Positions 1-64,000 of a stretch of 64,000 bases of DNA are shown here, one piece after another. The stretch covers positions 744,001 to 808,000 of the forward strand of contig AP024674.1 of the NCBI GenBank assembly GCA_025998755.1, written 5' to 3'. Origin of the DNA: Armatimonadota bacterium (lineage in GTDB: Bacteria; Armatimonadota; UBA5829; DSUL01). Both the position numbers and the translations under genes were made by a program. Each line of letters begins with the position of its first letter. Position 1 is the first letter of the stretch. Below the pieces are notes generated by a model. It ran no database searches, had not been told where the DNA came from, and worked only from the letters and a program-made list of their open reading frames with translations.

Positions 1-756
1 ATTCACGCATGCTTCCGCTGGCGCGGGATCCTGCTGGAGGGGCTGGCCTACCGCGAGGTGCTGGAGTTTCCGGCGGATATCTTCCTGAACGTGGTGGATC
101 ACATTCAGGATGTCATCGCACGCTTCCAGGCGAATCCTCAGTGGAGCTGGATGCAGAAGGACGAAGTGGGCGTCTGGATGGACGAAGAGGAGTTCATCAC
201 CGAGCAGCTCGCCAAGCTGTGCAACAAGCCCTTCTACGTAGTGGCGCGGGAGCAGCCGGTGGAGGATGTCTACGACCTGTGCTTCGGGGACAAGAAGAAG
301 TTCTATCTGAGCTACCCGATCACTGTGCTGGAAGATACCCCTGAGGAGCTGGATCGCATCCGTTCCTCTGTGGATCGCTTGCGCAAGACCTTCATCTGTT
401 TTGACCCACTCTACATCAAAGATATGACGCTGGTGCGGGAGCTGGAGAAGATGGATCAGGAGGCGCGCATTGCGGATATTGACAGCCGGATGATCGAGCA
501 GATCAAAATGCGCACGGTGGACCGGGATTACCAGTTCATCCGCCAGAGCGACTTCGTGGTGGTCATGTATCCCACCGAGAAGCTCTCACCCGGCGTGCTT
601 TCGGAGATGAACTTCGCATACCGGTATAACAAGCCGGTCTATGCGTATTTCCCTCACGCCCGCAGCCCGTTCTTCGAGACGCTCTGCGACCGGATCTTCG
701 ACCGCGTGGAGGATCTGGAGGAGTTCCTCATCTCGGGCGGGGCCGGAAGCCGGTAA
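1..756 (+). CDS. C-terminal part of a nucleoside 2-deoxyribosyltransferase-like protein (5' end outside window)
   Basis: The reading frame is open from base 1, so the gene starts upstream of the window. A GTG at 58 is only an internal codon, because the preceding residues (HACFRWRGILLEGLAYREV) continue the same protein. The last third looks like a nucleoside 2-deoxyribosyltransferase fold. An acidic-hydrophobic strand, SDFVVVMYP, is followed by SPGVLSEMNFAYRYNKPVYAYFP, broken here only by its own loops, matching the family's substrate-binding Glu and the A-x(n)-KPV strand. The upstream half is not recognised and may be a separate ATPase/kinase-like domain. The gene ends about 100 bases before the SDR gene on the same strand. 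The fold assignment is by pattern only, and whether it cleaves nucleosides or senses nucleotides is unknown. Confidence 0.5.
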   Translation: MHACFRWRGILLEGLAYREVLEFPADIFLNVVDHIQDVIARFQANPQWSWMQKDEVGVWMDEEEFITEQLAKLCNKPFYVVAREQPVEDVYDLCFGDKKKFYLSYPITVLEDTPEELDRIRSSVDRLRKTFICFDPLYIKDMTLVRELEKMDQEARIADIDSRMIEQIKMRTVDRDYQFIRQSDFVVVMYPTEKLSPGVLSEMNFAYRYNKPVYAYFPHARSPFFETLCDRIFDRVEDLEEFLISGGAGSR

Positions 757-859
757 TCGCCGGGGCAGGGAAAACGGCACGCGATGGCCAAGAAGGCGCT
801 TGTGCGGGCTTCATCCGGCGGAGCCAGCCGGCATACAGCATTCCAGGAGGTCAGACGGA

Positions 860-1681
860 TTGACGAAAGATAGCATTGCGCCCATTGAAGGGTCCTGGGC
901 GCTGATACTCGGGGCGTCCAGCGGATTCGGCGAGGCCGCCAGCATTGCACTGGCGCGGGATCTGAAGATGAATATCTTCGGCGTGCATCTGGATCGCCGC
1001 GCGACGTACGATAACGTGGAGCGTATCAAAGCGGCCATCCAGGAGACCGGCAGCCGTGCGGTATTCTTCAATGTGAACGCCGCAGACGAGGAGAAGCGCC
1101 AGTCGGTCATCGAGAGCATTCGCCAGGAGCTGGACGGGGCCGAGGAGGGTAAGAAGATCCGCGTGCTTCTGCACTCCCTGGCTTTCGGAACGCTGAAGCC
1201 CTACATAGCCGACAGGCCGGAGGACGCCATCAACCGGGCAGCGATGGACATGACCGTTGACGTCATGGCGCACAGTCTGGTCTACTGGGTGCAGGATCTC
1301 ATTCGTAATAATCTGTTCAGCCGGGGCGGGCGCGTGTTCGGGATGACCAGCGCGGGGGACTATCACGCATGGAAGGCTTACGGCGCGGTCTCGGCCGCCA
1401 AATGCGCGCTGGAGTCCCACATCCGCCAGCTGACCCTGGAACTGGCTCCGTTCGGCATCACGGCTAACTCCATCCGCGCCGGAGTCACGGACACCCCCGC
1501 ACTCCGCAAGATCCCCGGGAACGAAAGGATGATTTCGGAGGCGCTGCGGCGCAACCCCAACGGACGGCTGACTACGCCGGAGGACGTGGCCGGCGCCATC
1601 GTCTGCCTGTCCCGCCCGGAGGCGCAATGGATCACGGGGAATGTGATCGGCGTAGACGGCGGGGAGTTCGTCACGGACTGA
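860..1681 (+). CDS. SDR-family oxidoreductase resembling enoyl-ACP reductase (FabI type)
   Basis: This is a predicted NAD(P)H-dependent reductase of 273 residues. The glycine-rich cofactor motif GASSGFGEAAS lies near residue 15. The catalytic pair is in YGAVSAAK, a Tyr-x6-Lys spacing typical of enoyl-ACP reductases rather than the Tyr-x3-Lys of classical SDRs. The stretch LHSLAFG corresponds to the VHSIGFA strand of FabI, and a C-terminal ITGNVIGVDGG closes the fold. The TTG at 860 is chosen because AGGAGG at 845-850 sits nine bases upstream and the residues before it lack SDR homology. It probably works in fatty-acid elongation, but other SDR substrates are possible since no fab genes flank it. 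Confidence 0.75.
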   Translation: MTKDSIAPIEGSWALILGASSGFGEAASIALARDLKMNIFGVHLDRRATYDNVERIKAAIQETGSRAVFFNVNAADEEKRQSVIESIRQELDGAEEGKKIRVLLHSLAFGTLKPYIADRPEDAINRAAMDMTVDVMAHSLVYWVQDLIRNNLFSRGGRVFGMTSAGDYHAWKAYGAVSAAKCALESHIRQLTLELAPFGITANSIRAGVTDTPALRKIPGNERMISEALRRNPNGRLTTPEDVAGAIVCLSRPEAQWITGNVIGVDGGEFVTD

Positions 1682-1710
1682 CGGACAGACCTGCGGGCGC
1701 GGCCGCCGTA

Positions 1711-4700
1711 GTGGCTCTGGCGGCCGCTGCCGGGATTCTGCTGATGGGTGCCGCGGCCGGCGCCGAAAGCGGCCGGATCGTTTACGCGGTGAGTGATGTC
1801 ACCGGCCCGGAGGGCTCGCGCCCGTATGAGATGGAGTGGGCGGGAAGGGTGGAGGATGACCGTCCTCCCCTGGTGGACTTCGAGGATCTGCGGGGCTGGA
1901 CAGTCCACTGCGATACGGGAGTAGCGGCCACTCTACAGCGCAGCCGGGAGCAAAAGCTTTTCGGGGAGACCACGGCCCGTCTGGCCTATCGCCTGGATTC
2001 CGGAACATCCGGGGCTCTACGCATACGGCCTCCGTCACCTGACTCCGTCCCGGGGCCGTTCGACTCGGTCACTCTCTGGATCTACGGCAACAACTGGGAG
2101 TGGGATCCCGATCCCGGGACGCCTCCAGTGGACGTGTCCGTCATCCTGCTGGACCGGCAAGGTGTGGAGGTGGAGATTCCTCTCACCCGGGTTCGCTGGA
2201 AGGAGTGGTGGCTGGCCCACCGCCGGTTGAGCGCGGAGCAGCAGGAACGGCTCCGGGGTGGCAGTTTCGCAGGGCTGGCGGTGCGCGGCATCAGCAATCG
2301 TGAGGACCGCTTCCTTTTCCTGGATAACCTCGCGTTCTTCCGTGAGGAGCTTGCTCCCCTGTCCTTCGAACCGCGTCCCCGGCGAGGAGTGGACCCCTTT
2401 CCGGGGCAATCCCCGGGTCTGAACACCGGCCCCGGACGCCTGCCTTTTCCCACCCGCGACGAGACCATTCTTCCGATGCAGTTCGCGACAGGGTGGGAGA
2501 ACTCCATTGAGCAGAGGGGAAATTCATTCCTCTTCCGTTACCGGGGGCCGGATGCGCTCATCGAGTATGAATGGTGCCCGGCTGAGGGTGGCCCGGAGAC
2601 GATCGTGGCCCGGCTCTCCGGCGAGACGATCCGGCCCTTGGCGGGATGCGGGGTGGTTTTCGAGGAGCAGCCTCCGCTCCATCCTGTGAAATCCGCCAGG
2701 GTTGGCGACTCGGTGCGTGCCGTCTATCGCTGCGGCGACCAACAGGTGGAGTGGACTGCGCACATCTGGCAGAAATCTCTGGTGCTGGACTGCATATCGC
2801 AAGGCGGAAGGGCGCTGGGGGTGGACCTGGGACGCTTCGAGGGAGTCCGTGGGGCCAGAGCCATTCAGGCACCGTTCATTACCTTCGGTGCGGGGAACAA
2901 TCCTGCGGTGCTGATGGGCCGGAGCCGTCACGGGGCGTGGTTCGGGTCCGTCTGGCTGGATTGGTATCGCTCCAACGCGAGCGAACTCTACGGAGCTCCG
3001 TCGCTGGAAGGGGACGGTATCCGGATCAATGGCGGGTCGCGGTACCATCCCAGGACGGACGGCCGCCGGAACGACGTTTTCGAGCGCATATTCCTGACTC
3101 TGTCCCCCTTGTTCGAAGAGGTATATCCCAGCATCGACAATCCTGCTTCCCCGGCTGTCCGGGAGGCGGGAAAATACCTGTGGCAGGAGTCCTGGGGGCC
3201 TCAAGACTACGCCTCTCAGATGGAGCGTTCGCGCACACTGGCGTCCTATGGCATCACGCGTCTCATTCAGTGCAATCACGAGGATACCTGGCGCGATGGA
3301 GGCGAAAGCTTCACGCTTCGTCTCAGGTCGGCTCCAGCCAAGGGCGGAGATGAAGCGCTGAAGGCTTATCTGGAGCACCAGAAGTCGCTGGGCTGGCGGG
3401 TGGGGCTCTACACGAACTACACGGACGTTGCGTGCGTCAACGAGCACTGGCATCCCGATCTGGTCCAGCGAACATCCGATGGTCAGTGGCGGCCGGGCTG
3501 GCCGCGGAATTATGCCCTGAAGCCGTCCAGGGCCGTTGAACTGGATGCCCAGCTTGCCCCGAAGATTCAGCAAAAGTTTGGGACCAACGCCGCCTATACC
3601 GACGTCCATACTGCTGCGTCTCCGTGGCGATACACCGATTACGATGCCCGTGTGCCCGGTGCGGGAACCTTCGCAGCAACATTCTATGCCTACGGGGAGC
3701 TTTTGCTGAACGATCAGCGGGTCTACGGCATTGCGCACTCCGAAGGCACATATCAGTGGCTGTATGCGGGGCTGGCCACGGGGAATTATGCGCTCTGCTA
3801 CGGAGGACTGGATCCTGCCCACGAGCCGCTCAATGTAGCATTTTCTCTTTACCAGATCCATCCCCGCGAGGCGGATATCGGGATGGCGTGGGAGAGCTAC
3901 TTCCTGCGCTCCTTCCCGGGTTGGGACTGCCCGGAAAAGATTGACGCCTCCATTGACCACTTCCTGGCGGCGACGTTGGCGTACGGCCACATGGGTTGGC
4001 TGGTCACGGAGACCAACGGAATCCAGCGAACGTGCCGTAGCTACTACTTGCTGCTGCCCATCACGGAGCGCTACTGCGGCCTGACTCCGGAGAGATTGGC
4101 CTATGCGGACGCCCGTGGCCGTGTGCGGAGCGCTTCCGAGGCGTGGGCTGAGGGGTTTATCTCGCTTTCGCGTCTCTGTGTCACGTATCCCGGCCTGGAG
4201 CTTCGTGTCAACGGCGGTGCAGAGACCTGGGAGATCCTTTCACCTGCCGGCAAACTGATCTTGCCTCAGTGGGGGTGGGCTGCTTGGTCGGAAGACGGAG
4301 TGATGTTCCAGTTCTCCGGGTTGCACGAGCGGCGCCGTGTGGACTATTGCCGGACGGAGGATTATGAGTATCTGGACGGCAGGGGCGATATGACACAGAT
4401 CGGAGCCCTGGCGTGCGCCGGTGGAGCAGTCCGGCGCGGCAACGAGATCCTGGATATCTACGGCAACGAGCAGATCGGCTTCCGCGCCGGAGCCGGTGGC
4501 GGCCGGGTGGAGGCCTTCGGGCCGGCGGGGGAACTACTCTCGGAGGTTCCCGTGCGGCGCGGGCGCAACGGCTGGCTGTGGTTCAGGACAGTTCCTGGGG
4601 GCCGGTGGTATCGGTTCATTCCAGACTCTGCGGCCCCCGCACTGCCGGTGTCCGGTCCCGAGGAAGCCGCGCCCGGCGAGGCGGTGCGTATCGAACTGGT

Positions 4701-5622
4701 GGATGGTGGAAAAACCGTGAGCCGTGTCGTGACTATCCCGTCTGATGCGGTGCCGGGCGAGCGCGTGTGGCTGGATGCGGATGGCGTGGAGGTGGATTTC
4801 AGGGTAGTCCCGGTTGTTCAGATATGCACCACAACTCCGGAGAGGCTCCCGGGAGGAGGACTCGGCATTCCGGTAACCGTGTCCTGTCGGGGTCGGGGAG
4901 TCGGATCCGAGCTGGAGATTCTAGAGCAAAAGGGCGTGCAGGCTCGCCTATCGGATCTTGCCCAGAAGGGCAGAAGACTGAAGGGTGTCCTTCAGATCCA
5001 TCCGCTGCCGGGGCACGGCGGCGAGGCCTTCGTGACGGTTTCGGCCCGATGTGGAGACCAGGTGGAGCGCATCAGGCTTGAGTTTGAGTCACAACAGCAG
5101 CGGCGCTCGGACCTCTTGCTTGTGGGTCAGGGAACGCCGTGGCGCTGGGGCACTCTGGACCGCGCCGGCACCATCCGATGGAGCGACACCGCCAGCGGGG
5201 CCTGCTGGCACGTGGACGGGGTGCCGGTGGGAGGAGTTCTCAGAACGGCCATTTTCAGCCATCCCCCGTATGTCGGTCGGGTAGGGTCCGTGTTCGGAGA
5301 GACGGAAAACATCGAATCCGCTGAAGACCTGGAGTTTTCTTGCTTGGTCGGCATCCGTGATGGCGCCGGTCCGTCCGATGGGGTGACGTTCTCTGTATGG
5401 CGCATCGAGGAGGGGTGTGAACCGGAGCTGCTGGCTGAGCGGCGCGTGGGACAGGGGCGCTGGGAGCAGATCACGGCCCCGGTTCCACGAAGTGGGCGGT
5501 CGTTTCGCCTGAGGCTGGAGGCAGATTGCGGTCCGGCGGACAACCCGGACTCCGACTGGGCCGCCTGGGCGGACGTGCGTCTCAGGAGTGTGGACGCGAG
5601 CCCGGTGTTGCGGCTACGATAG
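1711..5622 (+). CDS. Large secreted glycoside-hydrolase-like protein
   Basis: The protein has about 1,300 residues and begins with an Ala/Leu-rich secretion-like segment ending AAAGAESG. The region coded by about 1860-2340 looks like a jelly-roll carbohydrate-binding domain (VDFEDLRGW, VTLWIYGNN, FLFLDNLAFF). The part coded by about 3180-4110 looks like a TIM-barrel glycosidase. It has QDYASQMERSRTLASYGITR, then WRVGLYTNYTDV, then FGTNAAYTDVHTA, where the Asp is a plausible nucleophile. Two beta-rich domains follow, the last resembling a LamG or CBM-like sandwich. The start is uncertain. GTG 1711 is used, but CTG 1678 (overlapping the SDR stop and following GGGGAG) and ATG 1627 are also in frame. 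The exact GH family was not identified. Confidence 0.6.
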   Translation: MALAAAAGILLMGAAAGAESGRIVYAVSDVTGPEGSRPYEMEWAGRVEDDRPPLVDFEDLRGWTVHCDTGVAATLQRSREQKLFGETTARLAYRLDSGTSGALRIRPPSPDSVPGPFDSVTLWIYGNNWEWDPDPGTPPVDVSVILLDRQGVEVEIPLTRVRWKEWWLAHRRLSAEQQERLRGGSFAGLAVRGISNREDRFLFLDNLAFFREELAPLSFEPRPRRGVDPFPGQSPGLNTGPGRLPFPTRDETILPMQFATGWENSIEQRGNSFLFRYRGPDALIEYEWCPAEGGPETIVARLSGETIRPLAGCGVVFEEQPPLHPVKSARVGDSVRAVYRCGDQQVEWTAHIWQKSLVLDCISQGGRALGVDLGRFEGVRGARAIQAPFITFGAGNNPAVLMGRSRHGAWFGSVWLDWYRSNASELYGAPSLEGDGIRINGGSRYHPRTDGRRNDVFERIFLTLSPLFEEVYPSIDNPASPAVREAGKYLWQESWGPQDYASQMERSRTLASYGITRLIQCNHEDTWRDGGESFTLRLRSAPAKGGDEALKAYLEHQKSLGWRVGLYTNYTDVACVNEHWHPDLVQRTSDGQWRPGWPRNYALKPSRAVELDAQLAPKIQQKFGTNAAYTDVHTAASPWRYTDYDARVPGAGTFAATFYAYGELLLNDQRVYGIAHSEGTYQWLYAGLATGNYALCYGGLDPAHEPLNVAFSLYQIHPREADIGMAWESYFLRSFPGWDCPEKIDASIDHFLAATLAYGHMGWLVTETNGIQRTCRSYYLLLPITERYCGLTPERLAYADARGRVRSASEAWAEGFISLSRLCVTYPGLELRVNGGAETWEILSPAGKLILPQWGWAAWSEDGVMFQFSGLHERRRVDYCRTEDYEYLDGRGDMTQIGALACAGGAVRRGNEILDIYGNEQIGFRAGAGGGRVEAFGPAGELLSEVPVRRGRNGWLWFRTVPGGRWYRFIPDSAAPALPVSGPEEAAPGEAVRIELVDGGKTVSRVVTIPSDAVPGERVWLDADGVEVDFRVVPVVQICTTTPERLPGGGLGIPVTVSCRGRGVGSELEILEQKGVQARLSDLAQKGRRLKGVLQIHPLPGHGGEAFVTVSARCGDQVERIRLEFESQQQRRSDLLLVGQGTPWRWGTLDRAGTIRWSDTASGACWHVDGVPVGGVLRTAIFSHPPYVGRVGSVFGETENIESAEDLEFSCLVGIRDGAGPSDGVTFSVWRIEEGCEPELLAERRVGQGRWEQITAPVPRSGRSFRLRLEADCGPADNPDSDWAAWADVRLRSVDASPVLRLR

Positions 5623-5651
5623 CTGAAACTGCTTCGCAGATCGGGAGTCTC

Positions 5652-6749
5652 ATGCAGGACGCGCAGACGCTGAAATTGTCGCCCCTGGACAGTGTGCACG
5701 CTGCTTCCGGCGCCAGGATGGTGGAGTTCGCGGGCTGGCGCCTGCCCCTGATGTTCACCTCAATCCTCCAGGAGCATCGGGCTGTACGGGAGCGCGCCGG
5801 GCTGTTCGACATTTCCCACATGGCGCAGATCATTGTGGAGGGCGACGGGGCAAAAGGATGGCTGCAAAGCCTTATCACGAATGATGTCTGCCTCGCTCCG
5901 CCGGGCAAGGGCATTTACACTTTCCTGACCAACGAGCGCGGTGGAGTCGTCGATGACGGCTTCGTCTTCCATCTGCCTGATGGCCGCTTCCTGCTGGTGT
6001 TCAATGCTTCCCGGGAGGCGGCGGTGCTTGAGCACCTCCGTTCCCGTTTATCGGGGGATGTGTGCGTGGTCGCCCGTCTGGACCGCGGCGCGCTCGCCGT
6101 GCAAGGACCGGCTGCCGCAGCCATTATGCAGGCTGTCACTCCGGGGGCGGAGAACCTCCCGCGCAGAGGCATCGCCGCGGTAGCCATAGCAGGTGCACCT
6201 GTATGGATATCACGCACGGGCTACACGGGTGAGGACGGCTTCGAGCTCTTCTTCCACGCCGGACATGCAGAGAGCGTCTGGCGCGCTTTGGCGGCCTCAG
6301 GGGAATCCGCCGGGATGGCCCTCTGCGGTCTGGGAGCGCGGGACACGCTGCGGCTGGAGATGGGATATCCTCTTTACGGTCACGAATTGGACGAGACCAC
6401 CTCTCCTTTCGAGATCGGCTACGGATGGGCCGTGAAGCTGGATAAGGGTGTTGACTTTCCAGGCAGGGAGGCTCTGCGGCGCGAAAAGGAGGCCGGGCCG
6501 CTGCGGACACTGGCCGGTCTGCTGCCGGAAGGCCGGAGTACTCCCCGCGAGGGAAGCCGGGTGCTTTGCGGCGGAGAGGTGGTGGGCCGGGTGACCAGCG
6601 GTACGTTCTCGCCCTCACTTGAGCGGCCCATCTGCCTGGCCCTGATTGCTTTGGATGTGCGGGGTGGGCTTGTGCTGGAGGTGCGGGAGAAACAGGTTCC
6701 GGCGCGGCAGACCGCATTACCGTTTTACCGACCGGCGCGAGGGCACTGA
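5652..6749 (+). CDS. gcvT: Aminomethyltransferase, T-protein of the glycine cleavage system
   Basis: GcvT transfers the methylene group from aminomethyl-lipoyl H-protein to tetrahydrofolate and releases ammonia. The 365-residue length is normal. The N-terminal GARMVEFAGW segment, the folate-binding DISHMAQI strand with its conserved Asp, and the SRTGYTGEDGFELF motif are all family hallmarks. The ATG at 5652 is chosen because family homology begins at once, with GGGAG just upstream. It opens the run gcvT-gcvH-gcvPA-gcvPB, only 29 bases after the glycosidase-like gene. No glycine riboswitch fits in that gap. Confidence 0.96.
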   Translation: MQDAQTLKLSPLDSVHAASGARMVEFAGWRLPLMFTSILQEHRAVRERAGLFDISHMAQIIVEGDGAKGWLQSLITNDVCLAPPGKGIYTFLTNERGGVVDDGFVFHLPDGRFLLVFNASREAAVLEHLRSRLSGDVCVVARLDRGALAVQGPAAAAIMQAVTPGAENLPRRGIAAVAIAGAPVWISRTGYTGEDGFELFFHAGHAESVWRALAASGESAGMALCGLGARDTLRLEMGYPLYGHELDETTSPFEIGYGWAVKLDKGVDFPGREALRREKEAGPLRTLAGLLPEGRSTPREGSRVLCGGEVVGRVTSGTFSPSLERPICLALIALDVRGGLVLEVREKQVPARQTALPFYRPARGH

Positions 6750-6799
6750 GCTACCCTCCGGGAGTATACACGCCGGCGCAGAAAGGACGCAGACGAGAC

Positions 6800-7183
6800 A
6801 TGGATCTTTCGGACTACAGGTTCACCGAATCGCACGAGTGGGTACAGGTGCGCGAGGGGCTGGCCTACGTGGGCATAACGGACCATGCCCAGGAGCAGAT
6901 CACGGACATCACGGCGGTGGAACTGCCGGCCGAAGGCAAAACGGTGAAGGCGGGGGACGAAATCGCGCTCGTGGATTCCGTGAAGTCCACGTTCAGCATC
7001 TTTGCGCCGGTGGGGGGCAAGATCGTACGGGTCAACGAGTCAGTCGTCGAAGACCCGTCTATTGTCAACACCTCCCCTTACGCCGATGGGTGGCTGGTAG
7101 CCATCGAGATGTCCGACCCTTCCGAGATAGACGCGCTAATGGACGAGTCCGAATATGAAGAGCTGATCGCCGAGGAGGAGTGA
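6800..7183 (+). CDS. gcvH: Glycine cleavage system H protein (lipoyl carrier)
   Basis: The H protein shuttles the aminomethyl intermediate among the P, T and L proteins on a lipoyl arm. The 127-residue protein has the usual start FTESHEWVQV, the ITDHAQEQITDI strand and the lipoyl-lysine motif VDSVKSTFSIFAPV, with Lys in the conserved loop. It ends with the acidic SEYEELIAEEE tail common to the family. The gene follows gcvT by 50 bases and precedes gcvPA by six. The lipoylation enzyme for this Lys is probably the ligase encoded at 9991. Confidence 0.97.
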   Translation: MDLSDYRFTESHEWVQVREGLAYVGITDHAQEQITDITAVELPAEGKTVKAGDEIALVDSVKSTFSIFAPVGGKIVRVNESVVEDPSIVNTSPYADGWLVAIEMSDPSEIDALMDESEYEELIAEEE

Positions 7184-7189
7184 CGGGCA

Positions 7190-8530
7190 TTGGACTGGAC
7201 CGGAAGTTCTCCTGAAGAGCGGCAGCAGATGCTGGGCGCTATCGGCGTGGATTCCGTGGAGGCGCTGCTGGCGGCCATACCCCGTCGCGTGGAGGAGCTT
7301 CCGGGCATCCCGGCCGGTCTGGATGAGGCATCGCTTCTGCGCCACGTGGCGGCTCTCGCGGAGCGCAACCATCCACCCGCGCCGGGAAAGTGCTTCATCG
7401 GAGCGGGGGCGTATGAACACGCCGCTCCGGCAGTGGTGGAAGCGCTGATCTCCCGCGGAGAGTTCAGCACAACTTATACTCCCTACCAGCCCGAGGTCAG
7501 TCAGGGGACACTGATTGCAGGGTTCGAGTTCCAGACGCTCATCACCCGGCTGACCGGTCTGGACGTGGCCAACTCCTCCATGTATGACGGCGCTTCCGCG
7601 GCTGCGGAGGCAGCGCTCCTCGCGATCCGCTACACAGGCCGCAGTGCCGTCGTTGTCTCCGGGGTTATACATCCGGAATGGTTGTGCGTCCTCAGGACTT
7701 ATCTCTCCGGTGTCGGCGCGCAGATCCGGGTCGTTGCGCCGGAAAACGGCCGGACTCCCCTGGGCCAGATTCAGGCGTGCCTTGATGAAGACGTGGCCTG
7801 CCTCCTGATACAGCAGCCCAATTTTCTGGGCCAACTGGAAGATCTGAGGGCTGCTGCCGAAGCGGCGCACGCTGTCGGATCGCTCTTTGCTGCCGCGAGT
7901 AATCCGCTGGCGCTGGGAATCCTGGCCAGCCCTGGCGAATGCGGGGCGGACATCGCTGTGGGGGATGTCCAGCCGCTGGGTATCCCTCTCAGCTTCGGCG
8001 GCCCTTATGCGGGCTACATGGCGGTGAGGGAGCCGCTGGTCCGGCAGATGCCGGGGAGGCTGGTCGGGATGGCCCGCGATGCGCAGGGACGCAGAGGTTT
8101 CACGCTGACCCTTCAAACGCGTGAACAGCATATCCGCCGCGAGCGCGCCACCAGCAACATCTGTACGAATCAGGCCCTCGTGGCCCTGGCCGCTACGATC
8201 TATCTCTGTTCGCTGGGCAAGCACGGGCTGCGGGAGGTGGCCCGCCAGAATGTCGTGCGCGCTCACCGGGCCGCTCAGCGGCTCCAGGGGATTCCGGGGG
8301 TCAGGCTCGCCTTCGACGGACCGTATTTCAATGAGTTCGTTCTTCGTCTGCCGCGCAAGGCGGGAGAAGTCTGCAACCACGTCCGGGAGCGCAGTGGCAT
8401 CTGGCCCGGACTGGACCTGGGGCGTTTCTGGCCGGAGATGTCAGATTGCCTGATGGTATGCGTGACAGAGACAAAAACTCGGGGGGACGTCGAAGCTCTG
8501 AGGGCGGCCCTGGAGGATGCTCTGAAGTGA
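7190..8530 (+). CDS. gcvPA: Glycine dehydrogenase (decarboxylating) subunit 1
   Basis: This is the N-terminal half of the split P-protein, which decarboxylates glycine with PLP and loads the H-protein lipoyl arm. The 446-residue length fits subunit 1. Diagnostic segments are the FIGAGAYEH motif, the TPYQPEVSQGTL segment and SFGGPYAGYMAV. The TTG start at 7190 lies downstream of the GGAGG at the end of gcvH. The stop overlaps the gcvPB start by four bases, indicating translational coupling and equal subunit production. Confidence 0.96.
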   Translation: MDWTGSSPEERQQMLGAIGVDSVEALLAAIPRRVEELPGIPAGLDEASLLRHVAALAERNHPPAPGKCFIGAGAYEHAAPAVVEALISRGEFSTTYTPYQPEVSQGTLIAGFEFQTLITRLTGLDVANSSMYDGASAAAEAALLAIRYTGRSAVVVSGVIHPEWLCVLRTYLSGVGAQIRVVAPENGRTPLGQIQACLDEDVACLLIQQPNFLGQLEDLRAAAEAAHAVGSLFAAASNPLALGILASPGECGADIAVGDVQPLGIPLSFGGPYAGYMAVREPLVRQMPGRLVGMARDAQGRRGFTLTLQTREQHIRRERATSNICTNQALVALAATIYLCSLGKHGLREVARQNVVRAHRAAQRLQGIPGVRLAFDGPYFNEFVLRLPRKAGEVCNHVRERSGIWPGLDLGRFWPEMSDCLMVCVTETKTRGDVEALRAALEDALK

Positions 8531-9987
8531 CGGACATTCCGCTGATCTTCGAGATCTCGCAGCCGGGGCGGCGGGGCTGGTCTCCCCCCGCGCTTGATGT
8601 GGAGGATGCTCCACTGGAGGAGATGCTCCCTGCCGAACACGTGCGGGCGGACCCGGCTGAGCTTCCGGAAGTGACCGAGCTTGACGTGGTGCGCCACTTC
8701 ACTCGGATCTCAGCGCTTAATATGTGCATAGACACCACTTTCTATCCGCTGGGATCCTGCACGATGAAATACAATCCGCGCGTCACCGAAAAATGCGCGC
8801 GGCTTCCCGCCTTCGACCTGCATCCGTACGCGCCGTTGGAATGCTCTCAGGGGACTCTTGAGCTTTTGCACGGCCTTCAACAGATGCTGAGTGAACTGTG
8901 CGGAATGCACGCCTTCACACTGCATCCAGCGGCGGGTGCGCAGGGCGAGTTCGCCGGGATCCTGGTCGCGCGGGCTTGGCACGAGGCGCGTGGTGAGCGG
9001 CGGACTAAGGTGGTCATCCCGGATTCGGCCCACGGTACCAATCCGGCGTCGGCCCGGCTGGGTGGATATCAGGTGGTGACCGTGCGCTCCGATGAGCGGG
9101 GTCGCACCAACCCTTCAGCGCTGCGGGAGGTTATGGACGGCGATGTGGCGCTGTTCATGCTGACCAACCCGAACACTCTTGGTCTGTTCGAGGACGGCAT
9201 CCTGGAGATTGCGGAGATCGTCCACGAGGCCGGAGCGCTCTTGTATCTGGATGGCGCAAACTTGAATGCGCTGGCCGGCATCGTTCGCCCTGGAGATCTG
9301 GGCTTCGACATTGTGCACGTGAATACGCACAAGACGCTCTCCACACCGCACGGAGGTGGGGGACCGGGCGCGGGTCCGGTGGGTGTGGCCGAGCACCTGG
9401 CGGACTTCTTGCCGGGGTGGGTCGTCGAGAAAGATGCGGAAAACGGCTTCCGGCTGCGCCGGCCGGAGAGGTCTGTGGGACAACTTCGCTCTTTCTTCGG
9501 AAGCACCGGAGTGCTGATCCGGGCATACGCTTACCTCCGAGCCCTGGGCGCACGCGGACTCCGGGAGAACAGCCTCACGGCCATCCTCAATGCCAATTAT
9601 CTGCGGATCCGGTTGCGGGAGACGTTTGCTCCCCACGTGGACGAACCGTGCATGCACGAATGCGTCTTGTCCGCGAAAAATCAGAAGAAGCGAGGGGCGC
9701 GGGCATTGGATATCGCCAAGCGGCTTCTGGACTACGGATTCCACCCGCCCACAGTGTATTTCCCTCTGATTGTTGACGAGGCGTTGATGATCGAGCCCAC
9801 GGAGACCGAAAGCAAGACCACGCTGGATGCCTTCGTGGACGCGCTTATGGCGATCGATCGCGAGATAGATGAGTGTCCGGACGTGGTGCGGGGCGCGCCT
9901 CACTGCACGCCAGTGGGGCGGCTGGACGAGGTCTCCGCCGCGCGCCGCCCGGTTCTGACGATGCCTGCCGATCGCGCAGCGGAGTAA
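8527..9987 (+). CDS. gcvPB: Glycine dehydrogenase (decarboxylating) subunit 2
   Basis: This is the PLP-carrying half of the split P-protein, 486 residues. LIFEISQPGRRGW near the N-terminus is the classic subunit-2 opening. The segment FYPLGSCTMKYNP binds the cofactor phosphate region, and the Schiff-base Lys lies in NTHKTLSTPHGGGGPG. The GTG at 8527 overlaps the gcvPA stop. An upstream ATG at 8446 lies inside gcvPA and would add residues without homology. The lipoyl ligase gene follows after three bases. Confidence 0.96.
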   Translation: MTDIPLIFEISQPGRRGWSPPALDVEDAPLEEMLPAEHVRADPAELPEVTELDVVRHFTRISALNMCIDTTFYPLGSCTMKYNPRVTEKCARLPAFDLHPYAPLECSQGTLELLHGLQQMLSELCGMHAFTLHPAAGAQGEFAGILVARAWHEARGERRTKVVIPDSAHGTNPASARLGGYQVVTVRSDERGRTNPSALREVMDGDVALFMLTNPNTLGLFEDGILEIAEIVHEAGALLYLDGANLNALAGIVRPGDLGFDIVHVNTHKTLSTPHGGGGPGAGPVGVAEHLADFLPGWVVEKDAENGFRLRRPERSVGQLRSFFGSTGVLIRAYAYLRALGARGLRENSLTAILNANYLRIRLRETFAPHVDEPCMHECVLSAKNQKKRGARALDIAKRLLDYGFHPPTVYFPLIVDEALMIEPTETESKTTLDAFVDALMAIDREIDECPDVVRGAPHCTPVGRLDEVSAARRPVLTMPADRAAE

Positions 9988-9990
9988 CCT

Positions 9991-10737
9991 GTGGATATAA
10001 GGGTGGTCTCAACCTCACCCATGAGCGGTGAGATGAATATGGAGGTGGATGTTGTGCTGACGGAGCGGGCTGTGCGGGAGGGTCAGGTTCAGCTACGCTT
10101 CTTCCGATGGTCCCAACCCACAGTTACAGTGGGCAGGACTCTTCCGGTTGAACAGGGGACGGCGGCGGCGGTGTTGTTCGGCGGTGCGCGTCTGGTGCGG
10201 CGTCCCACGGGAGGCGGTGTGGTGTTCCACGCGGACGAGATGTCGCTTTCGCTTGCGTGGCCACGCTCTGCCAGCAGGTTGTTGGGAGGGCTTCGGGACT
10301 CGTACTGCCGCATCCACCGCGCGATCCGGGATGCCCTGATGGATTGCGGTATAAGCTGCCTGCAGGCGGAGTGCGGACAAAAACCGGCAGGAGTGATGTG
10401 CCAGTCTTCCATCGTAGCAGGCGATGTTATCTCTCCTGCGGGCACGAAACTGGCCGGGGGAGCCCAGTGGCTCGCGAAAGGGGCGGTGTTGTACCAGGGG
10501 CATCTCTGGCTTCGGGCCTTGTCGGCGCTGGAAGAGGCCCTGGCTCACCGCCTGGCGGATTGCTTCGGAGCGTCTCCGGTGCGGGACGGTTTGACTCAAG
10601 AGGAACTCTGTATCGCGGCGGAGCGTTGCCACAGGTGGTGTGACCTGGCCCGTGTGAACCCAGCCGGGGCGGGCCCCGATAGCCTGCGCCTGGGCGTTGG
10701 CGGATCTAGTGCATCATATGACCGAAGAGAACCATAA
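9991..10737 (+). CDS. Lipoate-protein ligase / octanoyltransferase (LplA/LipM-like)
   Basis: This enzyme attaches lipoate or octanoate to carrier lysines, most likely the H protein encoded upstream. The 248-residue protein has the family signature RRPTGGGVVFH, which binds the acyl-adenylate or acyl chain. TKLAGGAQ supplies the conserved catalytic Lys. A Cys in VMCQSSIV stands near the position of the acyl-accepting Cys of LipM, which favours an octanoyltransferase, but an ATP-dependent ligase is not excluded. The gene starts at GTG 9991, three bases after gcvPB, and its end overlaps the next gene. The C-terminal extension with several Cys and Arg residues is not typical. Confidence 0.85.
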   Translation: MDIRVVSTSPMSGEMNMEVDVVLTERAVREGQVQLRFFRWSQPTVTVGRTLPVEQGTAAAVLFGGARLVRRPTGGGVVFHADEMSLSLAWPRSASRLLGGLRDSYCRIHRAIRDALMDCGISCLQAECGQKPAGVMCQSSIVAGDVISPAGTKLAGGAQWLAKGAVLYQGHLWLRALSALEEALAHRLADCFGASPVRDGLTQEELCIAAERCHRWCDLARVNPAGAGPDSLRLGVGGSSASYDRREP

Positions 10738-12199
10738 CCGGGACAATCGATCCGCATCGGTCCAACAGGGTGGAGTGGCTCCTTCCGGCTGCGCACTCAC
10801 GGAGGCTGAACCGTGCATGCCGTCTGCGGCCGAAGAAGTCGCCTGCGCTCTTTCCCTCGGGGGAATCTGGCAGCCGGATGACCCGAACCATCTTGTTTCA
10901 CCGTTCCCCTTCAGGCTCTCACCGGAAGAAACCGCGCTCTTACGTGGTCTGGGTCCTGCGCTTTTATCTTTCTACCGCGCGCTGAACCGTCTTTGGTTTG
11001 GCAAGGGCTACGATTGGGCGAAGGCTTGGCTGGACCGGGGTAAACCGGACTGGTTGCTGGAGACGGCCCGGATGGGGCACTTCAAGCAGCATCTGCCCCT
11101 TCTCATCCGGCCAGATCTGATGCTGGGCCGCGGGCGGATGTGGATTACCGAACTGGACTCCGTGCCTGGCGGAGCTGGACACACGGCTGCGATGGCGAGG
11201 GCCTATGCTGAGGCAGGCTTCAAGGTCCTGGGCGGCGCTGACGGTATTCCCTCGTGTTTTGCGGGCGCCCTGCGCTCGTTCGCCGGTGTGCCGGACCCTG
11301 TAGTTGCGATCGTGGTCTCGGACGAATCCGACGATTACCGGCCCGAAATGCGCTGGATGGCGGCGGCGCTCAGAGAGGAGGGCTTGGATGCCGCCTGCGT
11401 GCATCCCGCGGAGCTGATGTTCGATGAAGAAGGACTGTGGCTGTCGCGGCAGAACTCCCGGCAACGCGTCGATCTTGTGTGGCGGTTTTTCGAGCTGTTC
11501 GATCTCCGCAACGTGCCGAAGTCCGAGCTGATTGTCTATGCCGCCCGGAAGCGGAAGGTCCGGATATCCCCTCCGCTCAAGCCGTTCCTGGAGGAGAAAC
11601 TGGCGCTTGCGCTTCTGCATCATCCATCGCTGGAAAAGTTCTGGGAGACGGAGATGGAGGGACACTTCACTTTGCTGAAGTCTGTTGTGCCTCCAACCTG
11701 GGTGATGGACCCGTCCCCCGTACCGCCCCACGCCGAGATCTGTGGCCTGCGCTTCCGGGGACATCCTGTCCGCGACTTTAGGGAGCTTGCGGAGGCTACG
11801 CAGAGTGAGCGCCGTCTGGTGCTGAAGCCGAGCGGGTTTTCGCCTCTGTCTTGGGGAGCGCGGGGGGTGGTTGTGGGACACGACGTGTCCCGGGAAGTAT
11901 GGAGCCAGGCGCTGGAGCAGGCGCTTGGTTCCTTCGATTCCACGGTTTACGTGCTGCAGGAGTTCCGGGAGGGGCGGCGCGTAGAAGTTCCCTATTATGA
12001 CGCCCGCCAGGGGCGTGTCGGGCTGCTCCGCGGGCGGACTAGGCTCTGTCCGTATTACTATGTCTCTGAAGGGCAGGTTGAGCTTGCAGGCGTCTTGGCC
12101 ACCGTCTGCTCTGATGAGAAGAAGCTGATTCACGGCATGAGGGACGCGGTGATGACGGTGTGCTCGGAAGGAGGAGACAGCAGTGTTCAGGATGGATGA
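10718..12199 (+). CDS. Circularly permuted ATP-grasp-like protein of unknown substrate
   Basis: The protein has about 493 residues and no named family could be assigned. TELDSVPGGAGHTAAM resembles the substrate-side loop of circularly permuted ATP-grasp proteins. It is followed by VDLVWRFFELFD and by SPPLKPFLEEKLALALL, where Lys sits at the usual ATP-binding start of the permuted core. Further on, RRLVLKPSGFSPLSWGARGV gives a second nucleotide-binding Lys and glycine loop, and VLQEFREGRRVEVPYY gives the lid strand. Such enzymes join carboxylates to amines. ATG 10718 overlaps the ligase gene; ATG 10817, with GGAGG at 10801, is an alternative. The stop overlaps the aminomutase-like gene by 17 bases, so the two are likely co-translated. 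Confidence 0.55.
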   Translation: MTEENHNRDNRSASVQQGGVAPSGCALTEAEPCMPSAAEEVACALSLGGIWQPDDPNHLVSPFPFRLSPEETALLRGLGPALLSFYRALNRLWFGKGYDWAKAWLDRGKPDWLLETARMGHFKQHLPLLIRPDLMLGRGRMWITELDSVPGGAGHTAAMARAYAEAGFKVLGGADGIPSCFAGALRSFAGVPDPVVAIVVSDESDDYRPEMRWMAAALREEGLDAACVHPAELMFDEEGLWLSRQNSRQRVDLVWRFFELFDLRNVPKSELIVYAARKRKVRISPPLKPFLEEKLALALLHHPSLEKFWETEMEGHFTLLKSVVPPTWVMDPSPVPPHAEICGLRFRGHPVRDFRELAEATQSERRLVLKPSGFSPLSWGARGVVVGHDVSREVWSQALEQALGSFDSTVYVLQEFREGRRVEVPYYDARQGRVGLLRGRTRLCPYYYVSEGQVELAGVLATVCSDEKKLIHGMRDAVMTVCSEGGDSSVQDG

Positions 12200-13139
12200 C
12201 GACGATTCCCGGCTGCTGGAACGAAGGTCCCGGTATATTGAGAACCTTGTTGCGAGCGAGCCCGCCATCGCGCGGCAGTTCGTCTGGGACGACCAGGAGT
12301 TGATCACCCTGGACCACGAAGCCGCCGACCCGCTCATGGAAGATGAGCACATGGCCGTCCGCGGGCTGGTCCACAAGTATGCGAACCGCGCGCTGCTTCT
12401 CTTGACCGCTCAGTGTGCCACGTACTGTCGCTTCTGCACGCGCAAACGCATCGTCTCGCATGTCGAGCGCGGCCGAATCCGCAAGCCGGATGTGGACGAG
12501 TGGAAGCGCTACCTGACAGAGCATCCGGAGATCCGCGACGCCATTCTCTCCGGCGGTGATCCTCTCTTCGTCTCCACTGAGCTTTTCTCGTATGTCATCG
12601 AGACCCTGTCGTCGATCGAAAGCCTGAAAGTCGTCCGGATCGGCACGCGCGTCCCTGTCACGGATCCGCTGCTTGTGACGGACGAGAAGATAGGGATCTT
12701 GAAGCGTCTGCCGCAGACGCTATATATCGGACTGAACTTTGAGCATCCCGCGGAGATCACGCCTGAAGTCCGGGAAGCCGTGGAGAAGCTGAAGACCACG
12801 GGCGGGCAGCTTTACAGCCAGTCCGTTTTCCTGAAAGGCGTGAACGATGATTACTACATCCTCTACGAGCTGTTCACCACGCTGTATGAAATGGGCGTGC
12901 GGCCGTATTACATCTACCGGTGCGATCCAGTGGAGGGAGTAAGCCACTTCCGGGCGGATTTCGAAAAGGAGCGCGAGATCATGACGCGGCTGCGCTCCAC
13001 GCTGAGCGGCCTGGCCTGCCCCACGTATGTGATAGACACGCCGTTCGGCAGCGGTAAGATCCCGGTGCCGCTGAAATACTGGGACTGCGACGCTGAGGAG
13101 TATCTGGACTTCGAAGGGGTCCGCCACAGGAGGATCTGA
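12183..13139 (+). CDS. Lysine 2,3-aminomutase-like radical SAM enzyme
   Basis: This is a PLP- and S-adenosylmethionine-dependent radical enzyme of 318 residues. The iron-sulfur motif is CATYCRFCTRKR, exactly the KamA form. LSGGDPL is the SAM-binding strand. The PLP Lys is in TPFGSGKIPV. The two Asp residues that hold the lysine side-chain amine in the clostridial enzyme appear to be kept, in RCDPVEGVSHFR and YVIDTPF. This argues for lysine rather than glutamate as substrate. It is about 100 residues shorter than KamA, and the zinc-binding C-terminal cysteines are not visible. GTG 12183 follows GGAGG. It could make beta-lysine for an osmolyte, for a modification such as that of EF-P, or for the ATP-grasp protein encoded just upstream. 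Confidence 0.85.
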   Translation: MFRMDDDDSRLLERRSRYIENLVASEPAIARQFVWDDQELITLDHEAADPLMEDEHMAVRGLVHKYANRALLLLTAQCATYCRFCTRKRIVSHVERGRIRKPDVDEWKRYLTEHPEIRDAILSGGDPLFVSTELFSYVIETLSSIESLKVVRIGTRVPVTDPLLVTDEKIGILKRLPQTLYIGLNFEHPAEITPEVREAVEKLKTTGGQLYSQSVFLKGVNDDYYILYELFTTLYEMGVRPYYIYRCDPVEGVSHFRADFEKEREIMTRLRSTLSGLACPTYVIDTPFGSGKIPVPLKYWDCDAEEYLDFEGVRHRRI

Positions 13140-13143
13140 GATC

Positions 13144-13386
13144 GTGAAGCTGTACGTCCTTCGCACCTGTCCCTACTGCATCCGCGTGCTCAGATGGCTG
13201 GAAGGGCGTGATCTGCCCGTGGAAATCGTGGAAGTGCCTTTCGCTCATTCTCAAAGGGCTGAGCTCCACGCCGTCAGCGGGCAGACTTATGTGCCCACTC
13301 TGGTGGACGGGGAAACGGTCATTGCAGACGACGATGAGGCTATCCTGGAGTACTTGAAGCAGAAGGAGCGACTGCGCGTGGCGTAG
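13144..13386 (+). CDS. Glutaredoxin-like thiol-disulfide protein
   Basis: This 80-residue protein has the glutaredoxin active site CPYC at residues 9-12 of a minimal thioredoxin fold (LYVLRTCPYC). It also has the cis-Pro motif YVPTLVDG and the C-terminal IADDDEAILEYL helix. It is expected to reduce disulfides or carry a thiol in the cytoplasm. GTG 13144 begins four bases after the aminomutase-like gene, so the two are co-transcribed. A redox role toward the neighbouring enzymes is inference. Confidence 0.88.
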   Translation: MKLYVLRTCPYCIRVLRWLEGRDLPVEIVEVPFAHSQRAELHAVSGQTYVPTLVDGETVIADDDEAILEYLKQKERLRVA

Positions 13387-13427
13387 AACGTCACTGAACG
13401 GCACGGACCGAAGAGGAGGAGCCAGAG

Positions 13428-14114
13428 ATGCCGAAACTGACATATTACGGGCACGACGCTTTCGTTATTGAGACGGAGCGACACAGGATCGCCATTGACC
13501 CGTTCATCACGGGAAATCCTTTCGCTTCCGTGAAACCGGAAGAGTTGAAGGTGGATTACGTGCTCATTACCCATGGGCACGGCGACCATCTGGGGGACGG
13601 GCTGGAGATTGCAAAGCGCTTCGGCGCCACGGTCATCAGTACATTTGAACTGGCTGGCTACTGTCAGCGGCAGGGCGCCAAGGCGCACCCGATGCATATC
13701 GGCGGCGCTCATGACTTCGACTTCGGACGGGTGAAGCTGACGATCGCCCACCACGGGAACACTGTGGAGACCCCTTCCGGCTTCCTCTCCCTGGGCCCGC
13801 CTTGCGGTCTGCTGGTGATGGCTGACGGGCGCACACTGTATCACGCCGGCGATACGGGGCTGTTTTTAGATATGAAGCTCATCGGCGAGATGCACCCAAT
13901 AGATCTCGCGCTGCTGCCCATCGGTGACAACTTCACCATGGGGATTGACGACGCTGTTAAAGCTGTGGAGCTGCTTCAGCCGAAGCTTGCAGTGCCGATG
14001 CACTACAACACTTTCGATCTCATCAAGGCAGACCCGTCCGAGTTCGTCAGCAAGGTGCAGGCGGCGGGCCGCAGCGCTGCCATCCTGAGAGTGGGTGAGA
14101 CGATGACCTATTGA
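13428..14114 (+). CDS. UPF0173-family metal-dependent hydrolase (metallo-beta-lactamase fold)
   Basis: The 228-residue protein starts with the UPF0173 signature LTYYGHDAFVIE. The metal-binding motif is THGHGDHLGD, with further ligands at AHHG, HAGDTGLF (the bridging Asp) and the C-terminal MHYNTF. Length and motif order match UPF0173 (YtkL-like) rather than RNase Z or a true beta-lactamase. The physiological substrate of this family is not settled. AGGAGG lies about eight bases before ATG 13428. It is the last gene before the terminator at 14143, closing the run that begins with gcvT. Confidence 0.9.
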   Translation: MPKLTYYGHDAFVIETERHRIAIDPFITGNPFASVKPEELKVDYVLITHGHGDHLGDGLEIAKRFGATVISTFELAGYCQRQGAKAHPMHIGGAHDFDFGRVKLTIAHHGNTVETPSGFLSLGPPCGLLVMADGRTLYHAGDTGLFLDMKLIGEMHPIDLALLPIGDNFTMGIDDAVKAVELLQPKLAVPMHYNTFDLIKADPSEFVSKVQAAGRSAAILRVGETMTY

Positions 14115-14142
14115 CGCCAGCGTGTTGCGCGCCCGGATTTGT

Positions 14143-14173
14143 GGCCGGCTCCAAGACGGAGCCGGCCTTTTTT
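14143..14173 (+). terminator. Strong intrinsic terminator after the gcv-to-UPF0173 run
   Basis: A perfect 10-base-pair GC-rich stem (GGCCGGCTCC at 14143-14152 with GGAGCCGGCC at 14158-14167) closes a five-base loop and is followed by six T residues. It separates the operon starting at gcvT from cydAB. Confidence 0.92.
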
Positions 14174-14298
14174 GTGCGTGCAATGAAGCGTGGAGGGATG
14201 CTGCTAGGCAACGTCGAAAATTTTCCCGGCATTGAGAGTTCCGCAGACCGGCGCCGCTCCGCCGGGAGCACTCGTGTTGAGAAAGGGGTAGACGCGCG

Positions 14299-15747
14299 TT
14301 GGATTTTGACCCTCTGCTTCTTTCGCGCATTCAGTTCGCGCTGACTGTCGCGTTCCACTATCTGTTCCCGCCCCTGACGATCGGTCTGGGCGTGATCATG
14401 GTGTTCACAGAGTGGCAGTACCTGCGCACGAAGGATATGCAGTACGAGGTGATGGCCAAGTTCTGGACACGGATCTTCGCCATCAACTTCGCGCTGGGTG
14501 TCGCCTCCGGCATCGTGATGGAGTTCCAGTTCGGCACGAACTGGGCCACGTATTCTCGGTTCGTGGGCGACGTGTTCGGGTCGGCTCTGGCGGCGGAAGG
14601 CATCTTCGCTTTCTTCCTTGAGTCCGGCTTCCTTGCGGTACTCGTGTTCGGGTGGGACCGGGTGTCTCCCCGGGTGCACTTCCTGTCCACGGTGCTGGTG
14701 TCTCTTGGCTCGATGTTTTCCGCCATCTGGATCGTGGTGGCCAACTCCTGGCAGCAGACCCCGGCAGGCTTTCGGCTGGTGGAGCATCAGGGAGCGTTGA
14801 GGGCCGAGATTACTGACTTTTGGGCGGTGGTATTCAACCCGTCCAGCATGATTCGTCTGTCCCATGTCTTGATCGGGGCCTTCATCCTCGGTGCGTTCGT
14901 GGTGATGAGCATCACGGCGTATTACATCCTCCGAGGGCGGCACATGGAGATGGCGAAGAAATCCTTTGCCATCGCCCTGGCTGTGGCTCTGGTGTCCTCC
15001 ATGGCCCAGCTTGTGACCGGTCACTACCACGCTGTGAAGGTGGCCAAGCATCAGCCGGCGAAGCTGGCGGCCTTCGAGGGGCACTTCGAGACGGGTGAGG
15101 GCGGAGCCCCGCTGCACATCATCGGACTTCCCGATCAGAAGGAGAAGACGGTCCGGTATTCTGTTGCCATACCGGGACTACTGAGTTGGCTGGTCCATAT
15201 GGACAGCAGCAAACCCGTGAAGGGTTTGGACCAGTTCCCGGAGGAGGACTGGCCGCCGGTGGCGCTCTCCTTTGTGTCCTATCACGTGATGGTGGGGCTG
15301 GGCTTGTATTTCATTCTGCTGACGGTTGTAGGTGCCGTGATGTATAAGCGTGGCACCCTGTTTCAGACCCGGTGGCTTCTGTGGGTGTTCGTGGTCTCTG
15401 TCATCGGACCGTACATCTCTAACCAGCTCGGATGGATGGCGGCGGAGGTGGGGCGGCAGCCGTGGATTGTCTACGGTCTCTTGCGGACCACCGAAGCCTA
15501 CTCTCAGAGTGTTCCGGGAGGTCAAGTGGCGACATCCATCGGAATGTTTGTGCTCATCTACCTGCTTCTTGCTGCGGTGTGGATCTACGTGATGAATGAC
15601 AAGATCCAGCACGGACCGGATGAGGCGGATGCCACGGGAATCGTCGCGAAGGAGGGGCTTGCCGGCATCCGGGAGGCGATCTTGAAGGGCGAGGAAGGGT
15701 CGCTTACCGCGACTGCGGAGGAAGAGGAGGAGGGCAGCCAGAGATGA
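14299..15747 (+). CDS. cydA: Cytochrome bd ubiquinol oxidase subunit I
   Basis: CydA is the haem-bearing subunit of the high-affinity terminal oxidase in the cytoplasmic membrane. It oxidises quinol and reduces oxygen to water. The 482-residue protein begins with [17 protein letters not shown], which carries the haem His. It continues with [20 protein letters not shown] and the [19 protein letters not shown] segment. The quinol loop is of the short type. TTG 14299 is chosen because homology starts directly and AAAGGGG lies about ten bases upstream. The last bases overlap cydB, a coupled pair. The upstream gap holds a hairpin at 14249-14266 and the palindrome GAAAATTTTC at 14216-14225, neither of which could be tied to a regulator. 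Confidence 0.95.
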
Positions 15748-16766
15748 TAGATCTGAACGTTTTCTGGTTCATTCTACTCGGGGTGCTGTTGACGGGATAC
15801 GCCATTCTGGACGGCTTTGACCTAGGGGTAGGGTCTCTCCACCTGTTCGCGAAGGGGGACTACGAGAGGCGGATCTTCCTGAACTCAATCGGTCCGGTGT
15901 GGGACGGTAACGAGGTATGGCTGGTGACCTTCGGAGGGGCGCTTTTCGCGGCCTTTCCAGCAGCTTACGCGGCGGCGTTCTCGGGCTTCTACCTGGCCTT
16001 TATGCTGCTCCTGTTCGCCCTAATCTTCCGGGCGGTGGCCATCGAGTTCCGCAGCAAGCGTGAATCCCGTGTGTGGAGATCCTTCTGGGACGGAGCCTTT
16101 TTCCTGGCCAGCGCCGTTGCAGCCGTGCTATTCGGGGTGGCCGTGGGGAACATGATGCAGGGCATCCCGATTGGCCCGGGAGGAGAGTATCAGGGCACGT
16201 TCTTCGATCTGCTGCGGCCGTACCCGCTTCTGGTGGGAGCCATGACGCTGGTCATGTTCTGCATGCACGGCTCCATTTACCTGTACCTGAAAACGGAGGG
16301 TGACCTGCAGGAGAAGGTCCGTCACTGGATCTGGGGGACCTTTGGCGTGTTCCTGGTGTTCTACATTCTGACCACCATCTTCACGCTGGTTGCCGTCCCC
16401 AGCGCCATCCGAAACTTCGAGAAGTATCCATGGGTGTGGGGGCTCGTGGTGCTGAATGTGCTTGCGGTGGCCAACATACCGCGGTCCATCTACAAAGGGA
16501 TGCCCGGCCAGGCCTTCATCTCGTCGGCGTGCACCATTGCAGCGCTGATATTTCTCTTCGGATTCGCCCTGTTCCCGAACCTTGTGACCTCTAGCATAGA
16601 TCCGGAGAAGTTCAGCCTGACGGTGTATAACGCGGCATCGTCGCAGAAGACACTGGCCATTATGCGCAATATCGCCTTTCTGGGGATGCCGTTCGTTCTG
16701 GCTTACACCACTGCCATCTACTGGGTGTTCCGCGGGAAGGTGCGTCTGACGCGGTTCTCTTACTGA
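15744..16766 (+). CDS. cydB: Cytochrome bd ubiquinol oxidase subunit II
   Basis: CydB partners CydA and is a haem-free membrane subunit of about eight helices. The 340-residue protein starts with DLNVFWFILLGVLLTGYAIL, followed by DGFDLGVG and the highly conserved GPVWDGNEVWLVTFGGALFA. The ATG overlaps the cydA stop (ATGA). A small CydX-type subunit was looked for after it and not found. Confidence 0.95.
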   Translation: MIDLNVFWFILLGVLLTGYAILDGFDLGVGSLHLFAKGDYERRIFLNSIGPVWDGNEVWLVTFGGALFAAFPAAYAAAFSGFYLAFMLLLFALIFRAVAIEFRSKRESRVWRSFWDGAFFLASAVAAVLFGVAVGNMMQGIPIGPGGEYQGTFFDLLRPYPLLVGAMTLVMFCMHGSIYLYLKTEGDLQEKVRHWIWGTFGVFLVFYILTTIFTLVAVPSAIRNFEKYPWVWGLVVLNVLAVANIPRSIYKGMPGQAFISSACTIAALIFLFGFALFPNLVTSSIDPEKFSLTVYNAASSQKTLAIMRNIAFLGMPFVLAYTTAIYWVFRGKVRLTRFSY

Positions 16767-16781
16767 GGGGACAAAAGCCTA

Positions 16782-16810
16782 GGGCCCCGCTTCACAAAGG
16801 AGCGGGGCCC
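16782..16810 (+). terminator. GC-rich hairpin after cydB (probable terminator without a T-run)
   Basis: A perfect 10-base-pair stem (GGGCCCCGCT with AGCGGGGCCC) with a nine-base loop starts 15 bases after the cydB stop. It lacks the T-run of a classic intrinsic terminator, so it may act with Rho or as an mRNA 3' stabiliser. Confidence 0.6.
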
Positions 16811-16825
16811 TGACTGGGAAGGAGG

Positions 16826-16858
16826 AGAGAGCGGTCGCCCAAACACTGTCCGCTCTCT
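16826..16858. repeat. Second inverted repeat downstream of cydAB
   Basis: AGAGAGCGG at 16826-16834 pairs with CCGCTCTCT at 16850-16858 around a 15-base loop. It lies directly behind the cydB hairpin. No T-run follows on either strand, so its role is open. From 16859 to 17080 no gene or other structure was seen. Confidence 0.5.
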
Positions 16859-17080
16859 CTAGCCGCGCTGTCGTGGGATCAAACTGCAATCGCTTTTGCG
16901 GGCGCCGGCAGCACCCCGGTGTTCCGTCTCCTGTTTCGCTAACCTCCTTTTCGCTCGCGTGCTTCAGCCCCGGAAAGGGACTCTACCAACCACGTTCGTC
17001 GCGGGGCTGGCCGGGGACGCTCGGCCCGCGTGTCCTGCGATGCTGCCTCGAAGGGGCTGGCGACAATCCAGTGTCCCGTC

Positions 17081-17275
17081 TTACTCCAATGTCTGGATGC
17101 GGGTAACCTTATCCAGGTTCAGCTCTTCGCCGTCGCCGACGAGGTAGGCGCCGTATAGCGGGATGAACGTCAGGTCATTCACACGTAAGATGGTGGTCTG
17201 CTCTCGTCCGAAGCGGTCCATCCACGTGACGCTGCAGTTCTTTCCGACGAACTCGCGTGCTTCAGAAATGTGCAT
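17081..17275 (-). CDS. Small beta-rich protein of unknown function (64 residues)
   Basis: The start is the ATG of MHISEAREFVG at 17275. A strong GGAGGTG ribosome-binding site lies about seven bases upstream on the minus strand, at roughly 17283-17290. A longer reading frame upstream has no such site. The product has alternating hydrophobic strands (CSVTWMDRFGREQTTIL, IPLYGAYLVG) and ends in LNLDKVTRIQTLE. That arrangement resembles a small barrel of the SH3 or Sm type, but no family was recognised. It stands alone in a gene-poor stretch: 17276-17740 holds no other supported gene, only its own upstream region and possible promoter sequence for the next plus-strand gene. Confidence 0.65.
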   Translation of the reverse strand: MHISEAREFVGKNCSVTWMDRFGREQTTILRVNDLTFIPLYGAYLVGDGEELNLDKVTRIQTLE

Positions 17276-17740
17276 GCTTCCTACACCTCCGGGAGGAGGG
17301 TCCAGGCTGCCGGACCCGGCGGAGCGGCCGCGGCCGTCTGCCCTCAAGGTGGCGAAGTCAGGGCGGACAATGCCATCGGGACTCCGGGGCTCCGGGCCGG
17401 CAGCCTGGCAGTCTGTCTAGAGGTCAGAGTCGAGGTGGTTTCGAGGATCGGTGGTCGTGATGTCCCGCGCGTGCTTACGGGAAGCCTTGCGTTGACCGCG
17501 AAAAACCATTCGCTCTCTGCTCGGGGCCGGAGAGGGCCGCCCGGAGGGACTCAGGATGATTGCTCGGGTTCGGGCAGGCCGGCTCTCGTGCCGGTTCGGA
17601 GTGTGTTGGAACGCTTTTCTGTTGTCACTTACGTTGTGCCACGCCTCTGCCCAGGGAGGGGCTGGAAGGAGTACCGGTATTGAGGGGTCGGCTCTGAACG
17701 GCGAGCGGTGTGGTTGCCTCCAAGTGGAGGGCGTGCCATA

Positions 17741-18535
17741 ATGCGGTTCGTGACTGGGTGCAGCAGTGAGGGTTTTCCGGCCGGATTCTCCGCTGCCGTG
17801 CTCGCCGCAGGGCGCGGCAGCAGGATGGGCGGAGACATCCCCAAGGTGCTCCTGCCGGTGGCCGGGCGTCCCATTGTGGAAAGGGTCTGCTCACTGCTTC
17901 TATCCGCCGGAGTCAGCCCGCTGTGCGTGGTGGTCTCGCCGCAGACTCTTGAGCCTGTCCGGCGCGCGGTGGGTGCGGATGTGCTTTTCGCCCTCCAGCC
18001 TGAGCCGAGGGGCAGCGGGGATGCGGTCCTGTGCGCGGCCCCCCTTCTGCGCGAGGCCCGGCAGGATGTGCTCGTCGCGTGTGGAGACAGCCCGCTTTTC
18101 ACCCTCCGCACACTCCGGAGTCTGATGCAGACCCATCGCGAGCGGGAGGCAGCCATCACTCTGGCCACGGCGATTCTGGACGATCCCTCCGGATACGGCC
18201 GCATCATCAGGAAGGAACCCGGCGGCCCCGTCAGGGGTATTGTGGAGGAGCGCGATGCCGACCCTGCTCTACGTGCGATTCGCGAGGTGAACGGCGGGCT
18301 CTACGCGCTGAAAGCGGCGTTCCTGTGGCCGGCTCTGGAGGAAGCGGCGGCGCGTGTGAGGGATGGGGAGTTCGTTCTGACGGAGCTGGTTGGGCTGGCC
18401 GTCCAACGGAATCTGCGCGTGGAAGCTGTGCAGTGTCCGGCAGAAGAGGTAGCGGGGGTAAATACTCCTCAGGAGCTGGAACTTGCCTCTGAGGTGCTGC
18501 GCCGCCGGGAGGCGGAGAGCGCGCCGGAGCGCTGA
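17741..18535 (+). CDS. Sugar nucleotidyltransferase, GlmU N-terminal-domain type
   Basis: The 264-residue protein has the nucleotidyltransferase signature AAVLAAGRGSRMGGDIPKVL with the NTP-binding GxGxRM and Lys. It then has LQPEPRGSGDAVL for uracil and phosphate contacts and VACGDSPLF for the metal Asp. GIVEERDAD and EVNGGLYAL are typical of the UDP-N-acetylglucosamine pyrophosphorylase domain of GlmU. The left-handed beta-helix acetyltransferase half of GlmU is absent, so it is not a full GlmU. It may activate another sugar phosphate or need a separate acetyltransferase. ATG 17741 is preferred over the in-frame GTG 17708. Confidence 0.8.
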   Translation: MRFVTGCSSEGFPAGFSAAVLAAGRGSRMGGDIPKVLLPVAGRPIVERVCSLLLSAGVSPLCVVVSPQTLEPVRRAVGADVLFALQPEPRGSGDAVLCAAPLLREARQDVLVACGDSPLFTLRTLRSLMQTHREREAAITLATAILDDPSGYGRIIRKEPGGPVRGIVEERDADPALRAIREVNGGLYALKAAFLWPALEEAAARVRDGEFVLTELVGLAVQRNLRVEAVQCPAEEVAGVNTPQELELASEVLRRREAESAPER

Positions 18536-18551
18536 CGGGAAGGATATTGAC

Positions 18552-18953
18552 GTGATACAGCTTGATCCGGAAGATCTCGAAGAGGTGCGCCGGGTTGCGC
18601 GGGAGTATTCCGAGGCGTTCCGTTTGGCGGACTCGCGCAGGGCGTTGGAGCTCACCATTCTCCCGGTTGTGGATTGCATTGATCTGGGAAGCCGGGCGGG
18701 CGTCTACCTGATGGACGCGGGCGAGTTCGCGCACCTGGTGGAGGAGCACCGTCACGAGGACTTCACCACTGAGATAATCTCGCTGGACATCCAGCCGCTC
18801 GGAAAGAATGCCGCCCTTGCCCGGGTTGAGGCGGAAGTACGAAAGCCGGACGGCCGGGTGGGGCAGGTGGAATGGGTTGAGTTTCTGGCTCGCACTGCAG
18901 AGGGATGGAAAGTCTGGGCCAACTGGCTGGGCCCGTATCCCGAAGGTTTCTGA
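18552..18953 (+). CDS. NTF2-like / SnoaL-like small protein
   Basis: The product has 133 residues with an N-terminal helix (LEEVRRVAREYSEAFRLAD) followed by strands such as TTEIISLDIQPLGKNAALAR, QVEWVEFLAR and a closing EGWKVWANWLG. That helix-then-sheet layout with a final Trp-rich strand is typical of NTF2-like proteins, which may be enzymes, binding domains or immunity proteins. GTG 18552 follows GGGAAGGA at a normal distance. It lies 16 bases after the nucleotidyltransferase gene and 44 before the aldolase gene. No specific function can be assigned. Confidence 0.6.
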   Translation: MIQLDPEDLEEVRRVAREYSEAFRLADSRRALELTILPVVDCIDLGSRAGVYLMDAGEFAHLVEEHRHEDFTTEIISLDIQPLGKNAALARVEAEVRKPDGRVGQVEWVEFLARTAEGWKVWANWLGPYPEGF

Positions 18954-18997
18954 TGGGCGCCGCCAAGCGGCGCAGATCTCCGGAACTGAGGTGAACG

Positions 18998-19768
18998 ATG
19001 AACAAGGCCGATTCCCTGGCGAAGCTGGTCGAGATGTCCAGGGAGCTGGGAGAGCCTTCCAACGACTATGTCATTCTGGGGGAAGGCAATACTTCTGCCC
19101 GGCTGAGTGAGAACACGTTCGCGGTCAAGGCGAGCGGAACAACCCTGCGCGGGATTCAGCCGGAGCACTTCGTTGAGGTGCGATTCGATGCGGTGCTAGA
19201 GCTGCTGGGCCGCGAAAGCGCCACCGATGCGGAGGTGAAGGATGCCCTTCAGGAGGCGTGCGCGGATCCTGCAGAGAAGCTACGCCCGAGTGTCGAGACT
19301 GTTCTCCACGCCTCCCTCCTGTCACTGCCGGGCATCAACTTCATCGGCCACACTCACCCCACGGCTGTGAACATGATCCTGTGTTCCCGCAACTGGAAAG
19401 AGGTTCTGGGCGGGCGCATCTTTCCGGATGAGATTGTGTCCTGCGGCGTTGCGCCTGTATTGGTGGACTACACCGATCCGGGTCTGCCACTGGCAAAGGT
19501 GGTCCACCAGAAGGCTCGAGAGTTTCTGGAAGCGTCCGGAGAGCCTCCCAAGGCCGTCCTGATGCAGAACCACGGTCTGATCGCCATTGGACAGACGCCA
19601 GTCGAGGTCCTGGGCATCACCGCTATGTGGGTGAAGACAGCGCGCGTTCTGCGGGGCACCTACGCCTTCGGCGGGCCCCGGTTTTTCAGCGAGCAGGAGG
19701 TGGCCCGCATCAGCTCGCGTCCAGACGAGCTTTACAGAATGAAACTGATCAGGGGACTGGCCGGATAG
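18998..19768 (+). CDS. Class II aldolase/adducin-family protein
   Basis: These zinc enzymes cleave or isomerise short sugar phosphates such as fuculose-1-phosphate or rhamnulose-1-phosphate. The 256-residue protein shows the phosphate-binding EGNTSARL and VKASGTTL segments. The metal-binding pair is in FIGHTHPTAVN, and the distal metal His is in MQNHGLIA. It directly precedes the MDR-SDR fusion gene in the same direction, 47 bases away. This suggests a shared polyol or deoxysugar pathway, but the substrate cannot be read from sequence. Confidence 0.85.
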   Translation: MNKADSLAKLVEMSRELGEPSNDYVILGEGNTSARLSENTFAVKASGTTLRGIQPEHFVEVRFDAVLELLGRESATDAEVKDALQEACADPAEKLRPSVETVLHASLLSLPGINFIGHTHPTAVNMILCSRNWKEVLGGRIFPDEIVSCGVAPVLVDYTDPGLPLAKVVHQKAREFLEASGEPPKAVLMQNHGLIAIGQTPVEVLGITAMWVKTARVLRGTYAFGGPRFFSEQEVARISSRPDELYRMKLIRGLAG

Positions 19769-19815
19769 GAAGACCGCTTCCCTGCAGGGTTGAGAAAGGA
19801 ACATCTGCGAAACCG

Positions 19816-22395
19816 ATGACCGATCTTCTTGAGCAATACCGCAAGGCCCGCTTGCCTCTCCCGGAGACTCATCTGGTATGGGAACTTTACGGGGCGGGGC
19901 TGGAGAACCTCGGAAAAGACGGCAAGCCCGTCGTGCGGCCGCTGCCCGAGTATGGCCCCGACGAATTGCTGCTGCGTCAGGATGCGGTAGGTATCTGTTT
20001 CAGCGATATCAAGGTAGTGAATCTTGGCCCGGAGCATCCCCGCCTGTCCGGCCGCGATATGGTCAAGGAGCCCGTCATCCTGGGTCACGAGGTCTCGGTC
20101 ACCGTCGTCGGGGTGGGGGAGAATCTCAAGGACCGGTATCACGTCGGCGAGCGTTACATCGTTCAGGCCGATGTGTTCTACAAAGGGGTGAGTATGGCCT
20201 ACGGCTACGTTTTGCCGGGGGCCATGCAGCAGTACGGAAAGGTCGGCAAGGAGATTCTGGAGGGCGACGAAGGGAGCTACTTGCTCCCCGTCCGCGAGGA
20301 GACAGGCTATCTGCAGGCGGCCCTGGCGGAGCCGTGGGCGTGCGTGGTGGCGGCCTACCGCATCGAGCATCGCCAGACGCCGAAAAAAGGCGGGGTGGCT
20401 CTGGTCTACCGTCCGTCTTCCACGGATGCAGACAGCTTTGATTTCGGCGGCGTCCTTACAGCGGAGACCTGTCCTGCGGTGATCGTTGCGGCCGGGGTTG
20501 GTCCTTCTGCTTTGGGTGCCCTCCAGAAGGTGGCGCAGGCGGCGGGCGCGCTTGTCGTCGAAGACGGATCTTTCAGCCCGGACAAGGCTAAGGCCGTCGC
20601 AGAAGCCCACGGCGGTAAGGGCTTTGATGACATCATCGTGCTGGGGCAGGCCGGTGCGGAAGATCTGCGGCTCCTTTCCGAAGCTCTGGGCTACTGTGGT
20701 GTCCTGAATGTGGTTGGAGCGTCTGGCCTTGCGGATGACGTGGAGGTGGACGTTGGGCGCGTTCATTACGATCGGCTCGCGATCGTAGGGACACCCTCCG
20801 CAAACGTAGCGGAGGGCTACCGGATGCTGCGCTGCGCGGAGTTGACCGCCGGAGGTTCGGCCTGGTTCATCGGGGCGGCCGGGCCGATGGGGCAGATGCA
20901 CGTCCAGCGCGCGGTTGAACTGGAGGCGGCTCCGGCGAAGATCCTTTGCACGGACATTGACGACCGCCGCAACGAGATGCTCCGCCTTCGAGTGGAGAAG
21001 ACTGCGCGGGAGCGGGGCATTGAGATCCGTTTCGTGAACCCGAACTCTCTTGCCGAAGGCGAGCTGGAGTCCATCATCTCGGAAATGACCGGCGGGACTG
21101 GGTTTGATGACATTGTGACCCTGGTTCCGGTTCCCGCTCTGGTGGCGCAGGCGTCGCGGCATCTGGCCAACCGGGGCGTGATGAATATCTTCGCAGGCAT
21201 CGCCCGCGGAGTGAAAGCTAATCTCCCGCTGGGAGACTGCTTCACGCGGGGGGTACGCTATATCGGCTCAAGCGGCTCTTCCCTGCAAGATCTTGCAGAT
21301 ACCTTGCGCCTGTCCGAGGAGGGCAAGCTGCAGACCGCCAACTCCGCGGCGGCCATCGGCGGGATCAACGCCGTCCGCGACGGGCTCGCGGCGGTCAAGG
21401 AGGGACGGTTCCCGGGGAAGACCGTCATCTTCCCTCAGTTCCCGGACATTCCACTCCTGGAGCTGACAGAACTGAAGAATGCCTACCCCACGGTCCACGC
21501 ACGGCTGAAGGACGGTATGTTCTGGACGCGTGAGGCCGAGGACGAACTGTTCAGGATCATGCTCCACAAGCAGCAGGAGCAAGCCGCCAGCGGCGGCGGA
21601 GGTTCCGGCAAGATCTTTGGGGGCAAAGTGGCTCTGGTCACCGGGGCGGCGCAGGGACTGGGGGAAGCCATTTCCCACCGACTGGCGAAGGAGGGCGCCT
21701 CGGTTGTTCTGCTGGACCTGAACGAGGAGCGCGTTCGCGCCACCGCTGAGGCTGTGGCCGCAAAGCACGGGGTCCAGACGGTGGGCATTCGGGTGGATGT
21801 CACCGATGAGGAGCAGGTCGCCGACGCGTTCCGGCAGACCATGGACCGCTTCGGGACGGTGGATATCGTGGTTGCGAACGCAGGCATCCTCATTGCAGGC
21901 CCCATTGAGGAGTTTGACGTGGCGACCTGGCGGAAGGTGGTGGATGTGAACCTGGTGGGTTACATGATCACCGCCAAGCACGCAGCCCGCGTGATGATCC
22001 CCCGGAAGTCTGGCGTCATCATCCAGATCAACTCCAAGTCCGGCAAGAAAGGGTCGTTCCGCAATAGCGCGTATGCGGCTAGCAAGTTCGGCGGCGTGGG
22101 GCTGACGCAGAGCCTGGCGCTGGAGCTCGCTCCTTACGGCATCCGCGTCAATGCCATCTGCCCCGGCAACCTGCTGGACTCCCCGCTGTGGCAGGATAGC
22201 CTCTACGAGCAATATGCCCGCACGCAGGGATTGACCAAGGAAGAGGTGCGGGCGAAGTATGAGGGCCAGGTGCCTCTCGGGCGCGGCTGCACCTATGACG
22301 ACGTGACGAACGTGCTGGTCTTTCTGGCGAGCGATCAGGCATCGTACATGACCGGTCAGGCCATCAATGTAACGGGTGGCCAGCAGATGGACTGA
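19816..22395 (+). CDS. MDR-SDR fusion: sorbose-1-phosphate-reductase-like domain joined to sorbitol-6-phosphate dehydrogenase-like domain
   Basis: The protein has 859 residues. The first 580 or so form a zinc-type medium-chain dehydrogenase: DAVGICFSD carries the metal Cys, ILGHEVSVTVVGVG the His-Glu pair, ALAEPWACVV a third ligand, and AWFIGAAGPMGQMH is the Rossmann loop. A Gly-rich linker, AASGGGGSGK, leads into a complete SDR domain with VTGAAQGLGEA, NAGILIAGP and the catalytic Tyr and Lys in SAYAASKFG. The ending VPLGRGCTYDDV and MTGQAINVTGGQ closely follows sorbitol-6-phosphate 2-dehydrogenase (SrlD/SorD). Together the two halves could perform successive reduction and oxidation, as SorE and SorD do in sorbose use. 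ATG 19816 is chosen since upstream in-frame sequence lies in the aldolase gene. Substrate identity is inference. Confidence 0.8.
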   Translation: MTDLLEQYRKARLPLPETHLVWELYGAGLENLGKDGKPVVRPLPEYGPDELLLRQDAVGICFSDIKVVNLGPEHPRLSGRDMVKEPVILGHEVSVTVVGVGENLKDRYHVGERYIVQADVFYKGVSMAYGYVLPGAMQQYGKVGKEILEGDEGSYLLPVREETGYLQAALAEPWACVVAAYRIEHRQTPKKGGVALVYRPSSTDADSFDFGGVLTAETCPAVIVAAGVGPSALGALQKVAQAAGALVVEDGSFSPDKAKAVAEAHGGKGFDDIIVLGQAGAEDLRLLSEALGYCGVLNVVGASGLADDVEVDVGRVHYDRLAIVGTPSANVAEGYRMLRCAELTAGGSAWFIGAAGPMGQMHVQRAVELEAAPAKILCTDIDDRRNEMLRLRVEKTARERGIEIRFVNPNSLAEGELESIISEMTGGTGFDDIVTLVPVPALVAQASRHLANRGVMNIFAGIARGVKANLPLGDCFTRGVRYIGSSGSSLQDLADTLRLSEEGKLQTANSAAAIGGINAVRDGLAAVKEGRFPGKTVIFPQFPDIPLLELTELKNAYPTVHARLKDGMFWTREAEDELFRIMLHKQQEQAASGGGGSGKIFGGKVALVTGAAQGLGEAISHRLAKEGASVVLLDLNEERVRATAEAVAAKHGVQTVGIRVDVTDEEQVADAFRQTMDRFGTVDIVVANAGILIAGPIEEFDVATWRKVVDVNLVGYMITAKHAARVMIPRKSGVIIQINSKSGKKGSFRNSAYAASKFGGVGLTQSLALELAPYGIRVNAICPGNLLDSPLWQDSLYEQYARTQGLTKEEVRAKYEGQVPLGRGCTYDDVTNVLVFLASDQASYMTGQAINVTGGQQMD

Positions 22396-22421
22396 TCGCG
22401 GATCAGTCGGCGGATGCGATG

Positions 22422-22456
22422 AAGGCCCGGACCCTTTTGCGGTCCGGGCCTTCTTG
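22422..22456 (+). terminator. Intrinsic terminator after the fusion dehydrogenase gene
   Basis: A 12-base-pair stem (AAGGCCCGGACC with GGTCCGGGCCTT at 22441-22452) and a seven-base loop are followed by a T-rich tail. It lies between two converging genes and serves mainly the plus strand. Confidence 0.88.
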
Positions 22457-22476
22457 TTTGCTGCAGAATACAGTAG

Positions 22477-23748
22477 CTACTCGGCGGAAAGCCGTTCCAC
22501 ACGGTAGCCGCCGCGAGCCTTGTCGCTGATATACACAATGACGTAGATCACGAAGAGGATCGCCGGCAGGATGGCCACCGTCATCAACGCCCCGCTTGCA
22601 CCCAGGGTCTCCTTCAGGCGCCCCAGCCAGGGCTGAGCGAGCCCTGCTGAAGCCATGCCTGCGGCGCCCATCAGGCCAAGGAGCACCGCTCCGCCCTTAG
22701 GGAACCGTTCCGATGTGATGCCGAGCATGGTTGGCCAGAAGTAGCAGATGCCCAGCGCGAAGATGAACGATGCCCCGAAGGCTCCGACTGGCCCGGTTAC
22801 TTTGGCCATCGCCACCAGCCCCACGGCCGACAGGAAAGCCGAACCGATCAACAGACCCACCGGATTGAACCTGTGCACCATCGGCCCGGCAAACAAGCGG
22901 CCAACCAGCATGATGATGTTGATCCACACCAGCACCAGAATACCGTTCTTCAGCGCGATCTCGTTCATAATCTCGCCGATCCACTGCACGGTTCCCAGTT
23001 CGGTGGCCGCCGAAAGCAGCATACCAAACAGGAACACTAGGAACAGCGGGCGGAACATCTCGCGATACATCTCCGCCGTGGAGACTCCACTCTGGACGCG
23101 TTCCGTCGGGGGCAGACGCAGCTTCAGGAACAGATAGCCGTAAATGACCATCGGGATCAGCACCACGGCCTGCTTGATTTTCCAGATGTGGCCGTACTCC
23201 ACCACCTTCCTGGGATCGTCCAGGCCCATCAGTCGGACAAACAACAGGGTCAGGAAGAAAGCTGCCAGACCGCCGATGATCTGTCCGCCCGGCCACCAGG
23301 CGTGAAGGATATTCAGCTTCACCGTCTTCTGATCCGGGTAGATGGTTGCCACCAGCGGGTTGATGCCTGCTTCCACGAACCCGTTGCCCAGGCCGATGAT
23401 CAATGTCGCCAGTCCCAGAATGGCCACGGTAGGGGCGAAAATGGTCATGATCGTCCCCACCACGTGCGCGACGAAGGCCAGTCCAAGCAGGGCTCGCATG
23501 CCGATCAGGTCGCACAGCTGTCCGCCGATGAAGATCGCAATGGTGAATCCCCAGAACGCCGGCAGGATGGCGAACCCGATGGCCTCCGAGCTGCTCTGGA
23601 AGTAGTGTTCCCACGCGCCCAGAATGTCGGCCCTGACGGAGAAGATCATACTGGTGGCCACCAGAGCCACACAGCTTGCGAAGAAGAGCTGTCCGCGCTC
23701 GCTTGTGGACGCGGCAGCTCCCGCCGCCTCTGTCGAGGAAGTGTTCAA
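22477..23748 (-). CDS. MFS transporter
   Basis: This is a 423-residue permease with about twelve hydrophobic segments and a charged central loop around the KLRLPPTERVQSG region. Segments such as GFAILPAFWGFTIAIFIGGQ, LCDLIGMRA and FIFALGICYFWPTMLGI fit the sugar/metabolite branch of the major facilitator superfamily. TTG 23748 is preferred. GGAGG at 23756-23760 precedes it on the minus strand, and the longer frame adds a non-membrane, low-complexity Arg/Gly leader. It converges on the aldolase and dehydrogenase genes, so it may import the substrate of that pathway, but this is a neighbourhood argument only. The 204 bases between it and cysC hold GC-rich inverted repeats and no gene. Confidence 0.85.
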   Translation of the reverse strand: MNTSSTEAAGAAASTSERGQLFFASCVALVATSMIFSVRADILGAWEHYFQSSSEAIGFAILPAFWGFTIAIFIGGQLCDLIGMRALLGLAFVAHVVGTIMTIFAPTVAILGLATLIIGLGNGFVEAGINPLVATIYPDQKTVKLNILHAWWPGGQIIGGLAAFFLTLLFVRLMGLDDPRKVVEYGHIWKIKQAVVLIPMVIYGYLFLKLRLPPTERVQSGVSTAEMYREMFRPLFLVFLFGMLLSAATELGTVQWIGEIMNEIALKNGILVLVWINIIMLVGRLFAGPMVHRFNPVGLLIGSAFLSAVGLVAMAKVTGPVGAFGASFIFALGICYFWPTMLGITSERFPKGGAVLLGLMGAAGMASAGLAQPWLGRLKETLGASGALMTVAILPAILFVIYVIVYISDKARGGYRVERLSAE

Positions 23749-23952
23749 CGCTCTACCTCCGCTTGGTCTCACGCCGCGTTCACGGAGGACTCGCAGCGTG
23801 GCAATAGTCCCGTCGGCGGCCGGCTGCCGGCCGGTGCGCGCGCCGGGATGCATCCCTTCTGCGCAGGTATTGCGCGTGAATGGTCCGGATTCCTTCTCCG
23901 CCACGCCCAGCCCGCTCCGGGGAGATGGCCCAGAGCGGCGCTCTCAGACGTG

Positions 23953-24486
23953 CTAGCGGCCGTCTATAAGCCCCCGGGAGGCCAGGTAGTCGAGGATCTT
24001 CTGTGTGCTCTCCTCAACAGTCTCGCGATCTGTCCGGACAACCACTTCGGGATTCTCAGGCGGCTCATAGGGGTCGGAGATGCCCGTGAAGTTCTGAATC
24101 TCCCCGGCAAGAGCCTTCTTGTAGAGGCCCTTCACATCCCGCTCGGCAAGGACCTCGATGGGGCATTCGCAATAGACTTCCACGAACTCGCCCGTCTGGC
24201 GCCGGATCTCGTCCCGAATCTCGCGGTAGGGGGAAATGGCGGCAGTGATGGCTATGACTCCGTTGCGCGCCAGAAGGTCCGCGACGAAGCCGATGCGCCG
24301 GATATTGGTGTCCCTGTCTTCTTTGGAGAAACCCAGACCCTTGGAAAGATGGGTGCGGACCACGTCTCCGTCCAGAAGCTCGGCCTTGTAGCCGCGGCTG
24401 CGGAACTCGGCGAGCAGTCTCTCGCTGATAGTGGACTTGCCCGCTCCGGACAGCCCTGTGAACCAGAGGATGAACCCTTTGTGCAT
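23953..24486 (-). CDS. cysC: Adenylylsulfate (APS) kinase
   Basis: CysC phosphorylates APS to PAPS in the cytoplasm. The 177-residue protein has the P-loop GLSGAGKST at residues 11-19, the [20 protein letters not shown] substrate loop and the [12 protein letters not shown] helix. The [16 protein letters not shown] motif is nearly invariant in the family. It is transcribed away from cysH across a 125-base intergenic region. Since the neighbouring CysH is of the iron-sulfur APS-reducing type, PAPS made here may mainly serve sulfation. Confidence 0.96.
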
Positions 24487-24541
24487 CGTATCCTTTCGCT
24501 CTTGGCTCCGGCCTGGCGGGAAGGGCGCGAGGCGGAGCGTC

Positions 24542-24571
24542 TTGACAATGGATTTTAAAAGATAATATGCT
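24542..24571 (+). promoter_or_regulatory. Candidate promoter of cysH
   Basis: A perfect TTGACA at 24542-24547 is followed after 18 bases by TATGCT. The surrounding stretch is unusually AT-rich for this window. The predicted start leaves a leader of about 35 bases before GGAGG at 24601 and the cysH ATG. Confidence 0.6.
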
Positions 24572-24611
24572 AAGTTGATTGATTCAGTCCACTATTATGC
24601 GGAGGAACTTG

Positions 24612-25337
24612 ATGGCCGTCCGCCTTGAGCAGGACGTTTCCGTTATATCTCAGTCCTTCGAGACCGCCAGCCCCGAGGAGGTGATCCGCTGGGCGGTCCG
24701 GACGTTCGGCGACGCACTCGTGATGACCAGCTCCTTCGGGGCCGATTCCGCAGTGCTACTGCACCTTGCCACCCGCGAGATGCCCCGAATCCGCGTGATC
24801 TTCATTGATACCGGTTTTCTGTTCCCCGAAACGCATGCCTACGTGGAGCAGCTTCGCAGGCTGCTTGATCTGAACATCTGGCATTATCGCACCCGCAACG
24901 ACCCTTTCTCGTATCTGGAGTCAGCAGGCGAAGAAGACTTCCGTCATCGCCGGGATGTGGCCCGCTGCTGCGCGGTCAACAAGAACGAGCCCATGGAGCG
25001 GGCCATGCGGGACCTTGCTCCGGCCGCTTGGCTGCGCGGCATCCGGCGGGCTCAGTCCGAGTCCAGACGCAACCGTCAGTTCGTGGAGTGGAGCGCGCGC
25101 TACTCCTGCTATGCCATCTCACCTCTGTTGAACTGGAGCGATGCAGATATCGAGGAATACCTGCGCAAACACGACCTTCCCCCCCATCCGCTGGCCGCAT
25201 TCGGATACCGTTCCATCGGCTGCAGTCCTCTGACCTGCACCCGTCCCGTGGAACGGGACGAGGATCCGCGGTCCGGCAGGTGGGCCGGCACTGGCAAGAC
25301 AGAGTGCGGACTGCACCTGGAGGACTACCAGATCTGA
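24612..25337 (+). CDS. cysH: Assimilatory adenylylsulfate/phosphoadenylylsulfate reductase
   Basis: This enzyme reduces activated sulfate to sulfite with thioredoxin. The 241-residue protein shows TSSFGADSAVLLHL for the adenylyl group, FIDTGFLFPETHAYV and RNDPFSYL. The Cys pair in RCCAVNK and a second Cys pair in GCSPLTC are the ligands of a [4Fe-4S] cluster, indicating the APS-using type. The catalytic Cys is in ECGLHLED near the C-terminus. The second pair is spaced Cys-x4-Cys, whereas Cys-x2-Cys is usual. ATG 24612 is chosen for its ideal GGAGG six bases upstream. It is divergent from cysC. Confidence 0.9.
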   Translation: MAVRLEQDVSVISQSFETASPEEVIRWAVRTFGDALVMTSSFGADSAVLLHLATREMPRIRVIFIDTGFLFPETHAYVEQLRRLLDLNIWHYRTRNDPFSYLESAGEEDFRHRRDVARCCAVNKNEPMERAMRDLAPAAWLRGIRRAQSESRRNRQFVEWSARYSCYAISPLLNWSDADIEEYLRKHDLPPHPLAAFGYRSIGCSPLTCTRPVERDEDPRSGRWAGTGKTECGLHLEDYQI

Positions 25338-25433
25338 CCCCGACCCGCCCGGTTCGGGGTTGACACGCCGGTTCGGCTGACGGCACAATCCAGCCGCACT
25401 TTGGAGAACGCTGGAAAGGATGGATTCTAGCCC

Positions 25434-26558
25434 GTGCGCGACCCTCGTTTCAGGAAGCTGGCCGGCATCCTGCTGGACTATTCCACCCGCACCGCCCCTG
25501 GCGAGCGCGTGCTGATCGAATATGCCGGCGTTCCCGCCCAGATGATCAGCACGCTTGTGGAGGCGGCTTCAGAACGCGGAGCGCTGCCCTTCGTTGACAT
25601 GCGCGAGGCGCGGGTGCAACGGACGCTCCTCTTGAACGCCACGGAAGAGCAGATGAAGGTCCAGGGTGACTGGGAGCTTCATCGGATGAAGCTGATGAAC
25701 GTTTATATCGGTCTTCGCGGCGGGGAAAACGCGAGCGAAACGGCCGACGTCCCACAGGAGCGAATGAAGCTGTATCTGGAGCACGTGGCGCATCCGGTGC
25801 ACTTTGAGCAGCGCGTGAACCATACCAAGTGGGTGGTGCTGCGCTGGCCAACACCCTCTATGGCGCAGCTTGCGGGGATGTCAACTGAGGCGTTTGAGGA
25901 CTTTTTCTTCGAGGTTTGCACGCTGGACTACGCCCGGATGGCGGCCGCGCAGAAGCCTCTGGAAGACCGGATGAACGCGTGCGATATCGTCAGGCTCGTC
26001 GGGCCGCGGGACACGGACCTCACTTTTTCCATCAAGGATATCCCGGTCATCCCCTGTGTGGGCGAGCACAACATTCCGGACGGAGAGACATTCACCGCGC
26101 CCGTTCGCGAGAGCGTCAACGGCGTCATCCACTACAATGCGCCCACAATCTATCAGGGCAAATCGTTTGACGACGTCCGGCTGGAGTTTCGCGACGGCAG
26201 GTGCGTCTCCGCGTCAGCCTCGGATAGCCAAGAGCTGAATAGGATCCTGGACACCGATGAAGGAGCGCGCTTTGTAGGCGAGTTCTCCATCGCTTACAAT
26301 CCCCACATCCTCCGGCCCATCCGGGACATTCTGTTCGATGAAAAGATCGCGGGATCCATCCACTTCACGCCTGGCCAGGCATATGAGCAGGCAGACAACG
26401 GGAATCGCTCCAAGGTTCACTGGGACCTTGTTCTCATCCAGCGTCCGGAATACGGGGGAGGAGAGCTCTACTTCGACGGCGAGCTCATCCGCAAGGATGG
26501 ACTCTTCGTCCCTGAAGATCTGCAGCCGCTGAATCCGGACGCGTTGGCCGTTGCCTGA
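25434..26558 (+). CDS. M29-family metallo-aminopeptidase
   Basis: These cobalt/zinc aminopeptidases (AmpS, thermophilic aminopeptidase T) remove N-terminal residues in the cytoplasm. The 374-residue protein keeps the metal-binding elements: Glu in VGEHNIPDGETFTAP, Glu in VGEFSIAYNP, His in SIHFTPGQAY and the His-x-Asp in KVHWDLVL. The N-terminal domain, with LAGILLDYSTRTAPGERVLI, is typical. GTG 25434 starts soon after a purine-rich GGAAAGGA. It converges with the next gene, with 15 bases between the stops and no terminator. Confidence 0.9.
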   Translation: MRDPRFRKLAGILLDYSTRTAPGERVLIEYAGVPAQMISTLVEAASERGALPFVDMREARVQRTLLLNATEEQMKVQGDWELHRMKLMNVYIGLRGGENASETADVPQERMKLYLEHVAHPVHFEQRVNHTKWVVLRWPTPSMAQLAGMSTEAFEDFFFEVCTLDYARMAAAQKPLEDRMNACDIVRLVGPRDTDLTFSIKDIPVIPCVGEHNIPDGETFTAPVRESVNGVIHYNAPTIYQGKSFDDVRLEFRDGRCVSASASDSQELNRILDTDEGARFVGEFSIAYNPHILRPIRDILFDEKIAGSIHFTPGQAYEQADNGNRSKVHWDLVLIQRPEYGGGELYFDGELIRKDGLFVPEDLQPLNPDALAVA

Positions 26559-26573
26559 GAGTTCTCTGCTGGG

Positions 26574-27731
26574 TCACTCGACCGGCGTGATCTCCAGACC
26601 CTCCGCAAACGCCAGGAATCGGTCCCGGATCGCCGCATCTGCGGCGCGTCCGCGGTGCAGCACCACGCGGTAGGCATATTTCCACACCTGTCCGGGTTCC
26701 AGGACAGCGCTGCCGTCCACCTGGTCCGAGTTCAGATACTCACGAAGCGCAAACGGGTTGGCCGCGAACAGCCCGTAATCGCGCACGTGCCAGCGGGTTG
26801 GGTATTGCGGGTTCTCGGGGTGCTCCATCAGGGCGATGCCATAGAGATCGCTGCCTGCCGTGCCAGAATAGTCCACCCATGGCGCTGGTCGCCCCCAGCA
26901 TTCCCTTTCAGTCAGACCGCCGTATGCATTCTCGATAAGTCCGCCGTTTTGCCCGCACATGGAGGATGCCACGCGCACCGCGATGATCCCGCCCTCCTTG
27001 GTGTCGCCGAACCGCACCGGCCCGGACAGCGGACGGAAGCAGATTGTGTAGTCCAGAATCCGTGCGTCGCCGTCAATGGCGTAGAGCGTAACATCGATGT
27101 AGGCGCGCATATACGCCTGCCCTTCGGCCGTGAGCCATTCGTGCTTCGCCGAAAAGCGCCCGAAGACCGATCCGCTGGCCTGTTCCTCAAACGCATAGTG
27201 GCGAGAGCTTCCGTGCCCTTCCATCTCTGTCCAGTTGTCCGTGCCGTTCAGGTCTCCATGCGCCGACCACATCGAGCGATGGTGAATATGGTCCTGCTGA
27301 TCGCCTTCGCGATCCTCCATCGGCCAGTCCCGCGTCAGCCGGACTCCGTCCGGCCCAATGAGGGGCCACAGAAACGGACGAGGATGGGAGTCGGCAAAGT
27401 GATAGCAGGTCACCTCCTGACCGTCCAGTGAGAGCCGCAAGCGGTGGTTCTCCAGCGGCTGGGCAGTGACCCTGCAGGGAAAGGCGGGCGCCTGCGTCAG
27501 ACGGAACGTTAGAGTCTGGCCCTTTCCGATGCGCGGAAGGATGAAGCGCAGGATGGCTCGGCTGCCGAACCACCCAGTCTCCGGCTGTAGCGCCAGGAGC
27601 TCGCCTGTTTCCTCATTTTCCAGTGCCCAGTCTCCGTCTTCGGGCTTCTGAAGCCCGCGGATGGTCAGGGTCAGGGGCGTATTGACAAGCTCTCTCGTGG
27701 GCGACGTGATGGCGAAGCGGCTCTGCGGCAT
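26574..27731 (-). CDS. DUF6807 (PmoA-like) family protein
   Basis: The 385-residue protein carries the DUF6807 signature. The core HFADSHPRPFLWPLIGP, the histidine cluster QQDHIHHRSMW and a later ENAYGGLTERECWG segment are all present. The family was once named after methane oxygenase PmoA, although no oxygenase function is shown. It is often found with sugar-degradation genes in Planctomycetes and related phyla. No signal peptide is visible. An AAGGAGTGT site precedes the ATG. It follows the epimerase-like gene on the minus strand by 60 bases and is probably in the same operon. Confidence 0.8.
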   Translation of the reverse strand: MPQSRFAITSPTRELVNTPLTLTIRGLQKPEDGDWALENEETGELLALQPETGWFGSRAILRFILPRIGKGQTLTFRLTQAPAFPCRVTAQPLENHRLRLSLDGQEVTCYHFADSHPRPFLWPLIGPDGVRLTRDWPMEDREGDQQDHIHHRSMWSAHGDLNGTDNWTEMEGHGSSRHYAFEEQASGSVFGRFSAKHEWLTAEGQAYMRAYIDVTLYAIDGDARILDYTICFRPLSGPVRFGDTKEGGIIAVRVASSMCGQNGGLIENAYGGLTERECWGRPAPWVDYSGTAGSDLYGIALMEHPENPQYPTRWHVRDYGLFAANPFALREYLNSDQVDGSAVLEPGQVWKYAYRVVLHRGRAADAAIRDRFLAFAEGLEITPVE

Positions 27732-27791
27732 CTGTTTACACTCCTTGTGAACTGAAGACTGCGCGTGAACTGAGACCGAGCCGGAGCCGCG

Positions 27792-28607
27792 CTAGTCTGG
27801 CAGGCACCGGCGCATATACTCAATGGACTCCCGCGCGATAGTCACGGGGTCTGGTCGGAAATCGAAGACCTCCACGGACACATACCGGCCATAGCCGGCG
27901 TCTTGCAGTGCCTTGAAGATGGGCCGGAAGTCCACATCCCCGAAGCCTGGCCCCCGGCGGTTCGGGTCGTTGGCGTGAACGTGTCCCGCGTGTGCGGCGT
28001 GCGTGGCGATGATCTCGGGTATGGGACGCCCTTCGGTGCTCATCGCCTTGACATCCAGGATGATCTTGACGGCTGGAGACCCGGTGCTGGAAGCCAGCTC
28101 CCACGCCTCGTCCGCGGTATTCACGAAGTTCGTCTCCTCGGGACCGAGGGGTTCCAGGCAAAGCGTCTGACCAAGCTCCTCCGCCACCTTTCCAGCCTCC
28201 GCCAGAGCCTCGCGCGCATATTCGACGGCTTCCTCCCGGGTTACCGGAGGGCAGATGGATCGCTGCTGCGGGGAACCAAGTATCAGAACGGATCCGCCAA
28301 GGTCCGCGCTCAGGCGGACGAGATCTTTCAGGTATCCAATCGTCCTTGCGCGGGTTTCGCGGTCCGAAGAGGTGAGGTGAAACCCTTCGGTCTTTGCCAG
28401 GAGCCAGTGGAGCCCGATGATCTCCACGCCCGCCCGGGCTGCGCTCGCGCGGATGGCTTCGCGCTCGGTGGATGGCAGCTCTACAGGCCGGGGTCCCAGA
28501 GTGAACGGCGCGATCTCCACTCCCGAGTACCCCAGCTCCGAGGCTTTCTGGAAGACATCCTCCAGCTTCCAGCCCTCGAACATCTCGTTGCAGATCCCGA
28601 AACGCAT
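27792..28607 (-). CDS. Sugar phosphate isomerase/epimerase (xylose-isomerase-like TIM barrel)
   Basis: The 271-residue protein has the layout of this family: an N-terminal RFGICNEMFEGW strand, IIGLHWLL, LILGSPQQR, the metal Glu in LCLEPLGP, LDVKAM, the metal His in HVHANDPNR and a final SVEVFDF. The ATG at 28607 is chosen because AAGGAG lies upstream and the longer frame has no homology. Substrates in the family range from hydroxypyruvate to inosose. The DUF6807 neighbour suggests carbohydrate breakdown. Confidence 0.82.
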   Translation of the reverse strand: MRFGICNEMFEGWKLEDVFQKASELGYSGVEIAPFTLGPRPVELPSTEREAIRASAARAGVEIIGLHWLLAKTEGFHLTSSDRETRARTIGYLKDLVRLSADLGGSVLILGSPQQRSICPPVTREEAVEYAREALAEAGKVAEELGQTLCLEPLGPEETNFVNTADEAWELASSTGSPAVKIILDVKAMSTEGRPIPEIIATHAAHAGHVHANDPNRRGPGFGDVDFRPIFKALQDAGYGRYVSVEVFDFRPDPVTIARESIEYMRRCLPD

Positions 28608-28636
28608 CGTCCGCTTTCTCCTTGCGCGCACGGCAG

Positions 28637-28669
28637 AAAAACGCCCGCCCGGACAGACCGCGCAGGCGT
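28637..28669 (-). terminator. Intrinsic terminator after the ANTAR regulator gene
   Basis: On the minus strand ACGCCTGC pairs with GCGGGCGT around a 13-base loop (one G-U pair) and is followed by a T-run at 28640-28637. It separates the response regulator gene from the epimerase-like gene. Confidence 0.7.
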
Positions 28670-28737
28670 GATTGGCAACCTCCACCATCTGGAGGATATC
28701 TTCTCTGTGAGCTCCTGTTATTCCTCTTGCCTGTGCG

Positions 28738-29379
28738 TCAGGCGTGTTCCTCCCCGTGGCGCGCGCGGATCTTGCTAAGGGGATCCTTGGAGAGCACCTC
28801 CAGGAACTGATGCTCGGCCTCGATGATCTCTATCGCGGCCTGCCGCATGGTCTTCTGCTGATTCCTGCACTTCTCCCTGAGGTGCGCGTAAGCCTCAGCT
28901 TCAGTCATCTGCAGGCGCTGCATGATGATCCCTTTGGCCTGCTCCGCGAACTTGCGCGTCTCCAGTGTGTCCTTCAGGTTCTGTACCTCTGCGCTCAGCG
29001 CCGCGACATCCTGGAAACGACGGACGGAGATGGCGAGGGCCGCGCACAGATCCTCTCGGGTCCCGGGCTTGTGAATGTAAGCCATAGCGCCGGCTTCGGC
29101 CGCCTTTTCCAGCGTTTCTGGGGCGGATCCATCTGTCAGGGCGATCACTGGCAAAGGGTGTTGGGATGTGATGCGGCGGATGGCTTCCACTCCATCCGTG
29201 CCCGGGAGTCTGATATCAACCAGCACAACATCGGGACTTTTCTGAAGTGCTTCCGCCACAGCGGAATCACCGTCGAAGACGGTCCCGATCACCTGGTGAC
29301 CCTCGGCGGCGAGTGCCGCCGCGATGCCCTGCGAGACGCTGACGTCCTCTTCAGCGATGACAACTCGTAGCGACTCCAC
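28738..29379 (-). CDS. Response regulator with ANTAR RNA-binding output domain
   Basis: This 213-residue protein has an N-terminal receiver domain with an acidic pair in IAEEDVS, the phospho-acceptor Asp in VLVDIRLPGTDG, Thr in IALTDGS and Lys in YIHKPG. A coiled linker follows, then an ANTAR domain (FAEQAKGIIMQRLQMTEAEA, then AYAHLREKCR). ANTAR proteins bind paired stem-loops in leader RNA and prevent termination. No partner histidine kinase lies nearby. The 475 bases upstream of it (29380-29854) contain no other gene, only a short AGTTGC/GCAACT inverted repeat near 29420-29450 and the promoter region of the next gene. Confidence 0.9.
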   Translation of the reverse strand: MESLRVVIAEEDVSVSQGIAAALAAEGHQVIGTVFDGDSAVAEALQKSPDVVLVDIRLPGTDGVEAIRRITSQHPLPVIALTDGSAPETLEKAAEAGAMAYIHKPGTREDLCAALAISVRRFQDVAALSAEVQNLKDTLETRKFAEQAKGIIMQRLQMTEAEAYAHLREKCRNQQKTMRQAAIEIIEAEHQFLEVLSKDPLSKIRARHGEEHA

Positions 29380-29764
29380 TGCTTCTGGTTCCTTTCTCTC
29401 CCGGCCGGGCTGGCAGTTGCGGGTCCGAACGAGGACTGCAACTCTGGGGCGCCGCCCGGCTCTTTAACGACTTCCCACCCTGAAGCCCGCTGGCCGCCGT
29501 GGAGGAACGTTGCGGCGCGACGGGTCAGGAGTTGCGACGGGCACTGCCCTGTGCGGTACCGAGTACCTTCATATTTTAGATGCGGTCGGGCATCCTTCCT
29601 TCCATCAGCAGCGCCGCGGCCACGCTGCGAATACAGACCAGTCATACATCTGTCATTTATGAGTGTAGCATACTGGCCGGAATCCGCGCCAGAGGATATG
29701 GAACAGATGCGGGCTCCTCTGAGGCCGGCATTTTGCACAGGTTCGATATGCGGAGTCGCCGTCG

Positions 29765-29770
29765 TATAAT
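29765..29770 (+). promoter_or_regulatory. Candidate -10 element upstream of the secreted OB-like protein
   Basis: A consensus TATAAT lies 85 bases before the ATG at 29855. No convincing -35 element is spaced correctly; TTCGAT at 29742-29747 is the closest. The leader would hold about 75 bases, with GGAGA near the start codon. Confidence 0.4.
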
Positions 29771-29854
29771 TGATCGTGGTTCGCGGCCCTTGTGGCAGAA
29801 AGATTTCGGCTGGCCGCCGCAGGCCGGATGTATTCAAGGAGAGAGTCTCGGGAG

Positions 29855-30979
29855 ATGGTGAGAGTTAACAAAGTCACAGGTGTGCTCGCTGCCGTGGCTG
29901 TCCTGATCACATCAGCGGCGAGCGCGCACGAGAACGATCTGATGTTCGGGTATGATGCCGGACAGGCAGCGGTAATGAGTCCGGCCGCCTATGAGTGTCC
30001 GCGAATCATGCTGCCAACCGGCCCGCCGCTCAACCTGTGGCTCCGTGATGTCGGCGTGGACTTCGCGCGCCAGGCGGGTGGGGGGCCGTACTTGCTTGAG
30101 AGTGTGACTTGGCAGCAGGTCAGTTGCACTGCCGGCCTCACGGTGGGAAGCGCGTTCGGAGATGGCCGGCCGGGATTCGTCAATTTGACCTCCACCTCCC
30201 CCCACGTTCATTTCCAGGCAGCCGCCCGAAATCCCGGGACTTACATCCTGCGCTCCTACCTCAAAAACGCGGTCGCAAAAGGGGGTGGTCAGGTTGCGCC
30301 TTCCGCGGAGTTCTACACTATCTTTGTGGCCGGATCGGATCATGCGCTGGTAGATCTGCCACTGCTGCGAAACCTTCCGGACACACCTGCGGGAAGCCCT
30401 GGGAACGGTTATGCAGGAGTGGAAGTGAGGAACCTGATTGTGTCCACCGGACAGGCCTTCGTCGGAGGTTTTTACGCCCAGACCCCGGGGCGTTCCGCCG
30501 GTATTTTCGTCCAGTCGAACACTGCGGTGGCTGAAGGCGATATCGTCACCGTGCGCGGGAAGGTTGCCACTGTGGCGGGTGAGCGCGTGATCATAGCGGA
30601 CTCGGTCGAGGCACAACCTGGAGCGCCGCCTCGTCCTCTTGGGATCACAGTAAGAAGTCTCGCCGGAGCGTCCATGGGCCGCTACACCCCGGGGGCCGAA
30701 GGTGGTGTCGGAGTCAGTAGCGTGGGGCTTCTGATGCGCGTCGCTGGTACCCTGCGGGAGCACGATGGTGTTCTTTACCTTGATGACGGTTCTGCTCCCG
30801 TGGGAGGGCAGCCAGCCGGCGTGCGTCTGTCGCTCGAACGCCTGGCATCCCCGTTCAGCCTCCCAGAGCCGGGCCGTATGGTCATCGTGACGGGAGTCGC
30901 GGGCCATACTGTTGATGGCGATGGAAAGATCCGCCCTGTTCTCCAGCCCCGGTGGCCTGAAGACATATTTGCTCTCTAG
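29855..30979 (+). CDS. Secreted protein with OB-fold-like repeats, unknown function
   Basis: The 374-residue protein starts with a clear signal peptide (VRVNKVTGVLAAVAVLITS, then AASAHE). The middle resembles a beta-sandwich domain, with YILRSYLKN and FYTIFVAGS. Two similar beta-barrel segments follow. The first has AEGDIVTVRGKVATVAGERV, then IIADSVE. The second has LLMRVAGTLREHDGVLYLDD, then PEPGRMVIVTGVAGH. Both look like the OB-fold domains found in many secreted bacterial proteins. ATG 29855 is preferred over upstream in-frame starts because the signal peptide begins there. It is followed by its own terminator. Confidence 0.65.
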   Translation: MVRVNKVTGVLAAVAVLITSAASAHENDLMFGYDAGQAAVMSPAAYECPRIMLPTGPPLNLWLRDVGVDFARQAGGGPYLLESVTWQQVSCTAGLTVGSAFGDGRPGFVNLTSTSPHVHFQAAARNPGTYILRSYLKNAVAKGGGQVAPSAEFYTIFVAGSDHALVDLPLLRNLPDTPAGSPGNGYAGVEVRNLIVSTGQAFVGGFYAQTPGRSAGIFVQSNTAVAEGDIVTVRGKVATVAGERVIIADSVEAQPGAPPRPLGITVRSLAGASMGRYTPGAEGGVGVSSVGLLMRVAGTLREHDGVLYLDDGSAPVGGQPAGVRLSLERLASPFSLPEPGRMVIVTGVAGHTVDGDGKIRPVLQPRWPEDIFAL

Positions 30980-31011
30980 GTTCCTCGCCGTTGCCGTATG
31001 GTCTTTCAGGA

Positions 31012-31043
31012 GCCCGCGTCCACAGGACGCGGGCCTTTTCTTT
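31012..31043 (+). terminator. Intrinsic terminator
   Basis: GCCCGCGTCC at 31012-31021 pairs perfectly with GGACGCGGGC at 31025-31034 around a three-base loop. The tail is T-rich (CTTTTCTTT). It ends the OB-like gene and isolates the riboswitch-led unit downstream. Confidence 0.9.
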
Positions 31044-31125
31044 CACCGCCCCAAAACCGGTATTCGTGCCGGCCCGTAACACTGACGGGTGTTGGAACAC
31101 TGTCATTGACAATCCACAGTGAGCG

Positions 31126-31217
31126 AGAAAGGCAAAACTGCCGAAAGGCAGTGACGCAAAGCTACGGGTCTGCCCGGGCTGCCTGAGTGGCAGTCCGAAC
31201 GATCGCCGGGCTGCCGA
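31126..31217 (+). promoter_or_regulatory. Cyclic-di-GMP-I (GEMM-I) riboswitch
   Basis: The element shows the class I aptamer order. GGCAAAAC is followed by a five-base-pair hairpin CTGCC-GAAA-GGCAG with the GNRA tetraloop, then the invariant TGACGCAAAGC. Next come ACGGGTCT, a second stem, and the 3' motif GATCGCCGGGCTGCCGA. TTGACA at 31106-31111 may be part of its promoter. A possible expression-platform stem (AACCC at 31247-31251 with GGGTT at 31266-31270) lies downstream. The first long coding region after it is the secreted protein gene starting at 31481, so c-di-GMP probably controls that surface or secreted product. No direction of control can be read. Confidence 0.88.
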
Positions 31218-31480
31218 AACACCTGTCCGGATGCCAGTTCTGACTTAACCCTGGGCCGCGTCCCCGGGTTGGAATGGCTGTCCCCGGCCGGATACGGCCC
31301 ACCCGCAGATTCCCGCCTCGCCTTCTCGCATCTCTCTGCCGCTGCCGCGCTCATCGCCGCGTCCCTTCTGGCTGGCCCGGACGCGCGGGGCGCGGGTCCG
31401 CCTGCAGACCAGTGGCTGACACCAAGCTGCTCCGCCGACGGTCGCAGGCTGTGAAGCACTTCCCCGAGGGGGTTAGGACA

Positions 31481-33478
31481 ATGCACAGGCGCTGGCACGA
31501 GCTGCTGACTGCGGCTCTTCTGATAATCCTGTTGATACCGCTGCTTCGGACCGCGGCTGTCGGGGTGGGGACGCCCGCGGGCACCGTGATCGAGTGCGTG
31601 GCGACCGCCCGCTACACCAATCAGGAGGGCACCCTCCTGGGGGAGGCGGTCAGCAATACCCTGCAGATCGTCGTTGGAAGAAAGGCTGCCGCGTCGTTTA
31701 GCCCGGCATCGCAGAGCGTGACCGGTAGACCTGCACGGGTGGTCTCCCTGCCTGCTGAAATCCGTAACCTGGGCAACGCCGAGGATCAGTTTCGCATTCT
31801 CCTGACAGCGCCGTCCGGTTGGAACGGCGCCGTCTATCTGGACGAGAACGGAGACGGGGTCCGTCAGGATACGGAGAGCCAGGTTCTGACACAGACACCG
31901 CCGCTTCCCCCAGATTCGGTGCTCAAGGTGGTGGTGCAGGTGACGGTTCCAGAGAATACCCGTTCTGGCACGGCCTGGAGCGTGGAACTGGCAGCACGTC
32001 CGCTGGACACGAACGCCGCCCTGGCCACGGCGACCTACATTGTCAACGCCACCACCGTCAACACCACCATCGCTCTTTCCGCTGAGCCTGCCAATCCTGA
32101 GATCGGAAGTCTGCTGCGGCTGACTGCTCAGGTGGAGCCCCCCGAGGAAGAGACTGTGCAACTCACGGTCACCGGGCCGGACGGAACCGCTCAGCAACAT
32201 AGTCTGCGCTCAGGAACGGATGGCGTCGCCACGCTGGATCTTACTCCCGATGTGTCCGGTGCTTGGAGCGTTACCGCAGTCCGTCCGGGGACTCCGGGAG
32301 TACCTGAAGCGAGAGCGACCCTCAGCTTCGCCTGCCGTGGCCCTTCTCACGAGATCGAGGGGCTGGATATGATCAGCGTTCCGCTCCAGCCGTTGAACCC
32401 CTCGGTCGCATCGCTGTTCGGTGGGCAGACTCCGTCGGCGCTGGCCCGCTGGTTGCCCGCGGAATACAGGTACGCGCTTTACAATCCGTTCACCGGGGAG
32501 ACAAGCGACCCCCTGCTGACCAGCGTTGTTCCCGGTGAGGCGTACTGGATCGGCACGCCGGAGCGCCGGATCATCGCGCCAGCCGGGCGGCTGGTGGATC
32601 AGACGCAACCGTTCCGGGTGCGCGTGTACCCGGGTTGGAACCAGATCGGTAGCCCGTTCATCACAGACATTGATTGGCGCGATACCCGGGTCATCTACAA
32701 CGGCCAGTCTCTGACCCTGGCCGAGGCCCGTGCCGCCGAAGTGCTGCTGGAGTATTGCTGGACATTCATCAAGCTGCCGGATGCGTGGGGCTACGAGTTG
32801 ATTCACCCGACTCTGCCCGGCGCGCGCAAGGTCATCCAGCCTTGGAAGGGCTACTGGGTGTTTGCCGGCAAGGAAGCCGAGGTTGAACTGCATCCTGTTG
32901 GAGTTGCTTCTCCTCCGCCCGCACCTGCTTCGGTGGGCGTCGCAGCTAGTGATGAGCGGCTGGAGGAGGCGCGCAGCCGCGGGCGCGACCGGCGACGGCA
33001 GCCCAGAGGTCCAAGGCTTCCCACCGAGCCTGGTTTGCCGGACATCACCCCGGTGCCTGAGCACAGCGGCGAGTGGTTCATCAGCATCACCGCGACCGGT
33101 GGCGGCATGATGGATTCCGACAACTTCCTGGGCGTCTCGGACGATTCTTCGCTGGATGGAATCGTGAACCCGCCTCGCGGGTCCCGGTACGTGGATGTCT
33201 ACTTCCCGACCGGTGGAGGGGCACAGCATGCCAGCGATGTCCGGCTGCCGTCTTCGCAAGGACACACCTGGGAATTCGAGGTCGCCACAAGCGCTCCCGG
33301 GGAGCAGCACAGCCTGCGCTTCTACGGTGTTGAGACGGTGCCGTTCGGGGTAACGCTCACCCTGCTGGATCTGCAGAACGGCGGACGTGTGGATCTTCGC
33401 TCCTGCAGCGAGTATTTCTTCACGGCTCCGGCCGATGGGAAGCCGGCCCGGTTCCGGGTGCTCGCCATTCCTGCATAA
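31481..33478 (+). CDS. Secreted multidomain Ig-like surface protein under riboswitch control
   Basis: The 665-residue protein begins with a signal peptide (RRWHELLTAALLIILLIPLL). The first 170 residues resemble a repeated extracellular domain of the DUF11/NEW3 type, with SLPAEIRNLGNAEDQFRILL and YLDENGDGVRQDT. An Ig-like segment follows (LSAEPANPEIGSLLRLTAQV). A globular part with repeated Trp motifs (YPGWNQIGSPF, QPWKGYWVFAG) comes next, and an Arg/Pro-rich linker leads to a final beta domain. No enzyme motif is visible. The ATG at 31481 is chosen because the signal peptide starts there; 207 upstream in-frame bases encode only Arg/Pro-rich sequence. The c-di-GMP riboswitch lies in its leader. 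Confidence 0.65.
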   Translation: MHRRWHELLTAALLIILLIPLLRTAAVGVGTPAGTVIECVATARYTNQEGTLLGEAVSNTLQIVVGRKAAASFSPASQSVTGRPARVVSLPAEIRNLGNAEDQFRILLTAPSGWNGAVYLDENGDGVRQDTESQVLTQTPPLPPDSVLKVVVQVTVPENTRSGTAWSVELAARPLDTNAALATATYIVNATTVNTTIALSAEPANPEIGSLLRLTAQVEPPEEETVQLTVTGPDGTAQQHSLRSGTDGVATLDLTPDVSGAWSVTAVRPGTPGVPEARATLSFACRGPSHEIEGLDMISVPLQPLNPSVASLFGGQTPSALARWLPAEYRYALYNPFTGETSDPLLTSVVPGEAYWIGTPERRIIAPAGRLVDQTQPFRVRVYPGWNQIGSPFITDIDWRDTRVIYNGQSLTLAEARAAEVLLEYCWTFIKLPDAWGYELIHPTLPGARKVIQPWKGYWVFAGKEAEVELHPVGVASPPPAPASVGVAASDERLEEARSRGRDRRRQPRGPRLPTEPGLPDITPVPEHSGEWFISITATGGGMMDSDNFLGVSDDSSLDGIVNPPRGSRYVDVYFPTGGGAQHASDVRLPSSQGHTWEFEVATSAPGEQHSLRFYGVETVPFGVTLTLLDLQNGGRVDLRSCSEYFFTAPADGKPARFRVLAIPA

Positions 33479-33534
33479 CGGCAGCCCACCAGGGCTAAGG
33501 ACTTGCTTCAGACCCCGATAGCCAGTGCCAGCCG

Positions 33535-33570
33535 GGGAGGGGAAGACTCCGAGTCTTCCCCTCCCTTCTC
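33535..33570 (+). terminator. Intrinsic terminator after the riboswitch-controlled gene
   Basis: A long near-perfect stem (GGGAGGGGAAGACT paired with AGTCTTCCCCTCCC) with a very short loop is followed by a pyrimidine tail TTCTCGTCCTT. It lies 56 bases after the stop. Confidence 0.75.
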
Positions 33571-33748
33571 GTCCTTGGGGTGCGGCCGGGCGGCAGGTTC
33601 AGCAGAGCCCCATCTCCAGTCGTTTCTCCCCAGGTGAGATGGCCTCGGGCCTGCGAAAACACCTGCCCTTCAATCTGAAAAAGTCCTTGCTGTTGCAGGA
33701 TTCATCAAGCCCGGGAAGGAACATTCCGGGAAAAAGGAGCGTGTCGGG

Positions 33749-34255
33749 ATGGTCTTCCGTTGGCTTGTGGCCCTTGTTGTGGTCGGCTTCCTCGGAATAC
33801 AGTTCGTTCCTGTCGAACGGACAAATCCTCCCGTGACTGCAGCCTTCGCGGGACCGCCAGAGGTAAAGGCAGTGCTGGAACGGAGCTGCTACGATTGCCA
33901 TTCCAATGAGACCCGGTGGCCTTGGTATAGCCGGGTTGCTCCCGTCTCCTGGATGGTGTCAAGGCACGTGCGGGAGGGACGGGAGCACCTGAACTTCTCG
34001 CAGTGGGACCCCCGAAAAGAAGGTGGGGAGGCAGCCAAGGAGATCTGGGAGGAGGTGGACAAGGGTCGAATGCCTTTGAGGTCTTACCTGCTTGCCCACC
34101 CCTCGGCCCGGCTCTCACAGGCGGACCGCGACGTTCTTCGCAAGTGGGCCGCGCAAGCCGCCCCTGCTGAGAAAGACGAGGCCGGTGCGCGCCAGAGGCA
34201 AGAGACCGACGAATACGAGCGGCACCACAAGGAGCACGAAGAGCGGGGTAAGTGA
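33749..34255 (+). CDS. Membrane-anchored haem-binding domain protein (cytochrome c-like)
   Basis: The 168-residue protein has an N-terminal membrane anchor (FRWLVALVVVGFLGIQFVPV) and a covalent haem motif CYDCH followed by SNETRWPWYSRVAPVSW. That arrangement matches the haem-binding domain family PF14376. The conserved HLNFSQWD and MPLRSYLLAHP segments follow, and the C-terminus is a charged Glu/His-rich helix. A GGAG site precedes ATG 33749. The electron partner is not encoded nearby. Confidence 0.88.
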   Translation: MVFRWLVALVVVGFLGIQFVPVERTNPPVTAAFAGPPEVKAVLERSCYDCHSNETRWPWYSRVAPVSWMVSRHVREGREHLNFSQWDPRKEGGEAAKEIWEEVDKGRMPLRSYLLAHPSARLSQADRDVLRKWAAQAAPAEKDEAGARQRQETDEYERHHKEHEERGK

Positions 34256-34264
34256 TGCTCTGGA

Positions 34265-34891
34265 GCAGGCAGCGGGCGGCCTGCAGTGCTCCCAGAGTTC
34301 CCGGTTATCTCGGATGAGGATAGTGGCCGCCTGATGGACTCGTGGAAATGCGCCACTTCCGTCATCACCCAGATCCCTCCGGAAGTTATGTCCTGGAAGT
34401 GGCATCCTTCCACAATGACATCCCCTGTCTGCAGAAGGAATCCCCGGGCGCGGTTGCGAGAGACACGAAGGGCGGGCGCTCCCAGTCTATGCTCAGGTTC
34501 CGGACGGTCACGTTCCGGCAGCCCCAGAACAGAAATCCGCCAGTCAGCCCGTGAAAAACCAGGTGCGCCCCGCGCGGCCGTCTATGGTCAGATTGTCGAG
34601 TCCGCTGACGACGATGGATGTCCCGCCCTGCTCGGATAGGGCACCCGCGTGGGAGTCATAGCGTCCGGGCTGGAACACGAGCACTGGGCGCGCGTGCTTT
34701 TTGCTTTCTTCCAGCGCAGCCCGGACGGCCTGGGTGTCGTCTTTGCCGTCGCCGGGAACCGCCCTGACGGGCACCTCCACAGGCCGCGTATCCTGTGCAT
34801 CATCTGCCGCGCTCGCCAGCACGGGCATTGCAATCACGATCGCTGCCACAGCCGGCATCACAGATAGCCCCATCTGCCCTTCCTTTCGCAT
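34265..34891 (-). pseudogene. Decayed secreted beta-helix glycoside hydrolase (GH110-like)
   Basis: The N-terminal fragment (34873 down to 34544) has a signal peptide and the pectate-lyase-like start VRAVPGDGKDDTQAVRAALE, then stops after RTWFFTG. The homologous sequence goes on in other frames. GFLFWGCRNVTVRNLSIDW reads from about 34541. GFLLQTGDVIVEGCHFQDIT and VMTEVAHFHES read from about 34446. AATILIRDNREL reads from about 34330. At least three frame changes, and shortened distances between the blocks, show frameshifts plus deletions. The segment order fits GH110-type right-handed beta-helix galactosidases. This is read by eye from three frames; the family name is the least certain part. 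Confidence 0.7.
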
Positions 34892-34925
34892 GGTTCGTCC
34901 CAGCGACTGCTTGCACTCGCGGGGC

Positions 34926-34931
34926 TATAAT
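34926..34931 (+). promoter_or_regulatory. Candidate -10 element of the methyltransferase gene
   Basis: TATAAT lies 40 bases before ATG 34971. No good -35 hexamer is seen at the normal distance. Confidence 0.35.
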
Positions 34932-34970
34932 CCCTTGCGCTTCAGTCAAAAGCAGACCGGGAAGGCCAGA

Positions 34971-35561
34971 ATGTCAGAGAAACTTTTCAACCCTGAGAAC
35001 GCCGGACGTCTTGACGACCCGGAGCGGCGGAAATGGCTGCCGCCGGAGGCCGTGCTGGACTTGCTGGAGCTCCGTGAGGGGATGACGGTGGCCGATGTAG
35101 GCGCCGGAACGGGATACTTCGCCCTGCCCCTGGCGGAGAGATTGGGCAGCGCCGGTGTGGTCCTGGCTGTTGACATCCAGCCCGCAATGCTTGAGCGATT
35201 GAAAGCCAATCTGGTCGGTCAGCCGGCGAGCGAGCGGATAAGGCCCTCTTTGGGAGCCGCTGATGCCACGGGTCTGCCGGATGCCTCCGCGGATCTGGTG
35301 CTGCTGGCCAACGTCTGGCACGAGGTGGACGACCACGCCGCCGTTCTGCGGGAGACAGAGCGGATCCTGAGACCGGGCGGCAGGCTGGCCATCCTGGACT
35401 GGCGGACAGATGTGGAGCAGCCCCCCGGCCCCCCCCTGGACCATCGCGTCTCGCCGGCCCGCACGTACATTGCGTTGGAGGATGCTGGCTGGAGTGTCCA
35501 TCTGACGGACGACGTGGGCGACTACAGCTATCTGATGATTGCCGCGCCGCCGCGGAGGTGA
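34971..35561 (+). CDS. Class I SAM-dependent methyltransferase
   Basis: The 196-residue protein has the Rossmann SAM motif VADVGAGTGYFALPLA near residue 40, the acidic VVLAVDIQPAML strand, ADATGLPDASADLVLL and the post-motif LRPGGRLAILDW. This is the usual layout of small-molecule methyltransferases of the UbiE/COQ5-like superfamily. ATG 34971 is chosen because homology starts there and GGGAAGG precedes it. It is flanked by two decayed genes, so its substrate is open. Confidence 0.87.
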   Translation: MSEKLFNPENAGRLDDPERRKWLPPEAVLDLLELREGMTVADVGAGTGYFALPLAERLGSAGVVLAVDIQPAMLERLKANLVGQPASERIRPSLGAADATGLPDASADLVLLANVWHEVDDHAAVLRETERILRPGGRLAILDWRTDVEQPPGPPLDHRVSPARTYIALEDAGWSVHLTDDVGDYSYLMIAAPPRR

Positions 35562-35574
35562 TTATCCGGCCTTA

Positions 35575-35788
35575 GCTGCCAAGCGGAGGGCGGAAGCGGG
35601 CCCTCCTGCGCGCCTGCGATGCTCGCCCATTCGAACGGGGGACTCACGCCGTAGCCGAAGTCCCGGGATCTGCCGCCGGATGGATCAGGAGGGAAGGATG
35701 TCAGAGAGAAACGGAACAGCGCCTCTCCGGTCTGAAACGGCGTGAAGTTGGTGCGGTATTTATTCTGTAGCATTAATTCAGGCGCTGT
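35575..35788 (-). pseudogene. Remnant of a glycoside hydrolase C-terminus (GH38-like)
   Basis: On the minus strand the frame reads NKYRTNFTPFQTGEALFRFS, then DFGYGVSPPFEWAS and EGPLPPS. This resembles the C-terminal beta-sandwich of alpha-mannosidase-type enzymes. The frame is cut by a stop at its 5' side and runs into the end of the methyltransferase gene. The remainder of 35789-35872 shows no gene. The family assignment rests on a short match and is tentative. Confidence 0.3.
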
Positions 35789-35872
35789 TTCCGAGTGCTG
35801 GATTCAGGGAGGTTGCCGTCCAGATTCCCGGAACCGAGTGCAGCTAAGGTTCCCTGCAACCGTTGCTTCGGG

Positions 35873-35901
35873 TTGCGCTGCGCACACTACTTGTCTATAA
35901 T
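35873..35901 (+). promoter_or_regulatory. Candidate promoter of the DeoR-family regulator gene
   Basis: TTGCGC at 35873-35878, 17 bases and a perfect TATAAT at 35896-35901 lie about 80 bases before ATG 35979. The leader contains overlapping GCGCAATTCATGCGTGATTC-like symmetry that could be an operator for the regulator itself. Confidence 0.5.
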
Positions 35902-35978
35902 CAAGCAGTGAATGCGCAATTCATGCGTGATTCTTGTGCATCTGTTGCTCGAACATTGCAGCGCGGTTGGCTACAATC

Positions 35979-36779
35979 ATGAGCCTTTCCACCAGCACAC
36001 GCCGTGACGAGATTCTCCATCGGGCGCTTGCCCGTGGCCATGTTGACGTTCGCGGCCTGGCGGCCGAGTTGGGAGTCTCCGAGGCCACCGTGCGCCGTGA
36101 TCTGCGCGCCCTGTCCGAGGCCGGGCATCTGGAACTTGTCTACGGTGGCGCCACGCTCCCAAAGGCGGCGGACGTCTCTCTGGCGTCCCGGGCGCTGCGG
36201 AATATGGAGGCCAAGCGCCTGATCGGCATGCTGGCGGGAGAACTGGTGCGCGACCACGAGATGCTTTACGTGGACGGAGGCACCACCTGCTTCGAAATGC
36301 GCCACCTCCTCAAGCGGCGCAGGGGACTGTCCGTCATCGTCAATTCCTGGAGATGGGCGGTAGAGTTGTCGGGTGTGGACGCCTGCAGCGTCATCCTGAT
36401 TGGAGGACACTACCGTCATGAGCGGGAGGACTGTGTGGGCCCGCTGGCGGCACAGTCCATCGACCAGTTGCGCGGTTATGTGGCGTTTATCTCGGCGGAC
36501 GGCCTGGACAAGGAGTTCGGGCTCTGGTCCAATGACATCGAGACTGCATACCTGTATCAGCACGTGGTGCGCAACGCTCGTGAGACCGTTCTGCTGGTGG
36601 ACCACAGCAAGTTTGCGTCCCCTTCGCTGTTCCGCATCTGCGGATGGGAATGTGTCTCCCGCCTGGTAACGGACCGCGATCCCGGCCCCCAGTGGAGGGA
36701 GTTCCTTGAAGAACGCGGCGTTTCCGTTGTGTCTGGAGGAGAGTCGGATCTCCTGTTTTCAGGAAGAGATAACCAGTGA
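35979..36779 (+). CDS. DeoR-family transcriptional regulator
   Basis: This is a sugar- or metabolite-responsive repressor of 266 residues. The N-terminal winged helix-turn-helix reads VDVRGLAAELGVSEATVRRD, then LRALSEAGHLELVYGGA, typical of DeoR. The C-terminal ligand domain has the family's YVDGGTTCFEM, VIVNSWRWAVEL, DGLDKEFGLWSND and LLVDHSKFA motifs. ATG 35979 lacks a good ribosome site; in-frame upstream starts give Cys-rich sequence without homology. Its stop overlaps the aminotransferase start, so it probably controls its own operon. Confidence 0.92.
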   Translation: MSLSTSTRRDEILHRALARGHVDVRGLAAELGVSEATVRRDLRALSEAGHLELVYGGATLPKAADVSLASRALRNMEAKRLIGMLAGELVRDHEMLYVDGGTTCFEMRHLLKRRRGLSVIVNSWRWAVELSGVDACSVILIGGHYRHEREDCVGPLAAQSIDQLRGYVAFISADGLDKEFGLWSNDIETAYLYQHVVRNARETVLLVDHSKFASPSLFRICGWECVSRLVTDRDPGPQWREFLEERGVSVVSGGESDLLFSGRDNQ

Positions 36780-38119
36780 TGGGTAGCCAGAACGGCGAAA
36801 GGTTTCCCGGTCCAGAGTCCCGGCGCATGCTGGAAGAGCTCGGCCGATATGTCATCGCCACGCCCTGGCCCTTCGTGGTTGATCTGGAGCGTTCGCACGG
36901 TCTGTGGCTGGTCACAGTGGACGGGCAGGAGATCTTCGACTGGGCAGGCTACTACGCGTCCAAGTTGATCGGACACAACCATCCCGGCCTGCAGGATCCG
37001 GATTATCTGCGCCGCCTTGCCCGGGCCGCCAACAATAAGACTGCGAACCCGGACTCTCTCACCCCGGAGTGCCTCGAGTACTACCGCCTGATCCACTCGC
37101 TGGCTCCCTGCTGCATGGCCTCGGCGAGCGATGACCTGGAGGTCTACGCGGTGAACTCCGGCGCGGAGGCGGTGGAGAATATGATGAAGTACTTCATCAA
37201 TCTCTACCTGCAGAAGCACGGCCCGCCGGAGCCTTCCAGCACTCCCCGCCGCTTCATCTATTTCGATCAGGCGTTTCACGGACGAACCGTTTTCGCGTTG
37301 AACGTCACCCAGCTGGCGCACGCTCCGGTTGTTACCCGGGACTTCAGGGGATTCGACCACGGCAACTATCAGGCCGTCTTTCCCGCCGTGGACACCACCG
37401 CGCCGCATTCAGACAACGTCGCCCGAACCAATGCATCGCTCGCGCAGCTGGAAAGCCTGCTTCAGGCGGATTCGCGGAACATCGTCGGCATCATCGTGGA
37501 GCCACTGCAAGGAGCGGGCGGCCACCGTGTGGCCCTGCCGGAGTTTTACCGGGCGCTTAGCGAACTTGCGCACCGCTACGATGTGTCGCTGGGCTTCGAC
37601 GAGGTGCAGACGGCAGGCGGTCAGACCGGGTCGTTTTTCGCAGTGGATCTGTTCGATCTGCCGCATCCGCCACAGGCTGTCGCTGCGGCCAAGAAGCTCG
37701 GCTGCGGGGTGGTATACATGCTTCACCCTATGCAGGACCGCGGCGTGCTGGACTCCACTTGGGGCGGAACCCTTGCCGATATGGTCCGGTTCGTCCGGGA
37801 GATGGAGATCGTGCGGGCTGAGCGGCTTATCGAGCAGGTTCCGGCGAAAGCCACGCATCTGGTGGAGCATCTGCGGCGGTTAGAGGCGCGTTTCCCCTCG
37901 GTGATGTACAACGTCCGGGGTCTGGGACTCTACCAGGGTTGGAGCATGCGGACTCCCGAGCTGCGGGATCGTCTGCAGGAGGTAGCTCTTCAGGGTTTCG
38001 GCCTGCTGCTCCTCGGGGCGGGCACGGACACCATCCGCCTCAGGCCGGTGCTGGACGTGTCGGAAGAGGAGATTGATCTGCTGGCGGAGCGCCTGGAGGC
38101 TGCGCTGGCAGCGTTGTGA
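36779..38119 (+). CDS. Class III aminotransferase, L-lysine 6-transaminase-like
   Basis: The 446-residue PLP enzyme has NSGAEAVENMMKYFINLY for the cofactor phosphate, the FDQAFHGRTVFAL loop, the cofactor Asp in LGFDEVQTAGGQTG and the Schiff-base Lys in AAKKLGCGVVYM. The NSGAEAVENMMKY stretch and the Lys context resemble lysine epsilon-aminotransferases more than ornithine or GABA enzymes, so removal of the terminal amine of lysine is the best guess. A GTG three bases upstream (36776) is an alternative start. Co-transcribed with the DeoR gene by overlap; the dehydrogenase E1 gene follows 74 bases on. Confidence 0.8.
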   Translation: MGSQNGERFPGPESRRMLEELGRYVIATPWPFVVDLERSHGLWLVTVDGQEIFDWAGYYASKLIGHNHPGLQDPDYLRRLARAANNKTANPDSLTPECLEYYRLIHSLAPCCMASASDDLEVYAVNSGAEAVENMMKYFINLYLQKHGPPEPSSTPRRFIYFDQAFHGRTVFALNVTQLAHAPVVTRDFRGFDHGNYQAVFPAVDTTAPHSDNVARTNASLAQLESLLQADSRNIVGIIVEPLQGAGGHRVALPEFYRALSELAHRYDVSLGFDEVQTAGGQTGSFFAVDLFDLPHPPQAVAAAKKLGCGVVYMLHPMQDRGVLDSTWGGTLADMVRFVREMEIVRAERLIEQVPAKATHLVEHLRRLEARFPSVMYNVRGLGLYQGWSMRTPELRDRLQEVALQGFGLLLLGAGTDTIRLRPVLDVSEEEIDLLAERLEAALAAL

Positions 38120-38193
38120 GCCGGCCGTCTGTTTGAATGGCTGGCGCCAAAAGAACTTATCAGAAGACCAATCACGGATAGTCAGGAGAGACA

Positions 38194-40686
38194 ATGCCGA
38201 AAAGCATCCCGATTCACCCGAAAGATGTGCGAAAGAGCGGAATGCTCAAGTTCGAGCCTATCCCGCTGAATCAGTATCGGAGAAAGTTTAAAGACGAGCT
38301 GGACCGCTTCGCGCGGGAGGACCTGCTTCGCATCTATTACGACATGGTGGTGATCCGCCAGTTCGAGAGCATGCTGAACGAGGTCAAGACAAAGACCAGC
38401 TTCCGTGGGATCGAGTACAACCACAGAGGTCCGGCTCATCTTTCCATCGGTCAGGAGGCTTGTGCCGTTGGGCAGGCGTTTCTGCTGGGCGTTGACGACC
38501 ACATCTTCGGAAGCCACCGCAGCCACGGAGAGATCCTGGCCAAGGGTCTGTCCGCGATCGCCAAGCTCGGGGAAGACGAGCTTATGGACATTATGAAGTC
38601 CTACAATGATGGACTCACGCTGAAAGTGGTGGAGACGCAGCTTCCGGATGACGACTCTGCGCCCTCCGATGTCCGGTCGCTTGCCATTGATTACCTCATT
38701 TACGGGGCGCTCGCGGAGATCTTCGGACGGGAAGCGGGCTTCAACAAAGGCCTGGGCGGATCCATGCACGCCTTCTTCACGCCGTTTGGCATCTACCCCA
38801 ACAATGCCATCGTGGGCGGTTCCGGAGACATCGCCGTCGGCGCTGCGCTGTTCAAGAAGGTGAATCACCGCCCTGGAATCGTCATCTGCAACATCGGTGA
38901 TGCTGCGGCCGGTTGCGGACCTGTCTGGGAGGGTTTATGCTTCGCCACCATGGACCAATTCAAGACCCTCTGGGACGAGCAGCACCGCGGAGGTCTGCCC
39001 ATCATCTTTAACTTTGTGAATAACTTCTACGGTATGGGTGGCCAGCCCGTGGGCGAAACCATGGGCTTTGGAGTGCTGGCTCGGATGGGAGCTGGACTGA
39101 CGCCGGATCAGTTGCATGCAGAGCGTGTGGACGGCTACAACCCGCTGGCCGTCATTGACGCCATTGCCCGAAAGAAAGAGCTCTTGGAGCAGGGTCACGG
39201 GCCCGTTCTTCTGGATACGCTGACCTATCGTTTCAGCGGCCATTCTCCCTCGGATGCCTCTTCCTACCGCGACCGCTCCGAAGTCGAGGAGTGGATGCAG
39301 CAGGACTCCATCAAGAGCTATGGCGAGGAGCTCGTGAAATCCGGCCTTTGCTCGGAGCAGGACCTGCGCGAGATGGAGCGGGACGTGGAGACGCGGATCT
39401 TCCGCGCCTACCGCAAGGCCGTGGATCTGGAGCTCTCGCCCCGCGCCGATCTATACTCCGTGGGTAGCCTGCTGGAGCAGGTGATGTTCTCCAACCAGAA
39501 GATCGAGAACCTGGATCCGGGCCGCGAGCCGGAGACGCTCATTCCTATCGAGGAGAACCCGCGGGTGAAGCAGCTGGCCGGCAAAAGCCGTTCTGGCCTG
39601 GACGCCGACGGCAACCCCCTCCCGAAAGGGAAGTGTGTGGCGCTGCGGGATGCCATCTTCGAGGCCATTCTGGACCGGTTCTACGTGGATCCCACGTTGG
39701 TGGCTTACGGCGAGGAGAACCGCGACTGGGGCGGAGCATTCGCGGTCTACCGGGGGCTCACGGAAGCGCTGCCGTATCATCGCCTGTTCAACACGCCCAT
39801 CTCCGAGGGAGCCATCGTGGGGACGGGCGTTGGCTACGGTCTGGAGGGCGGACGGGCCATCGTCGAGCTGATGTACTGCGACTTCATGGGGCGCGCCGGA
39901 GACGAGATCTTCAATCAGCTCTCCAAGTGGCAGTCAATGTCCGGTGGGATGCTTAAGATGCCGGTGGTCCTGCGCGTGTCCGTGGGCTCCAAGTACGGCG
40001 CGCAGCATAGTCAGGACTGGACGTCCATCTGCGCTCACATCCCGGGGCTGAAGGTGGTTTTCCCGGCCACTCCGTACGACGCCAAGGGGCTGATGTACTC
40101 CGCTCTGGTCGGGACGGATCCTGTCGTGTTCTTCGAGAGTCAGCGGATCTACGATATGCCGGAGCTGTTCCACGGAGCCGAAGGGGTGCCGGAGGGCTAC
40201 TACGAGGTTCCAATCGGAGTTCCGGATATCAAGAAGCCGGGCTCGGATCTCACCATCCTGACCGTCGGCGCCACCCTGTACCGCGCCCTGGAGGCGGCTC
40301 GTACGTTGGAGGAGCAATACGGAATATCCTGCGAGGTCATCGACGCGCGCTCGCTGGTTCCGTTCGATTACTCCTTGGTCATCGAATCGGTGAAGAAGAC
40401 AGGGCGCATCCTCCTGGCGTCTGATGCCTGCGAGAGGGGGAGCATCCTGCAGACGTTCGCCGCCAAGATCTCGCACTTCTGTTTCGACGATCTGGATGCG
40501 CCGCCGGTGGTCGTCGGTGCGCGCAACTGGATCACGCCCGCGGACGAGGTGGAGGACAGCTTCTTCCCGTTCCCGTCCGATATCCTGGATGCCGTGCATG
40601 AGCATATCCAGCGTCTGCCTGGATACACGGTGAAGCGCCCGAACGACCTCGAGGAGCTCCAGCGGCGCAGCCGGCTGGGAATCTGA
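38194..40686 (+). CDS. Fused alpha-beta E1 component of a 2-oxoacid dehydrogenase complex
   Basis: This is a thiamine-diphosphate enzyme of 830 residues that decarboxylates a 2-oxoacid and passes the acyl group to a lipoyl E2. The first half is E1 alpha: [47 protein letters not shown] with a downstream NNFYGMGG, and [15 protein letters not shown]. The second half is E1 beta: [41 protein letters not shown] and [11 protein letters not shown]. An extra segment around residues 140-185 splits the alpha part. No E2 or E3 gene is in the window. AGGAGAG precedes the ATG. It may act on the oxoacid made downstream of the aminotransferase. Confidence 0.9.
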
Positions 40687-40757
40687 TGGGCAACGCCGGA
40701 GGGGTGACCCCTCGCCCCACCTTCCTGCCCTGGCAGAATCTAAGATAGACTGGACAG

Positions 40758-40783
40758 GGCCGGGCGCTCCTTGGCGCCCGGCC
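40758..40783 (+). repeat. GC-rich hairpin just upstream of the DUF1638-HyuA gene
   Basis: GGCCGGGCGC at 40758-40767 pairs perfectly with GCGCCCGGCC at 40774-40783 around a six-base loop. It ends 12 bases before ATG 40796 and has no T-run. It may end the E1 transcript with Rho or occlude the weak ribosome-binding region of the next gene. Confidence 0.6.
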
Positions 40784-40795
40784 GGGTGATTTACT

Positions 40796-43627
40796 ATGCG
40801 CATGCGCGTCATCGCCTGCGGCGTCTTCGAGCCGTATCTGGAACATCTCGCCTCGGAGGAAGGCGCCTCCGTCAGTGTCCGCGTGCTTGACGCCGGGCTG
40901 CACGAGGCGCCTGGAGAGCTCCGCCTGCAACTGCAGAAGGAGATCGACGAATCCTCCGCGGGCGGGCAGTACGACGCGATCGTTCTCGTCTACGGTCTGT
41001 GCGGGCGCGGAGTGGCAAATCTGGCGTCGCGGGGGGTCCCCGTCGCTATGCCCCGCGCTCACGACTGTATCACCCTGTTTCTGGGATCGCGCGAGGAATA
41101 TCTTCGCCAGTTCCGGTCCAATCCCGGCACCCTGTATCACACGCGGGGATGGATCGAGCAGAAGATCAACCCGCGCAATCGCGACGCCGCGCAGCTCTAC
41201 CGGCGTTACGGCACGGAGGACATCTCCGCTCATCCAGACTTCGGGCGCCTGAGCGAAGCCTACGGCGAAGAGAACGCGGGATTCATACTTTCTTTCCTGG
41301 ACGGCTGGAAGAAGAACTACACACGCGCGGCTTACATAGACCTTGGGATTCCGGGAGAGGAGGTCTGCAAAGCGTTTACCCGCCAGGCGGCCGCATTACT
41401 GGGCTGGAACCACGAGGAGATCCGTGGGGACCTGGATCTGCTGCGTAGCCTGGTGCGGGGCAACTGGGACGACGAGCGGATATTCGTGCTGCCGCCCCAT
41501 CACCGGGTGGTGGCCACCGGAGACGACCGCATCTACGATGCCGTGGCGCTGGAATCGGAGGGGCTGCCGGATGGCGTGTTTTCGGACCAGGACGTGGTTG
41601 TTGTTTGCGAAGGCGGCTCCGGCGGGGCGTCCGGGATCGGGCTCGGGATAGACGCCGGAGGCACCTACACGGATGCTGTTGTCTTCGACTTGGCCGAGCG
41701 CAGAGTCCTGGCCAAGGCTAAGGCCCTGACGACCTATCACGACCTTGCGCTCGGCATCTCGGAAGCTCTGGACCGGTTGCCGCGGGATCTGCTGAGTAAG
41801 GTCCGCATCACTTCGCTCTCCACGACGCTGGCCACAAACTACATTGTAGAGGGGCGAAGCCGGAAGGTGGGGCTTATCGCTCTAACCCCCCTCTGGCAGC
41901 ACAACCGACACCAGATTAGTCACGAACCGGCCGAGTGGGTGCCGGGACACGTCACGATGTCCGGGGAGGTGGCCGTTCCTCTGGACGAGGAAGCCTGCGT
42001 CGCGGCTCTTGAACGTCTCGTGCGCGAGGAGCAGTGTGACGCCATAGTGGTCGCAGGGCAGGCCACCATTCGCAACCCGGAACAGGCGGAAAGGGTCCGC
42101 CAGCTTGCAAACCAGCTCTTCGATGTGCCGGTCATCTGCGATCACGAGGTGGCCCGGCGCCTGAACTGGATCAACCGGGCCCGAACGGCCATCGCGAACG
42201 CATGCCTGCTGCCGGTCATCCGGGATCTGATCTCCTCGGTCCGCTCCGTGCTGAGGGAACGCGGCATCGAGGGGAGGCTGCTGGTGGTCAAGGGCGACGG
42301 CACGCCGGTGGATGAGGGAGTCGCACTGGAGCGTCCTGTCGAAACGATACTGTCTGGTCCGGCTGCCAGTGTAAGCGGAGCCCGAGCGCTGGCCGGGCTG
42401 GACGACGCTCTTGTGCTGGACATCGGAGGAACCACCACTGATTGCGCGGTGATCCAGGAGGGTCAGGTGGCCGTGGCACCAGACGGCGCGATGGTTGGCG
42501 GCTCAACCATCAGCGTGGACGCGGTGGAGATCACCACCGTGGGGTTGGGTGGAGACAGCCGGCTGTCATTCACCCCGGACCGGCGGATCGTCGTGGGGCC
42601 GGAGCGGAATATCCCCCTGTGCTATCTGGCTGCGGAGCACGAGGGAGTGCGGCGATTTCTGGACCGCCTTGATCCCGGATTTTACCGGCAGTCTGCTGAC
42701 GCAACCGGTCTGGACGTTCTCGTTCTGGCGGGCAGACCACCGGATGGGATGACCCCATCTGAGGCGGAACTTATCAGTATTCTGTCCGGGGGACCGCTGG
42801 CGGCCGTGGAGTGCGCTGCACGGATGGGACTGGTCGCTCCGGAACTTCTGCCACTTTCGCGGCTTGAGGGCAGAGGAGTGGTGAAGCGGGGTGCTCTGAC
42901 ACCCACGGATCTGCTGCACGTGACCGGCGAATTCCGGCGGTGGGACTGCTCGGCGGCGCGAAAAGCCTTGGAGGTCTTCGCGTCTATGATGGGACTGCCG
43001 GCGGATGAGGTGTTGGCGCTCGCTTTACGGGAGGTCACAAGGCGGGTGTTTGAGGTGATCGTGCGCCGGGAAGTGAAAAGCGAGCAGCCGCAGCTCAATG
43101 CGGGCGGCCCCGGCTGGGACTTCTTGTTGGACCGAGCTTTCGAAGACACGGGTCAGCCGCTGAAGATGCGCATTTGTCTCACAACACCGGTGGTGGCTCT
43201 CGGAGCTCCGGCGGAATCGCTGATAAAGCCGGTGGAAAGGCATCTGGACGTGAAGGTCGTGGTGCCCGAGCACGCGGACGTGGCCAACGCAGTCGGGGCT
43301 GTTGCCGCAGAGATTACCGCGCGGGAAGAGGTGCTCATCCGACCGGGTGAGGTTTCGAACTATGTCCTGCACGGAAGGCGGGAGCGAATGGAGTTCGCGG
43401 AACTTGCCCGAGCCACCGAGACTGCGATCGAGCTTGCCCGAAGTCGGGCCCTGGAGGCCGCCCTGAAGGCAGGCGCGGCGAGCCCGCGGATCACCGTCTC
43501 TCGCCGGGATCGCACCGGGGCTATCTCGACGGGCGGGAGTGTCTTTCTGGAGCGCCGGGTCCTCGCCGTGGCCAGTGGTCCTCCGGCGCTGGTGGGTCAT
43601 GAGGCGACGGCCCTGTCACACGGCTGA
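40796..43627 (+). CDS. DUF1638 domain fused to hydantoinase/oxoprolinase (HyuA-like) domain
   Basis: The 943-residue protein begins with a DUF1638 domain of about 230 residues: VYGLCGRGVANLASRGVPV, MPRAHDCITLFLGSREEY and PGTLYHTRGWIEQ. The remainder is an ATPase of the ASKHA fold as in HyuA and 5-oxoprolinases: LGIDAGGTYTDAVVFD at its start, STTLATNYIVEGRSRKVGLI, SGPAASVSGARALAG, then LVLDIGGTTTDCAVI and TVGLGGDSRL. DUF1638 genes are often near corrinoid methyltransferases, and this ATPase class includes reductive activators, so a role in methyl-group metabolism is possible. There is no corrinoid gene in the window to support it. Confidence 0.82.
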   Translation: MRMRVIACGVFEPYLEHLASEEGASVSVRVLDAGLHEAPGELRLQLQKEIDESSAGGQYDAIVLVYGLCGRGVANLASRGVPVAMPRAHDCITLFLGSREEYLRQFRSNPGTLYHTRGWIEQKINPRNRDAAQLYRRYGTEDISAHPDFGRLSEAYGEENAGFILSFLDGWKKNYTRAAYIDLGIPGEEVCKAFTRQAAALLGWNHEEIRGDLDLLRSLVRGNWDDERIFVLPPHHRVVATGDDRIYDAVALESEGLPDGVFSDQDVVVVCEGGSGGASGIGLGIDAGGTYTDAVVFDLAERRVLAKAKALTTYHDLALGISEALDRLPRDLLSKVRITSLSTTLATNYIVEGRSRKVGLIALTPLWQHNRHQISHEPAEWVPGHVTMSGEVAVPLDEEACVAALERLVREEQCDAIVVAGQATIRNPEQAERVRQLANQLFDVPVICDHEVARRLNWINRARTAIANACLLPVIRDLISSVRSVLRERGIEGRLLVVKGDGTPVDEGVALERPVETILSGPAASVSGARALAGLDDALVLDIGGTTTDCAVIQEGQVAVAPDGAMVGGSTISVDAVEITTVGLGGDSRLSFTPDRRIVVGPERNIPLCYLAAEHEGVRRFLDRLDPGFYRQSADATGLDVLVLAGRPPDGMTPSEAELISILSGGPLAAVECAARMGLVAPELLPLSRLEGRGVVKRGALTPTDLLHVTGEFRRWDCSAARKALEVFASMMGLPADEVLALALREVTRRVFEVIVRREVKSEQPQLNAGGPGWDFLLDRAFEDTGQPLKMRICLTTPVVALGAPAESLIKPVERHLDVKVVVPEHADVANAVGAVAAEITAREEVLIRPGEVSNYVLHGRRERMEFAELARATETAIELARSRALEAALKAGAASPRITVSRRDRTGAISTGGSVFLERRVLAVASGPPALVGHEATALSHG

Positions 43628-43651
43628 AACAGACTCGCCGGAACAGAAAGG

Positions 43652-43680
43652 ACGAGGGCGCAGCATCGCTGCGCCCTCGT
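43652..43680. terminator. Bidirectional hairpin between converging genes
   Basis: A perfect 13-base-pair stem (ACGAGGGCGCAGC with GCTGCGCCCTCGT) closes a three-base loop. The minus-strand exit is T-rich (CCTTTCTGTTCC), the plus-strand exit is not. It lies between the HyuA-like gene and the PEP-CTERM gene. Confidence 0.75.
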
Positions 43681-43708
43681 GGTGTGGCTGGTGATCCTGA
43701 CTGCTTGC

Positions 43709-44863
43709 TCAGATCCTTCGCCGGCGAATGGTTCCTGCGAGAGCAGCCACACCGGCGCCGAGCGCCAGCAGGCTGGCCGGTTCCGGCACGGGCTGGTTGG
43801 TGAACACGTAGAGCGCGTTGTTGTAGTAATCCGCGATCAGCAGTGTGTCCGTCACGGAAGAGTAGGCAAATGCATACAGCCCGTTCCCGTCCGGGAGGTT
43901 CAGCGGGTTCCCGAAACCGTCCATCAGCATCGTTCCAGTGGGAGCGCCATTGCTCTGGGCAAGCATCACGGAAGCCGCAAACGGCTGCGGATACGAGGTG
44001 GAGGTCCTGTTATTAAAGATAATCAGGTTGGAAGGGCCTGCACCCGTCCCGGCAGTGATGAACCCGATGTTCTGCCCGATTATGGTGCCTGCGTTGGTGA
44101 GGTCCACCAGGGTGGTCGTACCAGTCACGCTGTTTGCGCCTGTCCTGAGGCTTCGCTGAACGTCGTTCTGCCTGCGGACGTAGATGTCACCCGTTGCCGG
44201 ATCGAAAGTGTGGCCGCGGTAGGTGGAGTTCTCCAGGAAGATGATGAATCCAGGGTTGGGATCTCCACTCACCCCGTAAATCTCCGCTCCGGTCTCTGCA
44301 TCCACCAGTTGCCTGCGGCCCTGTCCAGATTCCAGGTGCGAGACTCCCGATCCCTGGCCGTTATACCCGGGGTCGAAAGCGATGCCGCCGTGCAAGCGGG
44401 TTCGTCCGCCGGGGTTGTCCAGGATGCCGCCAGTCCCAAAGGCGGGCACCAGCGCGCCGGTGGCCGGATCCAGCTTTACAATCTTGCTGCCTCCGCTGTT
44501 TGCGCCGTCCTTGCCGGCAAAAAGCGCGCCGGTTCCGAGCGCCAGGGCGTTGTAGCCTTCGAGGTTGTTCGCGGCGATGATGCTTCCGGCCATAACGGAG
44601 GCCGAGACGGTTTCTCCCAGCAAAATGCCGCTTAGCTTGGCCACGCCCACAGTTGCCGCCTGTCCCGAGGCGTTGTAGCCCGCCACGTACGCGTGGACAC
44701 CGTCATACGCCACGGAAATAACGTTGGTTCCAAGCTGAGAGCCTGGCTTAAAGACCTCGCTCAGGTCCACAGTGTTGTTCAGGTAGAATCCTGCCGCGGA
44801 CGAGGGTGAGGCCAGGGCAGCGCATATTCCGGCGACGACGAGCGCCGCCATCAGACGTTTCAT
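43709..44863 (-). CDS. PEP-CTERM sorting-domain surface protein
   Basis: The 384-residue protein has a signal peptide (KRLMAALVVAGICAALASPS) and ends with the exosortase signal PVPEPASLLALGAGVAALAG followed by TIRRRRI: the PEP box, a hydrophobic helix and a basic tail. In between, repeated beta strands such as ISVAYDGVHAYVAGYNASGQ, GLIENAYG-free Gly/Asn-rich stretches and FAYSSVTDTLLIADYYNNAL suggest a beta-propeller. It should be cut and anchored by an exosortase whose gene is not in the window. AGGAGG precedes the ATG on the minus strand. The 187 bases upstream (44864-45050 side) contain no gene. Confidence 0.88.
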   Translation of the reverse strand: MKRLMAALVVAGICAALASPSSAAGFYLNNTVDLSEVFKPGSQLGTNVISVAYDGVHAYVAGYNASGQAATVGVAKLSGILLGETVSASVMAGSIIAANNLEGYNALALGTGALFAGKDGANSGGSKIVKLDPATGALVPAFGTGGILDNPGGRTRLHGGIAFDPGYNGQGSGVSHLESGQGRRQLVDAETGAEIYGVSGDPNPGFIIFLENSTYRGHTFDPATGDIYVRRQNDVQRSLRTGANSVTGTTTLVDLTNAGTIIGQNIGFITAGTGAGPSNLIIFNNRTSTSYPQPFAASVMLAQSNGAPTGTMLMDGFGNPLNLPDGNGLYAFAYSSVTDTLLIADYYNNALYVFTNQPVPEPASLLALGAGVAALAGTIRRRRI

Positions 44864-45050
44864 TCAGAGTATCCTCCTTTCCGGGAAAGTGAATGTACGG
44901 GTTCCACCGGGTGCGTCACAGTATTTGAACCGAAACGCTCAGGGTCCCAGCCCGCCATGACTCCGTGCTCCAATGATAACACGTTGCGGCGTTTCGTGGA
45001 AGAGGGTGAACGAGATTTTCTGCAGTAGGATGACTGTCCGAAGATGGCTC

Positions 45051-45989
45051 TCAGCGTGAAGGGAGCATCGTGAGCTCAGGGGGCAGTGCGAAGCGGATAC
45101 TCTCTTCCCGGCCGCGCAGCTCTTCCACCGCTGAAGCCCCGAGTTCCCTCAGTCTTTCCACCGTCTGATGAACCAGTATCTCCGGGCTGGAGGCTCCTGC
45201 GGTGACGCCAACGCAGTGCACTTCCGGGCCAAACCATTCCGCCCGGAGCTCTGAGGCACTATCTATTCGATAGGCTTTGGCACCGTACCGCTCGGCCACC
45301 TCGCACAAGCGCAAGGAGTTGGAACTGTTCGCCGAGCCCAACACCAGCACCACCTGCGCCTGCCGTGCGAGCTCTTTCACGGCGTCCTGACGGTTCTGGG
45401 TGGCGTAGCAGATATCGTCCTTGGGTGGAGCCTGCAGAGCGGGAAATCTGCGCCTGAGCACTTCGACGATCTCACGGGTCTCATCGATGCTGAGAGTGGT
45501 CTGTGTCAGGTAGACCAGGCGCTCGGTGCTTCGGGGCTGCACGCGCTCGGCCTCTTCCACGCTACCGACCAGCAGGATGCGGTCGGGAGCCTCACCCATC
45601 GTTCCGGTGACCTCGTCGTGTCCTTCGTGGCCGATCAGGATAATGTCGAACCCTTCGGAAGCGAACCGGCGCACCTCCAGGTGCACCTTGGTGACCAGCG
45701 GGCAGGTCGCGTCAATGGCGCGCAGACCCCGGCGCTTGGCTTCCTCGCGTACCGATGGCGCGATGCCGTGCGCGCTGAAGACCACAACCGATCCGTCTGG
45801 GACTTCATCGAGTGTGTCCACGAAAATGACCCCCCGGGACCGGAAGCCATCCACCACGTAACGGTTGTGAACAATCTCTTTGCGCACGTAAATAGGCGCA
45901 CCGTAGGCGGCGAGCGCCCGCTCCACAATCTCTATGGCGCGGTCCACGCCGGCGCAAAAACCTCGGGGCGATGCCAGCAGAATCTTCAT
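45051..45989 (-). CDS. ispH: 4-hydroxy-3-methylbut-2-enyl diphosphate reductase
   Basis: IspH is the last enzyme of the methylerythritol phosphate pathway and makes IPP and DMAPP with a [4Fe-4S] cluster. The 312-residue protein has the cluster cysteines in SPRGFCAGVDRAI, DATCPLVTKVH and GSANSSNSLRLC-adjacent positions. The GHEGHDEVTGTMGEAP and TQTTLS motifs and the catalytic ATQNRQDAV stretch are also present. ATG 45989 is chosen since the family starts at MKILLASPRGFCAGV; the longer frame upstream is without homology. It is divergent from the DAHP synthase gene. Confidence 0.96.
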   Translation of the reverse strand: MKILLASPRGFCAGVDRAIEIVERALAAYGAPIYVRKEIVHNRYVVDGFRSRGVIFVDTLDEVPDGSVVVFSAHGIAPSVREEAKRRGLRAIDATCPLVTKVHLEVRRFASEGFDIILIGHEGHDEVTGTMGEAPDRILLVGSVEEAERVQPRSTERLVYLTQTTLSIDETREIVEVLRRRFPALQAPPKDDICYATQNRQDAVKELARQAQVVLVLGSANSSNSLRLCEVAERYGAKAYRIDSASELRAEWFGPEVHCVGVTAGASSPEILVHQTVERLRELGASAVEELRGREESIRFALPPELTMLPSR

Positions 45990-46005
45990 AGCGTTTCCGT
46001 GTCGG

Positions 46006-46033
46006 CTTATATTGTTGCGAACCCTACGCAACA
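46006..46033 (-). promoter_or_regulatory. Inverted repeat overlapping the presumed ispH promoter
   Basis: TGTTGCG at 46013-46019 and CGCAACA at 46027-46033 form a perfect seven-base inverted repeat with a seven-base spacer. On the minus strand a TATAAG -10-like hexamer lies at 46011-46006 directly beside it. The spacing fits a dimeric repressor or activator site in the ispH/aroF divergent region. Confidence 0.45.
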
Positions 46034-46105
46034 GGATAGCATGCCTGGGGCAATGTTGCAGTCTTGGACGCTGAGCCTTCCCGCGCGAGCGACAGGAGAC
46101 GCAGA

Positions 46106-46111
46106 GATAAT
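46106..46111 (+). promoter_or_regulatory. Candidate -10 element giving a near-leaderless DAHP synthase transcript
   Basis: GATAAT ends six bases before ATG 46117, so transcription would begin at or next to the start codon. No -35 hexamer is clear. The nearest purine-rich site (AGGAG at about 46094) is too far from the ATG to act as a normal ribosome site. Confidence 0.3.
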
Positions 46112-46116
46112 GTAAT

Positions 46117-47247
46117 ATGGGATGGGTGATCGGCCGGCGCTCGCCGCCTGCCGGGCCGGAGGCTAATGAAGCTTTGAGATCCACCTTCGATGTCAACGTC
46201 CTGAATACGGTGCCGCTGGTGCCTCCCCGCGTCATCAAGGAAGAACTGCCGCTTACTGAGACGGCTGCCCAGACCGTGCTGGACGCCCGCGACGCCATCG
46301 AGCTGATCCTGCGGGGGCTGGATGCTCGAATGCTGGTGGTGGTGGGGCCATGCTCCATCCACGACGAGGACGCGGCGATGGATTACGCTGGCCGTCTGCG
46401 TGCCCTGGCGGGGGAGCTGAAGGAGCGGTTGCTCATCGTGATGCGGGTGTATTTTGAGAAGCCAAGGACCACCATCGGCTGGAAGGGTCTCATCAATGAC
46501 CCTTACTTGAACGGGACGTTCGATATAGCCACAGGATTGCGCAAGGCCAGGCGAATCTGTCTGCGGCTGGGCGAGATGGGTCTTCCAGCCGGGACGGAAA
46601 TGCTGGATCCCATCACTCCCCAGTATCTGGCGGACCTGGTCTCGTGGGGGGCGATCGGCGCCCGCACGGCGGAGTCTCAGACGCACCGCCAGATGGCCAG
46701 CGGCCTCTCCATGCCTCTTGGCTGGAAAAACACCACGGATGGTGATGTTCAGGTGGCTGTGGACGGCATACAGTCGGCTCGCAACCAGCACAGTTTCCTC
46801 GGCATCAACTATGAGGGGCAGACGTGCATCATCAACACGCGGGGCAATCCTCTGGGGCACATCATTCTCCGCGGTGGGCGTCAGGGACCGAACTATGACA
46901 GGGAGAGCATAGCAGACACCGCCCGGCGCATGTTCGCGGCGGGACTACGTCCCAACATCATGGTGGACTGCAGCCACGGCAACTCCGGCAAGGACCATAA
47001 GAACCAGTCCCGGGTGCTGCGCGAGGTGCTTCGCCAGCGCGTGGCGGGCAACCGGACGATCATCGGCTTCATGCTGGAAAGCAATCTGTTTGAAGGCAAT
47101 CAGCCACTGGGCCCGGACATCTCGGCTCTAAAATACGGGGTCTCCATCACGGATGCTTGCATCGGCTGGGAGGAAACTGAGGAGCTGCTGCGCTTTGCGC
47201 ACGACGCGCTCAGCGGGCAGACCAGCCAGATGGTGGCCTCTAGTTAA
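46117..47247 (+). CDS. 3-deoxy-7-phosphoheptulonate synthase (DAHP synthase, AroF/G/H type)
   Basis: This enzyme condenses erythrose-4-phosphate and phosphoenolpyruvate in the first step of the shikimate pathway. The 376-residue protein has the type I-alpha signatures [69 protein letters not shown] and [14 protein letters not shown]. The N-terminal extension carrying feedback control in this class is present. The best start is uncertain because ATG 46117 lacks a ribosome-binding site; see the promoter entry. Confidence 0.95.
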
Positions 47248-47417
47248 TGGCGCTTTCCAGATTTCGTAAAGAGCTCGCAATCCCCTGAAGGAAAGACTGG
47301 CGGGTTCGTGTAATATCTCGTGACGGGCGCGGCGCGGTGGTCGCGTGCGCGCGTCAGGGTGTGCGGGGCGGGGAACGACTCCCCCGCCTTCCAGTCTCTC
47401 GACAAGGAGCATCGGCA

Positions 47418-50400
47418 ATAGACAGGCGAACGTCGCTTAAGACTCTTGTGCTGCTGATCCTGGTCTCGGTTCTGACGGCGCTGGCGTTTTCCAGTCAGCA
47501 GTGGCTGCCGCGGCTGGCGCTGGCGCAGGACCAGCCGGAAAAAGACCCTCGTCTCGAGGCCCGTTACCGCTCCATCGCTGCTCAGATCAGCGATGAACGC
47601 ATCGCGGAGGTCATCCGTTACCTTTCCAGTCCGCAGGTCGGTTCGCGGGTGCCGGGCTATCCTGGTTCGGAGAAGGCGGCGCGCTTCGTCCAAGACCAAT
47701 TCCGTTCCATCGGTCTGAAGGACGTCACCGTTGAAGAGTTCAAGGTCAGCGTGCCGATGGACCGGGGAGCGCAGCTCATGGTGGGTGGGCGCTCGATGCG
47801 CGTTTATCCCCTCTGGCCGAACATGGTACGCACCTCTCAGTTGCCGCCGGAGGGCATTACCGGGCCGCTCGCCTACATCGGCCGCTCTTCGCTGAAAGAC
47901 ATGCGGGACAAGACCATGCAGGGCAGCATCGCCCTGGTGGACTTCAACTGCGGCAACAACTGGATCAACGCAGTCCGGATGGGGGCGAAGGCGATTGTCT
48001 TCATTGAACCGGAGACCACCATCCGGGGAGAGGCCGAAGCCAAACACATGACCATTCCGGTCAGCGTCCCACGCTTCCTAGTGCCGCGAGCCGAGGCGGC
48101 GGCGCTGATGGCTGCCGCCGAGCGGCAGGACAGCGCCAGGCTCACCTGCCAGATGCCCTGGGAAGATGCGAAGGGACGCAACATCCTGGCGAAGATCGAG
48201 GGCACGGATCCGGCGCTCAAGAATCAGATCATCATTCTGAGCGCATACTATGATTCCATCGGTATTGCTCCCTCGCTTGCGCCCGGTGCCGAATCTGCGG
48301 CCGGGATCGCCGGGCTCTTCGAAGTAGCGCGTGTGTTGCAGAAGCATCCGCCGAAGCGCACAGTCTGGCTGCTGGCGACCGATGCCCACTTCCAGGGAAT
48401 GGCCGGAATCCGTCACTGGCTGGATAAGCACCTTGACGAGTTCAGCCGGCCCGGCGTGGGCGAGCGGATTGCTGCATTCTTCTCGCGGTTGCCGCTCATC
48501 CCAGACCGCAAGCCGCGCCCGCGCAAGGATGTTTATCTGTTCGCCGGGCTGGACCTTTCCAGCCATTCCGAAGGGGTGGGGATCTTCTTCAAGGGCTACT
48601 TTTACGATGCCCGCGACGACCTGAAGGGCCGGTATTCGGATCTGGCCACCGTCACCCGCGAGAATGCGGCCCGCGTGTGCGCCACTTTCAACAGGGATCC
48701 TGAGATCGCCTTCGCGGACGGCGTCAATGATATCGCCGGCAAGAACTGGCGCAACTATATACCGGGCAAGATTGCATTCGACGCGGAATCTGTCTCCATC
48801 GCGGGGGGCGCTGGAGTCACGTTCGCTACACTGAACGACGCCCGGTCGCTGGTGGAGACGCCGTTCGACACGTTTGACCGGGTGAATGTGGCCAATATCG
48901 GGAAGCAGGTCCGATTGGTGGCCTGTCTGATAGATCACTATCTGCAAGATCCCACCCAGACGGGACGTCTGGGCTCCAAGATGTTTCCCATCCGTGAGCC
49001 GAATGCATATCAGCGCATCGGGATCCAGGGCGGCTTTTCCCGGGTTGCCGGGCAGGTGGTGGAGTACGACCCTCGCAAGAGCTTTGTCCCGAACCAGCCG
49101 GTGGGGGATTCCATCGCCATCGTGCGCAGCTATCACAAGTCTTTCATGGGGGTGCGCGCGAACCTTGTCTCGCTGACGGACGGACAGGGGTATTTCTCCT
49201 TCCCTGGAATCGCCCCCGTCACAGCGTTTTTTGGGCCGCATCCCACCACGCTGGCCGCTTATAAGCTGGATCCGCGAACGGGAGAGATCGTCTTCGCCCC
49301 GGATATGGGGGCCTTCGGCGGGGAGTTCGACTACAACGCCTTCGATGTCGCCACCAGCTCCAAGGAGATGCCGGTCATCGTGTTTCCATGCGTGGCGACC
49401 AACGTCTTCGATCTGGTGGATCCCCAGTCGCTACGGGCGCTTGGCGGCCTGCAGGTGCTGGACGGCGTGACTAACGGCCCGCCCCGGCAGTATGGGTTCG
49501 CGGTGGCGGTACCGGAGCCGATGGTATCCCACGTGGAGGATGGTGCGGTCATCTTTACGCCGCCGAACAGCCGCATCAAGATCACCATGGACGCCGGCCC
49601 GGCGGCCACCCGATTGCTGCTGCTTAACTCGAAGCTCACCAAGGGCGGGACAGCGGAGCAACAGGCGGCGGATGCCGAAGGGCGCGGCTACGACGTCGGG
49701 AACGGCATTACCATCACGAACACGGCCTACCGCGCCGCCAAAGATATGTGGATCCTGAACGAGTTCCGGATCCAGAAGCTGGCCAAATACCGCATCATCA
49801 ATCAGGGATTGAACAAGCTGCACGCGCGTGCGGCCGAGGAGCTCAAGAAGGCAGACGAAGCGCTTGCGGCGCGGGACTTCGAGGCGTTCGAGGCGTATTC
49901 GCGCAGCGCCTGGGGGTTCGCGGCCCGTGCTTACCCGGATGTGCAGAAGACGGCGACGGACGTTGTGCGGGGCGTCCTTTTCTATATGGCGCTGCTGTTG
50001 CCGTTTGCCTTCTTCCTGGAGAGGCTGTTCTTCGGGTTTGCCGATCTGTATCGCCAGCTCACCACCTTCCTGATCATCTTCGTGGTGGTGGCCGTCAGCT
50101 TCACGCAGATCCACCCGGCTTTCGAGATCACCAGCAACCCGGTCATCGTCATCCTGGCGTTCATTATGATGGCGCTGTCGTTCCTGGTGATCGCGCTTGT
50201 GGCCGGTAAGTTCGAGGAGCAGCTCCGAGCCTTGAACCGGCAGGTCAGTGGCGTGCACCGCGTGGATATCGGGCGCGTCAGCGTTGCCGCGGCAGCGTTC
50301 TCGCTGGGTGTCTCGAATATGAGGCGGCGCAAGGCCAGAACGGTCTTGACCTGCGTCAGCCTGATCCTGGTGACTTTCATTGTGCTGTCGTTCACGTCCA

Positions 50401-52028
50401 TCGTGAACGAGCTGCGCTTCAACGCCCGACCGACGCCTTACAAGCCTACTTACAACGGCATCATGCTTCGGACGGCCATGTGGGAGGTGCTTCAGGAGCC
50501 GGCCTACCGAGTTCTGAACGACGAATTCGGGCGCACGAACGATGTGGCCCCGCGTGCGTGGTTCTTCGGGGCAGCACTCGGAGAACAGTCTTTCCTGACC
50601 GTAAGGCGTGGGGACAAGCGCTACGACGCCAAGGCGGCCGTGGGGTTGACGGCTCAGGAAGACCGGGTGACGAACCCCTCGAAGGCGCTGAAAGCCGGGC
50701 GGTGGTTCCGGGAGGGAGAGGAATACACCATTATCCTCCCCGAGCGTATGGCCAAAGAGCTGGGTATTGGGCCTGCTGACCTTGGGCGGGAGAAGGTGCA
50801 GTTCGCCGGAGTGCCCTACACGGTCATCGGAATCCTGGACTCGCGGAAGTTCAGGAATCTGAAGGACCTGGACGGCGAGCCTCTGACGCCCGTGGACTTC
50901 ATCCTGATGAACAAACAGCAGGCGCAGAGCAAGAGCCTGGGCGAGGCCGGCTTCCGGGAATACACGCATATGGACCCGGATACAACGTTCATTATCCCGT
51001 ATCACACGCTGGTGAACCTGGGCGGCGAGATGCGCTCCATCGCCATCAACTTTGTGACGGCGGAGCAGGTGGCGGAGAAGCTGGACACGCTGATGCAGCG
51101 CCTCGGGCTGAACTTGTATGCCGGGAAAGGCGATACCATCTATCGCTACAGCTCCATCGGCGCCCAGACCGGGAAGGGCTTCGGGGCGATCATCATTCCG
51201 GTCATCATCGCCGCGCTCAGTGTCCTCAAGACGATGCTGGATTCGGTGTATGAACGCGTGCGGGAGATCGGCATCTTCTCATCCATCGGACTGGCGCCCA
51301 ACCATATCGCGATGCTCTTCTTCGCGGAGGCGACGGTCTACGGAATCCTGGGGGCGGTCTCCGGATACCTCATTGGGCAGGGCGTCAGCAAATTCCTGGC
51401 TGAAACGGGGTATCTGTCGGGACTGACGCTGAACTTCTCCTCCATGTCTGCCGTAGTGTCCACCATGCTCGTAATGGGCATCGTGTGGCTCTCCACGCTC
51501 TATCCGGCGCGGAAGGCTTCGGAGGTGGCCACTCCGGCGATTGACCGTTCCTGGAAGGTGCCGGAGCCGGACGGGGACACCTGGCGCATCCCGCTGCCTT
51601 TCTCCGTGACGGGTGAGCAGGCCCGAGGTCTGAACAGCTTCCTGGGTGAGTGGTTCAAGGCGTATGAGGAGTACTCCGTCGGAGACTTTGTCACGCAGGA
51701 CGTGGTGGCGGAAGAGTTCGACAGCGAACACGGCCGGAGCTATGCACTGAGCTGCAAGACCTGGCTTGCGCCCTTCGACCTGGGGGTCAGTCAGGAGCTC
51801 AGACTGGAGACCCGTCCGACAGCAATGGAGGACGTGTACGATATTCAGGTCATCCTGACGCGGCTCTCCGGCGACATCAGCAACTGGAAGCGGGTCAACC
51901 GGCGCTTCCTGAATACGCTGCGCAAACAGTTCCTCATCTGGCGCACCTTGCGTGCCGAGGAGCGCGACCGGTATCTGACCGGCGCGGCGACCGTCCCGGC
52001 CGGCGCGGCCACGGAGCCGACGGCCTAG
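47418..52028 (+). CDS. M28/PA-like extracytoplasmic domain fused to an FtsX-type ABC permease
   Basis: The protein has about 1,536 residues. An N-terminal membrane segment (LKTLVLLILVSVLTALAFSS) is followed by a region built like an M28 aminopeptidase with inserted PA domain: GSRVPGYPGSEKAARFV, then IALVDFNCGNNWINAVRMGA. The metal sites are altered. The usual GAHxD is SAYYDSIG, the GAND motif is GAESAAG, and the Glu-Glu pair reads TDAHFQG. It is probably not a peptidase. After a long beta-rich part come three or four membrane helices and then a full permease, with FSLGVSNMRRRKARTVLTC, ERVREIGIFSSIGLAPNHIA and WLSTLYPARKASEVA. AAGGAG at 47404-47409 points to an ATA at 47418; GTG 47337 and GTG 47448 are alternatives. 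Confidence 0.75.
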   Translation: MDRRTSLKTLVLLILVSVLTALAFSSQQWLPRLALAQDQPEKDPRLEARYRSIAAQISDERIAEVIRYLSSPQVGSRVPGYPGSEKAARFVQDQFRSIGLKDVTVEEFKVSVPMDRGAQLMVGGRSMRVYPLWPNMVRTSQLPPEGITGPLAYIGRSSLKDMRDKTMQGSIALVDFNCGNNWINAVRMGAKAIVFIEPETTIRGEAEAKHMTIPVSVPRFLVPRAEAAALMAAAERQDSARLTCQMPWEDAKGRNILAKIEGTDPALKNQIIILSAYYDSIGIAPSLAPGAESAAGIAGLFEVARVLQKHPPKRTVWLLATDAHFQGMAGIRHWLDKHLDEFSRPGVGERIAAFFSRLPLIPDRKPRPRKDVYLFAGLDLSSHSEGVGIFFKGYFYDARDDLKGRYSDLATVTRENAARVCATFNRDPEIAFADGVNDIAGKNWRNYIPGKIAFDAESVSIAGGAGVTFATLNDARSLVETPFDTFDRVNVANIGKQVRLVACLIDHYLQDPTQTGRLGSKMFPIREPNAYQRIGIQGGFSRVAGQVVEYDPRKSFVPNQPVGDSIAIVRSYHKSFMGVRANLVSLTDGQGYFSFPGIAPVTAFFGPHPTTLAAYKLDPRTGEIVFAPDMGAFGGEFDYNAFDVATSSKEMPVIVFPCVATNVFDLVDPQSLRALGGLQVLDGVTNGPPRQYGFAVAVPEPMVSHVEDGAVIFTPPNSRIKITMDAGPAATRLLLLNSKLTKGGTAEQQAADAEGRGYDVGNGITITNTAYRAAKDMWILNEFRIQKLAKYRIINQGLNKLHARAAEELKKADEALAARDFEAFEAYSRSAWGFAARAYPDVQKTATDVVRGVLFYMALLLPFAFFLERLFFGFADLYRQLTTFLIIFVVVAVSFTQIHPAFEITSNPVIVILAFIMMALSFLVIALVAGKFEEQLRALNRQVSGVHRVDIGRVSVAAAAFSLGVSNMRRRKARTVLTCVSLILVTFIVLSFTSIVNELRFNARPTPYKPTYNGIMLRTAMWEVLQEPAYRVLNDEFGRTNDVAPRAWFFGAALGEQSFLTVRRGDKRYDAKAAVGLTAQEDRVTNPSKALKAGRWFREGEEYTIILPERMAKELGIGPADLGREKVQFAGVPYTVIGILDSRKFRNLKDLDGEPLTPVDFILMNKQQAQSKSLGEAGFREYTHMDPDTTFIIPYHTLVNLGGEMRSIAINFVTAEQVAEKLDTLMQRLGLNLYAGKGDTIYRYSSIGAQTGKGFGAIIIPVIIAALSVLKTMLDSVYERVREIGIFSSIGLAPNHIAMLFFAEATVYGILGAVSGYLIGQGVSKFLAETGYLSGLTLNFSSMSAVVSTMLVMGIVWLSTLYPARKASEVATPAIDRSWKVPEPDGDTWRIPLPFSVTGEQARGLNSFLGEWFKAYEEYSVGDFVTQDVVAEEFDSEHGRSYALSCKTWLAPFDLGVSQELRLETRPTAMEDVYDIQVILTRLSGDISNWKRVNRRFLNTLRKQFLIWRTLRAEERDRYLTGAATVPAGAATEPTA

Positions 52029-52101
52029 GAGTTCTTGAGGGCTCCTCCCGGCGGTCGCGGGGCGGAGCAATGGCGGACATCGCGCGTTTTGCAGAGGTAA
52101 G

Positions 52102-54123
52102 GTGAAAAAAGACGAGGTCAAACGGATAGGCGGGACTGAGCAGGATCAGTCCATTGACGCGGCCCGTGCCCTGGCCGAGGAGACCGGCACAGACGAGGAA
52201 GCCAGGGAATACGAAAACGGGTTCACCATCAAGACGGTCATCGGAGCTCTGTTCATCGGGTTCATTATGATGCCGGGGGCCATGTATATGGGCCTGGTGG
52301 CAGGGCAGGGGCTTGGCCCGGCGGCTCAGTGGGTGACCATCGTGCTTTTTGCGGAAGTGGCGCGCCGCTCGTTCGTGCCGCTGAAGCGGGCCGAGATCTA
52401 CACCCTCTACTACGTCGCCGGCGGCCTTTCGGGCATGATGGCCGCGAAAGGGTTGTCAGGCGGGCCGTTCGCGGGGCTTATCTGGAACCAGTATTTCATC
52501 CAGTCGCCTCAGGCGGCTCACGTGGCGCACGAGATCCCTTCCTGGGTGGTGCCGCCGCCCGGATCGCAGGCCCTGCTGGACCGCACTTTCCTTTCGTCGG
52601 CCTGGATCGTTCCTATAGCGCTGCTCCTGCTGGGAGAGATCCTGGGCAGGTTGAACTGGATCGGCGGTGGCTATGTGCTTTTCCGGCTGACCTCTGATGT
52701 GGAGCGTTTGCCCTTCCCGATGGCTCCGGTGGCGGCGGCCGGGGCGACGGCTCTGGCGGAAGCGGGCACCAAGGAGGAGTCCTGGCGCTGGCAGGTTTTC
52801 TCCACCGGGACCGTGATGGGGTTGTTGTTCGGGGCGGTGTATATGTTCATCCCCATTGTCAGCGGGGTGATACTGGCCAAGCCGATCATGCTCCTGCCGA
52901 TTCCGTTCATAGACTTCACGGTGAACACGGAGAAGATTCTGCCCGCGACCCCTATCGGCCTTGTGGCTGACCTGCAGCTGGTCCTGATCGGATTCGTCAT
53001 CCCGTTCCCCATCGTGGCAGGGTCGTTCATCGGGGTCATTGTGTTCCAGATCATCGGGAACCCCATTCTTCACAGGATGGGCTTCCTGCCCACCTGGCGC
53101 GAGGGCATGGGCACCATTACCACCAAGCTCTCGAACGACGTGGACTTCTGGCTGAGCGTCGGCATCGGCACCGGTGTGGCGGTGGGTCTTATCGGACTGG
53201 GGAGCGTCATCCGCTCCGCCATTAAGATGCGCGGGCAGCCTGAGCGCGACCGGCCCATCCAGGGGGTGCCGAAGGGACGCGGCGATTTTCCGCTGTGGAT
53301 CGGCCTGGCAATGTGGCTGGTCGCCACCGTGGGCTACATCTGGATCTCCCACATCCTGGTGCCTGGATTCCCGTTCTGGATCCTGCTGGTATTCGGCTTG
53401 ATCTGGACGCCGCTGATCTCTTATGTCTCGGCAAGAATGATCGGCCTCACCGGGCAGGGAGTGGGATTCCCGTTCTTGCGCGAGGCCGTGTTTATGAAGA
53501 GCGGATACACGGGTGCGGATATCTGGTTCGTGCCCTTCCCGATGCACGACCTAGGCGGGACCGCTCAGCGCTTCCGGGAGTTGGAGCTGGCCAAGACCAA
53601 GTTCACCAGCATTTTCAAGGCGGAGCTGCTGATGCTTCCCACCATCCTGATCGCCAGCTTCGTCTTCTGGCAGTTCTTCTGGCACACCAGCCAGATCCCG
53701 AGCGCGCAGTATCCGTACGCCAACCGGTTCTGGCCGCTTGAAGCGACCATGCAGAGTATCTGGATCACCGCCAACAAAGCCGGCGCGGATAACTTCCTGC
53801 TGAAGGCGCTGAAGCCGGACGTCATCATCGGGGGCGGCATTCTGGCTCTGGTGCTGTATGCGCTGAGCACGGCGCTGAAGATCCCTCTCCTGATGTATTA
53901 CGGGCTGATTGGCGGAATGAACGGGCGCATCCACGAGGCGCTGCCTATGTTCGCCGGCGCCCTGCTGGGGAGATACTATTTCGCGAAGCGCTTCGGCGCC
54001 GGGCGGTGGGCGATGTATGCGCCGGTTCTCCTGGCGGGCTTCTCGTGCGGCGTCGGACTCACGGGGATGAGCGGCATTGCGCTGGCGCTGATCGCCAAGT
54101 CCATCAACTATCTGCCGTTCTGA
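52102..54123 (+). CDS. Large multi-pass membrane protein resembling OPT-type transporters
   Basis: The 673-residue protein has about 14 hydrophobic helices. Gly/Pro-rich segments recall oligopeptide transporters: ALFIGFIMMPGAMYMGLVAG, LPFPMAPVAAAGATALAEAG and IVAGSFIGVIVFQIIGNPIL. The N-terminus is a charged cytoplasmic tail. No nucleotide-binding motif is present. GTG 52102 follows AGAGGTAAG. It lies 73 bases behind the M28-FtsX fusion and six bases before the next gene, so it belongs to the same unit. A transport role is inferred from topology alone. Confidence 0.65.
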   Translation: MKKDEVKRIGGTEQDQSIDAARALAEETGTDEEAREYENGFTIKTVIGALFIGFIMMPGAMYMGLVAGQGLGPAAQWVTIVLFAEVARRSFVPLKRAEIYTLYYVAGGLSGMMAAKGLSGGPFAGLIWNQYFIQSPQAAHVAHEIPSWVVPPPGSQALLDRTFLSSAWIVPIALLLLGEILGRLNWIGGGYVLFRLTSDVERLPFPMAPVAAAGATALAEAGTKEESWRWQVFSTGTVMGLLFGAVYMFIPIVSGVILAKPIMLLPIPFIDFTVNTEKILPATPIGLVADLQLVLIGFVIPFPIVAGSFIGVIVFQIIGNPILHRMGFLPTWREGMGTITTKLSNDVDFWLSVGIGTGVAVGLIGLGSVIRSAIKMRGQPERDRPIQGVPKGRGDFPLWIGLAMWLVATVGYIWISHILVPGFPFWILLVFGLIWTPLISYVSARMIGLTGQGVGFPFLREAVFMKSGYTGADIWFVPFPMHDLGGTAQRFRELELAKTKFTSIFKAELLMLPTILIASFVFWQFFWHTSQIPSAQYPYANRFWPLEATMQSIWITANKAGADNFLLKALKPDVIIGGGILALVLYALSTALKIPLLMYYGLIGGMNGRIHEALPMFAGALLGRYYFAKRFGAGRWAMYAPVLLAGFSCGVGLTGMSGIALALIAKSINYLPF

Positions 54124-54129
54124 TATCGC

Positions 54130-55101
54130 GTGAAGGCTGTCCTGTTGAGGGCTTCTGAACGAGACCGGCAACGTCCGGAGAGCAGCGCCCGGAGCACGGA
54201 GCTCGCCTGCTGGAACGGGGTGGGCGCGCGGGTGCCGCAGGGGTGGGGGATTGTTGCCGTCTCCGGGGACCCTCGAGAAGGCTACCTTCGGGTGGATGGC
54301 CCGGACGGTGAGGCGGCGGAGGTCCGCTGGAAAAAGGCACGGCGCCGCCCGGACCTGGAGAAGGTGGCGGAGGAGTATCTCCGTCAGGTTCAGAAGCACG
54401 GCCGCCGGCGCAAGATCGAGTATCAGACGGGACTGGAAAAGGGTTCGCGTGAGCGGGATGAGCGGCCCTCCGACCTGCGGTTCCGGTGGCAGGCGGAGCG
54501 CCGCGGGTGGGGCCGGCTGTTCTACTGCAGGGACTGCAGAAGAACAGTTATCGCTCAGGTGTCTTGCCCGGAGTATATGGACATCGAGCGGCAGGCGGAG
54601 GCTGTTCTCGACACCGTGGCGGATCACGGGCCGGATCCGGAGATGGTGCGGTGGGGAGTCTACGGGCTGGAGTTCGCGGTTCCGTCGGGATTCCGGCTGG
54701 TGCGCAGCCGTCTGATGTCGGGATTTATGAGCCTGAACTTCCGGGGACGTCACGGAAGAGTGATCATCGAGCGTTGGGGGCTGGCGGATACGCTTCTGGA
54801 ACCGGACGGGATGCTTACCTGGCACGGCCGGGAGTATCTGAGCGAGCTCAAAATGTTCGTGGGCGAGACCTCCGCCCTGGAATGGGGAGAGCACGAGGCC
54901 CTGGAGACGCGCGGCTTTGAGGGCGGACTGAGGCGCGTCAGAAGCGCTATCCGTGCCTTCGGGCTTCCCTCGCGGATGGAGAAATTCGCGAGCGTAGCCT
55001 GGCACTGCCCCGCCTCCAACCGCATCGTGGGGGTCCGGGGGTTCGGGCCGGCTCCGGCGGAATGGGTGCGGCGCGTGGCTGCGACGGTGAGGTGCCACTG
55101 A
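54130..55101 (+). CDS. Unknown protein with a duplicated domain
   Basis: The 323-residue protein is not recognised. Two similar halves can be seen. The first runs from VPQGWGIVAVSGDPREGYLR to EVRWKKARRRPD, and the second from VPSGFRLVRSRLMSGFMSLN to IERWGLADTLLEPDG. Each is followed by a Lys/Arg-rich helix. Between them lies a possible metal-binding pair in LFYCRDCRRT and one more Cys in VSCPEYMD. No signal peptide or membrane helix is present, so it is probably cytoplasmic. GTG 54130 begins six bases after the membrane protein gene and its stop is two bases before the PqqD-like gene, which shows tight co-expression. Confidence 0.6.
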   Translation: MKAVLLRASERDRQRPESSARSTELACWNGVGARVPQGWGIVAVSGDPREGYLRVDGPDGEAAEVRWKKARRRPDLEKVAEEYLRQVQKHGRRRKIEYQTGLEKGSRERDERPSDLRFRWQAERRGWGRLFYCRDCRRTVIAQVSCPEYMDIERQAEAVLDTVADHGPDPEMVRWGVYGLEFAVPSGFRLVRSRLMSGFMSLNFRGRHGRVIIERWGLADTLLEPDGMLTWHGREYLSELKMFVGETSALEWGEHEALETRGFEGGLRRVRSAIRAFGLPSRMEKFASVAWHCPASNRIVGVRGFGPAPAEWVRRVAATVRCH

Positions 55102-55103
55102 CC

Positions 55104-55550
55104 GTGAGGCGCTCGAAGGGCGGTGATCTGTGGGGATTTCTGCCTTTCCGGCGGGGGCGCAAGAAGCCTACGCGGGAGGAGGCGCTCAAAGCCATTCCGG
55201 TGCGGAACGACCTTCTGCGCTGGTACAAAGAGGATGGGGAGGTCAATCTTTTCATTCCGCGCAAACGGGGAGGGTTTGCGGAACTGGTGGCCCGCGTTTT
55301 CCGGCTGCCGGATGAGAAGCGGCTTCAGTTGGACAGAGTGGGCTCAGGTGTGTGGGAGCTTTGCGACGGTTATCACGATGTGCAGAGCATTCTGGATTAT
55401 GTCCAGAAGCGTCATAAGCTGACGCGGCGGGAAGCCGAGGTTTCTGTCAGCACCTATTTGAAAATCCTAGCGGAGAGGCGCCTGATCGGTCTGAAGGCGC
55501 CGGAATCGGCATCCAGGAAGGCCAAATGCAGGAGCAACAACACAGGATAG
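55104..55550 (+). CDS. PqqD-like small protein
   Basis: The 148-residue protein contains a PqqD-type winged-helix segment. LDRVGSGVWELCDGYHDVQS leads into ILDYVQKRHKLTRREAEVSV and a final helix LKILAERRLIGL. PqqD proteins present peptide substrates to radical SAM or transport proteins. Here the N-terminus has an extra basic stretch (RRGRKKPTREEALKAIPVRN). GTG 55104 is used; GTG 55092 is also possible. It overlaps the permease gene by 25 bases. Its partner is probably the ABC permease rather than a peptide-modifying enzyme, since none is encoded in this cluster. Confidence 0.75.
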   Translation: MRRSKGGDLWGFLPFRRGRKKPTREEALKAIPVRNDLLRWYKEDGEVNLFIPRKRGGFAELVARVFRLPDEKRLQLDRVGSGVWELCDGYHDVQSILDYVQKRHKLTRREAEVSVSTYLKILAERRLIGLKAPESASRKAKCRSNNTG

Positions 55551-56137
55551 AGCGGCAGGTTCACCTTCCACTCAGCAAAGCGTTCGAGATCGCATTGCGC
55601 AACATCCGGATCCGCTTCGGGCGCAGCATGATCACCGCGTCCGGGATCCTTCTGGGAATCGCGTTTCTGGCGACGGTCATCACGCAGATCGCCGCGCAGA
55701 ACGCGCTGAACATCGAGGTCACCGAGGAGCTCCGGATGCGCAACATCTGGCTGGTGACCCTGGCTCTTCTAATGAGCACCATCGGGATCACCAACTCCAT
55801 GCTTATGTCCGTCACGGAGCGCTTCAAGGAGATCGGCACAATGAAGTGCCTGGGCGCTCTGGACCGGTTCGTGGTGACCATGTTCATCCTCGAAGGGATG
55901 TTGATGGGAGTGATCGCCTCGGTGCTCGGCGCGGTGGTGGGCGCAGGGGTGCAGCTGCTCGCCATCGGTTTCGGCCAGGGATGGTCGGTCATTGGGAAAC
56001 TGGACTGGGGGGTGCTGACCGGGAGGCTGGGACTGTGCATCCTGTTGGGTGGCGGCCTGACCTTCCTGGCGACAATCGCTCCGGCTTACCGCGCGGCGAA
56101 GATGCCGCCGGCCGCGGCTCTGCGGGTGGAGATCTGA
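55526..56137 (+). CDS. Minimal FtsX/MacB-type ABC permease
   Basis: The 203-residue membrane protein has the FtsX core in small form: ALRNIRIRFGRSMITASGIL near the N-terminus, then helices with STIGITNSMLMSVTERFKEI, GTMKCLGALDRFV and a C-terminal APAYRAAKMPPAAALRVEI. The large periplasmic domain normally found between helices 1 and 2 is reduced to about 25 residues. It may therefore pair with the M28-FtsX fusion encoded upstream, which carries the bulky external domain. It is followed by its ATPase gene after 66 bases. Confidence 0.82.
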   Translation: MQEQQHRIERQVHLPLSKAFEIALRNIRIRFGRSMITASGILLGIAFLATVITQIAAQNALNIEVTEELRMRNIWLVTLALLMSTIGITNSMLMSVTERFKEIGTMKCLGALDRFVVTMFILEGMLMGVIASVLGAVVGAGVQLLAIGFGQGWSVIGKLDWGVLTGRLGLCILLGGGLTFLATIAPAYRAAKMPPAAALRVEI

Positions 56138-56203
56138 GTCCTCACGCCCGGCAATCGGCCGGCGGGAGGCGCTTTTCGGCGTTTTGGAGTATCAAGTAAA
56201 CAG

Positions 56204-56944
56204 ATGGCATCGAACGAGTACGTAGTTCGCACCAAAGACCTGTCGAAAGAGTTTATGCTTGGCGGAGTCCCGCTGCGGGCGCTGGATAACGTGCAGCTGG
56301 ACATCCGAAGGGGAGAATACGTCTCCATTATGGGGCCTTCGGGCTCTGGCAAGTCCACCCTTTTCAATATGATCGGGGGCCTGGACAAGCCGACTCACGG
56401 GACGGTGTTCATCAACGACGTGGACATGGCCCAGCTGGATGCGCAGGAGCTTGCGTATCTGCGGTGCCGCACGATCGGTTACATATTCCAGACCTTCAAC
56501 CTGATTCCCGTCATGACTGCGCTTGAGAATGTGACGCTCCCTACGGTGTTTGCGGGCGTCCCGACCGATGAGGGCATCGAGCGCGGCATCGAACTTCTGA
56601 ATATCGTGGGACTGGGCGAGCGTTTGCATCACAAACCGAGCGAGCTCTCAGGAGGGCAGCAGCAGCGCGTCGCAATCGCCAGGTCACTGGCCAACAACCC
56701 GGCCATCATCCTGGCGGACGAGCCCACGGGGAACCTGGACCTCAAGACCGGAAAAGAGATCATCACGCTTCTTAAGAAACTGAATCAGGAGCAGGGGGTG
56801 ACCATCATCTCGGCCACCCACGACCTGAAGATGCTGGACGTCTCGGACCGCGTGGTATGGATCCGGGACGGGCGCATCGAACGCATCGAGGAGCGCGCGG
56901 ATCTGGACATCAAGGTTGGAGAGATGGAAGGGGTCGAGTCCTGA
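56204..56944 (+). CDS. LolD/MacB-type ABC transporter ATP-binding protein
   Basis: The 246-residue ATPase has Walker [11 protein letters not shown]-loop [18 protein letters not shown], signature [20 protein letters not shown], Walker [13 protein letters not shown] and the H-loop ISATHD. These features, including TGNLD, place it in the LolD/MacB/FtsE group that drives FtsX-type permeases without moving substrate across the inner membrane. It should energise the small permease upstream and probably the fusion permease encoded at 47418-52028. Confidence 0.93.
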
Positions 56945-57001
56945 CCGTCGTGGATGATTCTCCGTCCCGTTGCGATTGAACGGGACTGGAGTCTTATCCA
57001 T

Positions 57002-58849
57002 ATGTTCGTCACAACCGAGTTCGACCGCATACTGGGCCGCGTAGCCAAGCCCGGGCGATACGTGGGCGGCGAGACCAATGCCGTCACGAAAGACCCGGGT
57101 TCTGTCGCGGTTCGAGCCGCGCTGGCGTTCCCCGACGTGTACGAAGTGGGAATGTCCAGCCTCGGCTTCCAGATCCTTTACGATTGCATCAACCGCCGCG
57201 ACGATACCTATTGTGAAAGGGTTTTTGCCCCCTGGCCGGATATGGAGCAGGCTCTCCGAGAGTCGGGAATGCCGCTCTATACCCTTGAGACGTTCACTCC
57301 GCTCCGCGAGATGGATCTCGTGGGGTTCTCCCTGGGGAGCGAGACCACCTATACAAACGTCCTGACGTGTCTGGATCTGGGCGGGATCCCTCTGCTGGCC
57401 AGCGAGCGCAAGGACGAGCATCCGTTGGTGGTGGCAGGGGGCCACTGCACATTCAATCCGGAGCCGATGGCGCCATTCGTGGATGCGTTTGTCATCGGTG
57501 AGGGCGAGGAGGTGGTGCACGAGATTTTGGATGTGGTAGCGGAGTCCCGCCGCTCGCTTGGCCGCCGCGACCTGCTCCTGAGGCTGGCCGGGATCGAGGG
57601 GGTGTATGTCCCGGCATTCTACGAGTGGAAGTGGAACGAGGACGGCACCCTGGCCGGCTGGACCGTGTCTGATGGCGCGCCGCGGCAGGTGCGCAAAAGG
57701 GTGGTGCGCGACTTCGGTTCCATGGACTATCCGCGCTCACCAGTGATTCCCAATGTGGAAGCGGTTCACGACCGCGTGGCCGTGGAGGTAATGCGCGGAT
57801 GCACGCAGGGATGCCGGTTCTGCCAGGCGGGCATCATAACGCGCCCTGTGCGGGAGCGGTCGGTGGAGCAGGTGAGGGAGAGGACGGAACAACTCCTCGG
57901 GGCGACTGGATACGACGAAGTTTCGCTCGTGTCGCTTTCTACCGCAGACTACACCGGCGTTGAATGCACCGTGCGGCAGTTGACGGAGCAGTTCGGACCC
58001 GGTGGCGTTGGTGTGTCCTTGCCTTCGCTCAGGGTGGATGCCTTCTCCGTGGAGCTTTCCGCTCAGATCCAGAAGGTGCGCAAGACCGGGTTGACGTTCG
58101 CTCCGGAGGCCGGCACGGAACGGATGCGTCGGGTGATCAACAAGAACATCTCGGAGGAGGAGATCTTCGCTGCCACGGAAGCGGCCTGGCGTCACGGGTG
58201 GAGGCGCATAAAGCTCTACTTTATGATCGGCCTGCCTGGCGAGACCGATGATGATATCCGTGGGATCGGACGGCTGGTGGCGGAGATCCAGCGCCGGGCC
58301 AGGAAAGGATCAGGAGTCAGGCTGGAAGTCTCTGTGGGCGCATCGTCATTCGTTCCGAAGCCACACACTCCCTTCCAGTGGCGGGCGCAGGCCACGCCCG
58401 AGGAGCTGAAGCACAAGGTCGAGGTGCTGAAGGACTCACTCCGTTTGCCGGGCGTGAAGCTCTCCTGGGATGAGCCGGGCGAGTCACAGCTGGAAGGCGT
58501 CCTGGCACGCGGAGACCGCAGAGTAGGGGCGGCCATCCTGGAAGCATGGAAAAACGGAGCCCGGTTCGATTCCTGGCACGAATGCTTGAACCTGGATGCC
58601 TGGGAGAAGGCCTTTCAGCATACGGGGGTGTCTCCTGCTTTCTATGCGAACCGGGCCCGCCCTTACAGCGAGGTTCTTCCCTGGGACACCATAGATAGCG
58701 GAGTGACAAAGAAATATCTGATGCTGGAGGACCAGCGTGCGGTTATCGAGGCGTCCACCCCCGATTGCCGGGAAGGCAGATGCCACGGGTGCGGCATCTT
58801 CCGCCTGATGCCTGAGCACGCGGTCCACGGGACCTGCTACCACGACTGA
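57002..58849 (+). CDS. TIGR03960-family B12-binding-domain radical SAM protein
   Basis: The 615-residue protein begins with FDRILGRVAKPGRYVGGETN, the family's invariant N-terminus. A Rossmann-like cobalamin-type domain follows (FPDVYEVGMSSLGFQILYDC). The radical SAM motif is MRGCTQGCRFCQAG, followed by GLTFAPEAGTERMRRVINKN. The end has the Cys-rich DCREGRCHGCGIF. The family lies beside DUF2344 and rng in many bacteria, and its reaction is not known. ATG 57002 is preferred to ATG 56954 because homology starts there. The stop lies inside the DUF2344 frame. Confidence 0.9.
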   Translation: MFVTTEFDRILGRVAKPGRYVGGETNAVTKDPGSVAVRAALAFPDVYEVGMSSLGFQILYDCINRRDDTYCERVFAPWPDMEQALRESGMPLYTLETFTPLREMDLVGFSLGSETTYTNVLTCLDLGGIPLLASERKDEHPLVVAGGHCTFNPEPMAPFVDAFVIGEGEEVVHEILDVVAESRRSLGRRDLLLRLAGIEGVYVPAFYEWKWNEDGTLAGWTVSDGAPRQVRKRVVRDFGSMDYPRSPVIPNVEAVHDRVAVEVMRGCTQGCRFCQAGIITRPVRERSVEQVRERTEQLLGATGYDEVSLVSLSTADYTGVECTVRQLTEQFGPGGVGVSLPSLRVDAFSVELSAQIQKVRKTGLTFAPEAGTERMRRVINKNISEEEIFAATEAAWRHGWRRIKLYFMIGLPGETDDDIRGIGRLVAEIQRRARKGSGVRLEVSVGASSFVPKPHTPFQWRAQATPEELKHKVEVLKDSLRLPGVKLSWDEPGESQLEGVLARGDRRVGAAILEAWKNGARFDSWHECLNLDAWEKAFQHTGVSPAFYANRARPYSEVLPWDTIDSGVTKKYLMLEDQRAVIEASTPDCREGRCHGCGIFRLMPEHAVHGTCYHD

Positions 58850-59600
58850 GCAAACGGTCAACCGGGTAGCGTTCGCGTTCGAGAAGACCGGCCGTGCCCG
58901 ATTTCTGGGGCATCGCGATGTGATGCGCCATTTTCAGAGGGCGGCCCGCCGGGGAGGAGTGCCTGTCGCATACTCGCAAGGATTCAATCCTCATCCGCGG
59001 ATGACGTTCGCTTCGCCGTTGCCGCTCGGGGCTTCCGGCTTTCGTGAACTCGGGGCGTTCGATCTGTCAGCTCCGATGGATCCGGGAGAATTGCCGGAAC
59101 GCCTGAACCCGCATTTCCCGGACGGGTTGAGGGTTCTGGAAAGCTGGGAGGTCCCGGCTGGCAGGGGAACCTTCGGAAGCAGGATTGAAAGCCACTGGCG
59201 AGTCCGGGTGCAGCCTGTGGAACGCGCGGTTCTCGATGCGGAAAAGCTGCGGCAGGCTGTCGAAGAGTTGTTGCGCTCGGATATGCTGGAGGTCTCGCGC
59301 AGGGAAGGCGAGACGCGCAATGTCCGGGAACTGTTGCTGGATGCTGCGCTTGTGCAGGCGCAGGATGAGGGCGGCCGCGAGGCCGTGTTGGAAATGGTTC
59401 TTCTTCAAATGCGAGATTTGAGCGCCAAGCCGCAGGATGTGGTGGCGGCGCTCCAAAAGTGGGCCGGGCCGCTGGAGATCGTTTCGTTGGAGCGGTTGGC
59501 CATTGTGACCGAGAATTGCAACCTGCGCGAGGTTCCCCGCCCGCGTCAGGGTCTGGAAAGGATGGCCGGTGGCTGTCCGGAATCGGGGGAAAGGAGGTGA
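58848..59600 (+). CDS. DUF2344 / TIGR03936 radical-SAM-associated protein, start unresolved
   Basis: The conserved DUF2344 N-terminus reads NRVAFAFEKTGRARFLGHRD and continues with FQRAARRGGVPVAYSQGFNP and HPRMTFASPLPLG. The frame is open from 58809, but no ATG, GTG or TTG occurs before GTG 58920. That start would remove the first conserved strand and the GHRD motif. Either a non-standard start (CTG 58812) is used or the product is made by a +1 shift out of the upstream gene near its stop at 58847-58849. In many genomes these two proteins are fused. Total length from the overlap is about 250 residues. Confidence 0.8.
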   Translation, partial: EQTVNRVAFAFEKTGRARFLGHRDVMRHFQRAARRGGVPVAYSQGFNPHPRMTFASPLPLGASGFRELGAFDLSAPMDPGELPERLNPHFPDGLRVLESWEVPAGRGTFGSRIESHWRVRVQPVERAVLDAEKLRQAVEELLRSDMLEVSRREGETRNVRELLLDAALVQAQDEGGREAVLEMVLLQMRDLSAKPQDVVAALQKWAGPLEIVSLERLAIVTENCNLREVPRPRQGLERMAGGCPESGERR

Positions 59601-59606
59601 GAACAG

Positions 59607-61334
59607 GTGTCTAAAGAGATCATCGTCAACTGTGACACACGCGAAACAAGGGTGGCGCTGCTGGAGAACGGGAAGCTCGTGGAGCTTCATATCGAGCGGG
59701 AAGAGCGCGTGGTCGGCAGCATCTTCAAATGCAAAGTCTGCAATGTGCTGCCCGGGATGGACGCCGCTTTCGTGGACATTGGCCTGGAGCGGAACGCCTT
59801 CCTGTATGTAGCCGATGTTATCCCGGAAGCCATAGATGAGGACGAGGAGGGGAGGCGAATAGACCGTCGGAACCTGGGCATCAAGGATGTCCTGAAGGTG
59901 GGCCAGGAATTGCTGGTCCAGGTGGTCAAAGGCCCCCGCGGGACGAAAGGCGCCCGCGTTTCCACCCGCATCTCGCTCCCGGGGCGGTATCTGGTGCTGA
60001 TGCCCGAAAGTGAGAACCTCGGCGTCTCCCGGCGGATAGATGACTCTCGCGAACGGGACCGGCTGAAGAGGATCATCAACGCGTGCCGCCCGCCCAACTG
60101 CGGCGTAATCGTGCGCACGGAGGCCGAAGGCAAATCGGAGCAGGATCTACGCAACGATATGGAGATGCTCACCCGGATGTGGGAGCAGATTCAGGAGGAG
60201 TCGGCGCGTACAAAGGCTCCCGGCCTGGTCCACAAGGATCTCAGCTTGATCTATAAGACGTTGCGCGACGTGTTCGGAAGCGATGTCACGCGCGTCCTCA
60301 TAGACAGCAAAGAGGAACATGCCAAGGCGCTGGAGCTGGTGGAGATGATGTCTCCGAAGCTCAAGTCGCGGGTGCAGCTGTACGATAGCCCGGAGCCGAT
60401 CTTCGACCATTTCGGGATCGAAACCGAGATTGACCGCCTGCTGAGGCGTAAGGTCTGGTTGAAGTCCGGAGGGCATCTCACCATTGACGAGACTGAGGCG
60501 CTGGTAACCATTGACGTCAACACGGGTAAGTTCATCGGCACCACCAGCCTGAACGAGACGATCCTGCGGACGAATCTGGACGCGGCGGCGGAGATCGCGC
60601 GGCAGCTCCGGTTGCGGGATATCGGCGGCATCATCGTCATAGACTTCATTGACATGACCAGCGCTAAGGACCGGGCGCAGGTGGTCAATGCGCTGGAGAA
60701 GGCGATGCGCAGCGACCGGACACGGACCAAGATCTCCCACATCAGTCCGCTCGGGATCGTGGAGATGACCCGTAAGCGCACCGGCGCTACCATCTCGGAG
60801 ACGGTGGGAGAGGCGTGTCCCTATTGCCAGGGGCGCGGGCGCGTGGCTTCTGCTGTTTCCATCAGCATCGAGGCGGAGCGCGCTCTCAAGAAGGTGGCAA
60901 GCGAGTCTTCCGCCCGGGCGCTTCTGATCCACGTGAACCCCGTCGTGGCGTTCCATCTGATCGGCCAGCGGGGCGAGGTCATCGAAGAAATCGAGCGCCG
61001 GATTGACCGCAAGATCTATGTCCGCGCGCGCGAGGACATGCACGCGGAGAAGTTCGAGATCACTCCGGGCGATGAGAAAGAGCTGGAGAAGACTCTTTTA
61101 CCATACAACCGGGATGAAATCGTCGAATGCCGTGTGGTAAGGGATCCGTACAGCACTTTGCCCCATGCCACAGCCTGGCTGGACGGATATCTGCTGGATC
61201 TGGCCAACGGCGGGCGGTATGTGGGACAGGTGGTCAGAGCCCGTCTCACGGAGATCCGGCGGAGTTGGGCTTCAGCTGAGGTGGTTGTTGGGCGTGAAGC
61301 CGAGCGGCCGGCGCTTGCGCGCTCGCGCAGTTGA
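59607..61334 (+). CDS. rng: Ribonuclease E/G family endoribonuclease
   Basis: This enzyme processes 16S rRNA precursors and degrades mRNA. The 575-residue protein contains the S1 domain ([20 protein letters not shown], then [14 protein letters not shown]). The catalytic metal Asp residues are in [10 protein letters not shown] and [10 protein letters not shown], and the zinc-link motif is CPYCQGRG. The disordered scaffold tail of RNase E is absent, so RNase G is the closer match. GTG 59607 has a near-perfect AGGAGGTGA eight bases upstream. Confidence 0.94.
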
Positions 61335-61359
61335 CAAAAAGCGGTACCGGTGATAGTGT
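61331..61359 (+). promoter_or_regulatory. Promoter of the rplU-rpmA-obg unit
   Basis: A perfect TTGACA (61331-61336, overlapping the rng stop), 17 bases, and TAGTGT at 61354-61359 with an upstream TG (extended -10) form a good sigma-70-type promoter. It leaves a leader of about 145 bases before rplU. Confidence 0.65.
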
Positions 61360-61368
61360 AATGTGTTG

Positions 61369-61399
61369 GAGCGGGCGAGCTTCGGAAGTTCGCCCGCTC
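61369..61399 (+). promoter_or_regulatory. Leader hairpin upstream of rplU
   Basis: GAGCGGGCGA at 61369-61378 pairs with TCGCCCGCTC at 61390-61399, and the CTTC/GAAG inner part extends the stem. It starts just after the predicted transcription start and lacks a T-run, so it may be a ribosomal-protein leader or a transcript stabiliser rather than a terminator. Confidence 0.55.
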
Positions 61400-61512
61400 A
61401 CCTTTGCGACAGCAGACATCCGGCGCAGACGCCGATAATCTGCTCCGGGGCTGCCGGGCATCTGATAGGGATCCGGCGGCATCAAGACTGTTTGAGGCGG
61501 CAGGTTTTGGAA

Positions 61513-61821
61513 ATGTACGCAGTAGTGGAATGCGGCGGACGGCAGTACCGGGTTGAGCCGGGCGCGAAGCTTGAGGTCAACCGTCTGGAGGGGGAGCCCG
61601 GGTCCGAGGTGGTGCTGGACCGCGTGTTGCTGGTGAGCGACGATTCCGGTGTGCGTGTCGGCACCCCCATCGTGGAGAACGCGCGGGTGTCGTGCACCAT
61701 CGTGCGCCATGGCAAGGGGCGCAAGATCCACGGCTTTCACTACAAGCCAAAGAAGAACCAGTACCGGCATTACGGGCATCGGCAGGCGGTGACCGTGCTG
61801 TCCGTTTCGTCCATCAGCTGA
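61513..61821 (+). CDS. rplU: Large-subunit ribosomal protein L21
   Basis: L21 binds 23S rRNA. The 102-residue protein starts with [20 protein letters not shown] and ends with [20 protein letters not shown] followed by AVTVLSV, both invariant family features. ATG 61513 is selected because L21 proteins begin at this point, whereas the longer frame has no homology. It is followed by rpmA after 58 bases. Confidence 0.97.
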
Positions 61822-61879
61822 AAGGCGGGGCGGCCCCGCCGCCGCCCCCGAGACCGCGCATTCAGGGGAATAGACAGAG

Positions 61880-62140
61880 ATGGCACATAAAAAAGGCGTC
61901 GGTTCATCCCGGAACGGGCGCGACAGCAATTCCAAAAGGCTGGGTGTAAAGGCCTTCGACGGTGAGTTTGTCCGCGCCGGAAGCATCATAAAGCGCCAGC
62001 GCGGCACGTCCCATCACCCGGGACGCAACGTCGGAGTGGGCAAGGACTATACGCTGTATGCGCTGATTGACGGCTTCGTCAAGTTCGAAGGAAGCGAGAG
62101 ATCCCGCAGGCTGGTCAGCGTCCTGCCGGAACGCCAGTAG
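61880..62140 (+). CDS. rpmA: Large-subunit ribosomal protein L27
   Basis: L27 reaches the peptidyl-transferase centre. The 86-residue protein starts [20 protein letters not shown] and has [20 protein letters not shown], matching the family. No N-terminal propeptide of the firmicute type is present, since the sequence begins directly with MAHKKG. It lies between rplU and obg. Confidence 0.97.
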
Positions 62141-62173
62141 TCGCCGGGGAGTCCCCGGCAGGGACAACGGGAA

Positions 62174-63508
62174 TTGGACTTTGTTGACGAGGTCACGATC
62201 CACGTCACGTCCGGGAAGGGCGGCGATGGCATCGTGGCCTTTCGTCGTGAAAAGTATGTCCCTCGCGGAGGGCCTGCGGGAGGGGACGGTGGCTGCGGGG
62301 GCGATGTCGTTCTTCAGGCGGATGCTAGCCTGAATACTCTGGTAGACCTTCGCTACCAGACTCGTTACCGGGCCCCAGATGGAGGGCGCGGGGGGCCTAA
62401 CAATCGCAGCGGCGCAAATCAACCGCCTTTGATAATCCGCGTACCGGTCGGCACCAGCGTCTACTGTGTGGAGAAAGACCGCTACATCGCGGATCTCACA
62501 TATTCCGGCCAGACTGTGGTGGTAGCGAGAGGCGGCCGCGGCGGCCGCGGCAACGCGGCGTTCGCCACGCCGACGGAGCAGGCGCCCAAGTTCGCCGAAC
62601 TGGGCGAGCCGGGCGAAAGCTTCACTCTCCGGCTGGAGTTGCGTCTACTGGCGGATGTGGGGGTGGTGGGCTTTCCCAACTGCGGCAAATCCACGCTCAT
62701 CGCTTCCGTGTCAAACGCGCGGCCGAAGATAGGGGACTATCCCTTCACCACCCTGGTCCCGAACCTGGGTGTGGTCCGCGTGGGGCCAGGAGAATCGTTC
62801 GTGATGGCCGACGTCCCGGGGCTGATCGAGGGAGCGCATCGCGGGGCGGGCCTGGGCCAGAGGTTTCTGAAGCACATTGAGCGCACCCGGGTCTTGATCC
62901 ATCTGGTTGATTGCTCGCCTGCGACCGGCCGGGACCCTGTCTTGGACTATGAAGTCATCCGGGGTGAGCTGGAAGCCTACAGCCATTCAGTGGCGGCTTT
63001 GCCGGAGGTTGTCGGCCTGAACAAGGTGGACATTCCCGAAGCCCGGGAACGGGCCACGAAGGCGCAGCAGATCCTGACGGAGAAGTTTGAGAAGTCCGGT
63101 CGGGGTTGTCCGCTCATCCTGCCAGTCTCAGCAGCCACCGGAGAGGGTATCCAGCAACTGGTCTGGGCGGCGGCCCGGTTGTTGCGCAAAGCTCCTCCCC
63201 GGGCTCCAGTGGCTGTGGAGGAGGTTGTGCGCATCGAGGGACCGGAAGCGCCGTTCACGGTGGAGAGAGGACCGTCCGGAGAGTTCGTTGTCTCTGGCCG
63301 TCAGGCCGAGCGGCTTGTGGCGATGACGGACCTGGATAACGAGCAGGCCCTGCGCCGGCTTCAAGGCAGGCTGAATGCGCTGGGTGTCTTCCGCGAGCTG
63401 GAGAAGCGTGGCGTAAAGCACGGGGATACGGTGCGGGTGGGCTCGTTCGAGTTCGAATGGGTGGACGAGGGCGCGCAGCTGGGCGACGCTGGGCTGGCGG
63501 AAAAATGA
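62174..63508 (+). CDS. obg: Obg/CgtA GTPase
   Basis: Obg is a ribosome-assembly and stress-response GTPase. The 444-residue protein has the glycine-rich Obg domain (FVDEVTIHVTSGKGGDGIVA and REKYVPRGGPAGGDGG). Its G domain has GFPNCGKST (G1), a switch in DYPFTTLVPNLG, DVPGLIEG (G3) and GLNKVDIP (G4). The C-terminal OCT domain has FTVERGPSGEFVVSGRQAE and VRVGSFEFEWVDEG. TTG 62174 is used since homology begins at once. Confidence 0.96.
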   Translation: MDFVDEVTIHVTSGKGGDGIVAFRREKYVPRGGPAGGDGGCGGDVVLQADASLNTLVDLRYQTRYRAPDGGRGGPNNRSGANQPPLIIRVPVGTSVYCVEKDRYIADLTYSGQTVVVARGGRGGRGNAAFATPTEQAPKFAELGEPGESFTLRLELRLLADVGVVGFPNCGKSTLIASVSNARPKIGDYPFTTLVPNLGVVRVGPGESFVMADVPGLIEGAHRGAGLGQRFLKHIERTRVLIHLVDCSPATGRDPVLDYEVIRGELEAYSHSVAALPEVVGLNKVDIPEARERATKAQQILTEKFEKSGRGCPLILPVSAATGEGIQQLVWAAARLLRKAPPRAPVAVEEVVRIEGPEAPFTVERGPSGEFVVSGRQAERLVAMTDLDNEQALRRLQGRLNALGVFRELEKRGVKHGDTVRVGSFEFEWVDEGAQLGDAGLAEK

Positions 63509-63536
63509 CACGGCGGGAGGCAGCCGGAAGAGCGAT

Positions 63537-64000
63537 TTGAAACGGGTTGTGGTCAAAGTTGGCACGGCGACCCTGACGGATGAACGAGGCCATCTGGACG
63601 CGCAGTATATTGCCGCCCTCTGCGCGCAAGTGGTGCGGGCGCGTGAGGCGGGCTGGCAGGTAGCGCTGGTCAGCTCAGGCGCCATCCGCGCAGGAACGAT
63701 CCGCCTGCAGATGAAGCGGCGCCCGCGTTCGATTCCCGAAAAACAGGCCGCGGCGGCTGTGGGACAGGGCCTGTTGATGGACAAGTACGCCACAGAGCTG
63801 GACCGCTACGGCGCGCCGGCCGCACAGGTCCTGCTGACGCGGGACGATTTCTCGGATCGCACCCGGTACCTGAACGCCCGGAACACACTATTGACCCTGT
63901 TGCGCTTTGGAGCAGTACCGATCATCAACGAGAACGACACTGTCTCGGTGGAGGAGATCCGGTTCGGCGACAACGACATGCTGGCTGCTCTTGTTGGCAC
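63537..64000 (+). CDS. proB: Glutamate 5-kinase (3' end outside window)
   Basis: ProB phosphorylates glutamate in the first step of proline synthesis. The visible 154 residues start with RVVVKVGTATLTD, followed by the conserved VALVSSGAIRAG, EKQAAAAVGQGLLMDKYATE, ARNTLLTLL and PIINENDTVSVEEI, then GDNDMLAALV at the window edge. TTG 63537 is the first start in a frame with full homology, 28 bases after obg. The C-terminal part and any PUA domain lie beyond the window. Confidence 0.95.
   Translation, partial: MKRVVVKVGTATLTDERGHLDAQYIAALCAQVVRAREAGWQVALVSSGAIRAGTIRLQMKRRPRSIPEKQAAAAVGQGLLMDKYATELDRYGAPAAQVLLTRDDFSDRTRYLNARNTLLTLLRFGAVPIINENDTVSVEEIRFGDNDMLAALVG

Follow-up and report, generated by a model that had tools for sequence, protein, structure and literature searches.

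What does a bacterium make with an ATP-grasp protein, a lysine 2,3-aminomutase-like enzyme and a glutaredoxin that are encoded side by side at the end of a glycine cleavage operon? The question is raised by the window analysed here, a stretch of 64,000 nucleotides from an Armatimonadota bacterium whose genome consists of one contig of 3.29 Mb. Below we argue that the first two genes form the conserved unit, and that they probably serve the production of a β-lysine amide.

The cassette and its neighbours

The cassette comprises three intact open reading frames on one strand, in the order ATP-grasp, kamA, glutaredoxin, and lies where a first-pass annotation of the sequence had placed it. The features of the region are as follows (coordinates within the window):

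5526..9987, + strand: gcvT, gcvH, gcvPA and gcvPB (glycine cleavage); context, lineage-specific neighbours
9991..10737, + strand: lipoate-protein ligase-like gene (lplA-like; LplA-B_cat, 48 bits); context, outside the conserved unit
10718..12199, + strand: predicted amide ligase of the ATP-grasp type, family unnamed (open reading frame; more than 560 relatives; predicted glutathione synthetase/glutathionylspermidine synthetase fold)
12183..13139, + strand: KamA-family radical SAM aminomutase, lysine type, short form (TIGR00238 above cut-off; 2a5h at E 3e-60; catalytic and lysine-binding residues all kept)
13144..13386, + strand: glutaredoxin (CPYC), an optional companion (Pfam Glutaredoxin and GST_N above cut-off)
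13428..14114, + strand: metal-dependent hydrolase (NF001911 above cut-off); context

The genes had been described as overlapping or near-touching, and this is confirmed. Translation of the ATP-grasp gene starts at ATG 10718, 20 nt within the lplA-like gene (the same start is seen in the L026 ortholog). The aminomutase starts at GTG 12183 or ATG 12192, overlapping the ATP-grasp gene by 8-17 nt, and the glutaredoxin frame begins 4 nt after that of the aminomutase. PADLOC gave no match.

Upstream of the cassette the order is gcvT, gcvH, gcvPA, gcvPB and the lplA-like gene. The position at the end of a glycine cleavage operon, as first annotated, is therefore correct for this locus, but it does not extend to membership of the unit: linkage to glycine cleavage genes is limited to three genomes (G000, G218 and G220), all from two genera within the window's family. 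On this ground we rejected glycine cleavage as a functional partner. The flanking genes are equally local, as the lplA-like gene adjoins the ATP-grasp gene elsewhere only in G218 and G220, and the metal-dependent hydrolase follows the cassette only within the family (G218, G219 and G220).

The coupling of the glutaredoxin to the pair stands in a weaker form. The gene is present here and frequent downstream (52 of 74 related loci; 12 of the 17 genomes of the window's class that carry the ATP-grasp gene), but it is missing from the other 22 loci and thus is an optional rather than a defining part.

Linkage of the ATP-grasp and aminomutase genes

When one genome per species was scanned, the ATP-grasp protein had at least 567 relatives. 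In the 74 loci with enough DNA (mostly from other groups) an aminomutase lies just downstream of the ATP-grasp gene in 67, and one of the seven exceptions (L083) turned out to be an assembly gap filled with N. Within the class, KamA is found in all 17 ATP-grasp-positive genomes against 1 of 11 negative ones (Fisher 8e-7, uncorrected for kinship), this single case consisting of fragments. In 16 of the 17 the aminomutase gene comes immediately after the ATP-grasp gene; in the exception (G220) it is unlinked, with no AblB on its contig.

Similar patterns are observed for Nitrospirota, where 123 of 245 genomes carry the ATP-grasp gene: 121 have both genes, 2 the ATP-grasp gene only, 16 KamA only and 106 neither (Fisher 6e-49, again without correction for kinship of the genomes). 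Both ATP-grasp-only genomes have the gene at a contig end. Judged by eye from the coordinates, the two genes are adjacent in 117 of the 121 genomes, and non-adjacent in G310, G320, G329 and the distant G462. Eight genomes were chosen because no aminomutase was seen beside the ATP-grasp gene; KamA was present elsewhere in all eight, with at least one lysine-type copy each. In G294 and G295 the sole lysine-type copy is the one paired with AblB, a point against the reading given below.

The Nitrospira loci are syntenic, so these counts overstate independence. Independent support for the linkage comes from Armatimonadota, Nitrospirota, Nitrospinota, Bacillota and Gammaproteobacteria. Given this recurrence in several phyla, a chance arrangement is ruled out, and the pair also co-occurs in genomes that lack epmA. 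No further constant operon member was found beyond the two genes.

Some other neighbourhoods were noted along the way. A dCTP deaminase gene (named by eye) and its neighbours downstream of the cassette reflect Nitrospira synteny. A link to folate or pterin is a possible lead: FolB or FolE lies beside an unlinked aminomutase in three genomes of uncultured phyla, but none was seen beside the cassette. Finally, in two ATP-grasp-negative genomes (L256 and L258) KamA adjoins two D-Ala-D-Ala-ligase-like ATP-grasp genes, followed in L258 by a GNAT gene. By analogy, this arrangement suggests that ligation of a KamA product by ATP-grasp enzymes may be a wider theme, and it would favour a small-molecule product.

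Active site and predicted fold of the two enzymes

The aminomutase of the window scores 238 bits against NCBIfam TIGR00238 (cut-off 199.2) and is 40-42% identical to the solved lysine 2,3-aminomutase 2a5h from Clostridium. Residues C78/C82/C85, R87, D248, D285 and K292 correspond to C125/C129/C132, R134, D293, D330 and K337 of 2a5h, which we take to be the three cluster cysteines, the arginine binding the carboxylate, the two aspartates binding the lysine side chain and the PLP lysine. Retention of the lysine-binding aspartates (D293 and D330 in 2a5h), as first annotated, is thus borne out, and we infer a lysine-type KamA that would turn L-lysine into β-lysine. Such residues are no proof of either the substrate or the stereochemistry.

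For the ATP-grasp protein sequence searches are less informative. No curated family model reaches its cut-off for the window protein, and none in Pfam or NCBIfam names the ligase. Pfam GSP_synth gives weak matches in 10 of 17 relatives (best E 8e-6) and none for the window protein, while a search of PDB by sequence with the ATP-grasp profile gave no match. The AlphaFold model of the window protein (pLDDT 79.8) matches glutathione synthetases with a Foldseek E of 5e-16, and that of a Nitrospira ortholog, built from a 30-sequence alignment (pLDDT 89.8), with a Foldseek E of 1e-16. Structural comparison gives a Z of 25.4 for the former and of 27.3 (to YjfC) for the latter. In Foldseek the eukaryotic glutathione synthetases rank first, and homoglutathione and glutathionylspermidine synthetases come shortly after. 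Both models match YgiC/YjfC, homoglutathione synthetase, Gss and Cp1B with Z 24-27 over 340-420 residues, against values below 9 for other ATP-grasp enzymes (except one at about 12). The motifs RxD...ExD/N, PPxK...K and KP are colinear between the family and YgiC/Gss, and a profile comparison with hhalign gives a weak match to the superfamily (probability 14%, E 0.0019). As far as the predicted fold goes, the protein clearly belongs to the glutathione synthetase/glutathionylspermidine synthetase superfamily, an assignment that rests on predicted structure. The fold is that of amide-forming enzymes, in line with the annotation of the gene as a candidate for amide-bond formation.

The likeness to known members has its limits. 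E. coli YgiC and YjfC (annotated as peptide-spermidine ligases) and Gss share the predicted fold over nearly the full length, the colinear motifs and, as the models suggest, the amide ligation chemistry; identity is only about 12-14%, however, the window family has no amidase domain, and it is linked to an aminomutase rather than to DUF1190 genes. The metal/ATP loop differs as well (KPSGFSxxAWGxRGV in the family, KPIxSREG in YgiC), and the ligase activity is therefore putative. The eukaryotic glutathione and homoglutathione synthetases and Cp1B have the same predicted fold (Foldseek E down to 1e-16; Z 24-26), but identity is about 13% and the gene partners are others. Cp1B, the fungal ligase of the E-64 pathway, uses ATP to couple an epoxysuccinate with an amino acid, showing that proteins of such a fold can serve small-molecule pathways by linking a carboxylic acid to an amino acid (PMC12568646).

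A proposed β-lysine amide and its alternatives

Taken together, we consider it rather probable that the cassette makes a β-lysine amide, in which lysine is converted to β-lysine and the latter is ligated to a common partner. In the first step the radical SAM/PLP aminomutase would turn L-lysine into β-lysine, as its conserved residues suggest. In the second the ATP-grasp protein would phosphorylate a carboxylate with ATP and couple an amine to it, β-lysine being one of the two partners, either as the acid or as the amine; this step is proposed from fold and gene linkage. The linked genes include no other recurrent enzyme, and we therefore expect the second partner to be a common constituent of the cell; a small molecule (an amino acid, short peptide or thiol) is a better candidate than a protein such as EF-P. 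In lineages that have the glutaredoxin, its probable role is to maintain a reduced thiol on product or enzyme. The β-lysine conjugate proposed in the first-pass annotation thereby gains support from the pairing of a predicted ATP-grasp ligase with a putative lysine-type aminomutase. Neither of the two outcomes that the annotation had named as contradicting it, an osmolyte-type KamA paired with AblB or a lack of conserved linkage, was observed.

Protein modification, which had been put forward next to the conjugate, fares less well. Here the ATP-grasp protein would attach β-lysine to a protein, for example at Lys34 of EF-P, in place of EpmA. The reported absence of EpmA holds beyond the window: it is missing from the whole genome, and EpmA (GenX) is above cut-off in none of 30 genomes, the best matches being frames of lysyl-tRNA synthetase size. 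All 27 genomes read retain the EF-P loop lysine (PGKG); since genomes of the class that lack the cassette retain it just as well, it does not discriminate. Nor was an efp gene seen linked to the cassette. The window aminomutase resembles EpmB in its short length and groups with it in one tree (97/86), a join flagged for long-branch attraction. Pairwise identity favours lysine aminomutases (40-44%) over EpmB (31%), and on these grounds we did not accept an assignment as EpmB. At the site of D330, EpmB has a different residue. The nearest folds of the ATP-grasp protein, moreover, act on small molecules or peptides. EpmB/EpmA remains a useful comparison, as there too a short KamA-type enzyme supplies β-lysine for attachment; the cassette genomes differ in lacking EpmA and in having an ATP-grasp ligase instead of a tRNA-synthetase paralogue. 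With no specific tie to a protein, we regard this route as unlikely, and find it quite doubtful that Nitrospira, Armatimonadota and others β-lysylate EF-P or another protein independently of EpmA with a ligase of glutathionylspermidine-synthetase fold.

An unlikely product, too, is a thiol resembling homoglutathione or glutathionylspermidine, formed by adding β-lysine to γ-glutamylcysteine or glutathione and served by the glutaredoxin. The ranking of glutathione synthetases among the fold matches would fit, as would the frequent glutaredoxin in the operon, but that gene is missing from 22 of the 74 loci. A glutathione-based thiol is further weakened by missing GCS2: a GCS2-type glutamate-cysteine ligase was not found in the organism's own genome (the E. 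coli GshA type was outside the search), which argues against a glutathionylspermidine synthetase proper, and GCS2 was reported in only 6 of 30 genomes, five of them with just fragmentary low-score matches.

Alternatively, the aminomutase might act on another amino acid or a lysine derivative, with the ATP-grasp protein using that product. KamA enzymes for arginine, glutamate and others exist, and the short Armatimonadota form stays under every equivalog cut-off, passing only the subfamily model TIGR00238. Yet no complete cassette aminomutase that was read has lost R134 or either of the two lysine-binding aspartates. Glutamate-type KamA relatives in other ATP-grasp-bearing genomes carry K/N at the two aspartate sites and therefore the residue test discriminates, leaving a different substrate with little probability.

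Returning to the β-lysine amide, the phylogeny of the aminomutases bears on what is conserved. The partner enzymes fall into at least three separately supported lineages: Armatimonadota (100/100), a Nitrospirota/Nitrospinota/gammaproteobacterial clade that includes unlinked copies from Poribacteria and Latescibacterota (99/99), and Bacillota (100/100). The AblB-paired enzymes are separate from all three. AblA shares family and active-site residues with the window enzyme, but the latter has its own tree branch, lacks the C-terminal domain (as does the Armatimonadota form in general), scores 275 bits against the AblA equivalog TIGR03820 (cut-off 525 bits), and groups with neither AblA enzymes nor those with an AblB partner. 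That the cassette aminomutase, although of the lysine 2,3-aminomutase type, is an AblA for the osmolyte N-epsilon-acetyl-β-lysine in an incidental ATP-grasp neighbourhood is very improbable, and we rejected it: AblB (TIGR03827) is absent from the genome, in the cassette genomes of the class that have it (G227 and G241) its neighbour is another KamA, encoded away from the cassette, and the ATP-grasp linkage is conserved across phyla.

The two proteins differ in how far they diverge. Identity of the ATP-grasp protein is 46% between Armatimonadota and the rest and 55% within groups, whereas that of the aminomutase falls to 37% between Armatimonadota and the rest. The simplest reading of these sequence comparisons is that the ligase was inherited and the aminomutase exchanged; the shared requirement would therefore be the aminomutase product, and the conserved need looks like the supply of β-lysine itself.

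A search of open-access papers for the pairing of aminomutase and ATP-grasp protein (also with glutaredoxin or glutathionylspermidine, and in Nitrospira) returned nothing relevant, which is weak evidence of novelty. Overall, the gene pair points to a widespread β-lysine product for which we found no description. The pair is present in about half of the sampled Nitrospirota genomes, Nitrospira among them. If the proposal is true, major nitrifiers and several uncultured phyla would contain an abundant or important β-lysine conjugate, and the ATP-grasp protein would belong to a new family of ligases that act on a β-amino acid.

Aminomutases outside the cassette

At two loci fetched from other genomes, two D-Ala-D-Ala-ligase-like ATP-grasp genes adjoin KamA (L256:1574-5869 and L258:3944-7986, the latter also with a GNAT gene). 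Both genomes lack the ATP-grasp family of the cassette, and the loci constitute a second ligase arrangement around an aminomutase, unrelated to that family. The cassette's ATP-grasp gene is present elsewhere in three genomes (L227, L229 and L237) in which the aminomutase is not linked to it; here a gene for FolB (dihydroneopterin aldolase) or FolE (GTP cyclohydrolase I) adjoins a lysine-type aminomutase (L227:2530-4020, L229:5424-6987, L237:4510-6209).

The glutamate-type residue pattern (F/K/N) is observed in the KamA copies of L159, L161, L172 and L233 (377-2681), the last of which is adjoined by a thioredoxin-reductase-like gene.

Surroundings of the ATP-grasp genes

A very distant family member of 444 aa (L255:3958-5292) is followed downstream by a putative large molybdopterin-type oxidoreductase gene, and no aminomutase was seen near it at this locus. 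In the window, the gene directly upstream of the glycine cleavage genes (1627-5622) encodes a 1331-aa protein for which no Pfam family exceeded the cut-off.

In Bacillota (L049:9881-15550 and L050), judging from sequence, the genes that follow the cassette encode the putative ATPase of an ABC transporter together with two putative membrane proteins; these might export the cassette product.
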